From NCBI RefSeq assembly GCF_040362765.1, contig NZ_BAABWK010000001.1, positions 969,501-1,033,500 of the forward strand: DNA of 64,000 nt. The letters are read 5' to 3'. Shown one piece after another: positions 1 to 64,000 of the stretch. The translations under genes and the position numbers were made by a program. Origin of the DNA: Pyruvatibacter sp. HU-CL02332 (GTDB taxonomy: Bacteria > Pseudomonadota > Alphaproteobacteria > CGMCC-115125). How positions within the stretch are numbered: the first letter of the stretch is position 1; every line of letters starts with the position of its first letter. The notes under the pieces are model-generated. The model had not been told where the DNA came from. It did no database searches and was given only the letters and a program-made list of their open reading frames with translations.

Positions 1-451
1 CATGTCTCCTGAAGGGCGCACCTTCGTGGCAACCCAACTGCGCGTCCCCATGCGCGACGTTGAAAACATGGAGTCCCGCCTGTCGGCCTCTGACCGGTCG
101 CTCAATGCGGCCGTGCCCGGCATGGATTCAGGTGAAGGCGGGTCCATGGAGTGGCAGGACCTGCTGGCGGATGACCGCCCGGACCCGGAAGACGAAACCA
201 CCGATGCTCATGACGCAGATGTCCGCCGTCGCTGGCTGGCCCGTGCGCTGGAGACACTGTCTGAGCGCGAACTCTTCATCATCAAGCGTCGCCGCCTGAG
301 TGAGGATGGGGAGACGCTGGAATCTCTGGGCAAAGAGCTGGGCATCTCAAAGGAGCGTGTCCGACAGGTGGAACACCAGGCGCTGAACAAGCTGCGCGCG
401 GCACTCCTCAAGGAAACCGATGATGTTGATGCACTGGTAGACGGGGCCTAG
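1..451 (+). CDS. rpoH: RNA polymerase sigma-32 factor RpoH, C-terminal part (5' end outside window)
   Basis: This is the last ~150 residues of a heat-shock sigma factor that directs RNA polymerase to chaperone and protease promoters. The reading frame is open to the left window edge, so the N-terminal regions 1-2 are missing. The visible part has the linker with RDVENMESRL and SLNA, typical of RpoH, followed by region 4 with LSERELFIIKRR and the DNA-recognition helix LGISKERVRQVEHQAL. The gene ends at a TAG and is followed convergently by the M48 protease gene only 12 bases away. Assignment to RpoH rather than another sigma-70 group member rests on these two motifs. Confidence 0.9.
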   Translation, partial: MSPEGRTFVATQLRVPMRDVENMESRLSASDRSLNAAVPGMDSGEGGSMEWQDLLADDRPDPEDETTDAHDADVRRRWLARALETLSERELFIIKRRRLSEDGETLESLGKELGISKERVRQVEHQALNKLRAALLKETDDVDALVDGA

Positions 452-463
452 AACACCTGACGC

Positions 464-1921
464 CTATTCAACCACCAGCTTGACCCGCTGACCGGCCTGC
501 ACCTGCTCCCCATCACCCAGACCATTGAGCACCCGAAAGCGCTTTTCCGCCTCCGTGAAGTAAGCCGCTTTTGCGGCCAGCGAGGCCACTGTCTCGCCTC
601 GACGAACCGTGTGCACGTCAATGCGACGCGGGGTGATATCCGCAGCCTCGGCAGCATTCAGACGCGTGAAGCTGAGCACCATCTCCTGCAGTCCCGGCTT
701 GAGACTGCTTGTCTGGCGCGGCGGCGTTGCAACGAGAAAACGGAACACATTCTCCTTGTCGCCTGCATCATAGGCCACAAGCCGTACGTCCTTGCCTTTG
801 ACCCGGGTAATGCCCGTCGCTGCCGGTATGCCGTTCACGTCCAGAGATTCAATCTGGCTGAGCGCTGCATCCTTGGACCAGACCCTTGTCAGATACTCCG
901 CCATGCTGCCCGCTGAACGGCGCGGAGCACTATCGAACTTCATCTGCGCACCGGACGGGTGGCGTGCTGTAACCGACGTGGACGCGTTCGTCATCGTGAA
1001 GCCGTCAGGCACTTCAAACGCAAACCGCATGTCCGGGTGAATGAAACGCTGCCCGCGCACAAACCCTTCCTTGGGATCATCGCCGTAGAGCATGCCGTTA
1101 ACGGCCGCAAAGTGCGCGTCTTCGCCGGTGCCACGCGCGCCGCGTGTCAGACCTGTTTCGCCAGCCTGCTTCAGGGTATCGCGAACGCGCTGTCCTGTTG
1201 CCGGGTGCGATGCCAGCCAGTCCACCCGGTTTGCGTCATACCGCGCCCCGCGCAGCTGTGCATGCAGGGCGCTTTGTGCACCTAAGGACTCCAGAAAGGC
1301 AGGCGCGGCGAAGGGGTCATACCCGGCCACCACCAGCATATTGAGCCCGACACTGTCTGCTTCATTTTCCTGATCGCGCGAGTAGTCCGCAAGAAAGCCC
1401 GAGGCACCAACGCTGAATATCTGATTGACCAGGTCGCTGCCGACCGCGACACCCAACACCGCGCCAAGCAGCCCGGCGCCAATGGCGCGGTTCTGCCGTC
1501 CCTGCCCATGCCGCATCGTCACATGAGCAATCTCATGGCCAATGACGCTGGCAAGCTCTGCTTCCGAGTTGGCAAGCGCAACAAGCCCGCGCGTTACATA
1601 AACGTAGCCGCCAGGTAGCGCAAAAGCGTTGACCACCGGGCTGTTAAGCACGGTAACCCGAAACTGCTCGTTGGGCATCGATGACGCACCGGCCATGCGC
1701 GTTGTGACCCGCGCCACATAAGGCCCAACCTCCGGATGATCATAAACACCGCCATATTGAGCAACGATCTGCTCATGAGCGCTTGCCCCCTGACGGCGCT
1801 CGCCATCTGTGATCTGGGCCTGAGCCGGCACCAGGGACATAAGTGCGACGGAAAACGCAGCAGCTGCAAACGCCCTGCGCACAGCATCCATCCTGCCAAC
1901 CCATCGCTTCATCGCTGTCAC
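464..1921 (-). CDS. M48 family metalloprotease with C-terminal LysM-like domain
   Basis: A periplasmic zinc protease of the M48B (BepA/LoiP-like) family, expected to degrade or mature misassembled envelope proteins. Residues 1-36 form a signal peptide ending AQAQ. The zinc-binding HEIAH motif is at about residues 129-133, with the downstream glutamate in the DQENEADSVGL segment. The last ~55 residues (VHTVRRGETVASLA onward) look like a LysM repeat, which would anchor the enzyme to peptidoglycan. The start taken is a GTG that overlaps the stop of the upstream nuclease gene by four bases (GTGA) and has an AGAGG ribosome site; an ATG three codons later is the alternative. The two genes are therefore probably translationally coupled. 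Confidence 0.85.
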   Translation of the reverse strand: MTAMKRWVGRMDAVRRAFAAAAFSVALMSLVPAQAQITDGERRQGASAHEQIVAQYGGVYDHPEVGPYVARVTTRMAGASSMPNEQFRVTVLNSPVVNAFALPGGYVYVTRGLVALANSEAELASVIGHEIAHVTMRHGQGRQNRAIGAGLLGAVLGVAVGSDLVNQIFSVGASGFLADYSRDQENEADSVGLNMLVVAGYDPFAAPAFLESLGAQSALHAQLRGARYDANRVDWLASHPATGQRVRDTLKQAGETGLTRGARGTGEDAHFAAVNGMLYGDDPKEGFVRGQRFIHPDMRFAFEVPDGFTMTNASTSVTARHPSGAQMKFDSAPRRSAGSMAEYLTRVWSKDAALSQIESLDVNGIPAATGITRVKGKDVRLVAYDAGDKENVFRFLVATPPRQTSSLKPGLQEMVLSFTRLNAAEAADITPRRIDVHTVRRGETVASLAAKAAYFTEAEKRFRVLNGLGDGEQVQAGQRVKLVVE

Positions 1922-2799
1922 CGTATAACCTCTATTTGCTCCGGATGCGTCGCATCAATGCTGGGGCCATTGAACAGCCGAACCCAGCCGCGTGCCCGCA
2001 CAATGCGCCCTTCATAGTCAGTTGGATCAACCCCCGCATCGCGGAACAGTTTCATGTCGCGCGGGCTGATCGTGACCGTGAAATCCTCGCGATAGTCTGT
2101 GCCGAAATTAAGGTAGACCCGCCCATTGATGAGCTTGGCTTCGCGCACGCGGCCCTCAATAAGCTCATAAGAGCCCTCGCGGCTGTTGAGCCGGTCCAGC
2201 TCATTGGCTGTGATGATCCGATAGGTATCAAGGCCCCACATGCCCAGCCCCTCTTCACGGGCAGCAGCTTCGCGGGCCAGCAGATCCTGCACGCAGGCGC
2301 GGTTGTCCGGGAAGGTATAGACCCGCGCCAGACCGCGCCGCAGCATCTCACCCTGAAACCAGATGGTGCCACCCTGCCCGTCACGCACATAGGTGTGTGC
2401 CAGCCGGCGGCCGTGGCGGTCTTCATCAGACCCTCCCGACCACAACACCACCTCACGCCGGGAGGAGAAGTCTACAGCAGCATCACGCGCTTCTTTCGCC
2501 AGCGGCCACTCGGGAAAATTCCGGCGCCCCAGCGGAAGCTTGGGAGCCTGAATGCCCACCATGCGGACCTCGCTTCGGTCATCCAGCACGATCGTGTCGC
2601 CATCAACTACCTCAATGACATCAAACGCCCGGCTTGCGCCTGACGGCGGCACGGCACAACCCGTCGCCTCACCACCCGATGGGAGTGGCGCTGTCGTCGT
2701 CCCAACAACCGTGTCTGGGCCGTCTTCTCCGAGCAAAATACTCGCCACAGCAAGCACCCCGAGGATGACTGCGCCAAAAAGTGATACCTGTCTTTTCAT
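1918..2799 (-). CDS. Thermonuclease-family (SNase-like) exported protein
   Basis: A 293-residue protein with an N-terminal hydrophobic signal or anchor (VSLFGAVILGVLAVASILL) and a staphylococcal-nuclease-like domain at roughly residues 60-190. Recognisable family features are VVDGDTIVL, the EVRMVGIQAPKL segment with arginine, and RLAHTYV. It would hydrolyse nucleic acid, or act as a nuclease-fold binding protein, in the periplasm. The ATG at 2799 was chosen over upstream in-frame ATGs because it is preceded by AAGGG at good spacing and puts the hydrophobic segment at the N-terminus. Its stop overlaps the start of the M48 protease, indicating a two-gene operon. The C-terminal ~110 residues match nothing I recognise. 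Confidence 0.75.
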   Translation of the reverse strand: MKRQVSLFGAVILGVLAVASILLGEDGPDTVVGTTTAPLPSGGEATGCAVPPSGASRAFDVIEVVDGDTIVLDDRSEVRMVGIQAPKLPLGRRNFPEWPLAKEARDAAVDFSSRREVVLWSGGSDEDRHGRRLAHTYVRDGQGGTIWFQGEMLRRGLARVYTFPDNRACVQDLLAREAAAREEGLGMWGLDTYRIITANELDRLNSREGSYELIEGRVREAKLINGRVYLNFGTDYREDFTVTISPRDMKLFRDAGVDPTDYEGRIVRARGWVRLFNGPSIDATHPEQIEVIR

Positions 2800-2940
2800 G
2801 TGGCCCTTCAGCAACTTAAGGCTGTTCTGCATAGGTGGGTTTTTGTGCCGCAATTGCACAAATGGGCCTGATGCCCGTAAACTCCGCCCGGGTTTGAATT
2901 GGATACCGCCCATTGAGCGGCGGCATCAGGGGAATATCAA

Positions 2941-3462
2941 GTGAAACATCTACTTTCCGGCCTCGCCGTTGCGGCCATGGCCCTGACCACCACCTTTGGC
3001 GCAGCCACATCTGCCAGCGCTGAAAGCCTTGCGGAAGCGCAGCCCTCCCAGGTTTATGTGGGCGCGGGCTTCTTTGACATCAGCCACAGCTCAGAGTTCG
3101 CCTCAGCAGCTTTTGATGTGGGCTATATCCCTGACTACAATATCGTTTGGGAAATTCGGCCGCTGGTCGGCCTTATGGTGAACACGGACAGTGCGGTTTA
3201 TGGCCATGTAGGCCTGTCACGCACCTTCTTCCTCACCGACAACATCGTGACCCGCATCCAGTGGGGCTTCGGCGCCTATAGCCAGGGCAATTCCATTGAC
3301 CTTGGCCAGGCCTTCGAATTCCGCGAGCAGCTCGAAATCGGCTACCAGTTCGATAGCGGCGACATGATCTCGGCCTATGTCTGGCACCTGTCCAACGCCG
3401 ATATCGCTGACAAGAACCCCGGCGTGAACACCGCAGGCATTCACTACTCCTTCGGCTTCTAA
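2941..3462 (+). CDS. PagL-like acyloxyacyl hydrolase (lipid A 3-O-deacylase family)
   Basis: A 173-residue outer-membrane beta-barrel precursor. Residues 1-27 form a signal peptide (ends SASA) and the last residue is phenylalanine, as expected for barrel insertion. PagL-type enzymes remove the 3-O-acyl chain of lipid A. The family signature HLSN (His149, Ser151, Asn152) followed by KNPG is present near the C-terminus. The glutamate that completes the triad in characterised PagL appears to be replaced by Asn163, so catalytic activity is uncertain. The start is GTG with AGGGGA upstream; no ATG in frame would preserve the signal peptide. The gene is followed by a strong terminator and stands alone. 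Confidence 0.75.
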   Translation: MKHLLSGLAVAAMALTTTFGAATSASAESLAEAQPSQVYVGAGFFDISHSSEFASAAFDVGYIPDYNIVWEIRPLVGLMVNTDSAVYGHVGLSRTFFLTDNIVTRIQWGFGAYSQGNSIDLGQAFEFREQLEIGYQFDSGDMISAYVWHLSNADIADKNPGVNTAGIHYSFGF

Positions 3463-3493
3463 TCGCCACACAGACGGCCGGAAACACCAAAGG

Positions 3494-3525
3494 CCCGCAG
3501 CACCCATGTGCTGCGGGTCTTTTTG
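3494..3525 (+). terminator. Rho-independent terminator of the PagL-like gene
   Basis: A perfect 10-bp stem (CCCGCAGCAC / GTGCTGCGGG) with a CCAT loop is followed by TCTTTTTG. It lies 31 bases after the PagL-like stop codon. The sequence is nearly symmetrical but has a T-tract only on the plus strand, so it mainly serves the upstream plus-strand gene. Confidence 0.85.
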
Positions 3526-3552
3526 TGCGCCATGGCCTGATGCAAGGGCGGC

Positions 3553-5403
3553 CTAGTTGAGCGGCAGCGAGAAGGTGCCCCCGACCGACCAACCATCTAC
3601 ATCAGCTGCGATACCAAACACGCTGGTATACAGGTCAAGCGACGCGCCGCCTTCCGTCGTCAAAGAGAGCTGCGGCGTCACAGCAAGACTGAAATAGTCA
3701 TCATCGCTCGTCGCCACATTGCCGGACTGACTGTCCCTATTGGTCCAGTTGTAGTTGGCACTGGCCCCCAGCGCAGGCTCAATCACCGTGAAGATGCCCT
3801 CGTTCTCAATCGTTGTCCCGAAGGTTGGACCATGTGATACGCGACCCGACCACAGGTCATTGTCCCCAATGCGTGTGCCAACCGAGTTTGTGTAGCCATC
3901 ACGATGTGACCATGTGGACGAGAATGACGTCGAATGCGTGACCCAGATGCCATTGGACCAGTCGTCTCTGCCGGACACACCCAGGGTCAGGTCAATAAGG
4001 TTTGAGTCGTATGAGCCCGTCGTGTTGGCAACGGAGATATCGCTGTCAGAAATGCCGTAGCGAACAGTCGCTTTCAAAGCCAACCCGTCAATCTTGTAGC
4101 GACCAAACACACCCAGCGAGTAGCCTCGTGTATCAATATCAAGGTTGTTGAGCGGCGCTTTCACATCCGACCATTTGGTCGTCACAAACGTCCCAAGCCG
4201 GATGTCCTCCCAGAAGTCATGGTGAACACCAACGGCCGCAACGACTGTGTCACCCTTTTGTTGGGTCGCATCGCCTTGCTTGTACCGCGTAAACGAAGCA
4301 CGCACCCAGGCAACCGTCTTGTTGGTCAGTGTACGGTCAAACGACAACTCTTGTACGTAGGGCGCTTCAGTCGCTTCATCAAAATGTCTGACAATATCCT
4401 GGAAGTCGCGCTCGAACCGATCAGCCGACGCAGTAGTCGCGGAGCTGAAAGGCATAAGTGGTGGTTGGCCATTGTGCTCACGAAGTTTTGCTTCGAGAGA
4501 CTGCACTTCCTCATACAGTTCCTGCAGCTCGTTCATCGCGTCCAAGCGTTCAGATTGAGCTTGCAATTCCCAATCGCTTATCTGCTGCAAACGGCGTTGA
4601 TAGGCCCCTTCGTTTCGCGCCTGCCTAGCGTCAACAAAGATTTCGGCCATGATTTCAGCGGCACTTCTATTGCTCGTATCCTCGGTAGCGTCCCGTGCCG
4701 TCTCTCTTGCCTGTTGCAAGCCCTTCAGGCTTTCATCCGCCGCTTTGATTTCATTATCAAGCTCTTTCTGACGCTCGGTGATTTTTTCGATGCGCTTTTT
4801 GATCCGCCACTCTTCCTCTTCGGTGAGGGTGCCGCCGGAAGGCAGGTCCGGATCCAACTCAGACCCGTCCTCAATCAGATCTCGGGCAGCCTCCTCTTCA
4901 ATCGCCTGATTAATCGCATCCGTGTTGTCGAGCGTCTCTTCCGTGTCTTGCGACGTCGTTCCATTGCTTCCCGAGGCGTTGGCACCGGGGCCAGACACGC
5001 AGGTAAAGGAAACGGTGGCTGATCCACCGCCTGCAGCATTCACCGCACCATTGATGGTGAATGTGCCGCTTGAGGGAAACGTGAAGCTTCCCGAGCCGGT
5101 CGTGTTGTTGAGGAAAAGCAGCAGATTGTTGCCCGGGTTCACATCAAACGCCACCGACAGGATGATCCCTGTCGCCGTTGCGGTGATCACGTCCCCGACA
5201 AAGAATGTGCCGCTCTGGTTTACATTGGCAGCACCCCCGGCGGGTGCCGTGCGGTTGAAGCCTGAGACGTTTCCGCCATTGCATGATGTAGCCGACTGCG
5301 CCGCGGCGGGCGTTGTGCTGGCTGTCATCATGGCAGCACCAAACAACGCGGCGATACCCATGCCGCATGCGCCACTCAAGGCAGCGCCAAGTCTCTTCTT
5401 CAT
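3553..5403 (-). CDS. Autotransporter beta-barrel protein with central coiled coil
   Basis: A 616-residue surface protein. Residues 1-36 are a signal peptide (ends PAAAQ). Residues ~37-140 are a Gly/Ser/Thr-rich domain with two cysteines (SATSCNGG and VSFTCVSG). Residues ~180-315 are highly charged and helical (EEEEWRIKKRIEKI, EVQSLEAKLREH), a probable coiled-coil stalk. Residues ~340-616 alternate aromatic and polar residues as in an autotransporter translocator barrel (YSLGVFGRYKIDGLALKATV). The passenger is short compared with classical autotransporters, and the chain ends in Asn rather than Phe/Trp. The ATG at 5403 has GGGAG upstream. Its function, possibly adhesion or cell-surface architecture, is inferred only. 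Confidence 0.7.
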   Translation of the reverse strand: MKKRLGAALSGACGMGIAALFGAAMMTASTTPAAAQSATSCNGGNVSGFNRTAPAGGAANVNQSGTFFVGDVITATATGIILSVAFDVNPGNNLLLFLNNTTGSGSFTFPSSGTFTINGAVNAAGGGSATVSFTCVSGPGANASGSNGTTSQDTEETLDNTDAINQAIEEEAARDLIEDGSELDPDLPSGGTLTEEEEWRIKKRIEKITERQKELDNEIKAADESLKGLQQARETARDATEDTSNRSAAEIMAEIFVDARQARNEGAYQRRLQQISDWELQAQSERLDAMNELQELYEEVQSLEAKLREHNGQPPLMPFSSATTASADRFERDFQDIVRHFDEATEAPYVQELSFDRTLTNKTVAWVRASFTRYKQGDATQQKGDTVVAAVGVHHDFWEDIRLGTFVTTKWSDVKAPLNNLDIDTRGYSLGVFGRYKIDGLALKATVRYGISDSDISVANTTGSYDSNLIDLTLGVSGRDDWSNGIWVTHSTSFSSTWSHRDGYTNSVGTRIGDNDLWSGRVSHGPTFGTTIENEGIFTVIEPALGASANYNWTNRDSQSGNVATSDDDYFSLAVTPQLSLTTEGGASLDLYTSVFGIAADVDGWSVGGTFSLPLN

Positions 5404-5539
5404 ACCGATTGCTCCCAGCCCCGGATTTCAAGTTCCCTTCAGCCATACGCGAGCTCCAAAATCCACACATCATCAAAAGTGATGAAGCCATGTGGAAAAT
5501 ATCGTTCTAATGTGAGGAATGGGTTGGGAGTGTGCGTAA

Positions 5540-7147
5540 ATGCAACAAGCGTCAGGACTGGATAATCTGGGGGCGGAAGTCACACCGGCAATAGGTCTTC
5601 CCGTCACCGGCGTATGGATAGCTCAGCCGGACACACGGGCTGATGCCCGCGTTGTCCTGTATGTGTATGGCGGCACATTCTCGCTCAATCGTGGGCCCAT
5701 GCAGGAAATCGTGGCTGGCCGTATTGCCACCCATGCCCGCGCCCGCGTCCTGCTGTTTGACTATTCCCTCGCCCCCGAGCAGCCCTTCCCACTTGCCATT
5801 GAGGATGTGACAGCCACCTATCTGGCCCTGCTTGAACAGGGTCATGACCCGTCAAAAATCGTCGTGATGGGCGATACGTCGGGCGCAGGCATTGCCCTCG
5901 CCGCCCTCATTTCCCTGCGCGATCAGCAACACCCCATGCCCGCAGGCTTTGTGGCCCTCACGCCGCTGGTGGACCTCACTTTTTCCGGCGGCACCTATGT
6001 GAGCAACATCCGCAGCAATGGCTCCACGTCTGACGTGGAACTGATCATGACCTTGGCCTTTGACTATCTGCAGGGCGCTGATCCGCGACACCCCTTGGCC
6101 TCCCCGGTCCTGGCGGACCTTGCAGGCATGCCCGAGATAGAGATCCACGCTGACGTCAAAGATGTGCTCTACGACGATGCCATCATGCTGGCCGAAAAAC
6201 TGCGCGGTACCGGCGGCAAGGTCAATCTCTATGAGTGGGACGGGCTGGCAGACACGTGGCAGCGCCTTGCACCGCTTTCGACCCAGAGCACCGCCGCCCT
6301 CGCCCGCATCGGCCAGTTCGTCCGCAAACAGACAGGCAGCCAGGCGCCGGCCGGCAAGGCGGATGCGGACAATCTCATCACCTCTTATCAGGGCCTCATC
6401 AAGGAATTTATACAGCCCCATACGCGCGAGCGCGTGGACGAGATCTTTGAGTGGTCCCGGGCCCATGGCCCTGAATGGGTCTGGCCTTTCATCCAGCGCC
6501 GCCTGAAGCACGGTGCGTTGGTAACGCAGGATCAGGTGGAGCGGGACTGGCTCACCATGCTGTTCACCGAAGCATCAGACGGAATGCTTCTGCTCAGCGC
6601 CAGCCGGCATATCCTTCTGTCAAACAGACGTGCCCGCGACCGCCTGGAAACCGAAACGCCGTTCCTCCTCAAGAACGGCCGCCTCTTCGGCACAACCGAG
6701 GCGGATGACGACGCCTTGCAGACCGCGCTTGATGCACTCTTTCAGGCATCCCCCAACAACCTGCAACGTGCCGTGCGCCTTGAGGGCGTGAAGGGCAAAC
6801 GCGGCCATACGGGCCCGACGCTCCTGCGCGGCGAACGCCTTCAACAGGAAAGCGAGGGCCGCGGCGTACCGCCGGTGGTCTTGCTCAGATTGCTGACCCC
6901 GCCGGACACAGCCGACATAGACGAAACAGCCCTGGTCACCTGGTATGGCCTGTCAAAGAAAGAAGCAAAGCTGGCGGCAGCCTTTGCGACCGGTGCCAGC
7001 CTTGCAGGTTTTGCAAAGGACAATGGCGTGTCGATCACCACGGTCCGCACCCAGTTTGCCAATCTGAAGGCCAAACTGGGCGCAAGTGATCAGGCGGCCG
7101 TCGTACGCCATGTGTTGCAGGCGGCCACCCACACATCTTTTCCGTAG
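5540..7147 (+). CDS. Fusion regulator: degenerate HSL-type alpha/beta-hydrolase, PAS-like segment, LuxR helix-turn-helix
   Basis: A 535-residue cytoplasmic protein. Residues ~20-260 follow the hormone-sensitive-lipase esterase fold (DYSLAPEQPFPLAIED is canonical), but the catalytic motifs are altered. HGGG reads YGGT (residues 43-46), the nucleophile elbow GDSAG reads GDTSG (Thr113), and the catalytic His position reads Asp238 in WDGLADTWQ; the acid Asp208 is kept. Residues ~340-450 resemble a PAS-type sensor (EASDGMLLLSASRHILLSN). Residues ~465-530 form a LuxR-type helix-turn-helix (LSKKEAKLAAAFATG, VSITTVRTQFANLKAKLG). This suggests a ligand-binding pseudo-esterase controlling transcription. 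It is transcribed divergently from the autotransporter and convergently with cynS, and its target is unknown. Confidence 0.75.
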   Translation: MQQASGLDNLGAEVTPAIGLPVTGVWIAQPDTRADARVVLYVYGGTFSLNRGPMQEIVAGRIATHARARVLLFDYSLAPEQPFPLAIEDVTATYLALLEQGHDPSKIVVMGDTSGAGIALAALISLRDQQHPMPAGFVALTPLVDLTFSGGTYVSNIRSNGSTSDVELIMTLAFDYLQGADPRHPLASPVLADLAGMPEIEIHADVKDVLYDDAIMLAEKLRGTGGKVNLYEWDGLADTWQRLAPLSTQSTAALARIGQFVRKQTGSQAPAGKADADNLITSYQGLIKEFIQPHTRERVDEIFEWSRAHGPEWVWPFIQRRLKHGALVTQDQVERDWLTMLFTEASDGMLLLSASRHILLSNRRARDRLETETPFLLKNGRLFGTTEADDDALQTALDALFQASPNNLQRAVRLEGVKGKRGHTGPTLLRGERLQQESEGRGVPPVVLLRLLTPPDTADIDETALVTWYGLSKKEAKLAAAFATGASLAGFAKDNGVSITTVRTQFANLKAKLGASDQAAVVRHVLQAATHTSFP

Positions 7148-7170
7148 ATCAGGCTTGCAGCTCCGGCGGC

Positions 7171-7611
7171 CTAGTACTTCTTGAACTTCAGGAACTTGCC
7201 GGACATCACGATTTTCACACGATCGCCATTGGGGTCCGGCTGGCGTGAGATATCCATATCGTAATCGATGGCCGACATGATGCCGTCGCCGAACTCTTCC
7301 TCGATCAGCTTCTTGAACGTTGTGCCGTAGACCTGCACGATTTCATACAGGCGATAGATCAACGGGTCAGTTGGCACATCCATGCCCAGCGAGCCGCGAC
7401 TTGGAATCTTGGCAAGGCCTTTTGCAGCTTCAGGAAGACCCAGAATGTCAGCCGCCTTCTTGGCGGCCTCCTCCGGCAAAGCCATCTGGCCCAGCAGTGC
7501 TGCCGTTGTGAAGACCGGTGACAGACCAACCCCTTCAGCTACCTGCGCATAGGTCAGACCTTTTTCGTCCATTTTGTCTTCAATGGCCTGGGTCAGTTCA
7601 AAACGATCCAT
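7171..7611 (-). CDS. cynS: Cyanate hydratase (cyanase)
   Basis: Cyanase converts cyanate and bicarbonate to ammonia and carbon dioxide, allowing cyanate to be used as a nitrogen source and detoxified. The 146-residue chain is normal length for the family. The N-terminal helical DNA-binding-like part (TYAQVAEGVGLSPVFTTAALLGQ) and the conserved catalytic C-terminal half are both present. By comparison with the E. coli enzyme the active-site residues are Arg87, Glu90 (YRLYEIVQVYG) and Ser113 (IMSAIDYD). It is the last gene of the minus-strand transporter operon, 83 bases after the ATPase, so the transported substrate most likely includes cyanate. Confidence 0.95.
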   Translation of the reverse strand: MDRFELTQAIEDKMDEKGLTYAQVAEGVGLSPVFTTAALLGQMALPEEAAKKAADILGLPEAAKGLAKIPSRGSLGMDVPTDPLIYRLYEIVQVYGTTFKKLIEEEFGDGIMSAIDYDMDISRQPDPNGDRVKIVMSGKFLKFKKY

Positions 7612-7694
7612 GTTGTGGAACTCCTTTTTGGGTGCGTGCCACTAGAGCGCGCGTCTGTGTGTTTGAGTGCGGCGTGCTGTGCTGCGCCGGCGCT

Positions 7695-8636
7695 TCAGCC
7701 CCCGGCTGCCTGCAGGGGCGCGTCTGACTTTCCCGGCGCTGATGTCTCCTCCGCTGCCGCAGTGTCCACGGACAGAACGCCGGCTGCCCCCGGAGACACG
7801 AGTGACGGGTTCTTCCGGTCATGCCCATTGGCAGCTACTTCGTCGTCAAACGTCTTGGAACGCGTAACGAGGAAATCCATCAGGTGATTGCGCATCGGGT
7901 AGAAGCGCGGGTGCTTGAACATGCTCTCCCGCGTCCGATCCCGCGGCAGCGTATTGACCACGATTTCGGCAATGCGGGCGTCCGGCCCATTGGTCATCAG
8001 AACAATCTTGTCGGCCAGATACAGCGCCTCATCCACATCATGGGTGATCATGAAGGTGGTCTGCTTGCGCGCGTCACAAATCTCCAGAACCTCATCCTGC
8101 AGCCCGCCACGGGTCAGCGCATCAAGGGCCGAGAACGGTTCATCCATCAGCAGCACATCTGGCTCCAGGCTCAGCGCCCGGGCGATGCCCACGCGCTGCT
8201 TCATGCCGCCTGAAAGCTGAGATGGTTTGCGATCAACCGCATCTGACAAGTTAACCAGCGCCAGATACTTCAACGTATGTTCTCGTATCTGCTTGGGCAA
8301 CCAGGACGGATTGCGTGACCGCACCGCGAGTTCGATATTTCCAAGCGCCGACAGCCAGGGCATCAACGCATGCCCCTGAAAGATCACCGCCCGGTCAAGA
8401 CTCGGCCCGGAAATCTCTTTGCCATTGACGATGATCCCGCCAGTGGTTGGCGTCTCGAGACCCGCCAGAATGTTGAGCAGAGTCGATTTTCCGCACCCCG
8501 AGTGGCCAACGACACACACGAACTCGCCTTCTTCAATAGAGAGCCAGAGGTCCTCGAAGACGGTCATTGTTCCGCGGCCACCCGGCGTGGGGTATCGCTT
8601 GGCGAGGCCTTCAATACTGATGAGTTTCTTGCTCAT
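7695..8636 (-). CDS. Nitrate/cyanate-type ABC transporter ATP-binding protein
   Basis: A 313-residue ABC ATPase of the NrtD/CynD/SsuB group, energising import at the inner membrane. Walker A is GHSGCGKST, the Q-loop is VIFQGHALMPWL, the signature is LSGGMKQR, and Walker B is DVLLMDEPFSALD with the switch ITHD. After the ATPase core there is a ~50-residue tail rich in Ala/Ser/Glu. The start at 8636 is supported by the AAGGG upstream and the conserved MSKKLISIEGL; a longer frame to 8699 would overlap the permease gene. It sits between permease (13-base gap) and cynS in one operon. Confidence 0.88.
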   Translation of the reverse strand: MSKKLISIEGLAKRYPTPGGRGTMTVFEDLWLSIEEGEFVCVVGHSGCGKSTLLNILAGLETPTTGGIIVNGKEISGPSLDRAVIFQGHALMPWLSALGNIELAVRSRNPSWLPKQIREHTLKYLALVNLSDAVDRKPSQLSGGMKQRVGIARALSLEPDVLLMDEPFSALDALTRGGLQDEVLEICDARKQTTFMITHDVDEALYLADKIVLMTNGPDARIAEIVVNTLPRDRTRESMFKHPRFYPMRNHLMDFLVTRSKTFDDEVAANGHDRKNPSLVSPGAAGVLSVDTAAAEETSAPGKSDAPLQAAGG

Positions 8637-8649
8637 GAAGTTATTGCCC

Positions 8650-9501
8650 TTAATCCGTGTACGAAACGCGCCGCTGGAAGAACGCGACCAACAGGTCAAG
8701 CACCATTCCGATCAGCCCGATGAAGAGGATGGCAGCGATAACGTTGGTGATGGAAAGGTTGTTCCACTCATTCCAGACGAAGTAGCCAATGCCTGTGCCG
8801 CCCACGAGCATCTCCGCAGCCACGATGACCAGCCACGCAATACCGATGGAAATGCGCATGCCCGTCAAAATGGTCGGCGCCGCCGCAGGCAGAATGACGC
8901 TGATGGCTGTGCGCAATGAACTCAGCTCAAGCGTGCGCGCCACATTGATGTATTCACGGCGAACGGCGCCGACACCAAATGCCGTATTGATCAGCATCGG
9001 CCAGAGAGAGCAGATGAAAATGACGAAGATCGCACTCGCCATGGAATCTTGAATTGTGTAGAGCGCCAGTGGCATCCAGGCGAGGGGCGAAATCGGCTTG
9101 AGCAACTGGATGAACGGGTCCAGCGCCTTGAACAGCAAGGGGCTCATGCCGATGACAAAGCCAAGCGGTATGGCCACCAAGGCCGCCATACCAAAACCAA
9201 GCAGCACCCGCATCACGGAATACGCAAGCTGGATACCGATGCCCTTGTCGTTCGGACCTGCATCATAGAACGGGTCCATCACGTGGCGGGTAAGCTCACC
9301 AAAGACCTCACCTGGGGGCGGAAAGGCGTTGCCACCCTTTGCCTGCGGCCCAAGAAGGGCCGCAAGCTCCGGGTCCATCCCCGCATCACTGGGGCCTGTT
9401 CCACTCGTGCTGAGGAGCTGCCAGGAGAACACAAACAGTCCAAATAGCAGCACCGAGAGAAGGGCAGCACGCAGGCCTATGGGGATTGAGTCAACGCGCA
9501 T
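8650..9501 (-). CDS. Nitrate/cyanate-type ABC transporter permease
   Basis: A 283-residue inner-membrane permease of the NrtB/CynB/SsuC family with about six transmembrane helices, beginning with LLSVLLFGLFVFSWQLL at residues 14-30. The EAA-loop region is seen as MRISIGIAWLVIVAAEMLVG, typical of this family. A periplasmic insert of ~50 residues (AGMDPELAALLGPQAKGG onward) follows the first helix. The start has an excellent GGAGG ribosome site. It is two bases from the substrate-binding protein gene and 13 from the ATPase gene, so the three are co-transcribed and co-translated. Confidence 0.88.
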   Translation of the reverse strand: MRVDSIPIGLRAALLSVLLFGLFVFSWQLLSTSGTGPSDAGMDPELAALLGPQAKGGNAFPPPGEVFGELTRHVMDPFYDAGPNDKGIGIQLAYSVMRVLLGFGMAALVAIPLGFVIGMSPLLFKALDPFIQLLKPISPLAWMPLALYTIQDSMASAIFVIFICSLWPMLINTAFGVGAVRREYINVARTLELSSLRTAISVILPAAAPTILTGMRISIGIAWLVIVAAEMLVGGTGIGYFVWNEWNNLSITNVIAAILFIGLIGMVLDLLVAFFQRRVSYTD

Positions 9502-9503
9502 CC

Positions 9504-10907
9504 CTACCTCCGGATCGCAAAAGAGTTGACGTATTCTTCGGGCAGGTTCGGGTCGAATGTCTTGCCCATCACCTCATAGGAGTCATACGTCTCGACCGGC
9601 GGCGTCAGCCCCATGTCGGTCATGACCTTCTGGGCATCTGTCGCCAGATACACCTGCTCGGCCACGCCCTTGTAGTCCACATCACCGGAGATATATCCCC
9701 AGCGCTTCATCTGCGTCAGAATCCAGATCGCCATGGAGTGATATGGGAACGGATTGAAGTCGATCCGGTCCGGCACTTTCTGAACATTGCCAAGACCATC
9801 CGCAAAGGTACCGGTCAGCACTTGCTCGACCACCGTCACAGGCTGGTTGAGATAGTTGCGTGGCGAAATGGCAGCAGCCACTTCCTTGCGGTTCTCCTGC
9901 GCCGACGCAAATGCCGTAGCATCGATAATCGACTTGTAGAGCGCAATGAACGTATTGGGCATTTCATCCACAAATGCCTGGCTGGCTGCGAACGCACAGC
10001 ATGGATGCCCGTCCCAGATTTCCTTTGTGAGCTTATGAATGAAGCCCACACCGTCATAAACGGCACGCTGGTTGAACGGGTCAGGCGCGAGATATCCGTC
10101 CACGTTGCCAGCGGCAAGGTTGGCCACCATCTCGGGCGGCGGCAGCACACGGATCTGAATGTCCGTATCGGGATCAAGGCCATGTTCAGCCACATAGTAG
10201 CGCAACAGGAAGTTGTGCATGGAATAATCGAATGGCACGGCGAACTTGAAACCCTTCCACTTGGAAGGATCGTCGTTCTTGTCCTTGTGCTTCGTGGCGA
10301 GGGTAATGGCCTGTCCGTTGATGTTTTCGACAGCAGGCATGGTCCAAGGCACCGCCGTTGAACCGGCGCCCATGGTGATCGCCAACGGCATCGGCGTCAG
10401 CATATGTGCTGCGTCATACTCACCGGACAATGACTTATCGCGAGCCACAGCCCAGCCGGCCGTCTTGATGACATCCACATCAAGTCCGTATTTTTCATAG
10501 AACCCCATCGGGCTCGCCATGATGATGGGCGTCGCACAGGTGATGGGAACAAAGCCCACGGACAATTTGGTTTTTTCAAGTTGGCCAGACATCTCCTGAG
10601 CCACTGCCTTGGCGGCTCCCATGGGGAACACCTGACTGAGGGCAGCAGCCGCCGTAGAGGCGCCAACTGCCGTCAGGAAATTGCGGCGCGCCATGTCGGT
10701 CCCGAACACCGCTTTCATCACAGCGGATTCGATGTGACGCGACAGAATTTCTTCGGAGTTGACCTTCTCCTCGGCAACGTCAAGCGGCGCCACTTCTGCA
10801 TCAACAGCACTTACCGTGTCGTGCTCCGCCTGCGAATGGTTTCCCCCGCAGGAGCAGGGGTTCCACAGTTTGGCTTTCGCATCAAAGGGGTCCTTATCGA
10901 AGCTCAT
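9504..10907 (-). CDS. CmpA/NrtA-family substrate-binding protein with N-terminal Cys-rich extension and Tat signal
   Basis: A 467-residue binding protein of the nitrate/bicarbonate/cyanate uptake family. The mature part (~residues 105-467) has the family features LSVGFVPITCATPIIMA and YLAPDPFNQRAVYDG. Export is by the twin-arginine route: MARRNFLTAVG starts near residue 72 and is followed by an Ala-rich hydrophobic stretch. Unusually, ~70 residues precede the Tat motif and include PCSCGGNHSQAEHD, a CxCGGxH motif that could bind metal. First gene of the transporter-cyanase operon, preceded by a long regulated leader. Nitrate versus cyanate specificity cannot be decided from sequence alone; the adjacent cyanase favours cyanate. 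Confidence 0.85.
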   Translation of the reverse strand: MSFDKDPFDAKAKLWNPCSCGGNHSQAEHDTVSAVDAEVAPLDVAEEKVNSEEILSRHIESAVMKAVFGTDMARRNFLTAVGASTAAAALSQVFPMGAAKAVAQEMSGQLEKTKLSVGFVPITCATPIIMASPMGFYEKYGLDVDVIKTAGWAVARDKSLSGEYDAAHMLTPMPLAITMGAGSTAVPWTMPAVENINGQAITLATKHKDKNDDPSKWKGFKFAVPFDYSMHNFLLRYYVAEHGLDPDTDIQIRVLPPPEMVANLAAGNVDGYLAPDPFNQRAVYDGVGFIHKLTKEIWDGHPCCAFAASQAFVDEMPNTFIALYKSIIDATAFASAQENRKEVAAAISPRNYLNQPVTVVEQVLTGTFADGLGNVQKVPDRIDFNPFPYHSMAIWILTQMKRWGYISGDVDYKGVAEQVYLATDAQKVMTDMGLTPPVETYDSYEVMGKTFDPNLPEEYVNSFAIRR

Positions 10908-10987
10908 ATGCTTTTACTCTCCTGTTTGCCGGCTTGGGTGGTCTGTTCCTGTCCAGGGAGACCTGTTCCCGCCGTGCGATCGGCAAC

Positions 10988-11040
10988 AAAAAAAGCCGCG
11001 TTCCAGCCCCGCGCCATAAAGCGCGGTTCGGAAGCGGCTT
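10988..11040 (-). terminator. Intrinsic attenuator terminator in the transporter leader
   Basis: On the minus strand the sequence folds into a stem with outer arms AAGCCGC/GCGGCTT plus TTCC/GGAA and an inner stem CCGCGC/GCGCGG around TTTATG, followed immediately by seven T. It lies ~80 bases upstream of the substrate-binding protein start, between promoter and gene, so it must be overcome for expression. A competing 6-bp hairpin (GAAGCG/CGCTTC, 11031-11046) would use the 5' arm of this terminator and could be the antiterminator form. Confidence 0.85.
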
Positions 11041-11049
11041 CGCTTCGGA

Positions 11050-11103
11050 GGGCCCGTCCTCGGACCCGGTATGTCACAGACTGCTCTCGTCCTTGAGGCA
11101 GTC
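11050..11103 (-). promoter_or_regulatory. Dual-hairpin ANTAR target (NasT antitermination element)
   Basis: Two hairpins precede the attenuator on the minus strand. Hairpin 1 (11079-11103) pairs GACTGC with GCAGTC and CTC with GAG, with one bulged A, around the hexaloop AAGGAC; it has the A1 and G4 loop bases conserved in ANTAR-binding RNAs. After an 11-base linker, hairpin 2 (11050-11067) pairs GGGTCC with GGGCCC around GAGGAC, sharing AGGAC and G4 but with G at position 1. Two hexaloop hairpins followed by a terminator is the known architecture recognised by NasR/NasT/EutV-type ANTAR proteins. The nasT gene is directly upstream. Confidence 0.8.
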
Positions 11104-11116
11104 ACCCTCCCTTATT

Positions 11117-11133
11117 AGCAACCGGTGTGCCAA
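11117..11133 (-). promoter_or_regulatory. Sigma-54 (RpoN) promoter of the cyanate/nitrate transporter operon
   Basis: The minus strand reads TTGGCACACCGGTTGCT, matching the -24/-12 consensus TGGCAC-N5-TTGC exactly. Transcription would begin near 11106, a few bases before ANTAR hairpin 1, so the hairpins would form the very 5' end of the transcript. Sigma-54 dependence fits nitrogen-limitation control by an NtrC-type activator, but I see no convincing NtrC site in the ~130 bases between here and nasT. Confidence 0.75.
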
Positions 11134-11268
11134 GAAATCGGCATGCGCATGAAACGCTGATGGGAAAAGGGTTTGGCACTGGTAGAGATAACGCGACGCC
11201 GGGGCTTCTCGGGCGCGTTGACCAACAACTAGCCAGCCGCTGCTCACAAAGCAGGCACAAACTCGAAA

Positions 11269-11856
11269 CTAGAGTCCAACCTTCGAGGCAACGATCACGC
11301 TCTCGGCAATTTCAACAAGCGGGCGCTTTTGATCCATGGACGCCTTGCGCAGCAGACCATAGGCATCCGGCTCCGACAGGCCACGCTGCTCCATCAAGAT
11401 GCCCTTGGCCTGCTCGATGGTCTTGCGCTGCGCCAGTTCAGTGGACAGCTCTTCAACCTGGCTTTCCAGCTTGTGGAACTTGTTGAACCGGGCAATGGCA
11501 AGATCAACGATCGGGCGAATGCGCTCCGGCTGCATGCCATCAACCACATACGCACTGACGCCTGCATCCATCGCAGCGCGGGCAGTATCCGAGTCGCTTT
11601 GATCGACAAACATCACCACCGGCCGCTTGACCTGCTGGGACACGCGAAACATCTGTTCCACCGTGTCGCGGCGCGGGTTCTCAAGGTCAACGATGATGAC
11701 AGAGGGATTGATCGCAGCGATGCGGCCGACCAGATCAACCGTATTGGAAATCACAGTCACTTCCGCGTATCCGGCCCCGTTGAGGCCAGCCGTAATCAGG
11801 TCTGCCCGCTCGGGCACCTGATCAATCACAACAATGGACAGCGTCTTTTCAGGCAT
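11269..11856 (-). CDS. nasT: NasT-type response regulator with RNA-binding ANTAR domain
   Basis: A 195-residue antitermination regulator. Residues ~1-120 form a receiver domain (LSIVVIDQVPERADLI, VIIVDLENP, VVMFVDQSDSD). Residues ~135-190 are the ANTAR three-helix bundle (TIEQAKGILMEQRGLSE, AYGLLRKAS), which binds tandem hexaloop hairpins in leader RNA. The ATG at 11856 has GGAGAG upstream; the longer frame to 11898 lacks support. The gene lies immediately upstream of, and on the same strand as, the transporter-cyanase operon whose leader carries a matching RNA target. No NasS sensor partner is encoded in this window, so how ligand information reaches NasT is not visible. Confidence 0.88.
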   Translation of the reverse strand: MPEKTLSIVVIDQVPERADLITAGLNGAGYAEVTVISNTVDLVGRIAAINPSVIIVDLENPRRDTVEQMFRVSQQVKRPVVMFVDQSDSDTARAAMDAGVSAYVVDGMQPERIRPIVDLAIARFNKFHKLESQVEELSTELAQRKTIEQAKGILMEQRGLSEPDAYGLLRKASMDQKRPLVEIAESVIVASKVGL

Positions 11857-12002
11857 ACGCGTAAAACTCTCCAAGCCTCGGGCCCGGTGTGCGCGCAACC
11901 TCCGATAGTCGTATTTTTGTTATGTTCCATCCTTCACCAACAACCTGTGGCTTGGCAAGCACCTCGGCACACGCTGCGCGAATATCAGATGGACAGAGTA
12001 AA

Positions 12003-12079
12003 TGGTGATCCCGGGTGGATTCGAACCACCGACCCTCAGATTAGGAATCTGATGCTCTATCCAACTGAGCTACGGGACC
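12003..12079 (-). tRNA. tRNA-Arg (anticodon CCT)
   Basis: A 77-base cloverleaf is read on the minus strand. Acceptor arms GGTCCCG/CGGGATC pair with one G-T, the D-arm contains AGCTCAGTTGGATAGAGC, and the anticodon stem CAGAT/ATCTG encloses a loop with CCT. The T-arm has GGTTCGAATCC, and CCA is encoded. It decodes AGG. No integrase or att-like repeat adjoins it. Confidence 0.95.
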
Positions 12080-12274
12080 ACTGAGCTGGTGCATCTGCGA
12101 GCGGACAGTGCCCCAGTCAGGGGGCAGGAGACAAGAGGCAGATCACTGGGCGTCCGGTGCCGCCTGTGACTGGTCCAGCGCCGCCTGATCCGCAGCCAAT
12201 GACCGCGTCATCCAGCGGTTGAGCAATGCCAGGCCACTGACGCAATCCGCACACATCGACGACGTGTAGGCGTG

Positions 12275-13123
12275 TTACTCATCTGCCTGCAGGGCGGGTT
12301 TGATCTCACCACCGAACCAGGGTCTGGCTTCATCTGTGAGGTAATCCTCAAAGACCGCATAAGGCACATCAAAAGAAAAGGAGCCCATGGCATAGGGGCC
12401 CAACAGGTACGGTGAGTAATGGAAAGTGAGTCCCGCAGATTTCTCACTCTGTGTTGACGGCAGCAGCGTCACCACAGGCTGGTACTCCGGGTGATAAGCG
12501 AAGGCACGCTCGGCGCTGTCCCTCCATGCAGCGTCGTCATCTCCTAGGGGCTGACCAATCCGTTTCGCCCATTCCGCTTCCCACTGCTCCAGAAGCGCAC
12601 GGGACAACACATCCCAGAGCGGGGAGTCCTTGCGCATGCCGTCGGCGAACATATCCCCAAGTGGCATGTAGTCTCCGACGCCGTCGTCATTGCGCCGCCA
12701 GATGAAACTTGAGAAATCATAATTGCCATGGGCACCGCCCGTGTACATCCAGTGGGTGCCCAGCACACTCACAAACGTCTTGTTGGCGAGGGTCACGTCC
12801 CACAGCTCGTCCACGAGATAGGGACGGAAAAATTCCGGCGAGGCCTCCGCGTCTTCCGCAGCCAGCACAGCAAGCTTCCTGGCGGCGGCAACGCTGCCCG
12901 ACACGAGATCGGACCCAAGACCGGATTCCATGATGATTTCAGGCGCCACAGTGACAGTTGATTTGAACTGCGGCGTCTTGATGCTCTGCACGAAGGCATC
13001 TGTCGCCTGCTGGTCCTGAGCGCCTGCAGGCAGGGTGACACATGCTGCGACAACGCCGACAGCAATCGCCTGCATAAATGGTCTTGTTCCAGGGGTTCCG
13101 GATGCAAACATAGACGTCCTCAT
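12275..13123 (-). CDS. Secreted RsiV/DUF3298-domain protein
   Basis: A 282-residue exported protein. Residues 1-35 are a signal peptide (VGVVAACVTLPAGAQ). The body has the features of the PdaC/RsiV-like family: TGGAHGNYD near residue 128, and FHYSPYLLGPYAMGSFSFDVPY followed by FEDYL near the end. In RsiV this domain binds lysozyme; here the role is unknown. An ATG four codons downstream (13111) has a better ribosome site (AGGA) and may be the true start. It is convergent to nothing nearby and divergent from the next secreted protein. In-frame codons continue for 43 triplets past the TAA. Confidence 0.65.
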   Translation of the reverse strand: MRTSMFASGTPGTRPFMQAIAVGVVAACVTLPAGAQDQQATDAFVQSIKTPQFKSTVTVAPEIIMESGLGSDLVSGSVAAARKLAVLAAEDAEASPEFFRPYLVDELWDVTLANKTFVSVLGTHWMYTGGAHGNYDFSSFIWRRNDDGVGDYMPLGDMFADGMRKDSPLWDVLSRALLEQWEAEWAKRIGQPLGDDDAAWRDSAERAFAYHPEYQPVVTLLPSTQSEKSAGLTFHYSPYLLGPYAMGSFSFDVPYAVFEDYLTDEARPWFGGEIKPALQADE

Positions 13124-13226
13124 GGGTGCGCATAGCTGTCATCAGACTGACAGCCATCAATATCTGCGCTACCTTACCCACAACACGCAAAAAACAAGAA
13201 CTTTGGCCACAAGGAGCCCAGCCGTG

Positions 13227-13862
13227 ATGCCAGCAAACCCGCGTACTCGCAAAGCCTTGATCACCGGCTGCCTGACAGTTGCCGTCGCTGCATCAGCGGC
13301 CATCCTGCTGGCAACACAGGGTTCCAATATGGCCCATGCTCAGGATGGACCATCGGACGCCTGCTCCGGCCTTGGCCTTGAAATCAGAAGCCACATCACT
13401 GGCGACATCCCCCTTGGCGGCCCCATTGCACTGGCTAGCCGACGGGCGGTTGACCGCGACGTGAACATGGAAGACGACATCGCGGCGCGCCTGGCCAATC
13501 TGGGATTCAAGATCGATGACAGCGCCTTTTGGCAGTTGGTCTATGAGACTGACAATCAGCACCCAAAGCGCGACCCCAACTTCACGATCCGGTCTGAAGT
13601 ACAGGGCGGCCGTGAACCAGAGGCAGTTGGGCAATACCGGTTTGACCGCGACGGTGACGTCTGTTCTCCCTTGTCCACTTATACAATGGACTTTGAAGTT
13701 CTTGACGAAGGCGCGCGCGTTGTCTGGCGCGGCCACGCCAAATACACCACCCGCACGCAAGAGCCGGTTGCAGACAAGGAACGCCTGACAGAACGCCTGA
13801 TCAGCGCGTTTCGCAGCGACCTCAAACAAAGCCACAATCTGTCCGGTCGCGGCAGGGATTGA
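13227..13862 (+). CDS. Hypothetical secreted protein
   Basis: A ~211-residue protein I do not recognise. It starts with a basic region and a hydrophobic signal (LITGCLTVAVAASAAILLA) ending before AHAQDGPSD. The mature part contains two cysteines (DACSGL and DVCSPL), could form one disulfide, and has mixed alpha/beta character with FEVLDEGARVVWRGHAKY. A GTG one codon upstream is spaced 7 bases from AAGGAG and may be the true start. The stop overlaps a possible TTG start of the MBL hydrolase, so the two may be coupled. Confidence 0.55.
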   Translation: MPANPRTRKALITGCLTVAVAASAAILLATQGSNMAHAQDGPSDACSGLGLEIRSHITGDIPLGGPIALASRRAVDRDVNMEDDIAARLANLGFKIDDSAFWQLVYETDNQHPKRDPNFTIRSEVQGGREPEAVGQYRFDRDGDVCSPLSTYTMDFEVLDEGARVVWRGHAKYTTRTQEPVADKERLTERLISAFRSDLKQSHNLSGRGRD

Positions 13863-13870
13863 TCCGACCC

Positions 13871-14626
13871 ATGACGGTTGCGCTCTACGCCTTCACCTGC
13901 GGACATCTCACCATGCCCTTCAAGTCTTTTCTTGAAGGCGAGGAAGGCACGCTGAAAGTTCCCGTGCCGGCCTATCTGGTGGTGCACGAAAAGGGATCCG
14001 TGCTGTTCGACACCGGGCTCAATCCGCATGCGGTCCATGATGACACGCGCTATCGCGGTCAGGTGCACAAGTCTCACGAGTTTCATGTGAGCCAGCATGA
14101 GCTGCTGCCTGCCCGCTTTGAAGACGCCGGGCTGGACATCTCCACGGTCACGCACCTTGTGAATTCTCATCTCCACTTCGACCATGCCGGTGGCAACCAG
14201 CTGGCGCCCGACGTACCTGTCATCGTGCAAAAGCGCGAGCTCGAACACGCACGCGAAGCCGGCACGCCCTTTGGCTATGTGGCTGAGGATTTTGAAACCG
14301 GCCAGTCATTCAACATGATCACCGGTGAGCTTGATCTGTTCGGAGACGGCACCGTTGTCTGCATCCCGACACCAGGCCATACACCGGGACATCAATCGCT
14401 CAAGGTCGCGACAGACAAAGGCCAATTCGTGCTGGCAGGAGACGCCTGCTACCTGCGCCGGTCGCTGGACAATCTGCACCTGCCCCGGTTTCGTCATGAC
14501 AAAGAGGCAATGCTCGCGTCTCTGCATACGTTGAGAGATCTGCAGCAGCGCGGCGCGACCATCATGTATGGTCATGACCCTGAATTCTGGAAAGACGTTC
14601 CACAGGCGCCAACGCGGCTTGGCTAG
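13871..14626 (+). CDS. MBL-fold hydrolase, AHL-lactonase (AttM/AiiA) family
   Basis: A ~251-residue metallo-beta-lactamase-fold enzyme. The dinuclear metal site motif HLHFDHAGG (HxHxDH) lies near residue 101, the next histidine in PTPGHTPGH and the bridging Asp in VLAGDACY. The arrangement and size match N-acyl-homoserine lactonases, which open the lactone ring of quorum signals, though other lactones or esters are possible. No signal peptide is visible, so it is cytoplasmic. The ATG at 13871 was preferred because the earlier TTG overlaps the previous stop. It is convergent with the MFS gene, whose stop overlaps by four bases. Confidence 0.72.
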   Translation: MTVALYAFTCGHLTMPFKSFLEGEEGTLKVPVPAYLVVHEKGSVLFDTGLNPHAVHDDTRYRGQVHKSHEFHVSQHELLPARFEDAGLDISTVTHLVNSHLHFDHAGGNQLAPDVPVIVQKRELEHAREAGTPFGYVAEDFETGQSFNMITGELDLFGDGTVVCIPTPGHTPGHQSLKVATDKGQFVLAGDACYLRRSLDNLHLPRFRHDKEAMLASLHTLRDLQQRGATIMYGHDPEFWKDVPQAPTRLG

Positions 14627-15891
14627 TCTGCCTGCGGTGTCGGCTGACGCACAGCGCCCGACACCGCAAAAATCGTCAAAGCCACAACGGACGCAGCTGC
14701 AACAGCCAGGTAGGCCGGGCTGTACCCTCCGGCCAGATCATAGACAACACCTACCAGCGCTGGACCAGCGGCAACACCAACCGTGCCGAACATCTGGCTG
14801 AGGGCAAAAATGCGACCATAGTCGCGCAGACCAAACGCCTCCCCCAGCAACAAAGGTTGCAGCATCAAGATGTTGCCCACGGTCACGCCAAACAGAACCG
14901 ACGCAGCCATCAGCGCCACAACGCCGTCAGCAAACGCAAATGCTGTCAGCCCTACAGCCTGCATGGCCATGAAGGTCAGCGTGAATGTCCGGATCGGCAG
15001 CCGCGTCAATGCAAACCCGCCAAGCAGACGACCAACAATGCTCGAAGCCGCAAGCACTGAGACTGCAATCGCCGCCAGTGCTGCATCTTCGCGCACGGTC
15101 ACCAGTCTGAACTGATGCGACAGCGCACCCACCTGCGCCATCATGGCAAACACATAGGCTGCAGTAACACCGATGAAGAAACGCGAGCGAACAGCCACCG
15201 CCATGGAAACACCATCCGGCGGCCCGTCCTGCTCGCCATCCGCAAGCGGTGGATCGCCATCTATGCGTAGCCCCATGCTTTGCGGGCTGGGCCGCATAAC
15301 AAAGAGCGCTGCAGGCACAACACCCACAAAGAACATGATCGCCAGCCAGTGACCGGCAATCTCAAGGCCTTGCGTCTGAATGATCCAGGCTGAAACCGGC
15401 GCAAAGACAATGCCGCCGACAGACAACCCCGTGGAGGCCATGGACAGGGCAACCGCACGCCGCCGCGCAAACCAGCGCGCCACAAGAGTGGTCGCGGGCA
15501 CCAGCGCGCAGCCAGCATAGAGCACGCCAAACAACGCGTAGAAAAAGTAGAGCTGCCACACTTCCGTGATCGATCCCACGAAGGCAAACACCAGCGCGCC
15601 CAACGCGCCGGAGATCGCAACAACGTAGCGCGCGTCATAAATTTCGATCAGGCGTCCAACCGCCATGCCCGCAAAGCCGGAGGCGAGGAAGAACGTCGCC
15701 GTCGCACCGGAGACTTCACTGACGTCAAAACGCTCTTCGCTGAAGGCCCCGAGCAGAACTGAAAGATTGTAAAAACCAATGCCCGCCGTGGTCGCCATGG
15801 TGACGAACACCGCCGCAACAACCCACCAGCCATAATAGACACCACGCAACTGCGTTAGTGTGCGGCCGACAAGTGGGCTTGACTGCGACAT
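14623..15891 (-). CDS. MFS transporter, oxalate/formate-antiporter-like
   Basis: A 422-residue inner-membrane carrier with twelve predicted helices. The first helix carries GVYYGWWVVAAVFV, typical of the OFA/monocarboxylate-porter-like group, and the loop between helices 2 and 3 has a degenerate motif (GRLIEIYDARYV). The substrate is probably an organic acid. The ATG at 15891 begins MSQSSPLVGRT; a longer frame overlapping the neighbouring symporter is rejected. It follows the bile-acid-type symporter gene after seven bases in the same operon. Confidence 0.8.
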   Translation of the reverse strand: MSQSSPLVGRTLTQLRGVYYGWWVVAAVFVTMATTAGIGFYNLSVLLGAFSEERFDVSEVSGATATFFLASGFAGMAVGRLIEIYDARYVVAISGALGALVFAFVGSITEVWQLYFFYALFGVLYAGCALVPATTLVARWFARRRAVALSMASTGLSVGGIVFAPVSAWIIQTQGLEIAGHWLAIMFFVGVVPAALFVMRPSPQSMGLRIDGDPPLADGEQDGPPDGVSMAVAVRSRFFIGVTAAYVFAMMAQVGALSHQFRLVTVREDAALAAIAVSVLAASSIVGRLLGGFALTRLPIRTFTLTFMAMQAVGLTAFAFADGVVALMAASVLFGVTVGNILMLQPLLLGEAFGLRDYGRIFALSQMFGTVGVAAGPALVGVVYDLAGGYSPAYLAVAAASVVALTIFAVSGAVRQPTPQAD

Positions 15892-15898
15892 GGAGCGA

Positions 15899-16831
15899 TT
15901 ACATCCCGGACGAGGAGCGTCCTTTTTGACCGCCGCGCTCCGCTGCGCGCTTGCGGTCCATCTTGATGGCCCGGCGATGCGCCAGAGCGGCAGCAAAGCC
16001 CAACAGGCTGGCCGGAGCAATATACACAGCCCCAAAGGCCGCCCAGTCCACCCGGTCCAGCACACTGATGGCCACCAGCGTCGACAGACCAACATTGCGG
16101 GTGCCGGTCTCGATCGCCACCGTGAAGGCCTGCGCCCGGGTCAAAAACATGCTGGAGATGAAAAAGCCACCGCCTGCGCTCAAGGCAAACATGACGGCTG
16201 CCAGCGGCATGGATGACTCGATGCCAGCACTGAACGGCTGCCAGTCCTGAATGGCAAGCAACACCACCACGCCATACAGCGCGTACTGGGCTGTCTGTTG
16301 TGCGCGGTCAATGTTCCGCTGCACCCAGGCAGGATGTGTTGCCCGTGCCCACATGCCAATGGCAACAGGAAGCAACACCACCGCAAACAACTGAGTAAGT
16401 GTCGGTCCCAGCGGGATCGACACAGTCTCGCCCGTGGCCGCCCCGACATCCGCCACCGACAGTGCAAAGGCCAGCACAAGCGGCAATGTCAGAATTGCCA
16501 GCACACTGGACATTGTCGTGAGGGATATGGACAGCGCCAGATCACCACGTCCCAGCAATGTCAGCACGTTGGAGAAACCGCCACTGGGACATGCAGCCAC
16601 GATAGCCAGCCCCACAGCCGTCGCCACCGGCAGCGGCACCAGCCAGAGAACAAGAATGGCAATCGCTGGAAACATCGTCAGTTGAACGGCACTGCCAATC
16701 AAAAAGCCCTTGGGTGCAGCCACCAGATCGCGGAAGTCGCGACGGGTCAGCTCCATGCCGACCGTCACCATCACCCCGAACAGGGCAGCAGGCAGGATCA
16801 TGTCCTGCACTATGTCGAATGAGCCGCTCAC
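15899..16831 (-). CDS. Bile acid:sodium symporter family protein
   Basis: A 310-residue inner-membrane transporter of the BASS family with about nine or ten helices. Diagnostic segments are ACPSGGFSNVLTLLGRGDLALS (discontinuous substrate/sodium site) and IETGTRNVGLS. Bacterial members move organic anions such as pantoate, pyruvate or sterol-like acids with sodium. The C-terminus is basic (KMDRKRAAERGG). The start appears to be GTG; an internal ATG ten codons later is possible. It forms a two-transporter operon with the MFS gene. Confidence 0.82.
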   Translation of the reverse strand: MSGSFDIVQDMILPAALFGVMVTVGMELTRRDFRDLVAAPKGFLIGSAVQLTMFPAIAILVLWLVPLPVATAVGLAIVAACPSGGFSNVLTLLGRGDLALSISLTTMSSVLAILTLPLVLAFALSVADVGAATGETVSIPLGPTLTQLFAVVLLPVAIGMWARATHPAWVQRNIDRAQQTAQYALYGVVVLLAIQDWQPFSAGIESSMPLAAVMFALSAGGGFFISSMFLTRAQAFTVAIETGTRNVGLSTLVAISVLDRVDWAAFGAVYIAPASLLGFAAALAHRRAIKMDRKRAAERGGQKGRSSSGM

Positions 16832-17218
16832 GAGAAGAAGGGTCGCCTTTCAAGAGTGCGCCAGATCGATGGATTGCCCGAACCGAAGGATGGAAAAGGC
16901 AACCTGTCGAGGTCCGGCAGGAAGGGAGGACGCCGGGATTCTGACCGCCGGACAGTACCTACCGATCGGACATGTGGAAAGCCCTGCTCCCATCAACATG
17001 TGGTGTTGCAATATTGCGAAAAAGAGCCCGCACAGTCGCAGCCAGGCCATGAAGGACCGGTAAACACCACACTCAACCGCCCACGCGGCATCAATATGGC
17101 AACGAGCGTCCAAAGAGACCTCGGATACGATCACGACATGACCACGCCAGACCTTGAGCAAGCACGCAGAGCAGCGCACACTGGCGCTGAACATTCCCCA
17201 GAATGAAAGCGCCGCCCT
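16832..17218. other. Gene-free divergent intergenic region
   Basis: About 390 bases separate the symporter (minus) and PilZ (plus) genes. Open frames on both strands here lack ribosome sites and have no family character. I see no hairpin terminator, tRNA or strong promoter, only the expected space for two divergent promoters. Confidence 0.5.
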
Positions 17219-17620
17219 GTGCCCGATCACATCTCTGATCACGCTGATGATGAGCCAGCCCACCACCCGGACCTGGAAACGGATACCGGCGCGGAACGTC
17301 GCCTGCATGAGCGTGAGACGGATACAGCAACCCGTCCCACCATTGATCTTGGCTTTGGCCCGGTGGACATCATCGACTGGTCGTTCGGCGGTGCCCGCCT
17401 CAAAGGCGCGACCCTCTCCTTGACGGTCGGTGAGTTTGCCACCGGCACCATCTCGCTGGGCACGGCCAGTGGCAAGTTCATTGCCGACGTGGTCCGCATT
17501 CATCCACCCTATTTTGATCCCCAAAGCAGCCCCGACGAAATCAGCCTGCGCTGGCTTGATCTCCCGCCCGACGTGCTCGAGCAGATGATCGCCGCCAAGG
17601 CCGCACCCGCATCGCCATAA
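17219..17620 (+). CDS. PilZ domain protein
   Basis: A ~133-residue cytoplasmic protein. It carries both halves of the c-di-GMP-binding signature: RLHER (RxxxR, Arg28 and Arg32) and DWSFGG (DxSxxG, Asp53-Gly58), about 20 residues apart as usual. Downstream beta-strand segments (ATLSLTVGEFATGTISLG) fit a PilZ barrel. The first ~25 residues are acidic and His-rich. The start is a GTG with no clear ribosome site, so the N-terminus is uncertain. It ends 29 bases before an enoyl-CoA hydratase gene, but a functional connection is not evident. Confidence 0.7.
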   Translation: MPDHISDHADDEPAHHPDLETDTGAERRLHERETDTATRPTIDLGFGPVDIIDWSFGGARLKGATLSLTVGEFATGTISLGTASGKFIADVVRIHPPYFDPQSSPDEISLRWLDLPPDVLEQMIAAKAAPASP

Positions 17621-17649
17621 CCAAATCAAACCAAACCGAGGAAACAGCC

Positions 17650-18459
17650 ATGGACTACACGACACTCGACATCCGCAAAGAAGGTGCCGTTGACTGGGTA
17701 ACGCTCAATCGCCCCGACGCGCTCAACTCCCTTGACCCCATCATGGTCGACGAACTGCTGGATTACTTCCACTCACTCTATATGAACAACGCCGTGCGCG
17801 TGGTCGTGCTCAAGGGCGCCGGTCGTGCCTTTTGTGCAGGCCTTGATCTCAAGGACACCTCCAACCGGTCCGACAGCTCGGCCGTTCAGTCCGGACCAGC
17901 CGCTGGCCTCATGTCCCAGCGCCGCATCTCTGAAATCGTCATGCGCATGCGCAAGTGCCAGCAGCCGATCATTTCCCTCGTCCATGGCCCGGCCTGCGGC
18001 GGCGGCTTTGCATTGGCGCTGGCGTCCGACATCCGCATTGCCGGTGAGAGCGCAAAAATGAATGCTGCCTTCATCCGTATCGGCCTGTCGGCGTGCGACA
18101 TCGGCGTCTCTTACTTCCTGCCGCGCCTTGTGGGCGTCTCGGTAGCCAGCGAGTTGATGCTCACCGGTCGCTTCATCAAGGCCGAGCGCGCGCTGGCCAC
18201 GGGCCTCGTCTCCGAAGTGGTGCCCGATGACAAACTCGAGGAGGCCGTCCGCCCCTATCTCGATGAGATGCTGACCACAGCCCCCCTTGGTCTGCGCCTC
18301 ACCAAGGAGTGCCTCAACATGAACATTGACGCAGGCTCCCTTGAGGCAGCCATTGCCATGGAAGACCGCAACCAGATCCTCACCGCCCAGACCCAGGACG
18401 TGAAGGAAGGTTTTGCAGCCTTTGTGGAGAAGCGGGCACCCCAGTATCAGGACCGGTAG
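17650..18459 (+). CDS. Enoyl-CoA hydratase/isomerase family protein
   Basis: A 269-residue crotonase-fold enzyme. Features are the substrate-CoA loop GAGRAFCAGLDLKD near residue 56, the oxyanion-hole segment VHGPACGGGFALALASDIRIA near residue 110, and the helix GVSYFLPRLVG. It hydrates 2-enoyl-CoA esters in beta-oxidation or related pathways. The glutamate usual at the second catalytic position appears as Ala/Cys in LSACDIGVS, so isomerase or other crotonase chemistry is possible. A clean ribosome site (CGAGGAAACAGCC) precedes the ATG. It leads an acyl-CoA degradation block. Confidence 0.85.
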   Translation: MDYTTLDIRKEGAVDWVTLNRPDALNSLDPIMVDELLDYFHSLYMNNAVRVVVLKGAGRAFCAGLDLKDTSNRSDSSAVQSGPAAGLMSQRRISEIVMRMRKCQQPIISLVHGPACGGGFALALASDIRIAGESAKMNAAFIRIGLSACDIGVSYFLPRLVGVSVASELMLTGRFIKAERALATGLVSEVVPDDKLEEAVRPYLDEMLTTAPLGLRLTKECLNMNIDAGSLEAAIAMEDRNQILTAQTQDVKEGFAAFVEKRAPQYQDR

Positions 18460-18534
18460 GTCCTGCGACCGTCAAAGAGTATCGGGATTGGCAAGAGTCC
18501 GCTAAACCACTGTACGCGTTGCGTAATCACTGCA

Positions 18535-18561
18535 AAAATGCGGAGTCGATAGCCGCATTTT
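18535..18561 (+). terminator. Hairpin after the enoyl-CoA hydratase gene
   Basis: A 9-bp perfect inverted repeat AAAATGCGG / CCGCATTTT with a 9-base loop lies 76 bases after the stop. The right arm ends in four T but no longer T-tract follows, so it may be a weak terminator or an operator for the acyl-CoA dehydrogenase gene. Confidence 0.35.
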
Positions 18562-18662
18562 GCCCAATCTGCTGCGGTGCAAAAAAAGCTCGACACACGG
18601 CGTTCCATCAGTACACTGCGCGCCAATTCTAACAACTTTGTCAGTAAGCGAGGGATGGCCAC

Positions 18663-20519
18663 ATGCCTACCTATAAAGCCCCTGTCGACGACTTCATGTT
18701 TATCTTCCACGACCTCCTGAAGATTCAGGATCGTGACGATCTTCCCGGATTCTCGGACCTCACTGAAGACATGACCCGCGCCATTCTCGAAGGCGGCGGC
18801 AAGTTCTGTGAAGAAGTCCTTCAGCCCATCAACCAGTCCGGTGATGCCGAAGGCGCCCACTTTGAAAACGGCGTCGTGCGTGTGCCTGAGGGCTTCAAGG
18901 AAGCCTACGAGCAATATTGCGAAGGCGGCTGGAACCGCCTGGCCGCCCCTGAAAGCATGGGTGGCGCTGGAATGCCTGCCGTCGTGAGCTTTGCCTTCAC
19001 CGAAATGGGCATGGCCGCAAACCAGGCCTTCACCATGTATCCCGGCCTGACCAGCGCCGCTTACAGTGCGCTGGCTGCCACCGGCGATGACTGGATGAAA
19101 GAGCACGTTGTACCCAAGATGGTGAGCGGCGAGTGGAGCGGCACCATGTGCCTGACCGAGCCTCACTGTGGCACCGACCTCAAGCTGATGAAGACCAAGG
19201 CTGTTGAGCAGGACGACGGCACCTACAAGCTGTCCGGCACCAAGATCTTCATTTCCGGCGGCGACCACGACATGACGGACAACATCGTCCACATGGTGAT
19301 CGCCAAGATTCCGGATGAAGACGGCAAGCTGGCTGATGACCTCTCCACCGTGAACTTCTTCATGGTTCCCAAGGTCAACGTAGACCAGGAAACCGGCGCC
19401 CTGCAGGAGCGCAACGGCGTTTCCACCGGGTCCATCGAAAAGAAAATGGGCATCAAGGCGCAGGCCACCTGCGTGCTCAACTTTGATGACGCCAAGGCCT
19501 ACCGCCTTGGCCCCAAGCCGCAGCCCAAAGCCCCCGCAAATGCGGACGGCAGCAAGCCCAAATCCAAGTCCTCCGGCATGGCCGGCATGTTCGGCATGAT
19601 GAACGCCGCCCGCATGGGCGTGGGCATCCAGGGCATCGCCATCGGCGATGTCGCCTACCAGAACGGTGCCATCTACGCGAACGAACGCCTCGCTGGCCGC
19701 GCACTGTCCGGCGCCAAGAACCCGGATGCGTCCGCTGATCCCATCATCGTGCACCCGGATGTCCGCCGCATGCTGCTGGCATCCCGCTCCTTCGTGGAAG
19801 GCGCCCGCGCCCTTGCCATGTGGGTATCGCTGATGTTCACCGAGGCGCGCGCGGCCAAGGATGAAAAGTCCCGCGAATTCGCTGAAGACATGGGCCAGCT
19901 GATGACACCGATCATCAAGGGCTACTTCACCGACAAGGGCTTTGAAGCCGCCAACAATTCCATGCAGGTCTTTGGTGGCCACGGCTACGTCGCCGATCAC
20001 GGCATGGAACAGTTCGTCCGTGATGCCCGCATCAACCAGGTCTATGAAGGCGCGAACGGCGTTCAGGCTCTGGACCTGGTCGGCCGCAAGATGACAGCCA
20101 AGGGCGGCCGTGCCCCCATGGCCTTCTTTGCCCATGTGCAGAAGTTCATCGACGACAACCAGGGCGACGCCAATCTGAAGCCGCTGCTTGATTCCCTTCA
20201 GGCAGGCCTTGGCGACCTTCAGCACGCAGCCCTGTGGCTGGCTGAAAACGCACCCAAGGACTTCGAGCAGGCCGGCGCTGCCTCTTACGATGTCATGACC
20301 ATGTTCGGCATCGTGTCGCTCGGCTTCATGTGGGCCCAGATGGCTAAGACCGCACAGGCCAAGCTTGATGCCGGTGAAGGTGATGCCGAGTTCTACAAGC
20401 GCAAGCTGGTGCTCGCGAAGTTCTGGATGGAACGCGAAATGCCCATGACGGCTTCTCTCAAGACCCGCTCTGCAGCTGGTGCTGAGACCCTGATGGAACT
20501 CGACGCTGCCAGCTTCTAG
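18663..20519 (+). CDS. Large acyl-CoA dehydrogenase (DmdC/C-terminal-extended family)
   Basis: A 618-residue flavoenzyme, longer than the ~380-residue core family because of a C-terminal extension (from about residue 480), as in the DmdC-type acyl-CoA dehydrogenases. Signatures are MCLTEPHCGTDL (FAD/substrate loop), KLSGTKIFISGGDHD, and YEGANGVQALDL, which carries the catalytic-base Glu. It oxidises an acyl-CoA to the 2-enoyl-CoA, passing electrons to ETF. AGGGA precedes the ATG. A 909-codon open frame on the opposite strand is only a shadow of this gene's codon bias. It is followed by a strong hairpin. Confidence 0.9.
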   Translation: MPTYKAPVDDFMFIFHDLLKIQDRDDLPGFSDLTEDMTRAILEGGGKFCEEVLQPINQSGDAEGAHFENGVVRVPEGFKEAYEQYCEGGWNRLAAPESMGGAGMPAVVSFAFTEMGMAANQAFTMYPGLTSAAYSALAATGDDWMKEHVVPKMVSGEWSGTMCLTEPHCGTDLKLMKTKAVEQDDGTYKLSGTKIFISGGDHDMTDNIVHMVIAKIPDEDGKLADDLSTVNFFMVPKVNVDQETGALQERNGVSTGSIEKKMGIKAQATCVLNFDDAKAYRLGPKPQPKAPANADGSKPKSKSSGMAGMFGMMNAARMGVGIQGIAIGDVAYQNGAIYANERLAGRALSGAKNPDASADPIIVHPDVRRMLLASRSFVEGARALAMWVSLMFTEARAAKDEKSREFAEDMGQLMTPIIKGYFTDKGFEAANNSMQVFGGHGYVADHGMEQFVRDARINQVYEGANGVQALDLVGRKMTAKGGRAPMAFFAHVQKFIDDNQGDANLKPLLDSLQAGLGDLQHAALWLAENAPKDFEQAGAASYDVMTMFGIVSLGFMWAQMAKTAQAKLDAGEGDAEFYKRKLVLAKFWMEREMPMTASLKTRSAAGAETLMELDAASF

Positions 20520-20559
20520 GCACGTCACACACAGATGACGCAGCGTCCGCAAGGACGTC

Positions 20560-20597
20560 AGCGGCGGCAAAGGGGACTCCCTTTTGCCGCCGCTTTG
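20560..20597 (+). terminator. Hairpin terminator after the acyl-CoA dehydrogenase gene
   Basis: A long GC-rich stem, AGCGGCGGCAAAGGG against CCCTTTTGCCGCCGCT (one unpaired base), with an ACT-type loop is followed by TTGCGTT. The T-tract is weak but the stem is very stable. Confidence 0.65.
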
Positions 20598-20651
20598 CGT
20601 TAAGGCCTTGGGGGAACGCATACGCAAACTTCCCATGAGGACATAAAATCC

Positions 20652-21419
20652 ATGAAAAACCTCTTTGACGTGTCCGGCAAAGTCGTCGTCATCACCGGCG
20701 GCAGCCGCGGCATTGGCGAAATGATCGCCACCGGCTTCGTAGAGAATGGCGCCAAGGTCTACATCACCGCCCGTAAGGCAGAGGCCTGCGACGCAACCGC
20801 CGCCCGCCTGTCTGAAATCGGCACCTGCATCTCGTTGCCTTACGATCTTTCCACTGTTGAAGGCGTCACAGCCTTTGCCAAGGAAATTGAAAGCCGCGAA
20901 GAAAAGCTCGATGTACTCATCAACAATGCCGGCGCTGCCTGGGGCGAGCCCATTGATGACTACTCTGAAAAAGGCTGGGACAAGGTTTTTGACATCAACA
21001 TCAAAGGCCCGTTCTTCCTGACCCAGAAGCTGCTGCCGCTGCTGCGCAAGGCCGCCACCTATGAAGAGCCGGCCCGCATCATCAACACAGCCTCCATCAA
21101 CGGCATCGAGCCTCCGATCCTTGATACATTTGCCTACTCCTCCTCTAAGGCCGGCATGATCATGCTGACCCGTCACCTGGCCGGTCGCCTTGCGGACGAC
21201 AACATCCTCGTCAACGCCATCGCGCCGGGCCCCTTCCCGTCCAACATGATGGCCGCAACCCTTGCCACCATGGGCGACGCCATCAAGGCCGATAACCCGC
21301 GCAAGCGCATCGGTGAACCAGAAGACATCGCAGGCGTCGCCATCTTCCTGGCGTCCCGTGCCTCTGCCTACACCACAGGCGCCACGGTGCCGTGTGACGG
21401 CGGCGCAAGTCAGGTCTAG
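20652..21419 (+). CDS. Short-chain dehydrogenase/reductase, RhlG-like
   Basis: A 255-residue Rossmann-fold NAD(P)H oxidoreductase. It has the cofactor motif TGGSRGIGE (residues ~15-23), the NNAGAAWG strand, and the catalytic Ser in NTASINGIE and Tyr/Lys in YSSSKAG. The end TTGATVPCDGGAS is typical of the family. It closely resembles RhlG-type 3-oxoacyl reductases, which suits an acyl-CoA or fatty-acid reduction role beside the dehydrogenase. Arg in TARKAEACD suggests NADP preference. No terminator follows; a gene-free repeat-rich stretch begins. Confidence 0.85.
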   Translation: MKNLFDVSGKVVVITGGSRGIGEMIATGFVENGAKVYITARKAEACDATAARLSEIGTCISLPYDLSTVEGVTAFAKEIESREEKLDVLINNAGAAWGEPIDDYSEKGWDKVFDINIKGPFFLTQKLLPLLRKAATYEEPARIINTASINGIEPPILDTFAYSSSKAGMIMLTRHLAGRLADDNILVNAIAPGPFPSNMMAATLATMGDAIKADNPRKRIGEPEDIAGVAIFLASRASAYTTGATVPCDGGASQV

Positions 21420-21443
21420 GGCACCTCAGCCAATCCAGACCGC

Positions 21444-21469
21444 ATCCCCGGGCCCGACCCGGGGTCCAC
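21444..21469. repeat. REP-like CCGG palindrome, copy 1
   Basis: Palindromic ATCCCCGGGCCCGACCCGGG followed by GTCCA, a diverged member of the CCCCGGATCA...TCCGGGG intergenic family seen repeatedly in this window. It sits just after the SDR stop. Confidence 0.6.
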
Positions 21470-21530
21470 TCTCAGCAACCCCAAGCCGCAGCGTTTCGGT
21501 CAAACCATCGGCGCTGCGGCGAGGGGGTTT

Positions 21531-21561
21531 GCGAGTAGGCCCCGGATCACGTCCGGGGACA
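21531..21561. repeat. REP-like CCGG palindrome, copy 2
   Basis: GCGAGTAGGCCCCGGATCAC followed by GTCCGGGGACA. The GCGAGT prefix is shared with copies 3 and 4, showing that the repeat unit extends beyond the palindrome. Confidence 0.7.
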
Positions 21562-21649
21562 CGAACCTTCTGTTGCCCACAACACCACATGCCCCGCACG
21601 CGATCCGCCTGCGAAGGTAGTTAAACACACGCCCCTCAAAACGAGGGAG

Positions 21650-21728
21650 AACGGGAGCGCTGCCGTGGCAGCCCGGCCGTTGTGATCAAAAATTGTATCG
21701 AGTGCCGCTCTTAAGCAGCGCTCCCGTT
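21650..21728. other. Long perfect inverted repeat, candidate structured RNA or DNA element
   Basis: AACGGGAGCGCTGC (21650-21663) is perfectly complementary to GCAGCGCTCCCGTT (21715-21728), enclosing 51 bases that contain ATCAAAAATTGTATCG and a smaller TGCC/GGCA pairing. A 14-bp exact match of this kind is unlikely by chance in non-coding DNA. No gene overlaps it and no T-tract follows, so it is not a simple terminator. It matches no RNA family I can name. Confidence 0.5.
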
Positions 21729-22056
21729 ACGAATGGTCTTCGGCTTTTGCACAAGCGATGGGGCAAGGCGTTACCTCGCAGTGTTCCACCGCAGCCCTGC
21801 TACCGGTCACACATGCATTCCAACACCGGTCTGGCCATGTGTCGCGTCCGCATGCACGTCCACCGGGGCGATCTTACTTTACGCGCCGGGCCGAGCCTTC
21901 ACCGCCTCATGATCACTCGCGTTCGTTACCCGCAAGCACCCCACAAGGCCATCCGCCCCCATGCCCAAGCCCGGACGGTCCGGGATGCCCTCAAGCACGA
22001 GGCATACCCAGTATGAAGCCGCCAGAAAGACCGGGGATAGAGAACACAAAAAATTT
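21729..22056. other. Gene-free stretch
   Basis: Overlapping open frames on the plus strand here (up to ~150 codons) have no ribosome sites, no family motifs and unusual Arg/His/Pro-rich composition, so I do not call them genes. The stretch contains two ACCGGT copies and a 7-bp ACACATG/CATGTGT pair around 21806-21845. Confidence 0.45.
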
Positions 22057-22059
22057 CCG

Positions 22060-22090
22060 TAGCCCGGGACCTGATCCGGGGCCTACTCGC
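22060..22090. repeat. REP-like CCGG palindrome, copy 3 (inverted)
   Basis: AGCCCGGGACCTGATCCGGG followed by GCCTACTCGC. It is the reverse orientation of copies 2 and 4 and forms a head-to-head pair with copy 4, about 25 bases away. Confidence 0.7.
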
Positions 22091-22112
22091 AACCAATCAA
22101 CTGAACAGCGAC

Positions 22113-22146
22113 CGCGAGTGGACCCCGGATCAAGTCCGGGGATGCG
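22113..22146. repeat. REP-like CCGG palindrome, copy 4
   Basis: GCGAGTGGACCCCGGATCAA followed by GTCCGGGGATGCGG, the best match to the consensus. It pairs with inverted copy 3 to give a composite element. Confidence 0.7.
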
Positions 22147-22176
22147 GTTGGGGGTGCGGTGGGACTACACAGCCGC

Positions 22177-22272
22177 CCGTGGATCCCCCGGTCAAGCCGG
22201 AGGATGGCGTTGAGGAAAAAGGAGACCCTCCCGAACAATGTCATCCCGGAAGTGATCCGGGATCCAGGGGCC
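22177..22272. repeat. Two diverged REP-like palindromes, copies 5 and 6
   Basis: GGATCCCCCGGTCAAGCCGG at 22181 and CATCCCGGAAGTGATCCGGG at 22242, each a CCGG-centred palindrome of the same general type. They complete a run of six copies in 0.85 kb. Confidence 0.55.
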
Positions 22273-22306
22273 GCCCGCTCACGCCTCTTAGTTACGCACC
22301 AGCCAC

Positions 22307-22338
22307 AAAAAATCCCCCCGGCCAAAAACCGGAGGGAC
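22307..22338 (-). terminator. Terminator of the tandem alpha/beta-hydrolase genes
   Basis: On the minus strand a 9-bp stem TCCCTCCGG/CCGGGGGGA (one U-G) with a T/G loop is followed by six T. It lies 30 bases after the stop of the hydrolase gene that ends at 22367. Confidence 0.8.
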
Positions 22339-22366
22339 TTTTGTCGTCTGACCTGTGGTCTGTGGC

Positions 22367-23272
22367 TTACTCAGCAGCAGCAGCCCGACCTTCAGCAGTA
22401 GTGCAATGAGCGCTGATTTCATCAATCAGCTGCGGTAGCACTTCCTTGGGCATATCGTGGCCCCAACCTGCAATCTCCACAAGCTTGGAGCCCGGGATGT
22501 TCGCAGCCGTGTCACGGCCACCTTCAACCCGTACCAGCGGGTCATCCGTGCCGTGCATCACCAGCACAGGGCAGGTGATCTTTTTCAGGCGTTCACGCCG
22601 GTCACCATCGGCAATGATGGCGGCATACTGACGTGTCGTGCCTTCGGGATAGTAGGACCGGTCAAAGGTCTCACCGGCCTTTTCGCGGGCTTCATCATCA
22701 GGCGTTGGAAAGGCTGGAGAGCCGATCGCCGCACGTACACCCATTGAGTGCTTGATGACTGTTTCGCGCTCTTCATTGGCAGGGCGGCCCAGAAGTGCCG
22801 CCATGGCTGCGTCCGTGGCCGGTGGCACCTCCTGATTGCCCGTGGTTGAGAAGATCGATGTCATCGACTTAAACCGGTCCGGCCATTCAGCCGCGGCCAG
22901 CTGCACGATCATGCCACCCATGGACCCGCCCACGATGTGCGCCTTGTCGATGCCCAGCGTATCCAGCACGCCCACCGCATCAGCAGCCATATCCGTGAGC
23001 GTGTAGGGAACCTCTGGCGTTTCTCCGGCCAGCACCTTGCCCATCACTTCGCCCGCATCCGGCGTGCCAAGCTCAGGGAACTTCTGCGACAGGCCCACAT
23101 CGCGATTGTCAAACCGCACCACATGGAACCCACGGTCCACCAGCGCACTCATCATTTCCGGCGGCCAGTTGATGAGCTGCGCCCCGAAACCCATCACGAA
23201 AATGATGGTGGGGTTGGCCTTGTCGCCAAATGTCTCGACCTCAATGTCGATGCCGTTTGCCTTGATCTGCAT
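22367..23272 (-). CDS. Alpha/beta-fold hydrolase (paralog 1)
   Basis: A 301-residue hydrolase with nucleophile elbow GGSMGG near residue 117, acid in MHGTDDPLV and catalytic His in AGWGHDMP. The N-terminal GDKANPTIIFVMGFGAQLINW and RFDNRDVGLS are typical of the epoxide-hydrolase/lactonase-like group (for example DoxH- or aclacinomycin-methylesterase-like proteins). The substrate cannot be named. GGGAGG precedes the ATG. It follows a close paralog 42 bases upstream in the same orientation, so a tandem duplication is likely. Confidence 0.82.
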   Translation of the reverse strand: MQIKANGIDIEVETFGDKANPTIIFVMGFGAQLINWPPEMMSALVDRGFHVVRFDNRDVGLSQKFPELGTPDAGEVMGKVLAGETPEVPYTLTDMAADAVGVLDTLGIDKAHIVGGSMGGMIVQLAAAEWPDRFKSMTSIFSTTGNQEVPPATDAAMAALLGRPANEERETVIKHSMGVRAAIGSPAFPTPDDEAREKAGETFDRSYYPEGTTRQYAAIIADGDRRERLKKITCPVLVMHGTDDPLVRVEGGRDTAANIPGSKLVEIAGWGHDMPKEVLPQLIDEISAHCTTAEGRAAAAE

Positions 23273-23314
23273 GTGTCGCCTCCCAGCGATATCCGTGTGT
23301 TGTTGTCTTGAAAA

Positions 23315-24223
23315 CTATTCAGCCGCCGCGCGCCCGACTTCAACCTCGCGCACAAAGCCGCCAACCTTGTCGAGATAGACAGGCACCAGCGCTTCAGTGA
23401 AGTCGTGGCCCATGCCTTCGACGATTTCCAGTCGCGCACCGGGAATGGCGTCTGCTGTATCCTTGCCGCCTTCAACCGGTACCAGCGGGTCATCCGCGCC
23501 ATGCAGCACCATGGTCGGCGCCGTCACCTTGGCCAGCGCATCATTGCGGGCAGGCGCTGCAAGAATGGCCAGCACCTGACGGCCAAAGCCTTCCGGGCAG
23601 ACCATGCGGTCCACGCTGGCCGCAGCAACGGCACGAAGTTCTTCGTCCGTACCCGGATATTTTGGGCTGCCAATCACCTTCCACATATCAACACCCTGCT
23701 GGATCATGCCCTCACGGCTGGTATCAGCGGGCGGCGTCAGCAGGGCAGCCATGGCTTCAGGTTTCGCAGGAGGAACATCCGGATTGCCGGTCGTGGACAT
23801 GATGGAGACCATGCTCTTCACTTTGGCAGGATGACGCGTCGCCACCAGCTGCGCGATCATGCCACCCATGGAGGCACCCACCACATGGGCTGTGTCGATG
23901 CCAAGCGCATCCATCAGCCCGGCGGCATCATCTGCCATGTCGTCCAGTGAGTAAGGAGATGTCACAGGCTGGCCGGTCAGCTGCGCCGTAACAGCTGCCA
24001 TGATGTCCGGCGCACCGGCCTCATCAATCTTGCTGGAGAGGCCAACGTCACGGTTGTCATAGCGAATGACATGGAAGCCCAGATCAGCCAGACCATTGCA
24101 GAAGCTCTCCGGCCACATCACCAGCTGGCAGCCCACGCCCATGATGAGCAGAAGCGGTGGGTTGGCTTTGTCTCCGAAGGTCTCATATTCAAAGGACAGC
24201 CCATTGGCATTGGCCTGTGGCAT
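23315..24223 (-). CDS. Alpha/beta-fold hydrolase (paralog 2)
   Basis: A 302-residue hydrolase closely resembling its downstream neighbour along its whole length: GDKANPPLLLIMGVG, RYDNRDVGLS, nucleophile GASMGG, acid in LHGADDPLV and His in EGMGHDFT. Both end in short Ala/Arg-rich tails (GRAAAE). The ATG at 24223 has GGGAG upstream; an in-frame start 19 codons earlier lacks support. It is the first gene of a two-gene operon, divergent from the glycerolipid operon. Substrate range may differ between the two copies. Confidence 0.82.
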   Translation of the reverse strand: MPQANANGLSFEYETFGDKANPPLLLIMGVGCQLVMWPESFCNGLADLGFHVIRYDNRDVGLSSKIDEAGAPDIMAAVTAQLTGQPVTSPYSLDDMADDAAGLMDALGIDTAHVVGASMGGMIAQLVATRHPAKVKSMVSIMSTTGNPDVPPAKPEAMAALLTPPADTSREGMIQQGVDMWKVIGSPKYPGTDEELRAVAAASVDRMVCPEGFGRQVLAILAAPARNDALAKVTAPTMVLHGADDPLVPVEGGKDTADAIPGARLEIVEGMGHDFTEALVPVYLDKVGGFVREVEVGRAAAE

Positions 24224-24395
24224 CACGTTTCTCCCGATTTCAGGCTTGTTCTGATGTTTTGTCAGCGTGGACCCTAGCAAGTCATCTGGTGCGTTGAAAG
24301 CACTCCTCTAAACCGACCGAATACGTCCGATTTTACTTGGGGACCCTACCCTGCGCGCGGTAGCGTGCGCCCAACATACGCAAAGGAACCCATCG

Positions 24396-25067
24396 ATGGC
24401 TGCTGACCTCTCCTTCGACCTCTTCTGGTCGTTTCGCTCGCCCTACTCCTATCTGGCGACGCCACGCCTGAAAAAGGTCGTCGAGGACCACAACGTCACC
24501 GTCAATGTACGGCCGGTCTATCCCATCGCCGTGCGTATTCCTGGCTTCTTCAAGACCGTGAACCCGCAATGGCCGCCCTATCTGCTGATGGACACGGCCC
24601 GCATCGCGGAAATGGAAGAGCTGCCCTACGCCTGGCCCAAGCCGGATCCCATCGTCATGGACATTGCGTCCGGCGAGGTGCCTGAGGACCAACCCTATAT
24701 CCAGCGGCTCACGCGCCTTGGCGTCGCCGCAACTGAAGCCGGCCACGGCATCGAATTCCTGAACGAAGTCAGCGGCATCATCTTTGGCGGCGTCCAGGGC
24801 TGGAACGAGGGCGACCATCTTGAAAAAGCCGCCGACCGCGCCGGGCTTGATCTTGCCGAACTCGACACCCGCATTGAGGCGGACCCGGATCATTTTGAAC
24901 AGGTGATCGAAGACAACGAAGCGGCCCAGAAGGCCTCCGGCCACTGGGGCGTGCCTCTTATGGTATTCAACGGCGAGCCTTTCTTTGGCCAGGACCGTAT
25001 CGACATGCTCGTCTGGCGCATGTCCCAGCACGGCCTCGTCCACAACGACAAAGAAAACAAGGACTAG
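24396..25067 (+). CDS. 2-hydroxychromene-2-carboxylate isomerase / GST-kappa family protein
   Basis: A 223-residue DsbA-fold protein. It begins FDLFWSFRSPYSYLATPRL, where Ser in FRSPYSY occupies the thiol-activating position of kappa-class glutathione transferases, and ends with the cis-Pro region WGVPLMVFNGEPFFGQDR. Characterised members isomerise naphthalene-degradation intermediates with glutathione; here the substrate is open. It is six bases upstream of glpD and so heads the glycerolipid operon, which is not where a naphthalene enzyme would be expected. Confidence 0.78.
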   Translation: MAADLSFDLFWSFRSPYSYLATPRLKKVVEDHNVTVNVRPVYPIAVRIPGFFKTVNPQWPPYLLMDTARIAEMEELPYAWPKPDPIVMDIASGEVPEDQPYIQRLTRLGVAATEAGHGIEFLNEVSGIIFGGVQGWNEGDHLEKAADRAGLDLAELDTRIEADPDHFEQVIEDNEAAQKASGHWGVPLMVFNGEPFFGQDRIDMLVWRMSQHGLVHNDKENKD

Positions 25068-25073
25068 GCGCAT

Positions 25074-26741
25074 ATGCAGCGCGATCTGGAACATATGGCG
25101 GCCACCCGCCACGACCTTCTCATCATCGGCGGCGGCATCACCGGTGCCTGCATTGCCCGCGACGCAGCCATGCGCGGCCTGTCCGTTGCGCTTGTCGAGA
25201 AGAAGGATTTTTCCTCCGCCACAAGTTCTGGCTCGTCAAAACTGGTCCATGGCGGCCTGCGCTACCTTGCCAATTTCGAACTGAGCCTCGTGCGCGAAAG
25301 CCTGCGCGAGCGCCGCACCTGGGAGGCCATCGCGCCCCACATGGTGACACCGGTGCCGTTCCTCGTACCCCTTTACGGCATGGCCTCCACCATCCAGCTC
25401 AAGATCGGCCTGACCCTCTATGACATGCTGTCTTTTGACCGCAATCGGCTGGACGATCCCGACAAGCACATGCCGCGCCACAAGCGCCTCTCCCGCGAAG
25501 AAGCGCTGAAGCACGCCCCCTACCTCAAGAAGGAAGGGCTGACCGGCGCCATGATCTATTACGACTGCCAGACCTATGCGCCCGAGCGCGTCGGTGTGGA
25601 ATGCATTGGCGACGCCGCAGACAACGGTGCCCATGTGGCCAACTATGCCCAGGTCGATGAAATCCTCACTGAGGTTGATGGCGCCAAGCGCAAGGTCACA
25701 GGCGCGCGGGTGACGGACCTTCTGGACGGCAGCACCCACGAGATCAAAGCCGACCTCACCATCAATGCCACCGGCCCCTGGGGCGACATCGTGATGGCGC
25801 TGGCGGAAAAAGGCGGCAAGCCTTCACGCGGTCTTATCCGCTCCAAAGGCATCCACCTCATTACCCGCAAGCTGACGGACAACATGGCGCTCGCCGTGCT
25901 GCCCAAGGGTGGCGGGCACTTCTTTGTCATCCCCTGGCGCGATCACACCATCATCGGCACCACCGACACGGTCTTCAACGGCAAGCCGGATGAGCTGGGC
26001 GTCAGCGAAAAGGACATCGCCGACTTCATCGAGATCATCAACACGGGCCTGCCCGGCCTGAACCTCACTCGCGATGACGTGGAACATTTCTACGCAGGCC
26101 TGCGCCCGCTGGTGGACACCAATCCGAACGACGAAGAAAAAGACAGCTACGGTGCCTCGCGCGCCGCTGAAATCTTCGATCACGGCACCGAGGGTCTTGA
26201 TGGCCTGCTCTCGGCCTTGGGCGGCAAATGGACCACATCGCGCCATCTCGCCGAAGAAGTGACCGACATGGCCTACGAAAAACTCGGTCAGACCCCTGCC
26301 AAATGCACAACCGCCCAGACCCCGGTCCAGGGCGGGGAAATCACCCGCTACAGCGAGTTTGAAGCTGCTGCTTTGTCGCGGCTGCCCAACATGCCAAGGG
26401 ATGTTGTGTGCAATCTCGCCCGGAATTACGGCAGTCGCATGGATGATGTGGTGGATGTGGCCGAACACGAGGGCAAGCCGGAGCTACTCGAGCCCCTGTC
26501 CAACATCTCGCCCACCATCGGCGCGCAGGTGCTTTATTCCATCCGCACCGAGATGGCGCGCTCCCTGGATGATATTCTCCAGCGCCGCACAGGCCTTGGC
26601 ACATTGGGCCATCCCGGCCACGATACGCTTAGACGAATCGCTGACATTGCCGGCGACGAACTGGGATGGGATCCGGGTGAAAAAGAACGCCAGATTGCGG
26701 AAGCAGAACTGCGCTTCACAACGCGCGACGACGCTGCTTGA
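25074..26741 (+). CDS. glpD: Aerobic glycerol-3-phosphate dehydrogenase
   Basis: A 555-residue FAD enzyme that oxidises sn-glycerol-3-phosphate to dihydroxyacetone phosphate at the membrane, feeding electrons to quinone. Dinucleotide-binding GGGITGACIARDAAMRG lies near residue 19. The family hallmarks SGSSKLVHGGLRYL, the central IPWRDHTIIGTTDT and the C-terminal domain (LGTLGHPGHDTLRRIADI) are all present. The length is normal. A second ATG seven codons in is possible as start. Its product DHAP is the precursor for the acyl/alkyl-DHAP chemistry suggested by the two genes downstream. Confidence 0.92.
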   Translation: MQRDLEHMAATRHDLLIIGGGITGACIARDAAMRGLSVALVEKKDFSSATSSGSSKLVHGGLRYLANFELSLVRESLRERRTWEAIAPHMVTPVPFLVPLYGMASTIQLKIGLTLYDMLSFDRNRLDDPDKHMPRHKRLSREEALKHAPYLKKEGLTGAMIYYDCQTYAPERVGVECIGDAADNGAHVANYAQVDEILTEVDGAKRKVTGARVTDLLDGSTHEIKADLTINATGPWGDIVMALAEKGGKPSRGLIRSKGIHLITRKLTDNMALAVLPKGGGHFFVIPWRDHTIIGTTDTVFNGKPDELGVSEKDIADFIEIINTGLPGLNLTRDDVEHFYAGLRPLVDTNPNDEEKDSYGASRAAEIFDHGTEGLDGLLSALGGKWTTSRHLAEEVTDMAYEKLGQTPAKCTTAQTPVQGGEITRYSEFEAAALSRLPNMPRDVVCNLARNYGSRMDDVVDVAEHEGKPELLEPLSNISPTIGAQVLYSIRTEMARSLDDILQRRTGLGTLGHPGHDTLRRIADIAGDELGWDPGEKERQIAEAELRFTTRDDAA

Positions 26742-26786
26742 GCCACACCTGCCTAAGTCGGGCACGCAGTGTCGGGCGGCAGCCTC

Positions 26787-27791
26787 ATGAGTGACACGTC
26801 CACAGCAGCGCCTGCAGCAAAGCCCTTTGCTCTGACGGACGGCGCAAAAGTGCACGTGATTGCCAATCCCCAGTCCGCAGGTGGCGGCACCTCCAAGCGC
26901 TGGGACGAGTTGCTGGCAGCCATCAACCGGGCCGTTACGCCGATCACCGGCAAGCCAGTCGAGACATCCCTCACCACAGGCCCGTGGGATGCAGCGCGCC
27001 TCACCACACAGGCACTCAAGAACGGCGCGGATCAGATCATCGCTGTAGGCGGCGACGGCACCATCCATGAATGCATCAACGGCTTTTTTGAAAACGCCCA
27101 GTTGATCAATCCCGATGCGGTCCTCGCCCTCATGCCCGCGGGCACCGGCGGCGACTACCGCCGCACCTTCGGCATTCCAACCGACATTGAGCAGGCCGCC
27201 GACATCTGCGCCCGCGGCGACGCCCGCAGCGTGGATCTTGGCCGCATCTCCTACGTCGCCGACGACGGCTCAAAGGAAACCCGCTACTTCAACAACATCG
27301 CAAGCTTCGGCCTGTCAGGTGTGGTGGACCGCGCCGTCAACAAGGCCACATGGCCGAAAATGCTCGGCGGCAAGTTCACCTTCGCCTGGTGCACGCTTTG
27401 GGCCGCCCTGCGGTACAAGCCCGAGCCCGTGCGCATCAAAATGGATGAGCGCTACGACGAAGTCTTCAATGTCGGCACGGCTGCGGTTGCCATCGGACAG
27501 TATTTCGGCGGCGGCATGCACATGGCCCCCATGGCAGAACCCGACGACGGTGTGTTCGATGTGGTCATCATGACTGATACGACATTGAAGGACCTCGTGG
27601 CGGGCGACGGCGACCTCTACAAGGGCACCCATATCCAAAGCCCGAAAGTCATCGCGACCCGCACCACCACATTGCTCGCCCTTCCCATCGACGAAAATGC
27701 TGAAGTCCTGCTCGATATCGACGGTGAGGCACCAGGTCGCCTCCCCGCGAGCTTTGAAATTCTGCCAAAAGCGATCAAACTGCGCACATAA
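26787..27791 (+). CDS. Diacylglycerol kinase family lipid kinase
   Basis: A 334-residue kinase of the DAGK-catalytic-domain/YegS group, which phosphorylates diacylglycerol or related lipids using ATP. The N-terminal domain shows VHVIANPQSAGGG and the nucleotide-binding GGDGTIHECINGF near residue 90, followed by MPAGTGGDY (the usual GTGND with Gly for Asn). The C-terminal beta domain includes YFGGGMHMAPMAEPDDG and LDIDGEAPG. The ATG at 26787 starts MSDTSTAAP. It lies 45 bases after glpD and 42 bases before the flavoenzyme, consistent with a single operon. Confidence 0.85.
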   Translation: MSDTSTAAPAAKPFALTDGAKVHVIANPQSAGGGTSKRWDELLAAINRAVTPITGKPVETSLTTGPWDAARLTTQALKNGADQIIAVGGDGTIHECINGFFENAQLINPDAVLALMPAGTGGDYRRTFGIPTDIEQAADICARGDARSVDLGRISYVADDGSKETRYFNNIASFGLSGVVDRAVNKATWPKMLGGKFTFAWCTLWAALRYKPEPVRIKMDERYDEVFNVGTAAVAIGQYFGGGMHMAPMAEPDDGVFDVVIMTDTTLKDLVAGDGDLYKGTHIQSPKVIATRTTTLLALPIDENAEVLLDIDGEAPGRLPASFEILPKAIKLRT

Positions 27792-27833
27792 GACGAACCA
27801 TTTGGGCAGACCACCCCATCAAAGGGCAAAGAC

Positions 27834-29522
27834 ATGACGATTGATCGCACAAGTTTGCGCTGGAATGGCTGGGGTCCAACCGCCCAACCAGACGCCCTGC
27901 CCGATGGGTCCCCTGCGTGGGACTGGATCGCAGATGCTCTTGGCATCTCTTCACCCCTGCCCAAAACACCCGCCAAGGACCTGGGCGACTGCGCTTTGCC
28001 AGCCTCTGGCCTTGATGGCGAAACGCGTCTTGAGCTTGAGCGCATCGTCGGTGCCAATCAGGTGCATGTGGGCGACTATGAGCGCGCCTTCCATGCCCGC
28101 GGCAAGAGCTATCACGACCTGCTGTGGATGCGGGCCGGCAACATTTCCAATGCGCCTGATGCGGTTGTCTATCCGCGCAGCGAAGAAGAAGTGCAGCGGC
28201 TCGTTGAGTTTGCCGCGGCCGGTGACATCGTGCTCGTGCCCTATGGCGGCGGCTCAAGCGTCGTTGGCGGCGTCACCGCCCGCGAAGAAGGTGAAACACG
28301 CCTGTGCATCACCGTCGACACCACATTGATGGCGTCCCTGCTCAGCATCGATGAAACAGCCATGACAGCAACCGCGCAGGCTGGCATCTACGGACCTGCC
28401 CTCGACCAGGCCCTTGCCAATCACGGCGTGCGCCTTGGCCACTATCCGCAAAGCTTTGAGTATTCAACCCTTGGTGGCTGGGTTGCCGCGCGCGGTGCCG
28501 GACAAAACTCCATCCGATATGGCCGCGCTGACAAATGGCTGGTGTCTGCCCATGTGGCCACACCGTCAGGCCTGTGGCGCACCGAGGCGACGCCGGGGTC
28601 TGCCGCGGCCCCAAACCTCAACCAGCTTGTGGCCGGCAGTGAAGGCACACTGGGCATCATCACCCAGGCGACGTTCAAGATTCACGATGTTCCGGAGACG
28701 GAAGATTATCGCGGCTATCTCTTCCGCAGCTTTGCAGAAGGCGCCGACGCCATACGCCAGATCGTACAGGCGGAAATCCCCACTGCCATGCTGCGCCTGT
28801 CAGACCCGGATGAAACCTATTTCTTCCGCACGCTCTCAAGCGTCGGCAAGGAAAAGGGCATCAAGGACAATCTGGCCGACGCTTATCTGCGCCTGCGCGG
28901 CTATGCCGACAAACCCTGCGTACTGTTGATCGGTATGGAAGGCAGCGCCGTCAATGTATCCTACGCGCGGGACCGCGCCGCCCGGATCATCGCCGCCGCT
29001 GGCGGGCTGCATGCAGGCAAATCTCCCGGCACAAGCTGGAAGGCCGGCCGCTTCCACGGCCCCATGGTCCGCGACCCGATGATGGATCACGGGTTGGGCG
29101 TCGACACACTGGAAACATCCACCTTCTGGTCCAACATCGAGACGCTGCACAAGGCCGTCACGGACGCCATTGCCACCTCCACCAAGGAAACCCTTGATGG
29201 GCCGGGCCAGCAGGGCATCGTCATGGCCCATATCAGCCATGCCTATACGGATGGTGCCAGCCTCTATTTCACCTTCGTCTTCCCCCGCCGCCACGATGGC
29301 GGGCTGGACGGCGAAATCAAGCAATGGCTGACCATCAAGCGTGCAGCGTCTGACGCCATCGCTGCCAATGGCGGCACGATCTCCCATCACCACGGTGTGG
29401 GAACAGATCACGCCCCCTGGCTGGGTCAGGAAAAAGGCCCCATCGGCATGCAGACCCTGGGTGCCGTCAAAAACTCCATCGACCCCAAAGGCGTGATGAA
29501 CCCGCGCAAGGTGCTGGGGTAA
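27834..29522 (+). CDS. FAD-binding oxidase, alkyl-dihydroxyacetonephosphate synthase-like
   Basis: A 562-residue VAO/PCMH-fold flavoprotein. The FAD-binding loop is PYGGGSSVVGG (residues 136-146), with a second FAD segment YPQSFEYSTLGGWVAARGAG. Near the C-terminus SHHHGVG (517-523) matches the His-rich active-site motif of alkyl-DHAP synthase, which swaps an acyl for an alkyl chain on DHAP to start ether-lipid synthesis. The end NPRKVLG is standard. Related glycolate or D-lactate oxidases lack the HHH motif. Placement behind glpD and a lipid kinase supports a glycerolipid role. Confidence 0.78.
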   Translation: MTIDRTSLRWNGWGPTAQPDALPDGSPAWDWIADALGISSPLPKTPAKDLGDCALPASGLDGETRLELERIVGANQVHVGDYERAFHARGKSYHDLLWMRAGNISNAPDAVVYPRSEEEVQRLVEFAAAGDIVLVPYGGGSSVVGGVTAREEGETRLCITVDTTLMASLLSIDETAMTATAQAGIYGPALDQALANHGVRLGHYPQSFEYSTLGGWVAARGAGQNSIRYGRADKWLVSAHVATPSGLWRTEATPGSAAAPNLNQLVAGSEGTLGIITQATFKIHDVPETEDYRGYLFRSFAEGADAIRQIVQAEIPTAMLRLSDPDETYFFRTLSSVGKEKGIKDNLADAYLRLRGYADKPCVLLIGMEGSAVNVSYARDRAARIIAAAGGLHAGKSPGTSWKAGRFHGPMVRDPMMDHGLGVDTLETSTFWSNIETLHKAVTDAIATSTKETLDGPGQQGIVMAHISHAYTDGASLYFTFVFPRRHDGGLDGEIKQWLTIKRAASDAIAANGGTISHHHGVGTDHAPWLGQEKGPIGMQTLGAVKNSIDPKGVMNPRKVLG

Positions 29523-29533
29523 ACCCGAACGAG

Positions 29534-30484
29534 CTAGTGTGCCAGCGCCGCAGCCAGCTTTTCCGCCGCGACCTTCACCGCTTCCTTCGACACATCAAGC
29601 GCTGCCTGCATGTTGAAGAAGCCGTGGATCATACCGGGGTAATCGATGTACTCAGCCTTGGTGCCAGCTGCATTGAGCGCATCCGCATACGCCTTGCCTT
29701 CATCCCGCAAGGGATCAAACCCCGCCGTAATCACATAGGCAGGCGGCAGTCCGGACAAATCCTTGGCGCTTAGAGGCGACGCTGTTTCTTCTGAGCGCGC
29801 CGCATCATTGCCGCCCATATAGTTGCCTTCAAACCAGCGCATGGTTTCCTTTTCAAGGAAGTACCCTTCGGCAAACTCTGTGCGTGATCCCCACTGCTCC
29901 GCGTCCGTAAAATCGGTGGTGGGATAGATCAGCATCTGAAACGCAATCTGCGGCCCCTTCTTGGCTTTCGCCATCAGGCACACAACCGCTGCAAGGTTGC
30001 CGCCTGCACTGTCACCGGCCACCGCAATGGAATTTGGATCGATGCCAAGCGTGCCCGCATTGGCTTCCACCCATTTGGTTGCCGCGTAGCAATCGTCCGC
30101 TGCCGCCGGATACACATGCTCCGGCGCAAGTCGGTAGTCCACCGCAACGACACGCACACGGGCTTCATTGGCCAGCGTCCGGCACAAGGCATCGTGGGTC
30201 ACAAGATTGCCGATGACAAAGCCACCACCGTGAAAGAACACAAGACAGGGCAGCGCTGAACTGCCCCCTGCCACTGGCGTATAGACGCGCGCAGGAATGT
30301 CACCAGCCGGGCCGGGAATGGAAATGTCTTCCGTCTTGCCGATGGGCGCGTCCGGCAGATCCAGAACCGCTGCCATGCCTTCATAGGTCGCCCGCGCATC
30401 CGGCAGGGGCATCTCCCACAACTTCGGCGCCGGGTTTTCGGCAAGCTGGGCGAGCATCGCCTCCACCTGGGGATCAAGTGACAT
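29534..30484 (-). CDS. HSL-family alpha/beta-hydrolase (esterase)
   Basis: A 316-residue hormone-sensitive-lipase-type esterase with all catalytic motifs intact: HGGGFVIG (oxyanion hole, near residue 84), GDSAGG with the nucleophilic Ser near 159, DPLRDEG with the acid, and MIHGFF with the His. It would hydrolyse short-chain acyl esters in the cytoplasm. It makes a useful comparison for the altered HSL domain of the regulator at 5.5-7.1 kb. It is convergent with the flavoenzyme gene and monocistronic. Confidence 0.9.
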   Translation of the reverse strand: MSLDPQVEAMLAQLAENPAPKLWEMPLPDARATYEGMAAVLDLPDAPIGKTEDISIPGPAGDIPARVYTPVAGGSSALPCLVFFHGGGFVIGNLVTHDALCRTLANEARVRVVAVDYRLAPEHVYPAAADDCYAATKWVEANAGTLGIDPNSIAVAGDSAGGNLAAVVCLMAKAKKGPQIAFQMLIYPTTDFTDAEQWGSRTEFAEGYFLEKETMRWFEGNYMGGNDAARSEETASPLSAKDLSGLPPAYVITAGFDPLRDEGKAYADALNAAGTKAEYIDYPGMIHGFFNMQAALDVSKEAVKVAAEKLAAALAH

Positions 30485-30527
30485 TGCGTTTCCTCAAATT
30501 GTTGTCGTGTTTCTTGTTGCCCGCAGT

Positions 30528-31082
30528 CTAGCCGGAAAAAGCCCCGTCGCTAGAGAGGTAATTTTCTTCATCCTGGGTGCTCTCACGACCAAAAAGCACA
30601 TTCCGGTGGGGAAACCGACCAAAACGCGCAATCAGATCGCGATGCAGAATGGCGAATTTCAACGTGCCTTCCGCCTTGGGCAACCGCTCGCGCACCAGCT
30701 CAATGCATCGCTCCTGATCATCAAGCTCTTCTGAATGCATGAAGGGCATGTAGAACCACGAACGGTTCTCCTCGTCCGTGGCCATGTCGTGACCGTCCGC
30801 AATCGCCTGCTGCGTTACGGCCAGCGCCCGCGCATCATAGGAAAAAGCCTTGGCCGATCCGCGATGCAGATTGCGTGGAAACTGGTCCATCAAAATGACC
30901 AGTCCCAGCGCACCTTCGGGAGTGCTTGCCCAGTCCGCATATGCGCCGTCGCCCGCTGCCACCACAGCATCGCCAAACCGAGTGGCTATTTCAGCGTCAA
31001 ACGCATCGTCCTTGCTGAACCATTTTTTGGGCCCCGCCGTCAGCCAGAAGTCTACCACGTCATGTGCCGTTACATCGCTCAC
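30528..31082 (-). CDS. DUF924 family protein
   Basis: A 184-residue cytoplasmic protein of a widespread uncharacterised helical family. Recognisable stretches are VVDFWLTAGPKKWF at the start, LGLVILMDQFPRNLHRGSAKAFSYD, WFYMPFMHSEELDDQERC, and FPHRNVLFGRESTQDEENYL at the end. The fold is TPR-like in related structures; no reaction is established. Its ATG overlaps the stop of the MOSC gene by four bases, so the two are translationally coupled. Confidence 0.85.
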   Translation of the reverse strand: MSDVTAHDVVDFWLTAGPKKWFSKDDAFDAEIATRFGDAVVAAGDGAYADWASTPEGALGLVILMDQFPRNLHRGSAKAFSYDARALAVTQQAIADGHDMATDEENRSWFYMPFMHSEELDDQERCIELVRERLPKAEGTLKFAILHRDLIARFGRFPHRNVLFGRESTQDEENYLSSDGAFSG

Positions 31083-31519
31083 GCCAATACCTCCACAGGA
31101 TCACCCACCCGAATGATGCCTGCCTTTTCAACCTTGCAACAGGCCCCGCCACGCCAGTCAGGCTTCAACACGTCGCGCAGGCCGTTCTCAAACTCATCCA
31201 TCAAGAAGCAGGGCTGCGTCTGCATGGCGATGGTGAAAAGTACCTCACCAATGCGCAGCTGCCGATGCTTGGTAAAGGCCAGATCAACGCCTTCCACCAG
31301 CACGTTCGCCCGCCGGGTTGTCCAGTCCAGCTCTTTGCCAAGGTCAGTGCAAGCAGCCTCCCATGCCTCGCGCGACATGACAGTAACCTGACGACCTTTC
31401 TTGTGGCCGCGAGGGTCCCCCTCAACGCCTTTATCAAGACTGATCGCCGTTTCAGGCAACAATTCCATCGGCCCGCGCTTTACAAGGCAACGGGCGATGG
31501 CAAGAACACGTCCACTCAT
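31079..31519 (-). CDS. MOSC domain protein
   Basis: A 146-residue single-domain protein of the molybdenum-cofactor sulfurase C-terminal family, which handles sulfur in metal-sulfur cluster or moco chemistry. Typical segments are GDPRGHKKGRQVTVMSREAW and TRRANVLVEGVDL; the conserved cysteine lies in RGGACCKV and the final strand is GIIRVGDPVEVL. No partner enzyme for molybdenum is next door. It precedes the DUF924 gene with ATGA overlap and is divergent from the CinA gene. Confidence 0.85.
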   Translation of the reverse strand: MSGRVLAIARCLVKRGPMELLPETAISLDKGVEGDPRGHKKGRQVTVMSREAWEAACTDLGKELDWTTRRANVLVEGVDLAFTKHRQLRIGEVLFTIAMQTQPCFLMDEFENGLRDVLKPDWRGGACCKVEKAGIIRVGDPVEVLA

Positions 31520-31582
31520 GCATTCTGTTCCTCAAGCAATGTGCAGGCGTGAACCCTGCCCCACTCAACAAAGGCTGACAAT

Positions 31583-32074
31583 TTGGAAACGCTCCTGCCG
31601 CTTGCACAAAAGGTTGCAGAAACTCTCAAGGCCCGCGGCGAAGCCATCGCCATCGGCGAAAGTGCCGGCGGCGGCCTTGTCTCCGCAGCCCTTATTGCCC
31701 AGCCCGGTGCCTCGGCATTCTTTCTGGGCGGCACGGTCATCTACACGCCTCAGGCAGGCCGCGCCATCCGAGACCGCACAACCTTGAACCTCAAGGGGCT
31801 TGAACCCCTCACGCCCGCCTTTGCGCAGGAACTGGCCGACGGCTACCGCCGCCAGATGCAATGCGACTGGACCACCAGTGAGATGGGCGCTGCCGGTCCC
31901 GCAGGCTCGCCCTACGGTCCCAAGCCCGGCACAGCCGTGGTGGCCGTGTCCGGCCCGGTCTCAGACGCCCGGCTGGTAGAAACAGGCATGGACAACCGCA
32001 TCGACAACATGCGCGCCTTCGGCAAGGCCCAGCTCGAGCTGCTGCTGGAGTGCATGGCAGAGGCCGACGGCTAG
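31583..32074 (+). CDS. CinA family protein (nicotinamide-nucleotide amidase-like)
   Basis: A 163-residue protein corresponding to the stand-alone C-terminal domain of CinA (PncC), which deamidates NMN in pyridine-nucleotide recycling. The active-site segment is IAIGESAGGGLVSAALIA and the second motif EMGAAGPAGSPYGPKPGT. Several residues differ from the classic ESxTGG, so activity should not be assumed. The only plausible start is TTG, with AAAGG eight bases upstream. The stop overlaps the convergent ligase gene by four bases. Confidence 0.75.
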   Translation: METLLPLAQKVAETLKARGEAIAIGESAGGGLVSAALIAQPGASAFFLGGTVIYTPQAGRAIRDRTTLNLKGLEPLTPAFAQELADGYRRQMQCDWTTSEMGAAGPAGSPYGPKPGTAVVAVSGPVSDARLVETGMDNRIDNMRAFGKAQLELLLECMAEADG

Positions 32075-33951
32075 ATGACAATCACCTGGTCGTCAGGATC
32101 ATCTGCATAGAGCACGTCAACCAACGCGGCTCGGCGCTCAAGTGTGGCCCGCTGATTGATGTAGCCCTTGTCCGTAATCTCATGCCCATCAATGGACGGA
32201 GGCTCGGTCATCAGGTGCACCCGTTTGATGCGCGCTGACGACCCACCAGCATCCTTGTTATGCGCTGCGATCTTCTCCTTGACCGCCGCAACAACCGCTG
32301 GGTGTTTCACCATGTCCTCAGGCGTTGATGCACCAACTGCCAGCTCCGTAACAGCTGCCATGTTCGGCCAGGCCAGCAGCGCCACAAAGGGTTTGTCGAG
32401 CCCGCACACCACTGCGTCCTGCAACAGCGGCGACGCCGCCGCCACAACATCAGCCCGCAACGTGCCCGCCGACACCCATGTGCCCGACGACAGTTTGAAG
32501 TCTTCGGTCACCCGTCCATCGAAAATCAGGCCCTGTGCGGGATCATCCGGATCAACAAACTTGCCCGCGTCTCCCAGCTTGTAGAAGCCGTCTTCGTCAA
32601 ACGCGTCCGCCGTCTTGTCCGGGTCATTCAGGTAGCCCGGCGTTACCGTTGGTCCTTTGACGCGCACTTCCTTCTTGGTGCCGTTGGGCACAAGCTTGAG
32701 CGTCAGCCCCGGCAGCGGCAGGCCGATCAGCCCCACGCGCTCGGTGATCCAGTGCACCACCGTAATGCCCTGCGTCTCCGTCGCCCCATACATGGTCGTC
32801 AGCGGCATCCGCATGCCGGTTTCGGCAATGGCGAGCGCCTGCATGCGGTCATACAGATCGTTGGAAAGCGTGGCGCCGCCATAGGCCATATATTTGAGCT
32901 TGGCGAAGAAGCTCTTGCGCAGGGCCTCGTCGCGCTCCATCGCATCAGCCAGCATCGCAAAGGCAATGGGCGCCGATCCAAATACCTGCGGCGACACCTC
33001 GCGCAGATTGGCAATCGTCTGGTCAAACATGCCGGGGATCGGCTTGCCCGCGTCCAGATACAGCGTGCCTGCGTTCTTCAATACGTTGTTGAAGCTGATA
33101 TTGCCTGCAGAAATATGGTTCCACGGCATCCACTCAAGCGTTTCAGGTACGTCGTCCGGGTCCACCGGCTCATCGCGCAGGGCATCCTGCCCGGCCACCA
33201 CCGCACACATCATGCCATGGGTCTGCAACACGCCCTTTGGCATGCCTGTGGAGCCGGACGTAAACAGATACTTGCCAACAGTCTCGTGGGTGATCTTGTC
33301 CATGCTGGCCTTGACCGCAGCCGCATCAATGGCCGTGGCACACAGGCCTTCATAGGTGATCGCCCCGGCAGGCACCTTGTCTGCGCCGCCCGACTTGGCC
33401 TCACACACCACAAGCTCGATGCCGTCCATGTCGATGTCCGCAATGGCACCGGCAAACAGCTCCGCATTGTCCACATAGATCATCTTCGGCTTTGCGACCG
33501 CCACCACATGCTTGAGCTTCTCGTGCCCCGGGCTCATCAGTGAATAGGGAACAGAAATCGGCGCTACAGGTACCCGCGCCTTCATGGCACCCAGCATCAG
33601 CACACCATGCTCAATGGCATTGCCCGACAGCACCATGATCGGCGTGTCCGGCCCCATGCCCCGCGCCAACAGGGCGGTCGCGATGGCGTCCGCCTTTGTG
33701 TTTGCATCTCCATAGGTAACGAACTGCCACTCACCGGCCATGTCGCGTTCACCGATGAAATTGCGGTCAGGATACGTAGCGGCAGCCTCTTCCAGCATGT
33801 GCGGCACGCTGCGCGGCATGTCCTCCAGAGGATAGTCGGAGGCAATGGTGATGGACCCATCCGGCAGATGCTCGACCGTTACTTTCGGCGGCTTCTGCGG
33901 CAATGGCTTGAAGGGGGGCAGGCTATCGTCAACTTTCGCAGCTTCACTCAT
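32071..33951 (-). CDS. Feruloyl-CoA synthase-like AMP-binding ligase
   Basis: A 626-residue acyl-adenylate-forming ligase. The phosphate-binding loop is YLFTSGSTGMPKGVLQTH near residue 232, followed by TMYGATETQG and GLIFDGRVTEDFKLSSGTWV, a combination characteristic of feruloyl-CoA synthases. The chain would activate a hydroxycinnamic or other aromatic acid with ATP and CoA. It lacks the usual last-domain lysine context of fatty-acyl ligases, instead ending in ITDKGYINQRATLERR. A terminator lies just upstream of its start, separating it from the neighbouring ligase gene. Confidence 0.78.
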   Translation of the reverse strand: MSEAAKVDDSLPPFKPLPQKPPKVTVEHLPDGSITIASDYPLEDMPRSVPHMLEEAAATYPDRNFIGERDMAGEWQFVTYGDANTKADAIATALLARGMGPDTPIMVLSGNAIEHGVLMLGAMKARVPVAPISVPYSLMSPGHEKLKHVVAVAKPKMIYVDNAELFAGAIADIDMDGIELVVCEAKSGGADKVPAGAITYEGLCATAIDAAAVKASMDKITHETVGKYLFTSGSTGMPKGVLQTHGMMCAVVAGQDALRDEPVDPDDVPETLEWMPWNHISAGNISFNNVLKNAGTLYLDAGKPIPGMFDQTIANLREVSPQVFGSAPIAFAMLADAMERDEALRKSFFAKLKYMAYGGATLSNDLYDRMQALAIAETGMRMPLTTMYGATETQGITVVHWITERVGLIGLPLPGLTLKLVPNGTKKEVRVKGPTVTPGYLNDPDKTADAFDEDGFYKLGDAGKFVDPDDPAQGLIFDGRVTEDFKLSSGTWVSAGTLRADVVAAASPLLQDAVVCGLDKPFVALLAWPNMAAVTELAVGASTPEDMVKHPAVVAAVKEKIAAHNKDAGGSSARIKRVHLMTEPPSIDGHEITDKGYINQRATLERRAALVDVLYADDPDDQVIVI

Positions 33952-33991
33952 GGGGCATGTCCTCGGATATGTTTTTTCCCACTAAAGCACA

Positions 33992-34036
33992 AAAGGCGCG
34001 CCCCTATCCAAGTCTGGATGTTCGGGCGCGCCTTTC
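33992..34036 (-). terminator. Terminator between two acyl-CoA ligase genes
   Basis: A perfect 12-bp stem AAAGGCGCGCCC / GGGCGCGCCTTT encloses a loop with its own ATCCA/TGGAT pairing. On the minus strand it is followed by TTTTG. It ends transcription of the ligase gene that stops at 34063, and could work in both directions. Confidence 0.75.
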
Positions 34037-34062
34037 GTCTCGTCGTCTGGTCTGTAACCGGG

Positions 34063-35631
34063 CTAGCCGACCTTGCGGTCGTGACCTTCCCAAAACGGAT
34101 CACGCAGCTCGCGGCGCAAAATCTTGCCCGACGGGTTGCGCGGCAGCGCTTCGATGAAGTCCACAGTCTTGGGCACCTTGTAGCCCGCGATCTGTGTCTT
34201 CGCCCAGTTGATGATTTCCTTGGGGTCCGGTGACTTGCCCTGCTCGGGCACCACAATGGCCTTCACAGCCTCGCCCCATTTTTCATCCGGCACACCGACA
34301 ACCGCCACATCAGCAATCTCTGGATGCTTGAAGAGCGCATTCTCGACTTCCGCCGGGTACACGTTCTCACCGCCGGACACGATCATGTCCTTCACCCGGT
34401 CATGAATGTAGACGAAACCTTCGTCGTCCTTGTAACCAGCGTCACCGGTGTAGAACCACTCGTTCTTGATCGCCCCTTCAGTGGCTTCCTGACGGTTCCA
34501 GTAGCCTTTCATGATGCAGCCGGACTTGATGATGATTTCACCCACGTCACCGGTCGGCACTTCCTTGCCGTCTTCATCAATGATCTGGATTTCAACACCC
34601 GGGCTTGGCTGACCACATGACCGCAGCTTGCCGCGTGCAGGATCATGGTCTTCAGGCCGCAACACGGTGCCACCGCCGGTCGTCTCCGTCAGGCCATAGA
34701 CCTGAATGAAGTTGCACTTGAAGATGTCCTGTGCCTGCAGCAGCAGATCTTCCTGAATGGGAGATGCACCATAGAGAATGTAGCGAAGGCAGGAGTAATC
34801 CACCTCTTTCACATTCGGCATCATGGTCAGGAACAGGATCACCGCCGGCACCATGAACGCAATGGACACGCGCTGCTCGGTGATGGCATCCAGAATGCCT
34901 GCCGGATCCACATCCTTCATGATGATGTTGGTGCAGCCCTGCGCGTGGCCGATCACGCCCACATTCACGCCAGCCACATGGAACAGCGGCATGACCACAA
35001 GGTTTTTGTCTTCAGGCTCCCACTGTGCCCAGCCGGCACGCTCTGCCTGATCCAGAACAGAAATATAGTTGGCGTTGGTCAGCTGCACGCCCTTTGGGTA
35101 ACCGGTGGTGCCTGACGTGTAGAGCTGAATGATGTCGTCGTCCGGCCCCATTTCCACATGCGGGTCCGTGGCCTCGAACTTGTCACGCCACTCCGTGAAG
35201 GATTCCCATTCCGCATGGCCGCCATCAAGAGCGATGACCTTGCGGATCTTCGGGCAGTTCGGCAGCGCCGCGCCGACAATGTCGTAGAAGTCTTCGCTGA
35301 CGAAAACGATTTCCGAGTGGCTGTCGTTGAAGATGTATTCAACTTCCGGCCCGGCCAGACGCCAGTTGACGCCAACCACAACCGACCCGGCCTTGAAGGC
35401 CCCGTTGAGCATTTCAAAGTAGTGGTCCGAGCCCTTGCCCATGAAGGCAATGCGGCCGTCCTTCTTCATGCCTTCAGCAATCAGCCCCTGCCCGACCTGG
35501 CTGGCGCGTTTGTCCAACTCGCCATAGGTCGTCTCACGACCTTCAAAAATCTGCGCAATGTGGTCGGGACGTGTCCGCGCCTGATAACGCGTGATGTCAC
35601 CAATCACTTTGATGTTGTCGAAATCAATCAT
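34063..35631 (-). CDS. Fatty-acyl/aryl-CoA ligase (AMP-binding)
   Basis: A 522-residue ligase with the full set of ANL motifs: A3 loop QLYTSGTTGYPKGVQLT near residue 165, A5 QVYGLTETTGGG, A7/A8 YTGDAGYKDDEGFVYIHDRVKDMIVSGGENVYP, and A10 PRNPSGKILRREL with the catalytic lysine. It converts a medium/long-chain or aromatic acid to its CoA thioester. The ATG at 35631 has GGGGAG upstream. It is divergent from the CMD-MBL cluster, with ~250 bases between, and may feed CoA esters into the same pathway. Confidence 0.88.
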   Translation of the reverse strand: MIDFDNIKVIGDITRYQARTRPDHIAQIFEGRETTYGELDKRASQVGQGLIAEGMKKDGRIAFMGKGSDHYFEMLNGAFKAGSVVVGVNWRLAGPEVEYIFNDSHSEIVFVSEDFYDIVGAALPNCPKIRKVIALDGGHAEWESFTEWRDKFEATDPHVEMGPDDDIIQLYTSGTTGYPKGVQLTNANYISVLDQAERAGWAQWEPEDKNLVVMPLFHVAGVNVGVIGHAQGCTNIIMKDVDPAGILDAITEQRVSIAFMVPAVILFLTMMPNVKEVDYSCLRYILYGASPIQEDLLLQAQDIFKCNFIQVYGLTETTGGGTVLRPEDHDPARGKLRSCGQPSPGVEIQIIDEDGKEVPTGDVGEIIIKSGCIMKGYWNRQEATEGAIKNEWFYTGDAGYKDDEGFVYIHDRVKDMIVSGGENVYPAEVENALFKHPEIADVAVVGVPDEKWGEAVKAIVVPEQGKSPDPKEIINWAKTQIAGYKVPKTVDFIEALPRNPSGKILRRELRDPFWEGHDRKVG

Positions 35632-35877
35632 ATGTCGCTCCCCAAGATGCCCCATTTTATTCCGGGGCTTTAGCGTCTTCGCTTGGGGACAAGTCTAGCG
35701 CGTGGCAGCACGCTGGCAATCACAACCCGCAACATACTGTGCTTTTTTGCAGTGAATCTGCCCCGAGTCTGCTCGCTTTGCGGGCAGACAGCGGTTTATG
35801 CTGCTGCTCCGGCCACTGACAGAGTGTCAAATTCACAAGAACACGTTGCAAAAAGACCGGATACACGAGGGAACACA

Positions 35878-36423
35878 ATGGCACGCATCGACTACGCAGA
35901 CCCCAGCACGCTGGAGGGCCTCTCCGCCAAGGCGTTTGAGAACGCTCCACCCATCAACATCTTCCGTATGCTGGCACATACAGGTCCCCTGTTTGGCCGC
36001 TTCATGCAGTTCGGCGGCGGCATCCTGTCTGAGACGGAACTCGACCCGGAGCTGCGTGAACTGGCAATCCTGCGCGTCGGCCACCTGTCCGGCGCGGCCT
36101 ATGAAGTGCAGCAGCACGAAACGATTTCGCGCCAGATGAAAATGCGCGAGGAGCTGATCTCAGCAGCCCGCACCGGCGACACCAACGACCTGACGCAGAT
36201 CGAAGCTCAGGTCATGGCCTATACCGATGATGTGCTCAAGAACGTGAAAGCGTCCGATGCGACATTCAATCCCCTGCTCGACAAGCTGGGCGCCCGTCAG
36301 TTGCAGGAACTCACCATCACCATCGGTTTCTACATGCTGGTGTCCCGCTACCTTGAGACATTCGAGGTTGACCTCGAGGACGGCGAAGTCCCTGATCTCG
36401 CCAGGGTCACCCGCACCAAATAG
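35878..36423 (+). CDS. Carboxymuconolactone decarboxylase family protein (1)
   Basis: A 181-residue helical protein of the CMD/AhpD superfamily. Characteristic text is LDPELRELAILRVGHLSGAAYEVQQHETISRQ, in which the CxxC pair of AhpD is absent and Glu/His are kept, as in the non-redox branch. Its reaction is unknown; relatives decarboxylate lactones or dehydrate. The ATG at 35878 follows CGAGGGAACACA. It opens a five-gene cluster (CMD, MBL, CMD, two GST-like) with gaps under 40 bases. Confidence 0.85.
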   Translation: MARIDYADPSTLEGLSAKAFENAPPINIFRMLAHTGPLFGRFMQFGGGILSETELDPELRELAILRVGHLSGAAYEVQQHETISRQMKMREELISAARTGDTNDLTQIEAQVMAYTDDVLKNVKASDATFNPLLDKLGARQLQELTITIGFYMLVSRYLETFEVDLEDGEVPDLARVTRTK

Positions 36424-36452
36424 CAACCCACGCACACAGCAGGAGACAGACC

Positions 36453-37433
36453 ATGGCCAGCGACGTAACCGGCTTGGGCATTCCCAAATACACCTACACC
36501 AAGGGCCTGCATGAGCTGGGCAACGGCGCTTATGCGTGGCTCCAGCCGGACGGCGGCTGGGGCTGGTCCAACTCCGGCATGATCGTCGATGGCGATCAGT
36601 CGCTCATTGTCGACACCCTGTTCGACGTGCCGCTCACACGCGACATGCTGGATGCCTATCGCAAGGCCGAACCCAAGGCGGCTGACACCATCGGCATGCT
36701 GGTCAACACCCACCACAATGGCGACCACTGCTACGGCAATGAGTGCTGCGAGGGCGCTGAGATCATTGCCCACAAGCTGGCTGCCGAAGCCATGGCCCAT
36801 GAGCCACCGGAGATGCTCGTGGGGTTCCTCGAGGCCGCACCCGACCTTGGTGACCTCGGAGCCTATCTCACCAAGTGCTTTGGTGTGTTTGACTTCAAGG
36901 GCGTGACGCCCACCCTGCCGACCACCACCTTTGAAGGCTCTCTCACGCGCAAGGTCGGCAACAAGGATGTGCATCTGCTGAGCGTCGGCCCGGCGCATAC
37001 CCCCGGCGACATCATCGTGCACGTGCCTGACAACAAGACCGTCTACACCGGCGACATTCTCTTCATCGAAGGCCACCCCATCCTGTGGGAAGGCCCTGTC
37101 GAAAACTGGATCAACGCCTGCGACGCCATCTGCGCCATGGATGTGGATACGGTCGTGCCCGGCCACGGCCCCATCACGGACAAACGCGGCGTCAAAGCCC
37201 TGCAGCAATATCTGGTCTATGTCCGCGACGAAGCCCGCAAACGTTATGACGCCGGCCTCTCGTGCTTTGAGGCAGCGCAGGACATCGACATGAGCGACTA
37301 TGACAGCTGGGGCGACGGCGAACGCATCGCGGTCAATGTCGCAACGCTTTATCACGAGTTTTCCGGCGATCCCCGCCCGGACACCGCCACCCTGTTCGGC
37401 TGGATGGCTGAACTCGACAAACGCAGAGGCTGA
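36453..37433 (+). CDS. MBL-fold metallo-hydrolase
   Basis: A 326-residue metallo-beta-lactamase-fold enzyme. The metal motif is VNTHHNGDHCYGN (near residue 88), with further ligands in GPAHTPGDIIVH, YTGDILFIEGHPI and VPGHGPI. The class resembles SoxH/QuinoproteinH-like or aromatic-degradation lactamase-fold hydrolases. It is cytoplasmic, with no signal peptide. It sits between two CMD paralogs, three bases before the second, indicating a shared step, perhaps opening of a lactone or thioester that the CMD proteins then process. Confidence 0.85.
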   Translation: MASDVTGLGIPKYTYTKGLHELGNGAYAWLQPDGGWGWSNSGMIVDGDQSLIVDTLFDVPLTRDMLDAYRKAEPKAADTIGMLVNTHHNGDHCYGNECCEGAEIIAHKLAAEAMAHEPPEMLVGFLEAAPDLGDLGAYLTKCFGVFDFKGVTPTLPTTTFEGSLTRKVGNKDVHLLSVGPAHTPGDIIVHVPDNKTVYTGDILFIEGHPILWEGPVENWINACDAICAMDVDTVVPGHGPITDKRGVKALQQYLVYVRDEARKRYDAGLSCFEAAQDIDMSDYDSWGDGERIAVNVATLYHEFSGDPRPDTATLFGWMAELDKRRG

Positions 37434-37436
37434 TAC

Positions 37437-38003
37437 GTGCCACGCATCCCCTATCCCGATACAGGCGATATCACGCCTGAAAACGCTGCTCTCCTGGCCG
37501 ACCTACCGGACCTCAATGTCTTCAAGATGATGGCCCGGTCAGGCACAGCCTTTGCACCCTTCATGGCGCTGGTGAATGCCTATCTCAATGACGGCAGCCT
37601 TGATCCCGAGTTACGCGAACTGGTGATCCTGCGCGTCGGCCACAGCCGCAGTGCCCAGTATGAAGTCTGGCACCATGAACGCGTCGCCCGCGAGCTTGGC
37701 ATGACCGAAGACCGCATTATGGCTGCGGGCGCCCCGTTGCCGTCGCCGCTTCTCACAGAGATCGAGAATGCAGCCCTCGCCTTCGCGGACGACGTGGTGG
37801 AAAACACCCGCGCGACAGACACGACGTTCAATGCGGTACACGCCCATCTGGGAGACAACCAGACAACAGAACTTCTCGTTGTCATCGGCGTCTACCAGAT
37901 GGTCTGCTCCTTCCTTGAGACCATGGACATAGAAATCGAGTCCGGCCCGGTCCCCGAAGGTCGCCTTGAGAAAATCGCATCCGGCGTATCAAACGCATCC
38001 TGA
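37437..38003 (+). CDS. Carboxymuconolactone decarboxylase family protein (2)
   Basis: A 188-residue paralog of the CMD protein two genes upstream. Both share DLNVFKMMARSG/NIFRMLAHTG and LDPELRELVILRVGHSRSAQYEVWHHERVAREL; again no CxxC. The start is GTG, three bases after the MBL stop. The pairing of two CMD paralogs around an MBL enzyme may reflect a heteromeric complex, since CMD proteins form oligomers, but this is inference. Confidence 0.83.
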   Translation: MPRIPYPDTGDITPENAALLADLPDLNVFKMMARSGTAFAPFMALVNAYLNDGSLDPELRELVILRVGHSRSAQYEVWHHERVARELGMTEDRIMAAGAPLPSPLLTEIENAALAFADDVVENTRATDTTFNAVHAHLGDNQTTELLVVIGVYQMVCSFLETMDIEIESGPVPEGRLEKIASGVSNAS

Positions 38004-38016
38004 AAAGGCCGACCCC

Positions 38017-38808
38017 ATGGCAGACGTTACTCTCTACGAACACCCCCTCTCGCCCTATGCCCAGAAGTGCAAAATCGCATTGCGCGAAAAAGACGTCGCG
38101 TTCACGGCAAAGATGCCGGACTCAATCGGCACCGGCCTTGCGGGCGGCGAGTTTCGCGACGCGTCCCCCCGCATCGAAGTTCCGGCGCTGATCCATGGGG
38201 ACGTGACCCTCTTCGAGTCGACCATCATCCTTGAATACATCGAAGAAACCTGGTCCCGACCCGCCCTGCTGCCCAAGGCACCGGCAGAGCGCGCCCACCT
38301 GCGCATGCTCGAAGAAGTGATGGATACCCACTACGAGGCCATCACCTGGGCATTGGGCGAAATCCATTTCTTCAAGCGGGCCACCGGTCCGGATGCGGAC
38401 AGGTTGACGGCCGCGGCCGCAGAACAGCTGGCACAGGCCCACGCCTGGCTCGAAACCCATCTGGCAGACAATCAATGGTTCGGGGGCGACATGTTCGGCT
38501 ATGCCGACTGCGCCATCGTACCGCTCATCAACGGCGCTGCAGGCTTTGACCTTGGCCCGAAAGCAACAAGCCCCCTTGGCCAGTGGCTGGCGCGCGCCAA
38601 CGAACGCCCCTCAGTCAAACCGACCCAGGAAGAGGCCGTCGCCTCCCTCAGCGACATGGCACAGGTTGGCGACCTCATCTCAACCGGCCAGTTCAAGCGC
38701 CAGTACCGCGATCATCGCCTTGAGTGGATGGTCCGCTCCGGCGGACTCGACATTGTGGTCGACGGCATCAAGAACGACACCATTCGTTTCGTCTGGCCCT
38801 TCGCGTAA
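38017..38808 (+). CDS. Glutathione S-transferase family protein
   Basis: A 263-residue GST. The N-terminal thioredoxin-like domain starts TLYEHPLSPYAQKCKIALREK, with Ser/Tyr near the glutathione thiol and the cis-Pro/SNAIL-type region VPALIHGDVTLFESTIILEYI. The C-terminal helical domain has the N-capping FGYADCAIVPL motif. The ~40 residues beyond the usual end (QYRDHRLEWMVRSGGLD onward) are an extension. The ATG at 38017 is 13 bases after the second CMD gene, so it belongs to the same operon. Confidence 0.85.
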   Translation: MADVTLYEHPLSPYAQKCKIALREKDVAFTAKMPDSIGTGLAGGEFRDASPRIEVPALIHGDVTLFESTIILEYIEETWSRPALLPKAPAERAHLRMLEEVMDTHYEAITWALGEIHFFKRATGPDADRLTAAAAEQLAQAHAWLETHLADNQWFGGDMFGYADCAIVPLINGAAGFDLGPKATSPLGQWLARANERPSVKPTQEEAVASLSDMAQVGDLISTGQFKRQYRDHRLEWMVRSGGLDIVVDGIKNDTIRFVWPFA

Positions 38809-38838
38809 ATCCTTCATCCGCCTCCGGAGACAATTCAC

Positions 38839-39756
38839 ATGTCCGACAAGATCATCTTTCATCAGTACGAAATCTCGCCCTTCTCTGAAAAAGTGCGGGT
38901 CATCTTCGGCATCAAGGGCATTGAATGGCACGCAGTTGACCAGCCGGTCATCATGCCCAAGCCGGACCTGGTATGCCTGACCGGCGGCTACCGCAAGATC
39001 CCCGTGATGCAGATCGGTGCAGACATCTATTGCGACAGCCAGATCATCGTCCGCGAACTGGAGCGCCGTTTCCCCACAACGGCCCTGCCGGACGGCAACG
39101 GGCTTGGTGCCGCCATGGGTTTCTGGACAGACCGCGAAGTGTTCCAGGCCAATGTCGCCATCACCTTCGGCAGCATCGGTGAGCATGTGGATGAAAGCTT
39201 CAAGAAGGACCGTGAGGCGCTCTCAGGCCGCTCCTTCAACACCGATGAAATGAAGCAGGCTGTTCCCATCATGCTCGAACAGATGCGTGCCCACCTGGCG
39301 ATGCTGGAAAGCCAGCTCGCGGACGGACGCAAATTCCTGCTCGGCGACAAGCCCGGCCTGACGGATGCCTCTGCCTACTACAACATCTGGTTTGCCCGCG
39401 CCGCCAACCCCGACGGCGGCGACCTGTTCGACACTTTCAAGGCCGTGCAGGCCTGGGAGCTGCGCGTGCGCAACATCGGACACGGCACCCGCCACGAAAT
39501 GAGCAACGAGGAAGCCATCACGATTGCCAAAGAGGCCACCAGCACAGCCTACGAGCAGGAAGACCCCCACGAGCCAAATGGCCTCAAACCCGGCATGGCG
39601 GTGCAGGTAATGGCCGATGATTATGGCCGCGACCCGATAGCCGGCACCCTCGTCTCATCAAGCGCCAGCCACATTGCCATCAAACGCACCGACGAACGCG
39701 TTGGCGAGGTCGTCGTGCACTTCCCACGGGCAGGCTTCTGGGTTTTGCCCGGCTAA
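38839..39756 (+). CDS. Glutathione S-transferase family protein with C-terminal beta extension
   Basis: A 305-residue GST-like protein. Residues ~1-80 are the thioredoxin-like domain (FHQYEISPFSEKVRVIFGIKG, KIPVMQIGADIYCDSQIIVREL). Residues ~90-220 are the helical domain, with PGLTDASAYYNIWF. The last ~60 residues (KPGMAVQVMADDYGRDPIAG, then VGEVVVHFPRAGFWVLPG) form a small beta domain not found in standard GSTs. A second copy of the sequence coding for the final ~30 residues occurs at 40627-40718, beyond the next gene. Last member of the CMD-MBL-GST cluster. Confidence 0.83.
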   Translation: MSDKIIFHQYEISPFSEKVRVIFGIKGIEWHAVDQPVIMPKPDLVCLTGGYRKIPVMQIGADIYCDSQIIVRELERRFPTTALPDGNGLGAAMGFWTDREVFQANVAITFGSIGEHVDESFKKDREALSGRSFNTDEMKQAVPIMLEQMRAHLAMLESQLADGRKFLLGDKPGLTDASAYYNIWFARAANPDGGDLFDTFKAVQAWELRVRNIGHGTRHEMSNEEAITIAKEATSTAYEQEDPHEPNGLKPGMAVQVMADDYGRDPIAGTLVSSSASHIAIKRTDERVGEVVVHFPRAGFWVLPG

Positions 39757-39780
39757 AGGGAGGCCGCTGCACAGCCAAAG

Positions 39781-39816
39781 AGAGTGGACTCCGGATCAAT
39801 CTCGGAGATACGGGAC
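39781..39816. repeat. REP-like CCGG palindrome after the GST gene
   Basis: AGAGTGGACTCCGGATCAAT followed by CTCGGAGATACGGG, a mutated copy of the family found at 21.4-22.3 kb. It lies 24 bases after the GST stop and before the orphan secreted-protein gene. Confidence 0.6.
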
Positions 39817-39899
39817 ATGGCCTGAGAGGCCCACGCTTGGGCAAGTATGATAGCTTTCCCAATGTCAGCACGAACGTACAGCACCAACGGAGAAGGACA

Positions 39900-40553
39900 G
39901 TGCGCCGACCGTTCCATGCAGCTATCGCTTTGGCACTTTTCTCGGTGTTACCGAACGACTCATCGCACGCCACCATTCGCAGCGTGGATTTCAAGTACGC
40001 GCACGATGCATCCGATCTGGCAGCTGTGTTCGAGATAACGTCATCACGCCGCATCGAAGAAGAGTCGGACACGTGCGGTGTTCAATACGAAGCCCGGTTG
40101 ATAGAAGCCATAAGGCCTGTCGATGCACACGCTGTGCCCAAGCGCATAACATTCGGGAGACACGGATATCTTGAGGAAGGCCAGCGCTACATATTGTTCC
40201 TGAAATACTGGGAAAATCCTGAAGCATGGCTCAACGACTTCTACAGCCAGCCGCTGGCTGACCGAATTCCTATTCCTGAACGCGATGTCGCGGAAAAACT
40301 GGCCCGGTGCGATGGGCTTCTTCCAGGATACCAGTTTGACCATGTCACGTATGGAAAGCGTGTGGAGAGCGAGTTTCTGTTCGATAGAGTTGCCAAATTC
40401 TATACCGTACCGCGTGGTGTGAGCGCGCGATATGTGGGCGACAATACGCTTGCTATCGATGCAGAGGCGCTACTCGACTTTCTCAGGAAACTCGGTGAAC
40501 CACCTTCGGACGTGTTGGATAATTTCACGCCTGACCCGTCACCGCGATGGTAA
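39900..40553 (+). CDS. Hypothetical secreted protein (orphan in accessory patch)
   Basis: A ~217-residue exported protein I do not recognise. With the GTG at 39900 it begins with a short signal peptide (FHAAIALALFSVLPNDSSHA), and that start has GGAG seven bases upstream. An upstream TTG (39837) would bury the signal and is less likely. The mature part has two cysteines (SDTCGVQYEARL and LARCDGL) and beta-rich text such as GYLEEGQRYILFLKYWENP. Base composition is less GC-rich than its neighbours. It lies between the GST gene and a second copy of that gene's 3' end, suggesting acquisition. Confidence 0.6.
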   Translation: MRRPFHAAIALALFSVLPNDSSHATIRSVDFKYAHDASDLAAVFEITSSRRIEEESDTCGVQYEARLIEAIRPVDAHAVPKRITFGRHGYLEEGQRYILFLKYWENPEAWLNDFYSQPLADRIPIPERDVAEKLARCDGLLPGYQFDHVTYGKRVESEFLFDRVAKFYTVPRGVSARYVGDNTLAIDAEALLDFLRKLGEPPSDVLDNFTPDPSPRW

Positions 40554-40626
40554 CCTGCCTCGGGCAAAGCTGGGGGTGACAAGCTGTCCATAAGCCCGCA
40601 TGGACGGGTGGCAGATCAAGGCCAGC

Positions 40627-40718
40627 ATAAACCACATCGCCATCAAACGCAGCGACAAACGCGTTGGCGAGGTCGTCGTGCACTTCCCACGGGCAGGCTT
40701 CTGGGTGCTGCCGGGTTT
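40627..40718 (+). repeat. Second copy of the GST gene's 3' end
   Basis: About 90 bases nearly identical to 39667-39758, the last ~30 codons of the GST-like gene, with roughly 10 percent mismatches. In this copy the stop codon is lost and the frame stays open (FPRAGFWVLPGLKADRL) into the next gene's upstream region. It is probably untranslated. Confidence 0.8.
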
Positions 40719-40812
40719 AAAAGCTGACCGCCTGCCGATCAGGTGCCATGCACAAGATGTGCTATACTCTGCCCAACGCCTGCAACGAAGGCGGGTAACG
40801 GGGGAATACGGA

Positions 40813-41382
40813 ATGAACCGTCTGGGTCGACTGGCAGGAACCGCCGTCATTGCATCACTGCTTGCCACGCCGGCATCCGCATGCGGCGGCGCTGTCATGC
40901 TGGCCATGCTGTTCAACATCTTCCCGGAAGCCGAAGGCGTTCTTCAGGCCGAAATCGCTGAAACCGAGAAGGGCTTCCTGCACGGTGAGAGATGGACACC
41001 GGAAACCGGGCAACTGCAGCATGAGTGGCGTGCCGACAAAACCAGCGTCACCGTTGCGGCTCTCGATGAACGTCTGGCGAGCCTGTCAACCGGGCCGCAT
41101 ATTGACGGCAGCGCCCATATCCTGCTGATCCATGAATTCCGCTGGCTGGAACTGACAGCAAGCACCGGTGGCCCAAGCGCCGATTTGCGCGGCATCAGCC
41201 TCGAAGGCGAAGGCCCGCGCTTCTTCACGACACGCTACGTGATCGACAATCTTCTGGCCGGCACACTCACCTGGGATGACGCCTTGGGCCGTGGCCTGAT
41301 CCGCTCAGCCGCCCCCATGGAAGAACAGGCCCCATGGCTCGGCGTCCTGCATGCAGCTCTGGCCCAAACGCCACGCAGTTAA
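40813..41382 (+). CDS. Hypothetical secreted protein
   Basis: A 189-residue exported protein. Residues 1-23 are a signal peptide (AGTAVIASLLATPASA) followed directly by CGGAVMLAMLFNIFPEAEGV. The remainder is mixed, with HILLIHEFRWLELTASTGG and FFTTRYVIDNLLAGTLTW. I recognise no family. The start at 40813 follows GGGGAATACGGA; the frame is open further upstream only because it reads through the duplicated GST fragment. Its cysteine directly after the signal could be lipidated, but the LATPASAC context is a poor lipobox. Confidence 0.6.
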   Translation: MNRLGRLAGTAVIASLLATPASACGGAVMLAMLFNIFPEAEGVLQAEIAETEKGFLHGERWTPETGQLQHEWRADKTSVTVAALDERLASLSTGPHIDGSAHILLIHEFRWLELTASTGGPSADLRGISLEGEGPRFFTTRYVIDNLLAGTLTWDDALGRGLIRSAAPMEEQAPWLGVLHAALAQTPRS

Positions 41383-41403
41383 ACCCGGATCAACAATCGA
41401 CCA

Positions 41404-41475
41404 CCGTGTCCCCGGGCTTGACCCGGGGCCTACTCGCGGTTGCTGCGTGGCATAGCCGATAAGAGTGGATCCGGG
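41404..41475. repeat. REP-like composite repeat
   Basis: CCCCGGGCTTGACCCGGGGC then CTACTCGCGG, and 40 bases later AGAGTGGATCCGGGTCATG, i.e. two oppositely oriented family members. The CTACTCGC arm matches copy 3 near 22085. Confidence 0.6.
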
Positions 41476-41496
41476 TCATGCACAAGAGCTACGACC

Positions 41497-41535
41497 TACT
41501 GATACTTCGCAGCCGTGATGAATTCACCAACGCTC
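41497..41535 (-). repeat. Second copy of the DM13 gene's 3' end
   Basis: Thirty-nine bases match 41937-41975 with two mismatches, the last ~12 codons and stop of the DM13 gene. It lies on the far side of the small orphan gene, mirroring the arrangement at the GST gene. Confidence 0.8.
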
Positions 41536-41565
41536 ATACCGGAAAGCCACGTGGAGGATCTCATG

Positions 41566-41835
41566 CTATTTTTTGGGACACTTCCAAGTCTCTGACACGC
41601 ATTTCTCAACGGCTTTGCCATTCTCGAAGAAGACCTTTTTGATTTTTACCTTGGCTGACCCACCCGGCTGAACTTTCTTCTTCTTCAGTTTGCCGTTGCA
41701 GTCGGTCCACATGAAAATACAAGGCGACCCGCGGCCTTCGCAGACCACAACGCCGCCTTCCTGTGCGCTTTCCGCCATCAGCTTCTCGTAGCTTTTGGCA
41801 GCCTTCTTTGCATCGTCAACAATATGCGGTTCCAT
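41566..41835 (-). CDS. Small hypothetical lysine-rich protein (orphan in accessory patch)
   Basis: An 89-residue cytoplasmic protein of unknown family. It has five cysteines (VVCEGRGSPCIFMWTDC, KCVSE, WKCPKK) and a strongly basic middle (LKKKKVQP, KVKIKK), which could suggest metal or nucleic-acid binding. AAGGGGGG precedes the ATG at good spacing, so it is probably expressed. It is less GC-rich than surrounding genes and lies between the DM13 gene and a copy of that gene's 3' end, so it looks acquired. Confidence 0.6.
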   Translation of the reverse strand: MEPHIVDDAKKAAKSYEKLMAESAQEGGVVVCEGRGSPCIFMWTDCNGKLKKKKVQPGGSAKVKIKKVFFENGKAVEKCVSETWKCPKK

Positions 41836-41935
41836 TATGCGTGCCCCCCCTTTCCAGACTTAGAAAAGGAAATTACAGCTTAAAACCCGCAATGAGTGCA
41901 ATCAAAGAATTTGCATAGTCGAGACACAGCACCCG

Positions 41936-42406
41936 TTACTGATACTTCGCAGCCGTGATGAATTCGCCAAAGCTCTCGCACCACACGATGACGGTGGAGT
42001 AGTCGGCGACATTCACACCCTCGGGCACATCAACCAGAAACCCGTCAAAAGTCTTTACACTGCCGATGCGCTTTGCTGAGGCCTTGATGCGTTCAAAGCC
42101 TGCTTCATCCTCGACAAACTCAGACGCCAGATACAGCTGATAGTCCGGTCCCGGAGCAAGCGCGCCTGTGTGCACCACCTGTGTCGGCGTAATGCTGACG
42201 GTGCCTTCGCCCCAATGCAGAAAGTCACTGCCCGCCAGCTCGCGGGTGAACTCCGCTTCAAAAACGGCAGACGCAGCACTCTGCGCCAGGACTTCTTCCC
42301 CCGGCCCTTCGGGCGCGGTGAGAATAGGCAACAGATAGATACCAAGAGCAAACCCGACCGCGAGTGCGCCGCCATGAGTGCCGGCAAGAATGATCCAACG
42401 AAGCAT
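41936..42406 (-). CDS. DM13 domain membrane-anchored protein
   Basis: A 156-residue protein. Residues ~1-30 are a membrane anchor or signal (GGALAVGFALGIYLLPIL). The rest is a DM13 domain, proposed to be a redox domain: HWGEGTVSITPTQVVHTG, PDYQLYLASE, and the cysteine-bearing YSTVIVWCESFGEFITAAKY at the end. The ATG at 42406 was chosen because GGGGGA stands seven bases before it; an ATG five codons earlier has no ribosome site. Its 3' end is duplicated beyond the neighbouring orphan gene. Confidence 0.8.
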   Translation of the reverse strand: MLRWIILAGTHGGALAVGFALGIYLLPILTAPEGPGEEVLAQSAASAVFEAEFTRELAGSDFLHWGEGTVSITPTQVVHTGALAPGPDYQLYLASEFVEDEAGFERIKASAKRIGSVKTFDGFLVDVPEGVNVADYSTVIVWCESFGEFITAAKYQ

Positions 42407-42522
42407 GATTATATCCCCCATGCGATAGACTGTTTGTGCCGATGAACATCACAACGCAGGCAGCATCACGCAACCCACACCGCTTCACACTTCAGCAGGC
42501 CGTCCGTGAACAGGCGTGATCG

Positions 42523-43551
42523 CTACTCGGGTTTCAGCATCACCTTGCACTGGTCACTTGGCGTCCGCAGCGCTTCAAACGCGTCCGGGAACGCCTCAAA
42601 GCCCACCCGGTGCGTCACCAGATGGTCCACCTTCAGGCGGTCGCCGGCCATGAAGGACAGAACCGTGTCCCAGTCACGCGGCTCATAGCCCAGCACAAAC
42701 TGCACGCCGACTTCCTTCATGATCGCCATCATCGGCATCATCTGGTCCTGCTGCTGGCACACGCCCACAACAACCACACGGCCCTTGGGTTTCACAAAAT
42801 CGATGGCCTGCTGAATCATGCCGGGAATGCCCACCGCTTCAATCACCACGTCAGGCATCATGGCGCCGGTAAGCTCGGCAAACTGCTCAAGCACATTGCC
42901 CTTGGCATCAATGGTGCCCGTGGCGCCCACACTTTCAGCCAGGGCCCGGCGCTGGTCCGTCATCTCACTGACAATAACGTTCGCCGCGCCCATACGCTGT
43001 GCAAAGGCAATGCTCGCCAGACCAATCGGCCCCGCGCCCAGCACCAGCACATTGTCGCCCGAGCGCATCTCGGCCCGGTTGACCGCATGCAGGCCAACAG
43101 CCAGTGGCTCCACAAGCGCACCCATTTCGTAGGAGACCGCTTCCGGCAGCTTCTTGGTCTGGCTGACACCCACCCGCACATATTCCGCATAGGCACCGGG
43201 CACCACACCCAGCCCAATCGTCTGCACATCCGACCGCAGCCAGGGCTCGATGTCTTCCTGACCGGCCGGCGGGATCGGCGGCACGATGATCGGCAATGCT
43301 GTTACCCGGTCACCTTCTGCAAAGCGCCCGGCCACTTCGGTGCCAAGGCCAACCACCTCGCCAGAAAACTCGTGCCCCATCACCGTGTTGCCGGGCAGCA
43401 CAAACGGCCCGTGCTCGGTGCAGTGAAGGTCAGAGCCACAAATGCCGCAAGCGTGCACCTTCAAGACCAGCTCATGGGGTCCCGGGTCCGGCGATGCCAC
43501 CTCACCAATGGTCAGCGGCTTGCCTGCCTCGTGAAAAATGGCGGCTTTCAT
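42523..43551 (-). CDS. Zinc-type alcohol dehydrogenase (MDR family) lacking the structural-zinc cysteines
   Basis: A 342-residue medium-chain dehydrogenase. Catalytic zinc ligands are visible in HACGICGSDLHC (Cys near 37) and GHEFSG (His/Glu near 60). The Rossmann motif LGAGPIGLASIAFAQRMGA is near residue 170. The four-cysteine structural-zinc loop expected around residues 90-110 is absent and reads LPIIVPPIPPAGQEDIEPWL. The enzyme oxidises an alcohol or polyol with NAD(P). It is divergent from a TetR gene, with a palindromic operator candidate between them, so it is probably the regulated target. Confidence 0.85.
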   Translation of the reverse strand: MKAAIFHEAGKPLTIGEVASPDPGPHELVLKVHACGICGSDLHCTEHGPFVLPGNTVMGHEFSGEVVGLGTEVAGRFAEGDRVTALPIIVPPIPPAGQEDIEPWLRSDVQTIGLGVVPGAYAEYVRVGVSQTKKLPEAVSYEMGALVEPLAVGLHAVNRAEMRSGDNVLVLGAGPIGLASIAFAQRMGAANVIVSEMTDQRRALAESVGATGTIDAKGNVLEQFAELTGAMMPDVVIEAVGIPGMIQQAIDFVKPKGRVVVVGVCQQQDQMMPMMAIMKEVGVQFVLGYEPRDWDTVLSFMAGDRLKVDHLVTHRVGFEAFPDAFEALRTPSDQCKVMLKPE

Positions 43552-43639
43552 GGCTCAACTCCCTCTAACGCGTTTTCTTTTTGTCGTTTCTGCCCTTTTT
43601 GGGTCTACGACGACTTTGACTCAAAGCGCTGGAGAAAAC

Positions 43640-43653
43640 TAGACTGGAGTCTA
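43640..43653. promoter_or_regulatory. Candidate TetR operator palindrome
   Basis: TAGACTGGAGTCTA is a perfect inverted repeat (6-bp arms, 2-bp centre) in the ~110-base space between the alcohol dehydrogenase start (minus) and the TetR coding region (plus). The position fits autoregulation and control of the divergent gene. Confidence 0.45.
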
Positions 43654-43766
43654 TAAAACCAAAAACGCAGGGACCCGGCGCCATCTCCACACCATCCACC
43701 ATAAAATCCGGCGACAAGCGCACCCAGCGCAAGGCCCGCACCCGGCGTCATATCTTTGATGCAGCC

Positions 43767-44309
43767 ATGCAGCTTTTTGCCCAGCGCAGCTTCGACGCCG
43801 TGCGCATCGAGGAAATCTGCGACGCCGCCGGTATCGCCAAGGCGACATTCTTTCTGCACTTCGCCAGCAAGGCGGCGCTGATAGAGCAGTTCAACGCGCA
43901 GCTGGTAGATCGCCTGCAAAGCGACCTTGCCGCCGCCCCTGACACTGCCAACAGCGCCGAGCAGCGCCTGCGCCTCTTCGTGCGTCTGCTGGTGGATGAG
44001 TACGAGGCCAATGCCGGTGTCATGCGCCAGATGGCCCGCGAATTCGTCAACCAGACGGATCTGGTGTCAGCCGCTGAAAGCGCCAACCGCGAAGTGGTCG
44101 ATGTGGTTGAAAGCATCATCGCTGACGGGCAGGCATCCGGCGAGTTTGCCGCCATCAACGACCCGTCTCTGGCCGCCACCGCTCTTATTTCCACCTGGGG
44201 GGCATTCACCGTTCGCTGGTCAGGCCCCGGCACCCAGGTCGATATCGCCAAACTGCATGATGATCTCTTGAACCTGATACTCGGCGGCCTCAGGCCCCGC
44301 ACCCAATAA
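43767..44309 (+). CDS. TetR family transcriptional regulator (N-terminus uncertain)
   Basis: A repressor of at least 180 residues. The helix-turn-helix is EEICDAAGIAKATFFLHFASKAALIEQF. The first ATG at 43767 falls inside helix 1; the frame continues upstream with KSGDKRTQRKARTRRHIFDAA, which clearly belongs to the TetR fold, but no ATG, GTG or TTG occurs before the stop at 43617. The true start may be a rare codon such as ATC at 43683 (AGGGA nine bases upstream) or CTG at 43644. The C-terminal ligand domain is ordinary. It probably controls the divergent dehydrogenase and the downstream oxidoreductase. Confidence 0.75.
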   Translation: MQLFAQRSFDAVRIEEICDAAGIAKATFFLHFASKAALIEQFNAQLVDRLQSDLAAAPDTANSAEQRLRLFVRLLVDEYEANAGVMRQMAREFVNQTDLVSAAESANREVVDVVESIIADGQASGEFAAINDPSLAATALISTWGAFTVRWSGPGTQVDIAKLHDDLLNLILGGLRPRTQ

Positions 44310-44342
44310 GAAACCAAAAAACCGCATACGGAGGAAACAACC

Positions 44343-45518
44343 ATGGCCCGCAAACGCAACGGCATTTTTCTAGCGCCCTTCCATCCCCTGGATGAAAGCC
44401 CGACCCTGTGCATTCAGCGCGACATGGAGCTGATCGAACACCTTGATCGCATCGGCTATGACGAAGCCTGGATCGGCGAGCATCACTCCGCCGGCTACGA
44501 AATCATTGCCTCGCCAGAAGTGTTCATTGCGGGCGTTGCCGAGCGCACCAGCCGCATCAAGCTGGGCACCGGTGTTGTCTCCCTGCCCTATCACCACCCC
44601 CTGACCACCGCCAACCGCATCATCCAACTCGACCATCAGACCAAGGGCCGCATCATGTTTGGCGCAGGGCCAGGCCTGCTGCCGTCAGACGCCATGATGC
44701 TGGGCATTGAAGTGGCCAAGCAGCGGCCGCGCATGGTGGAAGCTCTCGACGTGATCATGCGCCTCTTCAATGGCGAGACGGTCACTGAGGAAACCGAATG
44801 GTACAAGCTTGAAAAAGCCCGCCTGCAGCTGACGCCCTACTCCGACCCGCATCCTGAAGTCGCTGTCGCAAGTTCCGTGACACCATCCGGCGGCAAGCTC
44901 GCCGGTAAATACGGCCTGGGCATGCTGTGCGTCGCTGCCACCAATGAAGGCGGCTATGACGCCCTGGGCATCAACTGGCAGGTGGCTCAGGAAGTCGCCA
45001 AGGAACATGGCCGCACCATGGACCCGGACTGCATGCGTCTCGTGGGCCCGATCCACATCGCTGAAACAAAAGAAAAGGCGATGGAGAACGTGAAGTTCGG
45101 CTTCCACAAATGGTCCAACTACTTCAACTCCATCAACCCCATGGCCGCCCCCAACGCCGACAAGAACAAGGACCCACTGGACGCCATGATTGAAAGCGGC
45201 CAGGGCATTGTCGGCACACCGGAAGATGCCATCGCACAGATCAAGCGCCTTGAAGAAAAGATGCCGGGCTTTGGCTGCTTCCTGCAGCTGGCGCACAACT
45301 GGGCTGACTTCGACAACACCAAGAAGTCCTACGAGCTGTGGCAGCGTCACGTGACGCCGGAAATCGAAAAGATGAATGACGCCCGCCGCGAAAGCTTCGG
45401 CTGGGCCACCGACAACGCCGAAGAGTTCATCGGCCAGGCCATGTCAGCTGCCATGACCACCATCCAGCAGCACTACGAAGACGAAGAGAAAAAGAAGTCT
45501 CAGACTGCCGCTGAATAA
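44343..45518 (+). CDS. LLM-class flavin-dependent oxidoreductase (luciferase-like)
   Basis: A 391-residue TIM-barrel flavoprotein using reduced FMN (or F420). The start ARKRNGIFLAPFHPLDESPT, the substrate-site text IGEHHSAGYEIIASPEVFIA and GAGPGLLPSDAMMLG are typical of the limonene-1,2-monooxygenase-like and alkanal-monooxygenase-like branch. It would insert oxygen into a terpene, ketone or alkane-type substrate, needing a separate flavin reductase not seen here. It is 33 bases after the TetR gene in the same direction and ends at a strong terminator. Confidence 0.85.
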   Translation: MARKRNGIFLAPFHPLDESPTLCIQRDMELIEHLDRIGYDEAWIGEHHSAGYEIIASPEVFIAGVAERTSRIKLGTGVVSLPYHHPLTTANRIIQLDHQTKGRIMFGAGPGLLPSDAMMLGIEVAKQRPRMVEALDVIMRLFNGETVTEETEWYKLEKARLQLTPYSDPHPEVAVASSVTPSGGKLAGKYGLGMLCVAATNEGGYDALGINWQVAQEVAKEHGRTMDPDCMRLVGPIHIAETKEKAMENVKFGFHKWSNYFNSINPMAAPNADKNKDPLDAMIESGQGIVGTPEDAIAQIKRLEEKMPGFGCFLQLAHNWADFDNTKKSYELWQRHVTPEIEKMNDARRESFGWATDNAEEFIGQAMSAAMTTIQQHYEDEEKKKSQTAAE

Positions 45519-45540
45519 ATTCCAGACGGCTGCGACAAAC

Positions 45541-45572
45541 AAAAGGGCGGCAGTTTTCACTGCCGCCCTTTT
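45541..45572. terminator. Bidirectional terminator between convergent genes
   Basis: A perfect 14-bp stem AAAAGGGCGGCAGT / ACTGCCGCCCTTTT with a TTTC loop. T-tracts occur on both strands, so it serves the luciferase-like gene (plus) and the acyl-CoA synthetase gene (minus). Confidence 0.9.
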
Positions 45573-45593
45573 CTCATGTCTGCCTGCTGCTGA

Positions 45594-47390
45594 CTACAGC
45601 TTCAGCGAGCCGGTCTGGATTTCGTCGTAGAGCGCCTTGGTCAGCTGCACATACTTCTTCTCGCGTCCATCAAAGAAGAAGATCGGATCCTCGATCATAT
45701 CGGGATCAAACCCTTCCTTCACAAGGTCAACCTTGCGGTGCTTGAACGTGCCGGTGATCTCCACCTCTGGCTGCAGCCGCACAAAGACAGGCTGCGAATA
45801 GGCGGGAAGGTTGGCATCGAGATGCGCCTTGAACTTGTCCCAGTTCAGTTCGCCCGCAACCACCATGGACACCATGCCCGCACGGCCATCCATGCCGTTG
45901 ATGGCCATGCCATACACATTGGCTTCGGAAATACCCGGGAACACGGAAATGGCTTCCGCCACTTCGGATGTCGCCACGTTTTCACCCTTCCAGCGGAACG
46001 TGTCGCCGATCCGGTCCATGAAGTAGAAGTAGCCCTTCTTGTCCTGCTTCAGCAGGTCACCGGAGCGGAACCACTTGTCGCCCTTCTCGAACACGTCGCG
46101 CAGGATTTTCTTTTCTGTCGCCTTGGCATCCGCATAACCGTCAAACCGGCCCGTTGGCTTGGACGGGTCATCAACGATCTTGCCGATCGCCTCGCCCACT
46201 TCGCCGGGCTGACAGGCAACACACAGGCCATCGGCGCCGCGCACAGGCTCTTCGTTTTCAACGTCGAACTTCACAATTTCCACATTGAAGGTCTTCTTGG
46301 CGTAGCCAGGAATACGACCAACGGAGCCAACCGTGCCGTCATAGTTCATGAGTGCGATGTTGCCTTCCGTCGCACCATAGAACTCTGTGATGTGCGGGAT
46401 CTTGAACCGCTTCTGGAACGGCTCCCAGATTTCCGGACGCAGGCCATTGCCCACCGCCATGCGAACCTTGTGCTTGTTTTCGCCTGGCTTTTCTTCCGAG
46501 TTCAGCAGATAGCGGCACAGCTCGCCGATATACTGGATCAGTGTCGCATCATACTTGGCGCAATCAGACCAGAACTGGCTGGCAGAGAATTTGCGCTTCA
46601 CGATGACCGAACCACCAACGGTAAGCGTCGTGCCCACGGCACATACACCACCAGCAGAGTGATAGAGCGGCAGGACCACATACATGCGGTCTTTTTCAGT
46701 CGCATTGGCCGCAGCCGAGAAGCCGCCCGCCATGGTCTGCAACCGGAAATGCGTGATCTTCGCAGCTTTCGGCAGACCGGTCGTGCCGGACGTGTAGATG
46801 TAAAGCGCGTTGTCTTCCTGCTTCAGGTCCTTGCGGGTATCCGCTGGAAGCGGTTCGGCAGAATAAAGATCAAGCGCAGAGCTCAGATCTTCAGCACCCT
46901 GAACAGAGCCGCCTTCGATCCACGGCTTGATGTCGCGGTCAAAATGCTCTTTGGCGCCAAAGAAATTGTCCGCCAGCGATGATTCAACAATGCAGTGGTC
47001 AGCGCCTGAGATGTTCAGGCAGTGACCAAGCCCCATGCCCGTGAGGTTGGTATTGATGAGGGCAGCTGTTGCGCCCATTTTCACGATACCAAGCCAGGCC
47101 ACGATGTATTCGGGCTTGTTTTCCATGAGCAGCGCCACGGCGTCGCCCTTACGGGCACCGGAGGCCAGCGCCCAGCGTGCATAGCGGTTGGCGCGCTCAT
47201 CAAGCTCGCGATAGGTCATCGTGCTGCCGTCTTCGCCATAAATGGCGACATTGTTCGGCTTTGTGGCAGCGATGTTTTCGATGATATCTGCCCAGGTGCG
47301 CGTCGGGTTCTTCTGAATGTCCTTCAGACGGCCGAGCGTGCGCACGGCGCTACGCAGATAGGTGACTTCTTTTCCAATTCGATTTAGCAC
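45594..47390 (-). CDS. Long-chain acyl-CoA synthetase (FATP/FadD6-like)
   Basis: A 598-residue ANL ligase of the fatty-acid transport-protein branch. The A3 motif is LYIYTSGTTGLPKAAKITH, A5 is EFYGATEGNI, A7/A8 is GDLLKQDKKGYFYFMDRIGDTFRWKGENV, and the C-terminal HRKVDLVKEGFDP is typical of FATP/very-long-chain synthetases. It activates exogenous long-chain or steroid-side-chain acids. The GTG at 47390 (VLNRIGKEV) is chosen because GGAGGA lies five bases before it; an upstream in-frame start would add 24 residues. It is divergent from the TusA gene. Confidence 0.88.
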   Translation of the reverse strand: MLNRIGKEVTYLRSAVRTLGRLKDIQKNPTRTWADIIENIAATKPNNVAIYGEDGSTMTYRELDERANRYARWALASGARKGDAVALLMENKPEYIVAWLGIVKMGATAALINTNLTGMGLGHCLNISGADHCIVESSLADNFFGAKEHFDRDIKPWIEGGSVQGAEDLSSALDLYSAEPLPADTRKDLKQEDNALYIYTSGTTGLPKAAKITHFRLQTMAGGFSAAANATEKDRMYVVLPLYHSAGGVCAVGTTLTVGGSVIVKRKFSASQFWSDCAKYDATLIQYIGELCRYLLNSEEKPGENKHKVRMAVGNGLRPEIWEPFQKRFKIPHITEFYGATEGNIALMNYDGTVGSVGRIPGYAKKTFNVEIVKFDVENEEPVRGADGLCVACQPGEVGEAIGKIVDDPSKPTGRFDGYADAKATEKKILRDVFEKGDKWFRSGDLLKQDKKGYFYFMDRIGDTFRWKGENVATSEVAEAISVFPGISEANVYGMAINGMDGRAGMVSMVVAGELNWDKFKAHLDANLPAYSQPVFVRLQPEVEITGTFKHRKVDLVKEGFDPDMIEDPIFFFDGREKKYVQLTKALYDEIQTGSLKL

Positions 47391-47500
47391 GAGTGTCCTC
47401 CCAAGACGTTGCCTGCGATATAGAGGCTTCACCGTTTTCTGGTCAAGCAGAACCGGACGCAATCAGCGCAAAAGACGTAGAGACTGTAAGGGTTTAAGCC

Positions 47501-47749
47501 GTGACCAAAGCTGCACCGGGTGAAATTGATGCGATCGGCCTGCTTTGCCCCCTGCCGGTGCTGAAGCTGCAAAAGGCCCTGCGCGCCTTGAAGCCCGGCC
47601 AACAGGTAACCTTGCTGGCCACAGACCCCGCCTCGCGCATCGACGTGCCGCATTTTTGTGCCCAATCGGGACACCGGGTCATTGAGACGAGCCAGGACAA
47701 CGAAACGCTGATCTATCTGGTGGAATGCGGCAAGCCATCCAAAGGCTGA
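47501..47749 (+). CDS. TusA family sulfurtransferase
   Basis: An 82-residue sulfur-carrier protein with the family motif DAIGLLCPLPVLKLQKAL; Cys16 would carry the persulfide. It delivers sulfur to tRNA 2-thiouridine, molybdopterin or other acceptors. The start is GTG. A second cysteine in VPHFCAQSGH follows the usual hydrophobic strand. It stands alone between an acyl-CoA synthetase and a GNAT gene. Confidence 0.88.
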   Translation: MTKAAPGEIDAIGLLCPLPVLKLQKALRALKPGQQVTLLATDPASRIDVPHFCAQSGHRVIETSQDNETLIYLVECGKPSKG

Positions 47750-47767
47750 AACCGCCCGAGATGGGGC

Positions 47768-48403
47768 CTACCGGCGTCCCGCCAGCCATTCATCCGCCAG
47801 CAGCGCGTACATCAGGACATTGTGCCACTCGCCTTCAATGCGTTCAGCCCGCAGCAATGTGCCTTCGTGGCGCATCCCCAGCCGCTCCAGCAGCCGCCTG
47901 GAGGCCTTGTTGCTTTCAAGGCAGCGCGCCCACACCCGGTTGAGCGGCCAGTGCTCAAAAATGTGCGCGGTCAAGGCGTCCACCGCTTCAAACGCAAAAC
48001 CACCGCCCCAGTAATCTGAATGCAGCACATAGCCGATTTCAGCATTGCCAAGCCGAATGTCATCAAGATGAATGGACACAGCCCCAATGGCTTTGCCGCC
48101 CGGCAGGCCCAGCGCCAGATCGTATCGCAGGCGCGGGTTTGCCCCCTGCTGGGTCATGAACTCCGCCAGCGTGGCGCGGGACTGTTCCACCGAGTTGGGG
48201 CCCCACAGCAGATGCTTGGTAACCTCCCGGCGCTCTGAATAGGCATGCAGGGCGCCCAGATCTCCGGGCACAAAATCACGAATGACCAGCCGCCGGCTGC
48301 GCATGGGCAGCGCCAGCGTGGGGTAGATCTGCGATTGCCCGGCTGATTCCTGTTCACTGGGAGCAGAAGACGCAGGCGCAGGTGTGGCGGCAGAAGAACT
48401 CAT
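47768..48403 (-). CDS. GNAT N-acetyltransferase (RimJ/RimL-like)
   Basis: A 211-residue acetyltransferase. The N-terminal ~35 residues are Ala/Ser/Pro-rich and likely disordered. The GNAT core shows RRLVIRDFVPGDLGALHAY, the acetyl-CoA-adjacent strand AEIGYVLHSDYWGGGFAFEAVDAL and NRVWARCLESNKASRRLLERLGM, closest to the RimJ/RimL-type group acting on protein or peptide amines. The ATG at 48403 begins MSSSAATPAP; a longer frame to 48544 is not supported. Confidence 0.82.
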   Translation of the reverse strand: MSSSAATPAPASSAPSEQESAGQSQIYPTLALPMRSRRLVIRDFVPGDLGALHAYSERREVTKHLLWGPNSVEQSRATLAEFMTQQGANPRLRYDLALGLPGGKAIGAVSIHLDDIRLGNAEIGYVLHSDYWGGGFAFEAVDALTAHIFEHWPLNRVWARCLESNKASRRLLERLGMRHEGTLLRAERIEGEWHNVLMYALLADEWLAGRR

Positions 48404-48587
48404 GAAGCTGGTCAGATCCCCTTGGAATAGGCTGACGACGCTACCCGTTTGGCGCCAAACTTGCCAATGACCGTCCCACGCAGGCATAACCCGCCTAGGC
48501 GCTGCGTGCGGGGGCAAGCCACCAAAGCCCGACCCACAAGGCATTCAGGAGATTGGCCAGCATGGCCAGATCAGGACCAGGGCAGAT

Positions 48588-49247
48588 ATGGCCAGCGAGA
48601 CAAAGACACAGGCAGCCCCCCGGCGGGTCAGACGTACGGGTGAAGAAGCCCGCCGACTGATTCTCGACGCGGCTGAGAAGCGTCTGGCCTCCAACGGCCC
48701 TGAAGGCATCCGTCTGCAGGATATTGCCAAGGATGTGGGTATTTCCCACCCGGCCATCCTGCACCACTTCCAAAGCCGCGAAGGTCTGGTGGCAGCGCTG
48801 GTGGAGCGCACCATGCGCCATCTGCGCGAGGCATTGTTCGGGGTGATTGAAAAAGGCCAGTCCGGCCCGGTGGATACCGGCGCCATGATGGACGAGGTCT
48901 TTGCCACCCTGTCAGACAAGGGCCATGCCCGCCTGCTGGCGTGGCTGACCCTGACGGGTCGCGTCGAGCCTGAGCCTGACGGCGCTGAAAAGGGTAGAGG
49001 CACCCAGATGCTCAGTGAGCTGACAGACCTCATTCATGAAGCCAGCGTCAAGCAGGCGGAAGCTGCAGGACGCCCGGGCCCTCAGATAGAAGAGACGCGG
49101 TTCTATATGCTGCTGGCGGCCATCACTGCCTTTGGCGAGGCCATCGTCGGCAAGCAGATGTATGCTGCCGCAGGTCTGGGTGACGACCCCAAGGCCGCCA
49201 CCCAGTTTCGCGAACGTCTGAAGACGCTGCTTAATCCCGGCTACTAG
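48588..49247 (+). CDS. TetR family transcriptional regulator
   Basis: A 219-residue regulator. The N-terminal domain has ARRLILDAAEKRLASNGPEGI and the helix-turn-helix LQDIAKDVGISHPAILHHFQSREGLV. The C-terminal ligand domain is helical (TRFYMLLAAITAFGEAIVG). No ribosome site stands out before the ATG. Neighbours are a divergent GNAT gene and a convergent DoxX-like gene 11 bases away, so its target is not obvious. Confidence 0.85.
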   Translation: MASETKTQAAPRRVRRTGEEARRLILDAAEKRLASNGPEGIRLQDIAKDVGISHPAILHHFQSREGLVAALVERTMRHLREALFGVIEKGQSGPVDTGAMMDEVFATLSDKGHARLLAWLTLTGRVEPEPDGAEKGRGTQMLSELTDLIHEASVKQAEAAGRPGPQIEETRFYMLLAAITAFGEAIVGKQMYAAAGLGDDPKAATQFRERLKTLLNPGY

Positions 49248-49258
49248 GTCTTGCTCGC

Positions 49259-49675
49259 CTAGCGGCCCCTGATTGCATCAAGCGACAACGTGTCTTGATC
49301 GCGGAACGCAAACATCACCAATGTGCCGAAGAAGACGATCAGCGACGGGAAGAACAGGATCTGCACATTGTCCTGACCGAAGATCAGCCCCAGCGGATCG
49401 ATCAGCGACGGCCACACGGCAGCAGCCCCAAGCCCCAGCACAATGACCATGGCCGGAAAGGCCAGCGCCCGGAACAACCCCAGAATGACCAGCAGGCCCA
49501 ACAGCGCCTGAGCAATCCCCAGCACCAGAATGAGCGTCTCACCGCTCAGCATCCCGCCGTAATATTTGTCGGACACACCAATGGCGGCCTCTGGCGCGCC
49601 CAGCTTTACCATCGCCCAGATCAGAATGAGCAGGCCAAGGCCCACGCGCAGCAGCAGCAGACTTATCGATTTCAT
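49259..49675 (-). CDS. DoxX-like small membrane protein
   Basis: A 138-residue inner-membrane protein with four hydrophobic helices (LLLLRVGLGLLILIWAMVKL, ETLILVLGIAQALLGLLVIL, ALAFPAMVIVLGLGAAAVW, ILFFPSLIVFFGTLVMFAF). Arg in the first helix and the general spacing fit DoxX/SURF4-type proteins, whose function is poorly known. The assignment rests on topology more than motif. Monocistronic. Confidence 0.6.
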   Translation of the reverse strand: MKSISLLLLRVGLGLLILIWAMVKLGAPEAAIGVSDKYYGGMLSGETLILVLGIAQALLGLLVILGLFRALAFPAMVIVLGLGAAAVWPSLIDPLGLIFGQDNVQILFFPSLIVFFGTLVMFAFRDQDTLSLDAIRGR

Positions 49676-49917
49676 GGATTTATCCCCTTCGGTATCTCAG
49701 CCGATTGATCGACCGTTTTTGTTTTCAAATGCGTGTCGCCGGGAAATGGATGCGCCCCTGGTGGTCTTGCAAGTCACGTTTTGCGGAACTCGTGTGATTT
49801 GAACACGAAGCAGTCTCCCCGAACGGCTTTCAATCTGCCGCCCATTCCCTATAGTGCGCCGCAATATGGCTGGATGTTCCCGCCTGACGCACACACCCTA
49901 CCCGGACCTGCACCTTC

Positions 49918-50592
49918 ATGGCCATCGATCGCACAGCGGACAATCTGTCGACCTTCGGCAAGCGTTTTCGCACCTATATGAACATGATCTTTGTAGATCA
50001 TGGGTTCGTCCGGCTGTTGATTGCCAAGGCATCGCCTATCACCCAGCGCGCCTGGCGCTCCGGCCAGCCCTGGCCCTACCAGGTGAAGCAGGCAAAAGAG
50101 CGCGGCATCAGAACCATTCTCAATCTGCGCGGTGCCCGCGACTGCGGCTCCTATGTGCTGGAGCGCGAAGCGTGTGAGAAATACGGCATCACCCTGATTG
50201 ATATGCCGCTAGATAGCCGCGGCGCGCCGCAGGTGGATCGCCTCAACCGGGCGCAGGAAATCTTCAGCACCATCGAGTATCCGGTCCTCATGCACTGCAA
50301 GTCAGGCGCAGATCGGGCCGGCATCGGCTCGGCGCTCTACCAGATGCTGAAGGAAGGCCAGACCGTGACCCAGGCCAAGAGCCAGCTTTCGCTGCGCTAT
50401 GGCCATGTCCGCCAGGCCAAGACCGGCGTGCTGGATGCTTTTCTGGAAGAATACGAAGCGCGCAACGCCCGTGAGCCCATCGACTTCATGACATGGGTGA
50501 ACACGGAATATGACCGCGAAGGTCTCAACGGAAAATTCCAGCACATGAAGTCGATGGATATCCTCGTCGACTTCATCCTCCGCCGCGAGTAG
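49918..50592 (+). CDS. Dual-specificity/tyrosine phosphatase family protein
   Basis: A 224-residue phosphatase with the CX5R active-site loop HCKSGADRAG near residue 130 and an upstream Asp in LIDMPLDSRG that may be the general acid. Upstream text RTILNLRGARD is shared with the bacterial DSP/PTEN-like group (DUF442-type). It might dephosphorylate phosphotyrosine or a phospholipid headgroup. Its stop lies five bases from the convergent stop of the exporter gene. No regulatory signals are evident. Confidence 0.8.
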   Translation: MAIDRTADNLSTFGKRFRTYMNMIFVDHGFVRLLIAKASPITQRAWRSGQPWPYQVKQAKERGIRTILNLRGARDCGSYVLEREACEKYGITLIDMPLDSRGAPQVDRLNRAQEIFSTIEYPVLMHCKSGADRAGIGSALYQMLKEGQTVTQAKSQLSLRYGHVRQAKTGVLDAFLEEYEARNAREPIDFMTWVNTEYDREGLNGKFQHMKSMDILVDFILRRE

Positions 50593-50597
50593 CCCAG

Positions 50598-52466
50598 CTA
50601 CTGAGCCTCGTCGCTCGACGTCTCATCAGAGAAATACTGCATCTTGCACAGCCGCGCGTAGAGCTTGTCCGCTGCCACAAGCTCATCATGACTGCCAAGC
50701 TCAACCACCCGGCCCTTTTCCATGACGCAGATCATGTCTGCCTCACGCACGGTGGCAAGGCGGTGCGCAATCACAATGGTCGTGCGGCCCTTGCGCAGAA
50801 CTTCCAGAGCGTCCTGCACCTTGCGTTCGCTCTCAGCATCCAGCGCGCTGGTCGCCTCGTCCAGCAGCAGGATCGGCGCATCGCGCAGAACGGCGCGTGC
50901 CAGCGCAATACGCTGTCGTTGGCCGCCTGACAGCTTCACCCCACGATCACCCACGACGGTGTCGTAGCCCTCAGGCATCGCTTCAATGAAATCATCTGCA
51001 GCAGCCACCTTGGCGGCGGCACGAATTTCTTCGTCGCTCGCATCCAGTCGGCCGAATGCAATGTTGGCGCGCACGCTGTCGTTGAACATCGTCACGTCCT
51101 GACTGACGATCGCCATTTCCTTGCGCAGGCTCGCCAGCGTCACCTGCTTCACGTCCTGCCCGTCAATGGAAACGCTGCCCGATGTGGCATCATAAAGCCG
51201 CGGAATGAGATTGATGACCGTCGTCTTGCCGGCGCCTGACGGCCCCACCAGCGCCACCGTTGTGCCCGGTGCCACATCCAGCGAGAAATCCATGAGCGCC
51301 GGTGCACCTTCGTCATATTTGAAGCCAACGCCTTTAAAGCTGACCTTGCCCTCGCGAACCTCAAGCGGCTTTGCGTCTGCATGATCCTGAATGCTCGGCT
51401 CTTCATCCAGCAGGGAAAACACCCGCTGCACTGCGGCCATGCTTTCCTGAAACACCACATGCAATGTCCCAAGCGCCCGCGCGGAGGGGGCCATAATCGC
51501 CAGCGCTGCAACAAACCCGGTAAAATCACCAACCGTGCCCGCGCCTTCGAAGATGCGCCACACGCTGAACGACAGAACACCCGCAATGGCAATCCCGCCG
51601 AGTATCTCCATGGTTGGATCAACCCGCGCACGTCCGCGCACAAGCTTCATGGTCCAGCCATACAAACCTTCAAAAAAAGTACCGGACCGTTCGCGCTCAT
51701 AGTCTTCAAGCCCATAGGTCTTGACCATGCGGGCGCCCGACAGGCTTTCATTCAGCAGCGCCGTCATGTCACCCAAATAGGCCTGCGCATCGGCGGATAC
51801 TTTGCGCATCCGCTTGCCCAGCGCTGAAATAGGGACCGCCGCCAGAGGCAGGATCACCAGCACAACAATTGCCAGCAGCCAGTCCATGTAAATCATGGCA
51901 GCCGCAACACCGATAAGTGTCAGCAGATCGCGCACCGCATTCGTCAGCACACGCATCAGCCCTTCACGCACAACACTCACATCGTTGGTAAAGCGTGACA
52001 GATAGCGGCCGGTCGCTTCGCGATTGAGGCGTGCGAGGTCTGACGTCAGCAATCGGTTGAACATCGCGATCTGCATCTTCTGCAGAACCCGCAACACAAT
52101 CGAGCTCGTAACAACGGTTTGAAAATAGAGAGACAGCGACTTGATCACGACAACGCCGACCACAAGCAACGGCACAAAGAACACGTCAGGATTGCGCTCA
52201 TTCGCCATGTCGAGTGTTTGCTGGATCAACAACGGGTAAACACTCGTTGTCGCCGCAACCAGAACCATCAGGATCAAAGCACCGAAAACGCGCTTCTTCT
52301 GCGGTGCCATCCACATGCGCCAGACGCGCATCGCCAGCTGTTTGTTGTTTGGAACCGAGGTCTCAGTCACTACAACATCCTTCGACTGGTCCTCGACGCT
52401 TGGTGCATCAACAGGCTCACTGGCAATCTCAGGTGAAGGTGTTTGGGTATGGCTATCGGTCGCCAA
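50598..52466 (-). CDS. MsbA-like ABC exporter (fused permease-ATPase)
   Basis: A 622-residue half-transporter that works as a homodimer in the inner membrane. Residues ~1-55 are an acidic cytoplasmic tail; about six helices follow (FGALILMVLVAATTSVYPLL to VLSFSVWRIF). The ATPase domain has Walker A GPSGAGKTT, signature LSGGQRQR, Walker B ILLLDEATSALD and H-loop IAHRLATV. Relatives move lipid A, lipids or drugs. It lies between the phosphatase gene and tRNA-Leu. Confidence 0.9.
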   Translation of the reverse strand: MATDSHTQTPSPEIASEPVDAPSVEDQSKDVVVTETSVPNNKQLAMRVWRMWMAPQKKRVFGALILMVLVAATTSVYPLLIQQTLDMANERNPDVFFVPLLVVGVVVIKSLSLYFQTVVTSSIVLRVLQKMQIAMFNRLLTSDLARLNREATGRYLSRFTNDVSVVREGLMRVLTNAVRDLLTLIGVAAAMIYMDWLLAIVVLVILPLAAVPISALGKRMRKVSADAQAYLGDMTALLNESLSGARMVKTYGLEDYERERSGTFFEGLYGWTMKLVRGRARVDPTMEILGGIAIAGVLSFSVWRIFEGAGTVGDFTGFVAALAIMAPSARALGTLHVVFQESMAAVQRVFSLLDEEPSIQDHADAKPLEVREGKVSFKGVGFKYDEGAPALMDFSLDVAPGTTVALVGPSGAGKTTVINLIPRLYDATSGSVSIDGQDVKQVTLASLRKEMAIVSQDVTMFNDSVRANIAFGRLDASDEEIRAAAKVAAADDFIEAMPEGYDTVVGDRGVKLSGGQRQRIALARAVLRDAPILLLDEATSALDAESERKVQDALEVLRKGRTTIVIAHRLATVREADMICVMEKGRVVELGSHDELVAADKLYARLCKMQYFSDETSSDEAQ

Positions 52467-52593
52467 AATGGTCTCCAGCCGGGGCTATATCCGGATCAGG
52501 CCCGCATTTTAGGCCGACCCCTACCTTAACCCAGAATGTGGCAGCTATGGGTAAACGCACAGATCATGTGCCACAGCCGCCCGAAAGCCTTCG

Positions 52594-52680
52594 TGGTGCC
52601 CCTGGCCGGACTCGAACCAGCACGGAGTTACCCCCAACAGATTTTGAGTCTGTCGCGTCTACCAATTCCGCCACAGGGGC
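52594..52680 (-). tRNA. tRNA-Leu (anticodon CAA)
   Basis: An 87-base class II tRNA is read on the minus strand. Acceptor arms GCCCCTG/CAGGGGC pair perfectly, the anticodon stem ACAGA/TCTGT encloses CTCAAAA (anticodon CAA), a long variable arm follows, the T-arm has GGTTCGAGTCC, and CCA is encoded. It decodes UUG. Confidence 0.95.
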
Positions 52681-52840
52681 CCAAGAAAGGATCATAAAGA
52701 CGCCACGAAAGGAGCGGCATCATAGGCACCCCGCCTGCAAGGTCAATCAGAGTATTTACCCCTTTTGTGCACACTGTTTCATACCCTGCGGCATCGCCAC
52801 CAATCGACGCCCTCAATTCACCCTGATAATCTGTGAAACC

Positions 52841-53494
52841 ATGACGCACATCACGACATCCAAGCCACCCCACAACAACGGGCAGATGAGCGACAAGCAA
52901 ACGTCGCAGCTGCTGGATGAGGCCATTGCTTCGTTCGATAGCGAGACGGTGCCTCTGGGCGCCCTGGTCGATGTGCTGGCCGAGCGCGCCTTCGGCATGG
53001 TGCTGCTGGTGCTGGCCCTGCCCTGCGCTATTCCGTTTCTTTATGGCGTCCCCCAGGTCATGTCGCTGCCCATGGTGTTTGTCGCCGTGCAGCTGGCTGC
53101 AGGCCGCCGCACGCTGTGGCTGCCGCAAAGCCTGCGCGACCGCACCCTCAAGAAAGACAGCCTCACCGGCATGATGGATACAGCACGCCCCTGGCTGCGT
53201 CGGTTCGAGCGGTTCAGCCGTCTGCGTCTTCAGTTCATGACCAAGCGGCCTATGGAACAGGTCATCGGCCTGCTGTTTATCCTGTTTTCGCTCACCATCA
53301 TGATTCCCCTGCCCCTCACCAACACCCTGCCCGGCGCGGCCATCGTGATCGCCTCCTTGGGCTTCATCGAACGCGACGGCATTCTGGTGTTCCTCGGCAC
53401 AGCCCTTGGCACAGCCTGGGTCATCGTCCTCATGAGCCTTGCCGGTGGTGCGGCGGCTCTCATTTCTGACGCCGTCAACTCGGTGGGACTGTAA
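52841..53494 (+). CDS. ExoD family (exopolysaccharide synthesis-like) membrane protein
   Basis: A ~217-residue inner-membrane protein of the ExoD family, named for a Sinorhizobium exopolysaccharide/alkaline-tolerance gene whose biochemistry is unknown. It has VPLGALVDVLAERAFGMVLLVLALPCAIPF, GVPQVMSLPMVFVAVQL and two or three C-terminal helices (GLLFILFSLTIMIPLPL, LGTALGTAWVIVLMSLAGG). The start is uncertain: an ATG at 52886 (MSDKQTSQLL) is nearly as good. It is followed four bases later by dsbB, so they are probably co-transcribed. Confidence 0.8.
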   Translation: MTHITTSKPPHNNGQMSDKQTSQLLDEAIASFDSETVPLGALVDVLAERAFGMVLLVLALPCAIPFLYGVPQVMSLPMVFVAVQLAAGRRTLWLPQSLRDRTLKKDSLTGMMDTARPWLRRFERFSRLRLQFMTKRPMEQVIGLLFILFSLTIMIPLPLTNTLPGAAIVIASLGFIERDGILVFLGTALGTAWVIVLMSLAGGAAALISDAVNSVGL

Positions 53495-53498
53495 TCTG

Positions 53499-54029
53499 AT
53501 GAACACCCTCCTCACGCTCATCCCCCCGCGCCGGGCAATTCTTGTGGCGGTTGCTGCCACCGTCGCCACGATTGCGGGGTTCCTGTTCTTTGAGCATGTG
53601 CTGGGCTACGTCCCCTGCGCCCTGTGTTATGAGCAGCGCTGGCCATTCTACATTGCCCTGCCGCTCCTGCTGGTGGCCCTGTTTGTGTCCCGCGAGGCCA
53701 ATCTGGGTCGCTGGCCCACATGGCTGATGACCGGAATTGGCCTCGTCTTTGTGGTGAGCGCCATTCTCGGCCTGCGCCACGCAGGCGTTGAGTGGGATTG
53801 GTGGGAAGGCCCTGCTGACTGTGGTGGCGGTGGCGGCGGCGTGTCTGGATCCATTGAGGATTTCAACGCGGCCCTGTCCGGCAACATCACCATCGTGCCC
53901 TGCGACAAAGCCGCATGGCGCTTCCTTGGCTTGTCGCTTGCGGGATATAACTTCCTTATCTCCCTCGCCCTTGCGGCGGTGAGCTTCATACCCGCCTACG
54001 CCGCCCGCAAAGAAAGGCATGCCTCATGA
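53499..54029 (+). CDS. dsbB: Disulfide bond formation protein B family
   Basis: A 176-residue four-helix quinone-reducing membrane protein that reoxidises DsbA. The first periplasmic pair is CALC in YVPCALCYEQRWPFY near residue 40. The second periplasmic loop has PADCGGGGGG and IVPCDKAAWRF, giving the other disulfide. The Gly-rich loop is common in alphaproteobacterial versions. The ATG at 53499 follows the ExoD stop by four bases, and its stop overlaps the COQ7 start by four bases (ATGA-type), forming a three-gene operon. Confidence 0.85.
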   Translation: MNTLLTLIPPRRAILVAVAATVATIAGFLFFEHVLGYVPCALCYEQRWPFYIALPLLLVALFVSREANLGRWPTWLMTGIGLVFVVSAILGLRHAGVEWDWWEGPADCGGGGGGVSGSIEDFNAALSGNITIVPCDKAAWRFLGLSLAGYNFLISLALAAVSFIPAYAARKERHAS

Positions 54030-54607
54030 CGTCATCACCCAGAAAGATGAGCACCGCTGATCTTGCCGGCAACAGCGTCATCCAGCGCCGCCTGCACGAA
54101 ATGATCCGTGTGGATCACGCTGGCGAAGCAGGCGCAGTGCGCATCTATGAAGGCCAGCTGGCCGTCTTCCGCGCTGCCAAGCCCCGCGCCAAGATCGTCC
54201 GCGACCTCGAGCACATGGCCGAAGACGAAGCCGTGCATCTGGACGCCTTCAACAAGGTCGTTGCCGAGCGCGGCGTGCGCCCGGCCCTGCTCAACCCCGT
54301 CTGGGGCGCGGCAGGCTTCGCCATGGGCGCTGTCACTGCTTTGATGGGCGAAAAAGCCGCCCACGCCTGCACAGCCGCCGTCGAAGAAGTGATCGACGAG
54401 CACTATCAGGCCCAGGTCCGTGAGTTGGACAGCGAGCCCGCTGAAAGCGAGCTGCGCGACATGGTGGAAAAATTCCGCGAGGAAGAAGTCGCCCACAAGG
54501 AAAAGGCCCTGGCCGAAGGCGCAGAAGAAGCACCTGGCTATCCCGTGCTTTCAAGCGCCATCAAAGCCGCCTGCCGCCTGGCAATCCGTGTGTCGGAGAA
54601 GGTCTGA
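54026..54607 (+). CDS. coq7: Demethoxyubiquinone hydroxylase, COQ7 family
   Basis: A 193-residue di-iron monooxygenase that hydroxylates demethoxyubiquinone in ubiquinone synthesis. The carboxylate-bridged iron ligands are visible as RVDHAGEAGAVRIYEGQ, HMAEDEAVHLDAF, EEVIDEHYQAQ and FREEEVAHKEKAL, the paired ExxH motifs of the ferritin-like fold. It is coupled to dsbB by a four-base overlap, which makes sense because DsbB passes electrons to ubiquinone. Convergent with the HNH gene. Confidence 0.92.
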   Translation: MTSSPRKMSTADLAGNSVIQRRLHEMIRVDHAGEAGAVRIYEGQLAVFRAAKPRAKIVRDLEHMAEDEAVHLDAFNKVVAERGVRPALLNPVWGAAGFAMGAVTALMGEKAAHACTAAVEEVIDEHYQAQVRELDSEPAESELRDMVEKFREEEVAHKEKALAEGAEEAPGYPVLSSAIKAACRLAIRVSEKV

Positions 54608-54623
54608 CCCTTAAGGTCTCAGC

Positions 54624-55286
54624 CTACGGCTCAAGCTCACTATCCCAGTAGAGATAGTCCTGCCAGCTTTCATGCAGGTAGTTTGGTGGAAACGCCCGTC
54701 CATTGTGATGCAGCTCGTGCACCGTTGGACGAATGGGCGCATCAAACGGGATCATGCCGATTTCCGTCGGCAGCCGGTTGGCCTTGCGCAGATTACAGGG
54801 CGAGCACGCCGCCACCACATTGTCCCATGTGGTCTGACCACCGCGCGACCGCGGAACCACATGATCAAAGGTCAGCTCCGTCCGCTCACCGCAATACTGG
54901 CAACTGAACCTGTCGCGCAAAAACACATTGAACCGCGTAAAGGCGGGATACTTCGCTGGCTTCACATAGGTCTTGAGAGACACCACGCTGGGCAGCTTCA
55001 TCTCGGCCGTCGGGCTGTGCACCGCGCGGTCGTAGTGATCAAGAATATTCACACGATCCAGAAACACCGCCTTGATGGTGTCCTGCCAGGACCAGAGCGA
55101 CAAAGGATAATAGCTCAGAGGGCGGTAGTCCGCGTTGAGGACGAGGGCAGGGCAACTCTCCGGTGAGGCATGCGCGGATCGCGTGGCAAACCGGCCAACG
55201 CCGGACTTCGCCAGGCTCAAATTCGACACTTCCGAATTCGCCGTCGCCCCGTCGATCGTCTCCGTGTGCATCGTCCCCGTTTGCAT
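54624..55286 (-). CDS. HNH endonuclease family protein
   Basis: A 220-residue protein with an HNH nuclease fold at residues ~130-195: FLRDRFSCQYCGERTELTFDHVVP supplies the first CxxC and the His, and NVVAACSPCNLRKANR the Asn/second CxxC. The N-terminal part contains VLNADYRPLSYYPLSLWSWQDTIKAV, the standard text of the widespread cellular HNH family found in many bacteria outside mobile elements. The physiological DNA target is unknown. An ATG five codons in (55271) is an alternative start. Confidence 0.88.
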   Translation of the reverse strand: MQTGTMHTETIDGATANSEVSNLSLAKSGVGRFATRSAHASPESCPALVLNADYRPLSYYPLSLWSWQDTIKAVFLDRVNILDHYDRAVHSPTAEMKLPSVVSLKTYVKPAKYPAFTRFNVFLRDRFSCQYCGERTELTFDHVVPRSRGGQTTWDNVVAACSPCNLRKANRLPTEIGMIPFDAPIRPTVHELHHNGRAFPPNYLHESWQDYLYWDSELEP

Positions 55287-55427
55287 CCTCTAAGGCCTCC
55301 TGCCTTACCTCGTACGCAACTCGAATCTCGATTCGTCCCACCAAGGGTGCCTCAACTTCGCTGAAACATACAACATGGTGTGTGACGCAGGTATGACTCT
55401 ACACAGACCACTCCCGCGCGAAACCCC

Positions 55428-56108
55428 TCATGCCTGCTGTGCAGCCGCAGCCTGCGCAAAACTGTCAGCCACAAACTGGCCACCAAGCTGCAGGCCTTCC
55501 GGGTCAATGCCGTGACCAACACCACGCGACACATGCCAGCGTGCCGTAAAACCGTTGTCGCCCAACGCCCCAACGGCACCATGCATGGCAGCGACCGGCA
55601 CCATGTCGTCCGCATCGCCATGTATCAGCATCACCGGTGGCTTCGAGGGCACCTCAGCCAGACGTTCCGGCCCGATCAGGGCACCAGAATATCCAAGTAT
55701 GCACGCAGGCCCCGGAGATCGGCGTGGCCCCACATGCAGCGACATCATGGTCCCCTGGCTGAACCCCACAAGCGCGAGCCCAGAGCCATCAAGCTTATGG
55801 CTTGCCAGTTCCCCATCAATGAAATCGTTCAGCGCAGGTGCGGCCTCGTCCACTCCCTGTGTCATGGCAGCTTCAGTAGGACCGCTCGCTCCCAATGCAA
55901 ACCACTGATAGCCTGCAGGATTTCCATCGCAACGCTGTGGACCATTAGGCGCCACAAAGGCTGCTGACGGCAGCAATTGCTGCCAGTGCCGCCCCAGGGC
56001 AATCAGATCGTTGCCATCGGATCCATAGCCATGAACCAGAACCACCAGCCGGTCAGCCGGTCCTCCGTTGGCAGGGTCAAGGCGCGGCCCGTCAAGCTGT
56101 GTCGTCAT
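55428..56108 (-). CDS. Phospholipase/carboxylesterase family hydrolase
   Basis: A 226-residue alpha/beta-hydrolase of the acyl-protein-thioesterase/YpfH group. It has LVVLVHGYGSDGNDLI, nucleophile GFSQGTMMSLH near residue 115, acid in IHGDADDMVPV and His in GVGHGIDPEG. It hydrolyses short-chain carboxyl esters in the cytoplasm. The C-terminus is Ala/Gln-rich. It precedes the glycosylase gene's end by 27 bases in the same direction, so they may be co-transcribed. Confidence 0.85.
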   Translation of the reverse strand: MTTQLDGPRLDPANGGPADRLVVLVHGYGSDGNDLIALGRHWQQLLPSAAFVAPNGPQRCDGNPAGYQWFALGASGPTEAAMTQGVDEAAPALNDFIDGELASHKLDGSGLALVGFSQGTMMSLHVGPRRSPGPACILGYSGALIGPERLAEVPSKPPVMLIHGDADDMVPVAAMHGAVGALGDNGFTARWHVSRGVGHGIDPEGLQLGGQFVADSFAQAAAAQQA

Positions 56109-56135
56109 GTCGTTGTCTCCATTTTCCTGGCAGCC

Positions 56136-56762
56136 CTACACCGGTGGAACGGCGTAGTAGGCCCACAGCACACGTGCTGCGACGCTTCGATGAGGCTGCC
56201 AGCGTTTTGCGATTTTTGTAATGCCGTCTGCATCCGGACGTTTGCGCTTGCGCATCAACCGTTGCGCGGCCGCCTGCAAGGCGATGTCTCCAGCCGGAAA
56301 CACATCTGGCCGGCCAAGACCGGACAGCAGATAAATGTCAGCGGTCCAGGGCCCGATGCCTTTGACCGCAATCAGATGCTCATGGGCCTGCGTATCATCC
56401 ATGCGGCTCAGCTTCTTGAAATCCAGCAGGCCGTCGGTCACAGCTTCCGCACTGGCCCGCAGATAGCGCTGCTTGGGGCCTGACAGACCATAGCTGCGCA
56501 ATGTTTCATCGGACGTTGCCAGAACAGCCTCCGGCGTCACCTCGCCAAGCCCCGCTTCAAGGCGGCCCCAGATGGCACTCGCACTGGCCACGGACAATTG
56601 CTGGCCCATCAGGATACGCGCCAGCGTGTCAAAGCCCGCTGCGCGACGGCGCAAGGGTGGCGGCCCGCCACAGGCATCAAGCGCCTGCGCCATGTGCTCG
56701 CATTGGTCAGCCAGCGCGTCACAGGCACGGGCCACGTCTCGATTGGTTTTGATTATCGCCAT
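56136..56762 (-). CDS. DNA-3-methyladenine glycosylase II (AlkA-like, HhH-GPD)
   Basis: A 208-residue base-excision-repair enzyme removing alkylated purines. The helix-hairpin-helix is HLIAVKGIGPWTADIYLL near residue 130, and the catalytic Asp is in DVFPAGDIALQAA. The N-terminal LARILMGQQLSVASASAIW is typical of the HhH-GPD superfamily. The ATG at 56762 gives normal family length; the frame is open another ~160 codons upstream, but that part is the shadow of the divergent GluQRS gene. Only 18 bases separate the two start codons. Confidence 0.9.
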   Translation of the reverse strand: MAIIKTNRDVARACDALADQCEHMAQALDACGGPPPLRRRAAGFDTLARILMGQQLSVASASAIWGRLEAGLGEVTPEAVLATSDETLRSYGLSGPKQRYLRASAEAVTDGLLDFKKLSRMDDTQAHEHLIAVKGIGPWTADIYLLSGLGRPDVFPAGDIALQAAAQRLMRKRKRPDADGITKIAKRWQPHRSVAARVLWAYYAVPPV

Positions 56763-56780
56763 CGGTGCTATTAGTGACTC

Positions 56781-57674
56781 ATGAGCACGCAAACTACCAG
56801 CACGCACCCTATGAACAGTCTGGCAACCCGTTTTGCCCCCAGCCCCAATGGGCACCTGCACCCCGGCCACGCGTTTTCCGCACTGACCGCATGGGACTGG
56901 GCCAAAGCCAACAACGCTCGCTTCATCCTGCGCATTGAGGACACCGACCGCACCCGCAGCCGCCCGGAGTTTGAACAGTCCCAGCTGGAAGACCTCGCAT
57001 GGCTTGGCCTTGAGTGGGAAACACCCGTCCGCCGCCAGTCCGAACACATGGCCGACTACCAAAAGGGTCTCGACCGGCTCACACAGCTCGGCGTCATCTA
57101 TCCGTGTTTTTGCACCCGCAAGGACATTACCGAAGCAGCCATTGCGCCCCATGGCCCCGAGGGCGTGATCTATCCCGGCACCTGCCGACACCTGTCCCAG
57201 CACATCCGCGCCACCAAGATCGCAGAAGGCACAGCCCATGCTTTGCGCATTGATGCCACGCGGGCCCTTGCCATCGCGGAACGGCTCACCGGCAACCGCC
57301 TGACCTTCACCGAAGAGGGGTCAGGTCCGCAGGGAGAGACCGGACGCCTGCCCGTTGACCCCACCCCCATGGGCGACGCTGTCATCGCCCGCAAGGATGG
57401 TGTCATTGCCTATCACCTGGCCGTGGTGATGGACGACGCAGCCCAGGGCATCACCCACATCATTCGCGGACAGGACCTGTTCTTCGCAACACCCCTGCAC
57501 CGCGTGTTGCAGGTCCTGCTGGATTTGCCCGAACCCACCTACCAGCATCACAGCCTCATCACCGACGATACCGGTGAGCGCATGGCCAAGCGCCGTGGCT
57601 CAAAAACCCTGCGCGACCTGCGCGCCGAGGGCATGACCCCTGACGACATCAGACGCATGGTCGGGCTAGACTGA
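56781..57674 (+). CDS. gluQ: Glutamyl-Q tRNA(Asp) synthetase
   Basis: A 297-residue truncated class I synthetase that attaches glutamate to queuosine-34 of tRNA-Asp. It has FAPSPNGHLHPGHAFSAL (HIGH motif), the zinc ligands YPCFC and YPGTCR, and the KMSKS-like RMAKRRGSKTL. There is no anticodon-binding domain, and glutamyl-tRNA synthetases are far longer. An ATG ten codons in (56811, MNSLATRFAPSP) would also fit and would leave more space from the divergent glycosylase. It is followed closely by a GNAT gene. Confidence 0.9.
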   Translation: MSTQTTSTHPMNSLATRFAPSPNGHLHPGHAFSALTAWDWAKANNARFILRIEDTDRTRSRPEFEQSQLEDLAWLGLEWETPVRRQSEHMADYQKGLDRLTQLGVIYPCFCTRKDITEAAIAPHGPEGVIYPGTCRHLSQHIRATKIAEGTAHALRIDATRALAIAERLTGNRLTFTEEGSGPQGETGRLPVDPTPMGDAVIARKDGVIAYHLAVVMDDAAQGITHIIRGQDLFFATPLHRVLQVLLDLPEPTYQHHSLITDDTGERMAKRRGSKTLRDLRAEGMTPDDIRRMVGLD

Positions 57675-57678
57675 TGCC

Positions 57679-58263
57679 ATGACAGACCAATTGACTGTAA
57701 GGCCGCTCACCGCAAAAACCTTCCCCGATCTTGAGGCGCTCTTCGCACAGAAGGGCTGCTCATTTGCCCGCGACTGCTGGTGCATGGGCTATCGCCTGTC
57801 GGGAAAAGTCATTCCACCCAAAGGCACCAGCCTTGCAGACCACCGCAAGGCCCTCATAGAGGACCGGGCCGGGCAAAAACCCGCACCGGGTCTTATCGGG
57901 TATGACAAATCCGGTGCCCCCGTGGGGTGGGTGACATTCGGCCCGCGGGAAGAGTTCGCGCGGCTGAAGCGCTCACCGGTCATGAAGCCCGTGGATGACA
58001 CACCGGTCTGGTCAATCCTGTGCTTCGTTGTCCCCTCGCCCCATCGCGGGCAAGGCGTTGCAGCTGAAATGCTGTCCCACGCAGTCGCCTTCGCAAAAAA
58101 AAGCGGCGTACCAGCCATCGAGGCCTACCCCATCGACAAGGCGGAACGGTCCCAGTCGCAGTTTTTGTGGCATGGCGCCATGTCCATGTTCGAGAAGGCC
58201 GGCTTCAAGGAAATCGCCCGCCGCAAGCCCGAACGCCCGGTCATGCGGCTCAGCCTTGTTTGA
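57679..58263 (+). CDS. GNAT family N-acetyltransferase
   Basis: A 194-residue acetyltransferase. The acetyl-CoA-binding segment is VWSILCFVVPSPHRGQGVAAEMLSHAV (Q/RxxGxG/A type), preceded by PGLIGYDKSGAPVGWVTF. An N-terminal KGCSFARDCWCMGYRL with three cysteines is characteristic of a small-molecule GNAT subgroup sometimes labelled as YitI/DUF. Substrate unknown. It starts four bases after the GluQRS stop, so it shares that transcript. Confidence 0.82.
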   Translation: MTDQLTVRPLTAKTFPDLEALFAQKGCSFARDCWCMGYRLSGKVIPPKGTSLADHRKALIEDRAGQKPAPGLIGYDKSGAPVGWVTFGPREEFARLKRSPVMKPVDDTPVWSILCFVVPSPHRGQGVAAEMLSHAVAFAKKSGVPAIEAYPIDKAERSQSQFLWHGAMSMFEKAGFKEIARRKPERPVMRLSLV

Positions 58264-58269
58264 AACCCT

Positions 58270-58830
58270 ATGCCACTGATTTCCGGAACCACCATGTACA
58301 AACCGCTGGTCGTATTGTCCGGCTGCTCTGGCGGCGGCAAGTCCACTCTGATCCTGGAACTGGCGCGACGCGGCCACACCACATTTGACGAACCTGGCCG
58401 TGCAATCGTTCAAGAACAGATGCAGACGGGCGGCAACACTCTTCCGACAACGGACCCAATTGGCTTTGCAGAACTCTGTATCTCCCGGGCCATCAATCAT
58501 TTTGAAGACGCGCCTGCGGACCAGACCTCGTTCTGCGATCGATCCATCATCGACGCAGTCAGTTTTCTGGATCATCACGATATGACACCGGAACACAGTG
58601 CCGAGAAAGCGCACAGATACCGCTATGCGGACGATGTTTTCCTGACGCCACCATGGCCCGAGATATTCACAACCGACGCCGAACGCACCCACAGCTTTGA
58701 AGACGCCGTGGCCGAGTATGAGCGACTGGTGATTTCATATCCGCAGTACGGCTACCGGATTCACACAATTCCCAAGTCCCCGGTTGCCGAGCGGGCAGAC
58801 TACATATTGCAGGTCTTGAACAGCCGCTAG
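58270..58830 (+). CDS. AAA-type P-loop ATPase (AAA_28-like)
   Basis: A 186-residue single-domain nucleotide-binding protein. Walker A is SGCSGGGKSTL near residue 18; a DEPGRAIVQEQM segment and SFCDRSIIDAVSF (Walker B-like) follow, as in the AAA_28/NadR-kinase-like group. Likely a small kinase or nucleotidase-type ATPase; the substrate is unknown. An ATG eight codons in (MYKPLVV) is an alternative start. Its stop overlaps the convergent carrier gene by four bases. Confidence 0.75.
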   Translation: MPLISGTTMYKPLVVLSGCSGGGKSTLILELARRGHTTFDEPGRAIVQEQMQTGGNTLPTTDPIGFAELCISRAINHFEDAPADQTSFCDRSIIDAVSFLDHHDMTPEHSAEKAHRYRYADDVFLTPPWPEIFTTDAERTHSFEDAVAEYERLVISYPQYGYRIHTIPKSPVAERADYILQVLNSR

Positions 58831-59789
58831 AACGACAACGCCCACGTCAGCACGGCAGAGAGCGTAAGCAGCGAAAGCCCCGTCGTCAGAACCACTGCAC
58901 TGGAGGCCGCACCCGGTGCCGCCGCATAGCGATTGGCCATGATGAAAGTATAAACCCCCGACGGCACCGCCGCCATGACGGTTGCCACCTTGAGCCACAT
59001 GACCGGCAGGGTGAACACATAAGACCCCAGCAAAAACACCACGATGGGATGCAGCATCAGCTTGAACAGCGCAATCTGCGACGCCGCGCCGACCGACCGC
59101 CGGATTTCGTACCGCGATAGGGTGGCGCCCATCACGAACAGCGCACACGGAATGCCCGCCTGACCGAGCTTCTCCAGCACACCATCAATCGGCAGCGGCA
59201 ACGTAAGCCCCGTCTGTCCAAAGATCACACCGGAGCCAAGCGCCCACAGCAGGGGGTTGCGCGCCATGCCCTTGAGGCTGTCGACAAGGATCTGTTTCGT
59301 GCTTGGCGGTGCTGAACCGTCATGGCGCTCTGCCGCCTGCGCTGTTTCCAGCAAAAAAGTGCAGATGGTGAAAACCGTCAGCCCGTGAAACGCCAGGATC
59401 AGAAACAGCGGCACGGATGCTGCTTCCCCGAACGCGGTCAGAATGATCGGAATGCCGAGCATCACCGTATTGGAGAACCCACCGCCAAACCCGATGATGA
59501 TCGCGTCCTTGAGCGGACGCCGCAGCACGCTCATGGCTACGCCAATGCCGACGGCCCACACAATGAGAATGCCGCCATAGTATGAGCCCCACAGGCCCCA
59601 GGGCAGCACATCGGGAATGTCCGTATTGGCCAACGCACGAAACAGCAGCGCCGGAATGGCGAAGTTGAACACGAACGTATCCAGCCCATCCGTCGCACTG
59701 TCCGAGAACCAGCCAAAGCGCGCCGCCACATAGCCGACCACAACCACGCCAAAGACGGGCAGCACAAGCGAGTAAGCAACTTCCATCAT
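58827..59789 (-). CDS. AEC family (auxin efflux carrier-like) transporter
   Basis: A 320-residue inner-membrane carrier with two sets of five helices. Typical text is LVLPVFGVVVVGYVAARFGW at the start, FVFNFAIPALLFRALA, GFSNTVMLGIPIILTAFG around the crossover, and ASAVVLTTGLSLLT-like C-terminal helices. Bacterial members move malonate, malate or other dicarboxylates and hydrophobic acids. The ATG at 59789 is favoured over an upstream TTG that would add seven residues. Confidence 0.83.
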   Translation of the reverse strand: MMEVAYSLVLPVFGVVVVGYVAARFGWFSDSATDGLDTFVFNFAIPALLFRALANTDIPDVLPWGLWGSYYGGILIVWAVGIGVAMSVLRRPLKDAIIIGFGGGFSNTVMLGIPIILTAFGEAASVPLFLILAFHGLTVFTICTFLLETAQAAERHDGSAPPSTKQILVDSLKGMARNPLLWALGSGVIFGQTGLTLPLPIDGVLEKLGQAGIPCALFVMGATLSRYEIRRSVGAASQIALFKLMLHPIVVFLLGSYVFTLPVMWLKVATVMAAVPSGVYTFIMANRYAAAPGAASSAVVLTTGLSLLTLSAVLTWALSF

Positions 59790-59862
59790 AAGGTGGGGTT
59801 CCGTTGGCAAAAGGCGTCAGCAGGTGGGCAGCACATGCGCCACCACACCTGCCTGCGTCAAG

Positions 59863-60252
59863 TCAGCCAGCCGCAAACGCCCCGAAGGTACGCTCGCGCT
59901 TGCGGGGCAGTCGCCGGGTTTCCTCCAGCAGCACTGCGTCCACGCACAGAATACCGCGCAGATTGCTGGCGATACTGTTGGCGCTGGCATCATCGGGCAA
60001 TTCAGCCTCGACCCACACCGTCAGCCAGCCGGGCTCCGTTCCCGCCCGCGCCGAAAAACGTTTGGGCACAAGGCCCCGCTTGGCAAAAGGCGAGATCAAC
60101 CGGGGCACGGTTTCAGGCTCCGCCGCCGCCCGAATGGTAAAGGCAAAGACGCGCGGCTGACTGGACCGCGCAGGCTGCCGCGACGGTTCTAAAGGCTCAA
60201 AAGGTTCAGCGTCGCTAGAGGCAGGAACCGCGATGTTCAAGAAGGGAGACAT
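59863..60252 (-). CDS. Small ACT-like domain protein
   Basis: A 129-residue cytoplasmic protein. Residues ~33-105 resemble a single ACT fold (RVFAFTIRAAAEPETVPRLISPFAKRGLVPKRF, then WLTVWVEAEL and IASNLRGILCVDAVLL), close to small regulatory subunits such as IlvN but without a neighbouring large subunit. ACT domains bind amino acids. The first ~30 residues are Pro/Ser/Glu-rich. Gene order links it loosely to the VWA and membrane-protein genes; no shared function is known. Confidence 0.6.
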   Translation of the reverse strand: MSPFLNIAVPASSDAEPFEPLEPSRQPARSSQPRVFAFTIRAAAEPETVPRLISPFAKRGLVPKRFSARAGTEPGWLTVWVEAELPDDASANSIASNLRGILCVDAVLLEETRRLPRKRERTFGAFAAG

Positions 60253-60512
60253 GACCAGACCCGGAAGAAGAGAATTCGAAAACAGAAGAAGAAGCGTGCA
60301 CGACAAATACGTCCCGGCTGATAATCACAGCCGGGCCTGTAAGCCGTACGCCAACGCACATCGATGTCACTGAAGGACACGTGGTGCGCCAGGCGCTTCT
60401 GGTCTGGGTTTTGGTCATAACGCCAAGAACGGTAGTCCCGGCGTTTCAGGCAGCCAACATACAAATTTGCATATCACCTGCCCGCTTCTTCTCAGCAATC
60501 GGATGCAGACAA

Positions 60513-61232
60513 CTACCAGTCGTAAAGGCCGGTGAAGCTGGCAAAGCCTGCGGTCTCCGCCCAGCCTGTCCAGGTGGAGCGCAAACGTTCTGTCGTCTTG
60601 GGGCTGTTCAGGCCCTGACCAAGGCCAAGGATCTGCAGATCATCGCATCCTTGAAACCGCTCATGGGTGGGCGCAGGCAAAGTGGCGGATTTGTTTTTCA
60701 GCCGCGCATATTCACTGTCTTCCACGCCATCCGTCAGCAGCACAAAAGTCACCGGACCATTCGCGCAATCCACGACCTGAGACATGGTCTGCAGGAACGG
60801 CAGGATGTTCGTCTTGTTCTGCGCCACCAGTTTGCCATCGCGCACCAGCTTCGGCACGCCGGTGATCAGCGTCTTGAGACCACGTGCAAAGTCTTCCGGC
60901 TTGGCGCGGGCAGACAGCACCTGGTCAATGCGCAGGGTGTTGGACGTCGCATCATAAGAGCCAAAGCTGCGCACCATGACCCGCGCCCGCAGCGGCAGGT
61001 CTTCAATCATCGGCGCGACCCGGTCCGCCACCCGGCGGGCGTAGTCGTCATTATTGACCATCGGATTGGACTTCGACAGATCCAGCCCGATCACCAGAAC
61101 CGGCGCGGCTGCCTTTTCCAGCACTGGCTCTTCAGCAGGCGGCGATTCCGCCAGCAAGGCTGTGCTTGAAAGTCCGATGCCCACAACAAGGGCCATGCTC
61201 AAGGTCGAGAGTGTGGAAAGGCTGCGGCGCAT
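60513..61232 (-). CDS. Secreted von Willebrand factor A (VWA) domain protein
   Basis: A 239-residue exported protein. Residues 1-29 are a signal peptide (MALVVGIGLSSTALLA). The rest is one VWA domain: the MIDAS start VLVIGLDLSKSNPM supplies DxSxS, and FVLLTDGVED gives the later Asp. VWA proteins bind partners through a metal ion. The three cysteines of the mature chain could form a disulfide. The ATG at 61232 places the signal peptide correctly. It is 75 bases downstream of the large membrane protein gene on the same strand. Confidence 0.75.
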   Translation of the reverse strand: MRRSLSTLSTLSMALVVGIGLSSTALLAESPPAEEPVLEKAAAPVLVIGLDLSKSNPMVNNDDYARRVADRVAPMIEDLPLRARVMVRSFGSYDATSNTLRIDQVLSARAKPEDFARGLKTLITGVPKLVRDGKLVAQNKTNILPFLQTMSQVVDCANGPVTFVLLTDGVEDSEYARLKNKSATLPAPTHERFQGCDDLQILGLGQGLNSPKTTERLRSTWTGWAETAGFASFTGLYDW

Positions 61233-61307
61233 GACGCATCGCTCCCGTAAGAAGGGTGAATCCAAAGTAGTATGCAGGCGTTGCCAACCAGGCCTTAAGT
61301 TTCAGGC

Positions 61308-62741
61308 CTATGTGGCTGTCGTCGGCAGGGCTGAATAGGCGTTGCCACCGGAGATCATCGGCCCGTCAAACTGCGCATCGCGCGCAAGTGCTGACTGGCT
61401 GCGGCTTGACCACCAGGTGTCGAAAATTTCTTCATACGCCTCAACGGACATGCTCTGTGAGTTGCGCTCAAGACGCGCCCGCAGATCATCCGCGCTTTCA
61501 TGGCTTTCCGCCACTGGCTGCATGGCGGTGCCGCGACTGAAGAACCCACCACGCACCGGCTGTGCGCCCTGGCGCTTGCCAAGGCCCGCGCGGGCTTCGT
61601 CCATGCCATCCAGATGGGCCTGCACTTCGCGCATCAGGCCAGCCCACAGAATGGAACGACGCGCCTGCGGCTGTTCAAGCTGCTGAATCTCGCGGCTCAG
61701 CTGTACGTATTCATGCTCACGACGGTCCAGCGCATCCGCTTCAACAGCGCGCGACCGATATTCGCCCACGGCGACCAGATGCTTGAAGGCTTCAACCGCA
61801 CCATGCAGCGCAATCGCGGCCACGCCGGTGACTACCAGAAAGATCACACCAAGTGACGCGAGCCATGTGATGGAATGCACATCACGGGATGTCGCTTCAT
61901 CCACGATGCTCGGAGCAGCCACCGCGGCGCTGTTAACAGCTTCCTGTGTACCAAGACCAAGCCCGGCCAGCGCATCATCAAGCGATGTCGTGCCGCCAAA
62001 GGCATCTGCCGTGCCCGCAGGCAGCGACATGGTTGCCAGAAGGAAGCCGAGGCCACCGAGCATCAGCACGGCGAACACAAAGACGATACGAGTGAAGGTC
62101 TTCTGCCCGGTCGGCCCAAGCGACGCATACACCAGATGCGCCGCAATGGCGGCAAACAGAACCTGCAGCGATTTGAACCCAACCGAGTCAGCCAGCGTGC
62201 CCGGCAACTCCAAAAACTCATTGGCCAACGCCCGCGTCCAGAACTCGGACACGATTGTGTAGTCCACAAACAGAGCCCCGGCGAACACCAGCAGACCAGC
62301 CAGGATGGCCATCAGATGCAGCGGTGTCTGCCGCGCGTTCTGGGCGCTTGCCTGAAGGTAGTGGTCAATACGTGTACGGACAGACTGAGGCACAAGTCCG
62401 GACGTCGCTTCCACGCTCTCGCCATCATTGTCCAGCGTGCGGGAGGACTTGCGGCCAAACAGACCAGACGACTTGTCCCCGGCATATTCATCAGCGCCCG
62501 CAAAAGGCGGCTGCGACAAACGACGCGCGGCGCTCTCAATCTGCGGCTTCAGGGCTTCCACCTTGGAGCTGTCATTGATGTAGCGCTGCGAAAGGTCCTG
62601 ATCGAGCTCGGATAGCCGCGACACGAGATGCAGCTTTGAAAGCGCTTCTCCGTTGCGTCCACAATTGCGGGCAGATGGGCTGCCTTCGTGCGGCGCCAGT
62701 GCTGATGGGTCAAATGCCCTGCTGTTAAGTCCTGCGGTCAT
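61308..62741 (-). CDS. Large membrane protein of unknown function
   Basis: A 477-residue protein I do not recognise. Residues ~1-140 are soluble and charged (SKLHLVSRLSELDQDLSQRY). Four hydrophobic helices follow: LMAILAGLLVFAGALFV, SLQVLFAAIAAHLVYASL, IVFVFAVLMLGGLGFLLAT and LASLGVIFLVVTGVAAIALH. The C-terminal ~180 residues are helical, with a probable coiled coil (DRREHEYVQLSREIQQLEQP), and end in a Ser/Ala tail. The ATG at 62741 has AAGGGG upstream. Upstream of the secreted VWA gene on the same strand, it may be its membrane partner. Confidence 0.6.
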   Translation of the reverse strand: MTAGLNSRAFDPSALAPHEGSPSARNCGRNGEALSKLHLVSRLSELDQDLSQRYINDSSKVEALKPQIESAARRLSQPPFAGADEYAGDKSSGLFGRKSSRTLDNDGESVEATSGLVPQSVRTRIDHYLQASAQNARQTPLHLMAILAGLLVFAGALFVDYTIVSEFWTRALANEFLELPGTLADSVGFKSLQVLFAAIAAHLVYASLGPTGQKTFTRIVFVFAVLMLGGLGFLLATMSLPAGTADAFGGTTSLDDALAGLGLGTQEAVNSAAVAAPSIVDEATSRDVHSITWLASLGVIFLVVTGVAAIALHGAVEAFKHLVAVGEYRSRAVEADALDRREHEYVQLSREIQQLEQPQARRSILWAGLMREVQAHLDGMDEARAGLGKRQGAQPVRGGFFSRGTAMQPVAESHESADDLRARLERNSQSMSVEAYEEIFDTWWSSRSQSALARDAQFDGPMISGGNAYSALPTTAT

Positions 62742-63192
62742 GTTCTCGGCCCCTTCGCCGTCTTGTTCATGAGGGCTGCGGCAAACTCGCCCGCGCCCAA
62801 CCAACTCACATTCCGGTACATCTGCCGCCACTGTGAGGGGGCGGCAATGAACGCTACCTGAACAAATTAACCTGCCTTAACAGGCATTAAGCCTCCGTCC
62901 AGGCGGTGCAGAAGAGGTACACAGTACAAAATCCCCACATTTCTGAGCTTTTTCACTCGAAACACCCCAAAAGCACAGCAATGCTGCACCGCACAGAATA
63001 GAGTGAAATGCGGCCAATCAATGACGCAAATTAACCTTGTTTTCCTTTGCCCCGCGAACCGGAGACTTGGCGAGAGACTGGGCTGCCCTGCGGTTTGCCC
63101 CAGATAACAGCGGGAGACACCTCCTCTCGCTTCGCAACGAGCGGGGCTATAGGGTGTCGCCAAATCGCACATTCATGCCGCCGGACACCCCT
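62742..63192. other. Gene-free divergent region with a palindrome
   Basis: About 450 bases lie between the membrane protein (minus) and the methylsuccinyl-CoA dehydrogenase gene (plus). TTAACCTGCCTTAACAGGCA at 62867 contains the inverted repeat TGCCT-TAAC-AGGCA (62873-62886) set among three TTAA steps, a candidate operator. A TTAACC copy recurs at 63032. No coding capacity is supported. Confidence 0.45.
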
Positions 63193-64000
63193 ATGAGCCT
63201 CGCTGAACAGCACACATCATCTGATCCCATCAGCCGCAACGCGCGCACAGCCGCCGATGCGGCAGGCCGCTACCTCGCCGCTGCCACACACGCGGTCAAA
63301 GCTCGGGTCGCCCCTGACGGCAAACCGGATGCCGCTCTCATTGAGCGCGACCAGATGGCAGCCCACGGCCTCGCATGGACCGCCACCTATGTTGAAACCC
63401 TGCGCCAGCTCGCAGGCTATCTCGAACGCATGGAAGCAGCCGGCACCCTCACCGACATGGAACGCGGCCTCGCTGGCCTCGCCATCGGCGAATACATCGC
63501 CGAGCTATCCGGTGGCCTGCCCATGAGCCAGGGCGAAATTCTCCGCCCCCACGACATGGGCGTCCCCAAGACAGCCGTCGATGCCCTTGTGTCCGAGGCA
63601 GGTGAGCTGTTCGCGGAAGCCTCCTCAGCAGACGCCCGCGTCGCTCTGGCCAATCTGATCGAAGCCGATGCCGGCGGGCTCTACGGAAACCCCGGCCTCG
63701 ATGAGACCCTTGATCTTGTCCGCGACCAGTTCCGCCGCTTCAGCGATGAAAAAGTCGCGCCCTTCGCCCATGGCTGGCATCTGGGCGATGAACTCATTCC
63801 CATGGACGTTGTCAACGCCATGTCCGAGCTGGGCGTCTTTGGTCTGACCATCCCGGAAAACGCCGGCGGCCTTGGCATGGGCAAGATCGCCATGTGCGTG
63901 GTGTCCGAAGAATTGAGCCGCGGCTATATCGGCGTGGGGTCTCTTGGCACGCGCTCGGAAATCGCCGCCGAACTCATTCTTGCCGGCGGCACCGACGAAC
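63193..64000 (+). CDS. mcd: Acyl-CoA dehydrogenase with N-terminal extension, probably (2S)-methylsuccinyl-CoA dehydrogenase (3' end outside window)
   Basis: The first 269 codons are present and the frame runs off the right edge. A ~165-residue helical extension (MAAHGLAWTATYVETLRQLAG, LSGGLPMSQGEILRP) precedes the usual acyl-CoA dehydrogenase start, EKVAPFAHGWHLGDELIP and GLTIPENAGGLGM. This extension plus MSQGEILRP and VGSLGTRSEIAAELI is what I know from Mcd, the flavoenzyme of the ethylmalonyl-CoA pathway that makes mesaconyl-CoA. If right, the organism assimilates acetyl-CoA by that route. The other pathway genes lie outside the window. The start lacks a strong ribosome site. Confidence 0.75.
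   Translation, partial: MSLAEQHTSSDPISRNARTAADAAGRYLAAATHAVKARVAPDGKPDAALIERDQMAAHGLAWTATYVETLRQLAGYLERMEAAGTLTDMERGLAGLAIGEYIAELSGGLPMSQGEILRPHDMGVPKTAVDALVSEAGELFAEASSADARVALANLIEADAGGLYGNPGLDETLDLVRDQFRRFSDEKVAPFAHGWHLGDELIPMDVVNAMSELGVFGLTIPENAGGLGMGKIAMCVVSEELSRGYIGVGSLGTRSEIAAELILAGGTDE

Follow-up and report, generated by a model that had tools for sequence, protein, structure and literature searches.

A sigma-54 promoter and a candidate ANTAR-controlled attenuator ahead of an operon for cyanate uptake and breakdown

Gene and feature content of the cyanate locus

The window, i.e. the whole 64-kb stretch of DNA analysed here, carries on its minus strand a gene for a NasT-type regulator followed by a promoter, a leader with several hairpins and a terminator, and the genes of an ABC transporter and a cyanase. 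In the direction of transcription the features are:

11269..11856, minus: NasT-type regulator with receiver and ANTAR domains (PF03861 78.9 bits, PF00072 37.4 bits), ending 136 nt upstream of the promoter
11117..11132, minus: sigma-54 promoter TGGCACACCGGTTGCT (-24/-12), the sole perfect match in the window; the sister genome keeps the element with a different spacer
11079..11103, minus: hairpin P1, GACTGCCTC-AAGGAC-GAGaGCAGTC, hexaloop A1/G4, an extra hairpin, upstream of the canonical pair, near the expected 5' end of the RNA
11050..11067, minus: hairpin P2, GGGTCC-GAGGAC-GGGCCC, hexaloop G1/G4, first of the canonical ANTAR pair
11031..11046, minus: hairpin P3, GAAGCGAAGCCGCTTC, GAAGC-GAAGCC-GCTTC, hexaloop G1/G4, the putative antiterminator, overlapping the 5' arm of the terminator
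10988..11040, minus: intrinsic terminator AAGCCGC...GCGGCTT plus seven T (stem 11040-10993, T run 10994-10988)
9504..10907, minus: periplasmic binding protein of the NMT1_2/NrtA type, with a Tat-like RR motif after an N-tail of about 73 residues that contains CSCG
8650..9501, minus: ABC transporter permease, NtrB type (TIGR01183 234.9 bits, cut-off 209.05)
7695..8636, minus: ABC transporter ATPase, NrtD type (TIGR01184 295.6 bits, cut-off 291.8)
7171..7611, minus: cynS, cyanase (TIGR00673 equivalog 161.9 bits, cut-off 113.3; PF02560 over cut-off)

Two starts were set by eye, that of nasT at MPEKT (open reading frame listed from 11898) and that of the ATPase gene at the ATG of MSKKL (listed from 8699). 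An earlier sequence-only reading of this DNA had placed nasT directly upstream of the promoter and transporter-cyanase genes downstream of the leader. Both assignments hold, since the two NasT domains are over cut-off and the NMT1_2 binding protein, permease, ATPase and cynS are all over curated cut-offs. The permease and ATPase families are named after nitrate in NCBIfam; as the transporter adjoins cynS, its substrate is probably cyanate.

Structure of the leader

The three hairpins and the seven-T terminator described in the sequence-only reading were all found at their minus-strand positions, but their roles have to be reassigned. That reading had paired hairpins 1 and 2 as the ANTAR target. 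The rule given in sections of PMC3369931, PMC3369936 and PMC8934654, two hexaloop hairpins of which the second overlaps the terminator, fits P2 and P3 instead and leaves P1 as an extra element. The loops of P1 and P2 lie 33 nt apart and neither hairpin overlaps the terminator, and they were rejected as the canonical pair. The loop spacing of P2 and P3 is 20 nt, inside the 18-27 nt of the published architecture, and P3, which had been marked earlier as a possible antiterminator, forms the second canonical hairpin and has 10 nt (11040-11031) in common with the terminator stem, so that only one of the two can form. P3 can also be drawn with a 6-bp stem and the tetraloop AAGC, and RNAfold gives 4-base loops in both P2 and P3 because G1 and C6 can pair.

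The claim of A1/G4 hexaloops stands for position 4, which is G in P1, P2 and P3, and fails for position 1, which is A in P1 only and G in P2 and P3. A1 is part of the loop rule as stated in sections of the same three papers (PMC3369931, PMC3369936, PMC8934654). In the EutV structure described in PMC8934654, the protein contacts G4 but not A1, which was suggested to prevent pairing across the loop; G1 together with C6 makes such pairing possible in P2 and P3. The G1 loops may therefore count against the leader, or possibly be a sign of altered specificity.

The 126-nt leader folds at -63.9 kcal/mol, compared to -47.3 +/- 3.7 for dinucleotide shuffles, none of which (0 of 200) was as good. A simple terminator scan of the window returned one site against 1.3 in shuffles, which is not beyond chance, and Rfam at gathering cut-offs found two tRNAs in the 64-kb window and no match to the leader. 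The evidence for the leader that goes beyond chance is its conservation and context rather than the terminator scan or Rfam.

Conservation and fit to other ANTAR leaders

Within the genus, one sampled relative (G001) also carries the operon, in the same arrangement, with 77% identity in NasT and 90% in the binding protein. Its loops read AAGGTC (P1), AAGGGC (P2) and GAAGCC (P3, identical). The P1 stem differs by three compensatory changes (A-U to G-C, C-G to G-C and U-A to C-G) and one single-sided change (G-C to G-U), with no pair broken; because no pairing scan was involved in the choice of P1, the compensatory changes are clean evidence for its RNA structure. Pair counts over the set of leaders are circular, as most of its rows had been picked for their pairing, and do not enter the evidence. 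The P2 stem is identical in both genomes and thus uninformative on structure, P3 shows one A-U to G-U change, and in the terminator the stem base and T run are kept while the upper stem has diverged yet remains paired. The loops and stems, on whose conservation in related genomes the earlier reading depended, are kept in this one, as are the promoter and the terminator.

A scan of the collected loci for a terminator preceded by two R1/G4 hexaloop hairpins, their loops spaced by 18-27 nt, returned 24 rows, where a mononucleotide shuffle yields 0.5 on average; the cyanate leader is among them as P2 plus P3. Without the loop-letter condition there were 38 arrangements, 24 of them with G4 in both loops. 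Among these G4/G4 arrangements position 1 is A in 17 of 24 for each loop, and the window leader is the sole G/G case.

A held-out covariance model (R2) was trained on 15 ANTAR leaders that do not belong to cyanate loci, two of which lie in the nitrate locus of the window genome; six of the 24 rows (L012 twice, L047, L188, L192 and one row of L122) were left out of models R1 and R2 by eye. Against 83 sources (1.05 Mb) it recognised the window leader with 30.0 bits (E 0.0022) and the sister leader with 29.8 bits, so that a covariance search, proposed with the earlier reading, does group the cyanate leader with ANTAR-type leaders. The five distinct best matches were those of L035, L034, the leader of a porin-like gene at the sister locus L209, the window and the sister, all ANTAR-type leaders, and later matches scored 25 bits or below. 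At E up to 2 the leaders of L037, L038 and L055 were not found, and that of L039 appeared only at E 1.0. When the held-out model was run on the whole genome, scoring covered 150 of the 1811 first-look candidates; both nitrate-locus leaders were reported and the cyanate leader was not. A model trained with the cyanate leader included gives three genome matches at E 0.002 or better, namely that leader and the nitrate-locus pair, all of them training members, and the fourth match has E 0.3. A weak match at 38083-38120 on the plus strand of the window (22-24 bits, E 0.04 at best) is probably due to chance.

By its spacing, G4 loops, terminator overlap and model match, the leader appears to be of the ANTAR dual-hexaloop type, with G in place of the usual A at position 1 of the paired loops. 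It is very improbable that the hairpins are chance structures within a terminator that ends the nasT transcript. Such an origin would agree with a terminator that is not by itself beyond chance in a simple scan and with the G at loop position 1, but it leaves unexplained the compensatory changes, the held-out model match and the enrichment of hexaloops before ANTAR-linked cyanate operons (see below).

The sigma-54 promoter and the nitrate locus of the same genome

The perfect -24/-12 promoter noted in the earlier reading is present at 11132-11117 and is kept in the sister genome, where it reads TGGCACGACCGTTGCT. The pattern TGGCAC-N5-TTGCW has one perfect match in 64 kb, the cyanate-leader promoter; at up to one mismatch there are 4 matches in the window compared to 4.96 in shuffles, and hence the one-mismatch count is not above chance. 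Since the -12 C is at 11118, the start is expected at 11106, three bases 5' of P1, as had been predicted. Control by nitrogen status, also proposed earlier, would fit the rpoN and ntrC genes of the genome, but no match to an NtrC-like consensus was found between nasT and the promoter (10894 to 11387). NtrC or another activator would drive the promoter.

The genome encodes one NasS and two NasT proteins, the latter 45% identical to each other. The second NasT lies in a nitrate locus (L207), with the following order in locus coordinates:

6934-7533: nasT
7530-8666: nasS, followed by a sigma-54 element, hairpins, a terminator and a porin-like gene

The L207 hairpins are GATCGC-AAAGTT-GCGATT, CGGGTCC-AAGGAC-GGACCCG and ATTGGC-AACGCT-GCCGAT, and the transporter genes come after the porin-like gene, behind a second ANTAR leader. 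The nitrate-locus and cyanate leaders have the same promoter-hairpin-terminator layout, and the start of the P2 stem matches that of CGGGTCC-AAGGAC-GGACCCG. Porin-like genes are also seen near the sister's cyanate operon: a gene so named by eye lies just upstream of the cyanate-linked nasT (L209, 13098-14345, minus) and is preceded by an ANTAR leader with a one-mismatch sigma-54 element (14438-14493, minus). In the window genome a similar gene is instead part of the nitrate locus (L207, 8939-10237), where an ANTAR leader precedes it.

A perfect sigma-54 element precedes 11 of 22 ANTAR leaders, both nitrate-locus leaders included, and an element with at most one mismatch precedes 16 of 22 (122 nt upstream scanned; 0.005 and 0.105 in mononucleotide shuffles, respectively), the 22 leaders being the 24 arrangement rows minus 2 overlapping pairs. 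The double layer was therefore rejected as a novelty in itself. For nitrate assimilation, an ANTAR layer combined with Ntr control is already described in PMC5424462, and PMC12316311 predicts sigma-54 promoters for cyanate lyase genes as well as for NasT genes. As the combination is common, and published for nitrate, only the cyanate target is unusual. The earlier reading knew of no description of two-layer control of a cyanase operon; within the open-access literature this is borne out for the target and not for the double layer, which is common in nitrate-type leaders.

Cyanate operons in other genomes

The survey of cyanate loci covered the best 80 of 577 confirmed loci. cynS was present in 74 of the 80; in the remaining six the contig stops about 3.0 kb or less from the start of the binding-protein gene. 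Five of these best 80 loci (L035, L037, L038, L039 and L055) have an ANTAR gene immediately upstream, that of L039 having been found with the window NasT and the L037 ANTAR protein as queries. For L034, counted as a sixth case, the contig starts within a leader that has four hexaloop hairpins and a terminator. A single ANTAR gene was found in the genome, cut off at the edge of another contig; the last bases of that other contig match the L034 start, and from this match we infer that gene and leader are adjacent. The PF03861 search covered the genomes of 20 of the 80 loci, and for the other 60 the absence of a linked ANTAR gene is by tblastn. Among 385 sampled genomes of the class, 31 encode the binding protein (E 1e-60 or better), and an ANTAR neighbour occurs only in the two of this genus.

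The eight ANTAR-linked cyanate leaders contain 18 R1/G4 hexaloop hairpins in their last 200 nt compared to 1.3 expected, and the 74 leaders without a linked ANTAR gene contain 8 compared to 5.4 expected, none of them with two. The window leader contributes three to this count, one of them downstream of the terminator; P1 was left out because of its bulge. The L038 and L055 leaders have several R1/G4 hexaloop hairpins and no intrinsic terminator evident by eye, so that control there may not be attenuation.

The cyanate leader could in principle be read by the NasT of the nitrate locus, with the linked NasT redundant or otherwise employed. The near-identical start of the P2 stem and a hairpin spacing equal to that of the nitrate-locus leaders would suit such cross-talk, which we nevertheless consider quite unlikely, because each of the two operon-bearing genomes of the genus keeps the linked NasT next to the operon, and ANTAR genes adjoin cyanate operons in other lineages too. 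The likely partner of the leader is the NasT whose gene ends 136 nt upstream.

In the 74 unlinked operons a sigma-54 element was found within 250 nt as a perfect match in 25 and with at most one mismatch in 44 (0.0 and 0.65 after shuffling), and sigma-54 control was consequently rejected as a special property of the window operon. Before the cyanate-linked ANTAR genes outside the genus for which upstream sequence was present, there was one perfect element, two with one mismatch and two cases with none. At L033, L036 and L041 a long divergent gene upstream of the ANTAR-less operon resembles, by eye, PAS-type sigma-54 activators. As in the window protein, a long N-tail with a CxCG/A motif often precedes the Tat-like RR of the cyanate binding protein; the motif was seen in 53 of 80 loci (L033-L112), and the tail was about 55-115 residues long in 20 such proteins inspected.

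The linked NasT and its missing NasS

NasT normally works with NasS, and no NasS gene was found at the locus beside the cyanate-linked NasT. In a tree of 57 ANTAR rows (5 of 62 were dropped, L182-L185 and L035, of which four were distant and one partial), 41 have NasS within 300 nt, and NasS is absent for seven cyanate-linked rows and nine others. Some of these nine sit before transporter-like genes. For the NasT-type genes of L174, L175, L177, L202, L136, L176 and L194, which have no close NasS, the next NasS-like match is 317-600 nt downstream, and these are candidates for other regulators without a linked NasS.

In the best tree the NasT of the window and that of the sister genome lie within the NasS-linked clade (100/98), which contains none of the other cyanate-linked ANTAR rows. 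Two independent origins of the ANTAR-cyanate linkage were given up as a clean claim, since a single clade is not rejected (p-AU 0.173) and several rows of the tree have long branches. The solved sequences closest to the window NasT include 1s8n (Rv1626), 6wsh, 4akk (NasR) and AmiR (1qo0). In the alignment the window NasT keeps the receiver aspartate and, like other NasT rows, has a replacement at what is presumably the position of the usual receiver lysine. The other cyanate-linked ANTAR proteins have the aspartate replaced (Y, Y, H, E, N), and phosphorylation is therefore unlikely there. Searches for NasS in eight genomes found full NasS-like proteins in five. In the other three (G386, G387 and G391), metagenome assemblies of unstated completeness with a cyanate-linked ANTAR gene, no NasS was found and the cyanate binding protein was the sole match, so that NasS would not be needed for the ANTAR-cyanate pairing in these genomes.

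Proposed regulation of the operon

Taken together, we consider it probable that this cyanate uptake and cyanase operon is controlled by a sigma-54 promoter and an ANTAR-dependent attenuator. Nitrogen limitation, presumably via NtrC, would open the promoter, and transcription by sigma-54 RNA polymerase would begin near 11106. Roughly the first 80 nucleotides of the transcript would fold into the tandem hexaloop hairpins P1, P2 and P3. Active NasT would bind the G4 loops as they emerge (P2 and P3, possibly P1) and hold P3, so that polymerase reads through into the transporter and cynS genes; without active NasT the terminator would form and the transcript stop. The start site, the binding of NasT and the read-through are predictions made from the sequence. 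NasT itself might be activated through a shared, nitrate-responsive NasS, without any sensor, or by a separate cyanate-linked sensor.

The first option would make the operon a satellite of the nitrate regulon, the nitrate-locus NasS sequestering both NasT proteins and the switch responding to nitrate. It draws on the presence of one NasS for two NasT in the genome, on the position of the genus's cyanate-linked NasT inside the NasS-linked clade, on P2 stems that are nearly alike at the two loci, and on the genome's three strong model matches, two of which are nitrate-locus leaders and the third the cyanate leader. We hold it to be possible though somewhat doubtful, as the two NasT share only 45% identity and three other genomes with a cyanate-linked ANTAR gene have no NasS found in their metagenome assemblies.

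If the linked NasT were sensorless and active by default, only the sigma-54 promoter would be regulated and the attenuator would track NasT abundance. Consistent with this are the lack of a linked NasS, the observation in parts of the Paracoccus literature that free NasT is the active form, and the sigma-54-like element that suffices alone in most cyanate operons (44 of 74). Still, this seems unlikely, given that the sister genome retains both terminator and hairpins, neither of which an always-open switch would need.

A separate sensor would fit a broader and rather doubtful scenario, which we offer tentatively: cyanate operons would repeatedly have gained their own NasS-independent ANTAR antiterminators, the adjoining pseudo-receiver ANTAR protein would answer cyanate or a related signal through some sensor, and in the genus of the window the class would have arisen from a nitrate-type NasT. 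One candidate for the sensor is the binding-protein precursor, with its long N-tail and CxCG motif before the export signal, because the binding protein is the only NasS-like protein found in the three cyanate-ANTAR genomes mentioned above.

Comparison with known systems

If the proposed reading is true, cyanate joins the nitrogen sources under ANTAR antitermination, and the nitrate attenuator has been redeployed under a paralogous regulator whose gene has no NasS neighbour. The one locus then bears on two questions, namely the role of NasT without its sensor and the separation of RNA targets between two NasT proteins in a cell, and the A to G change at loop position 1 is relevant to the RNA requirements of ANTAR domains. 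In the open-access full-text literature we found no paper that joins ANTAR control to cyanate, and the main text of PMC3369931, its supplementary target list apart, has no word beginning with "cyan".

The closest likeness is to the NasT/NasS nitrate leaders of Azotobacter, Paracoccus and Bradyrhizobium, which, according to the published accounts, combine a receiver-ANTAR NasT with leader hairpins that precede an intrinsic terminator and with downstream genes for nitrogen-source use, and have general nitrogen control as a second layer. The locus described here differs in its cyanate target, in having no adjoining NasS and in the G1 of both canonical loops. The Klebsiella NasR-nasF and Enterococcus EutV-eut leaders are described in parts of the literature as likewise having two G4 hexaloop hairpins, the second overlapping the terminator, with an A29-A53 spacing of 24 nt in eutP (portions of PMC3369931 and PMC3369936) compared to 20 nt here, and the Klebsiella NasR operon is also described as being under NtrC. 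In contrast to the cyanate leader, these systems have other sensor domains and A1 in both loops, and the upstream hairpin P1 is an addition here. ANTAR-less sigma-54 cyanate operons share the transporter-cyanase order behind a sigma-54-like element (44 of 74), but have neither an attenuator nor a linked ANTAR gene. The mechanism itself is known; the cyanate target appears to be new, and the regulator without a linked sensor and the relaxed loop position set the locus apart.
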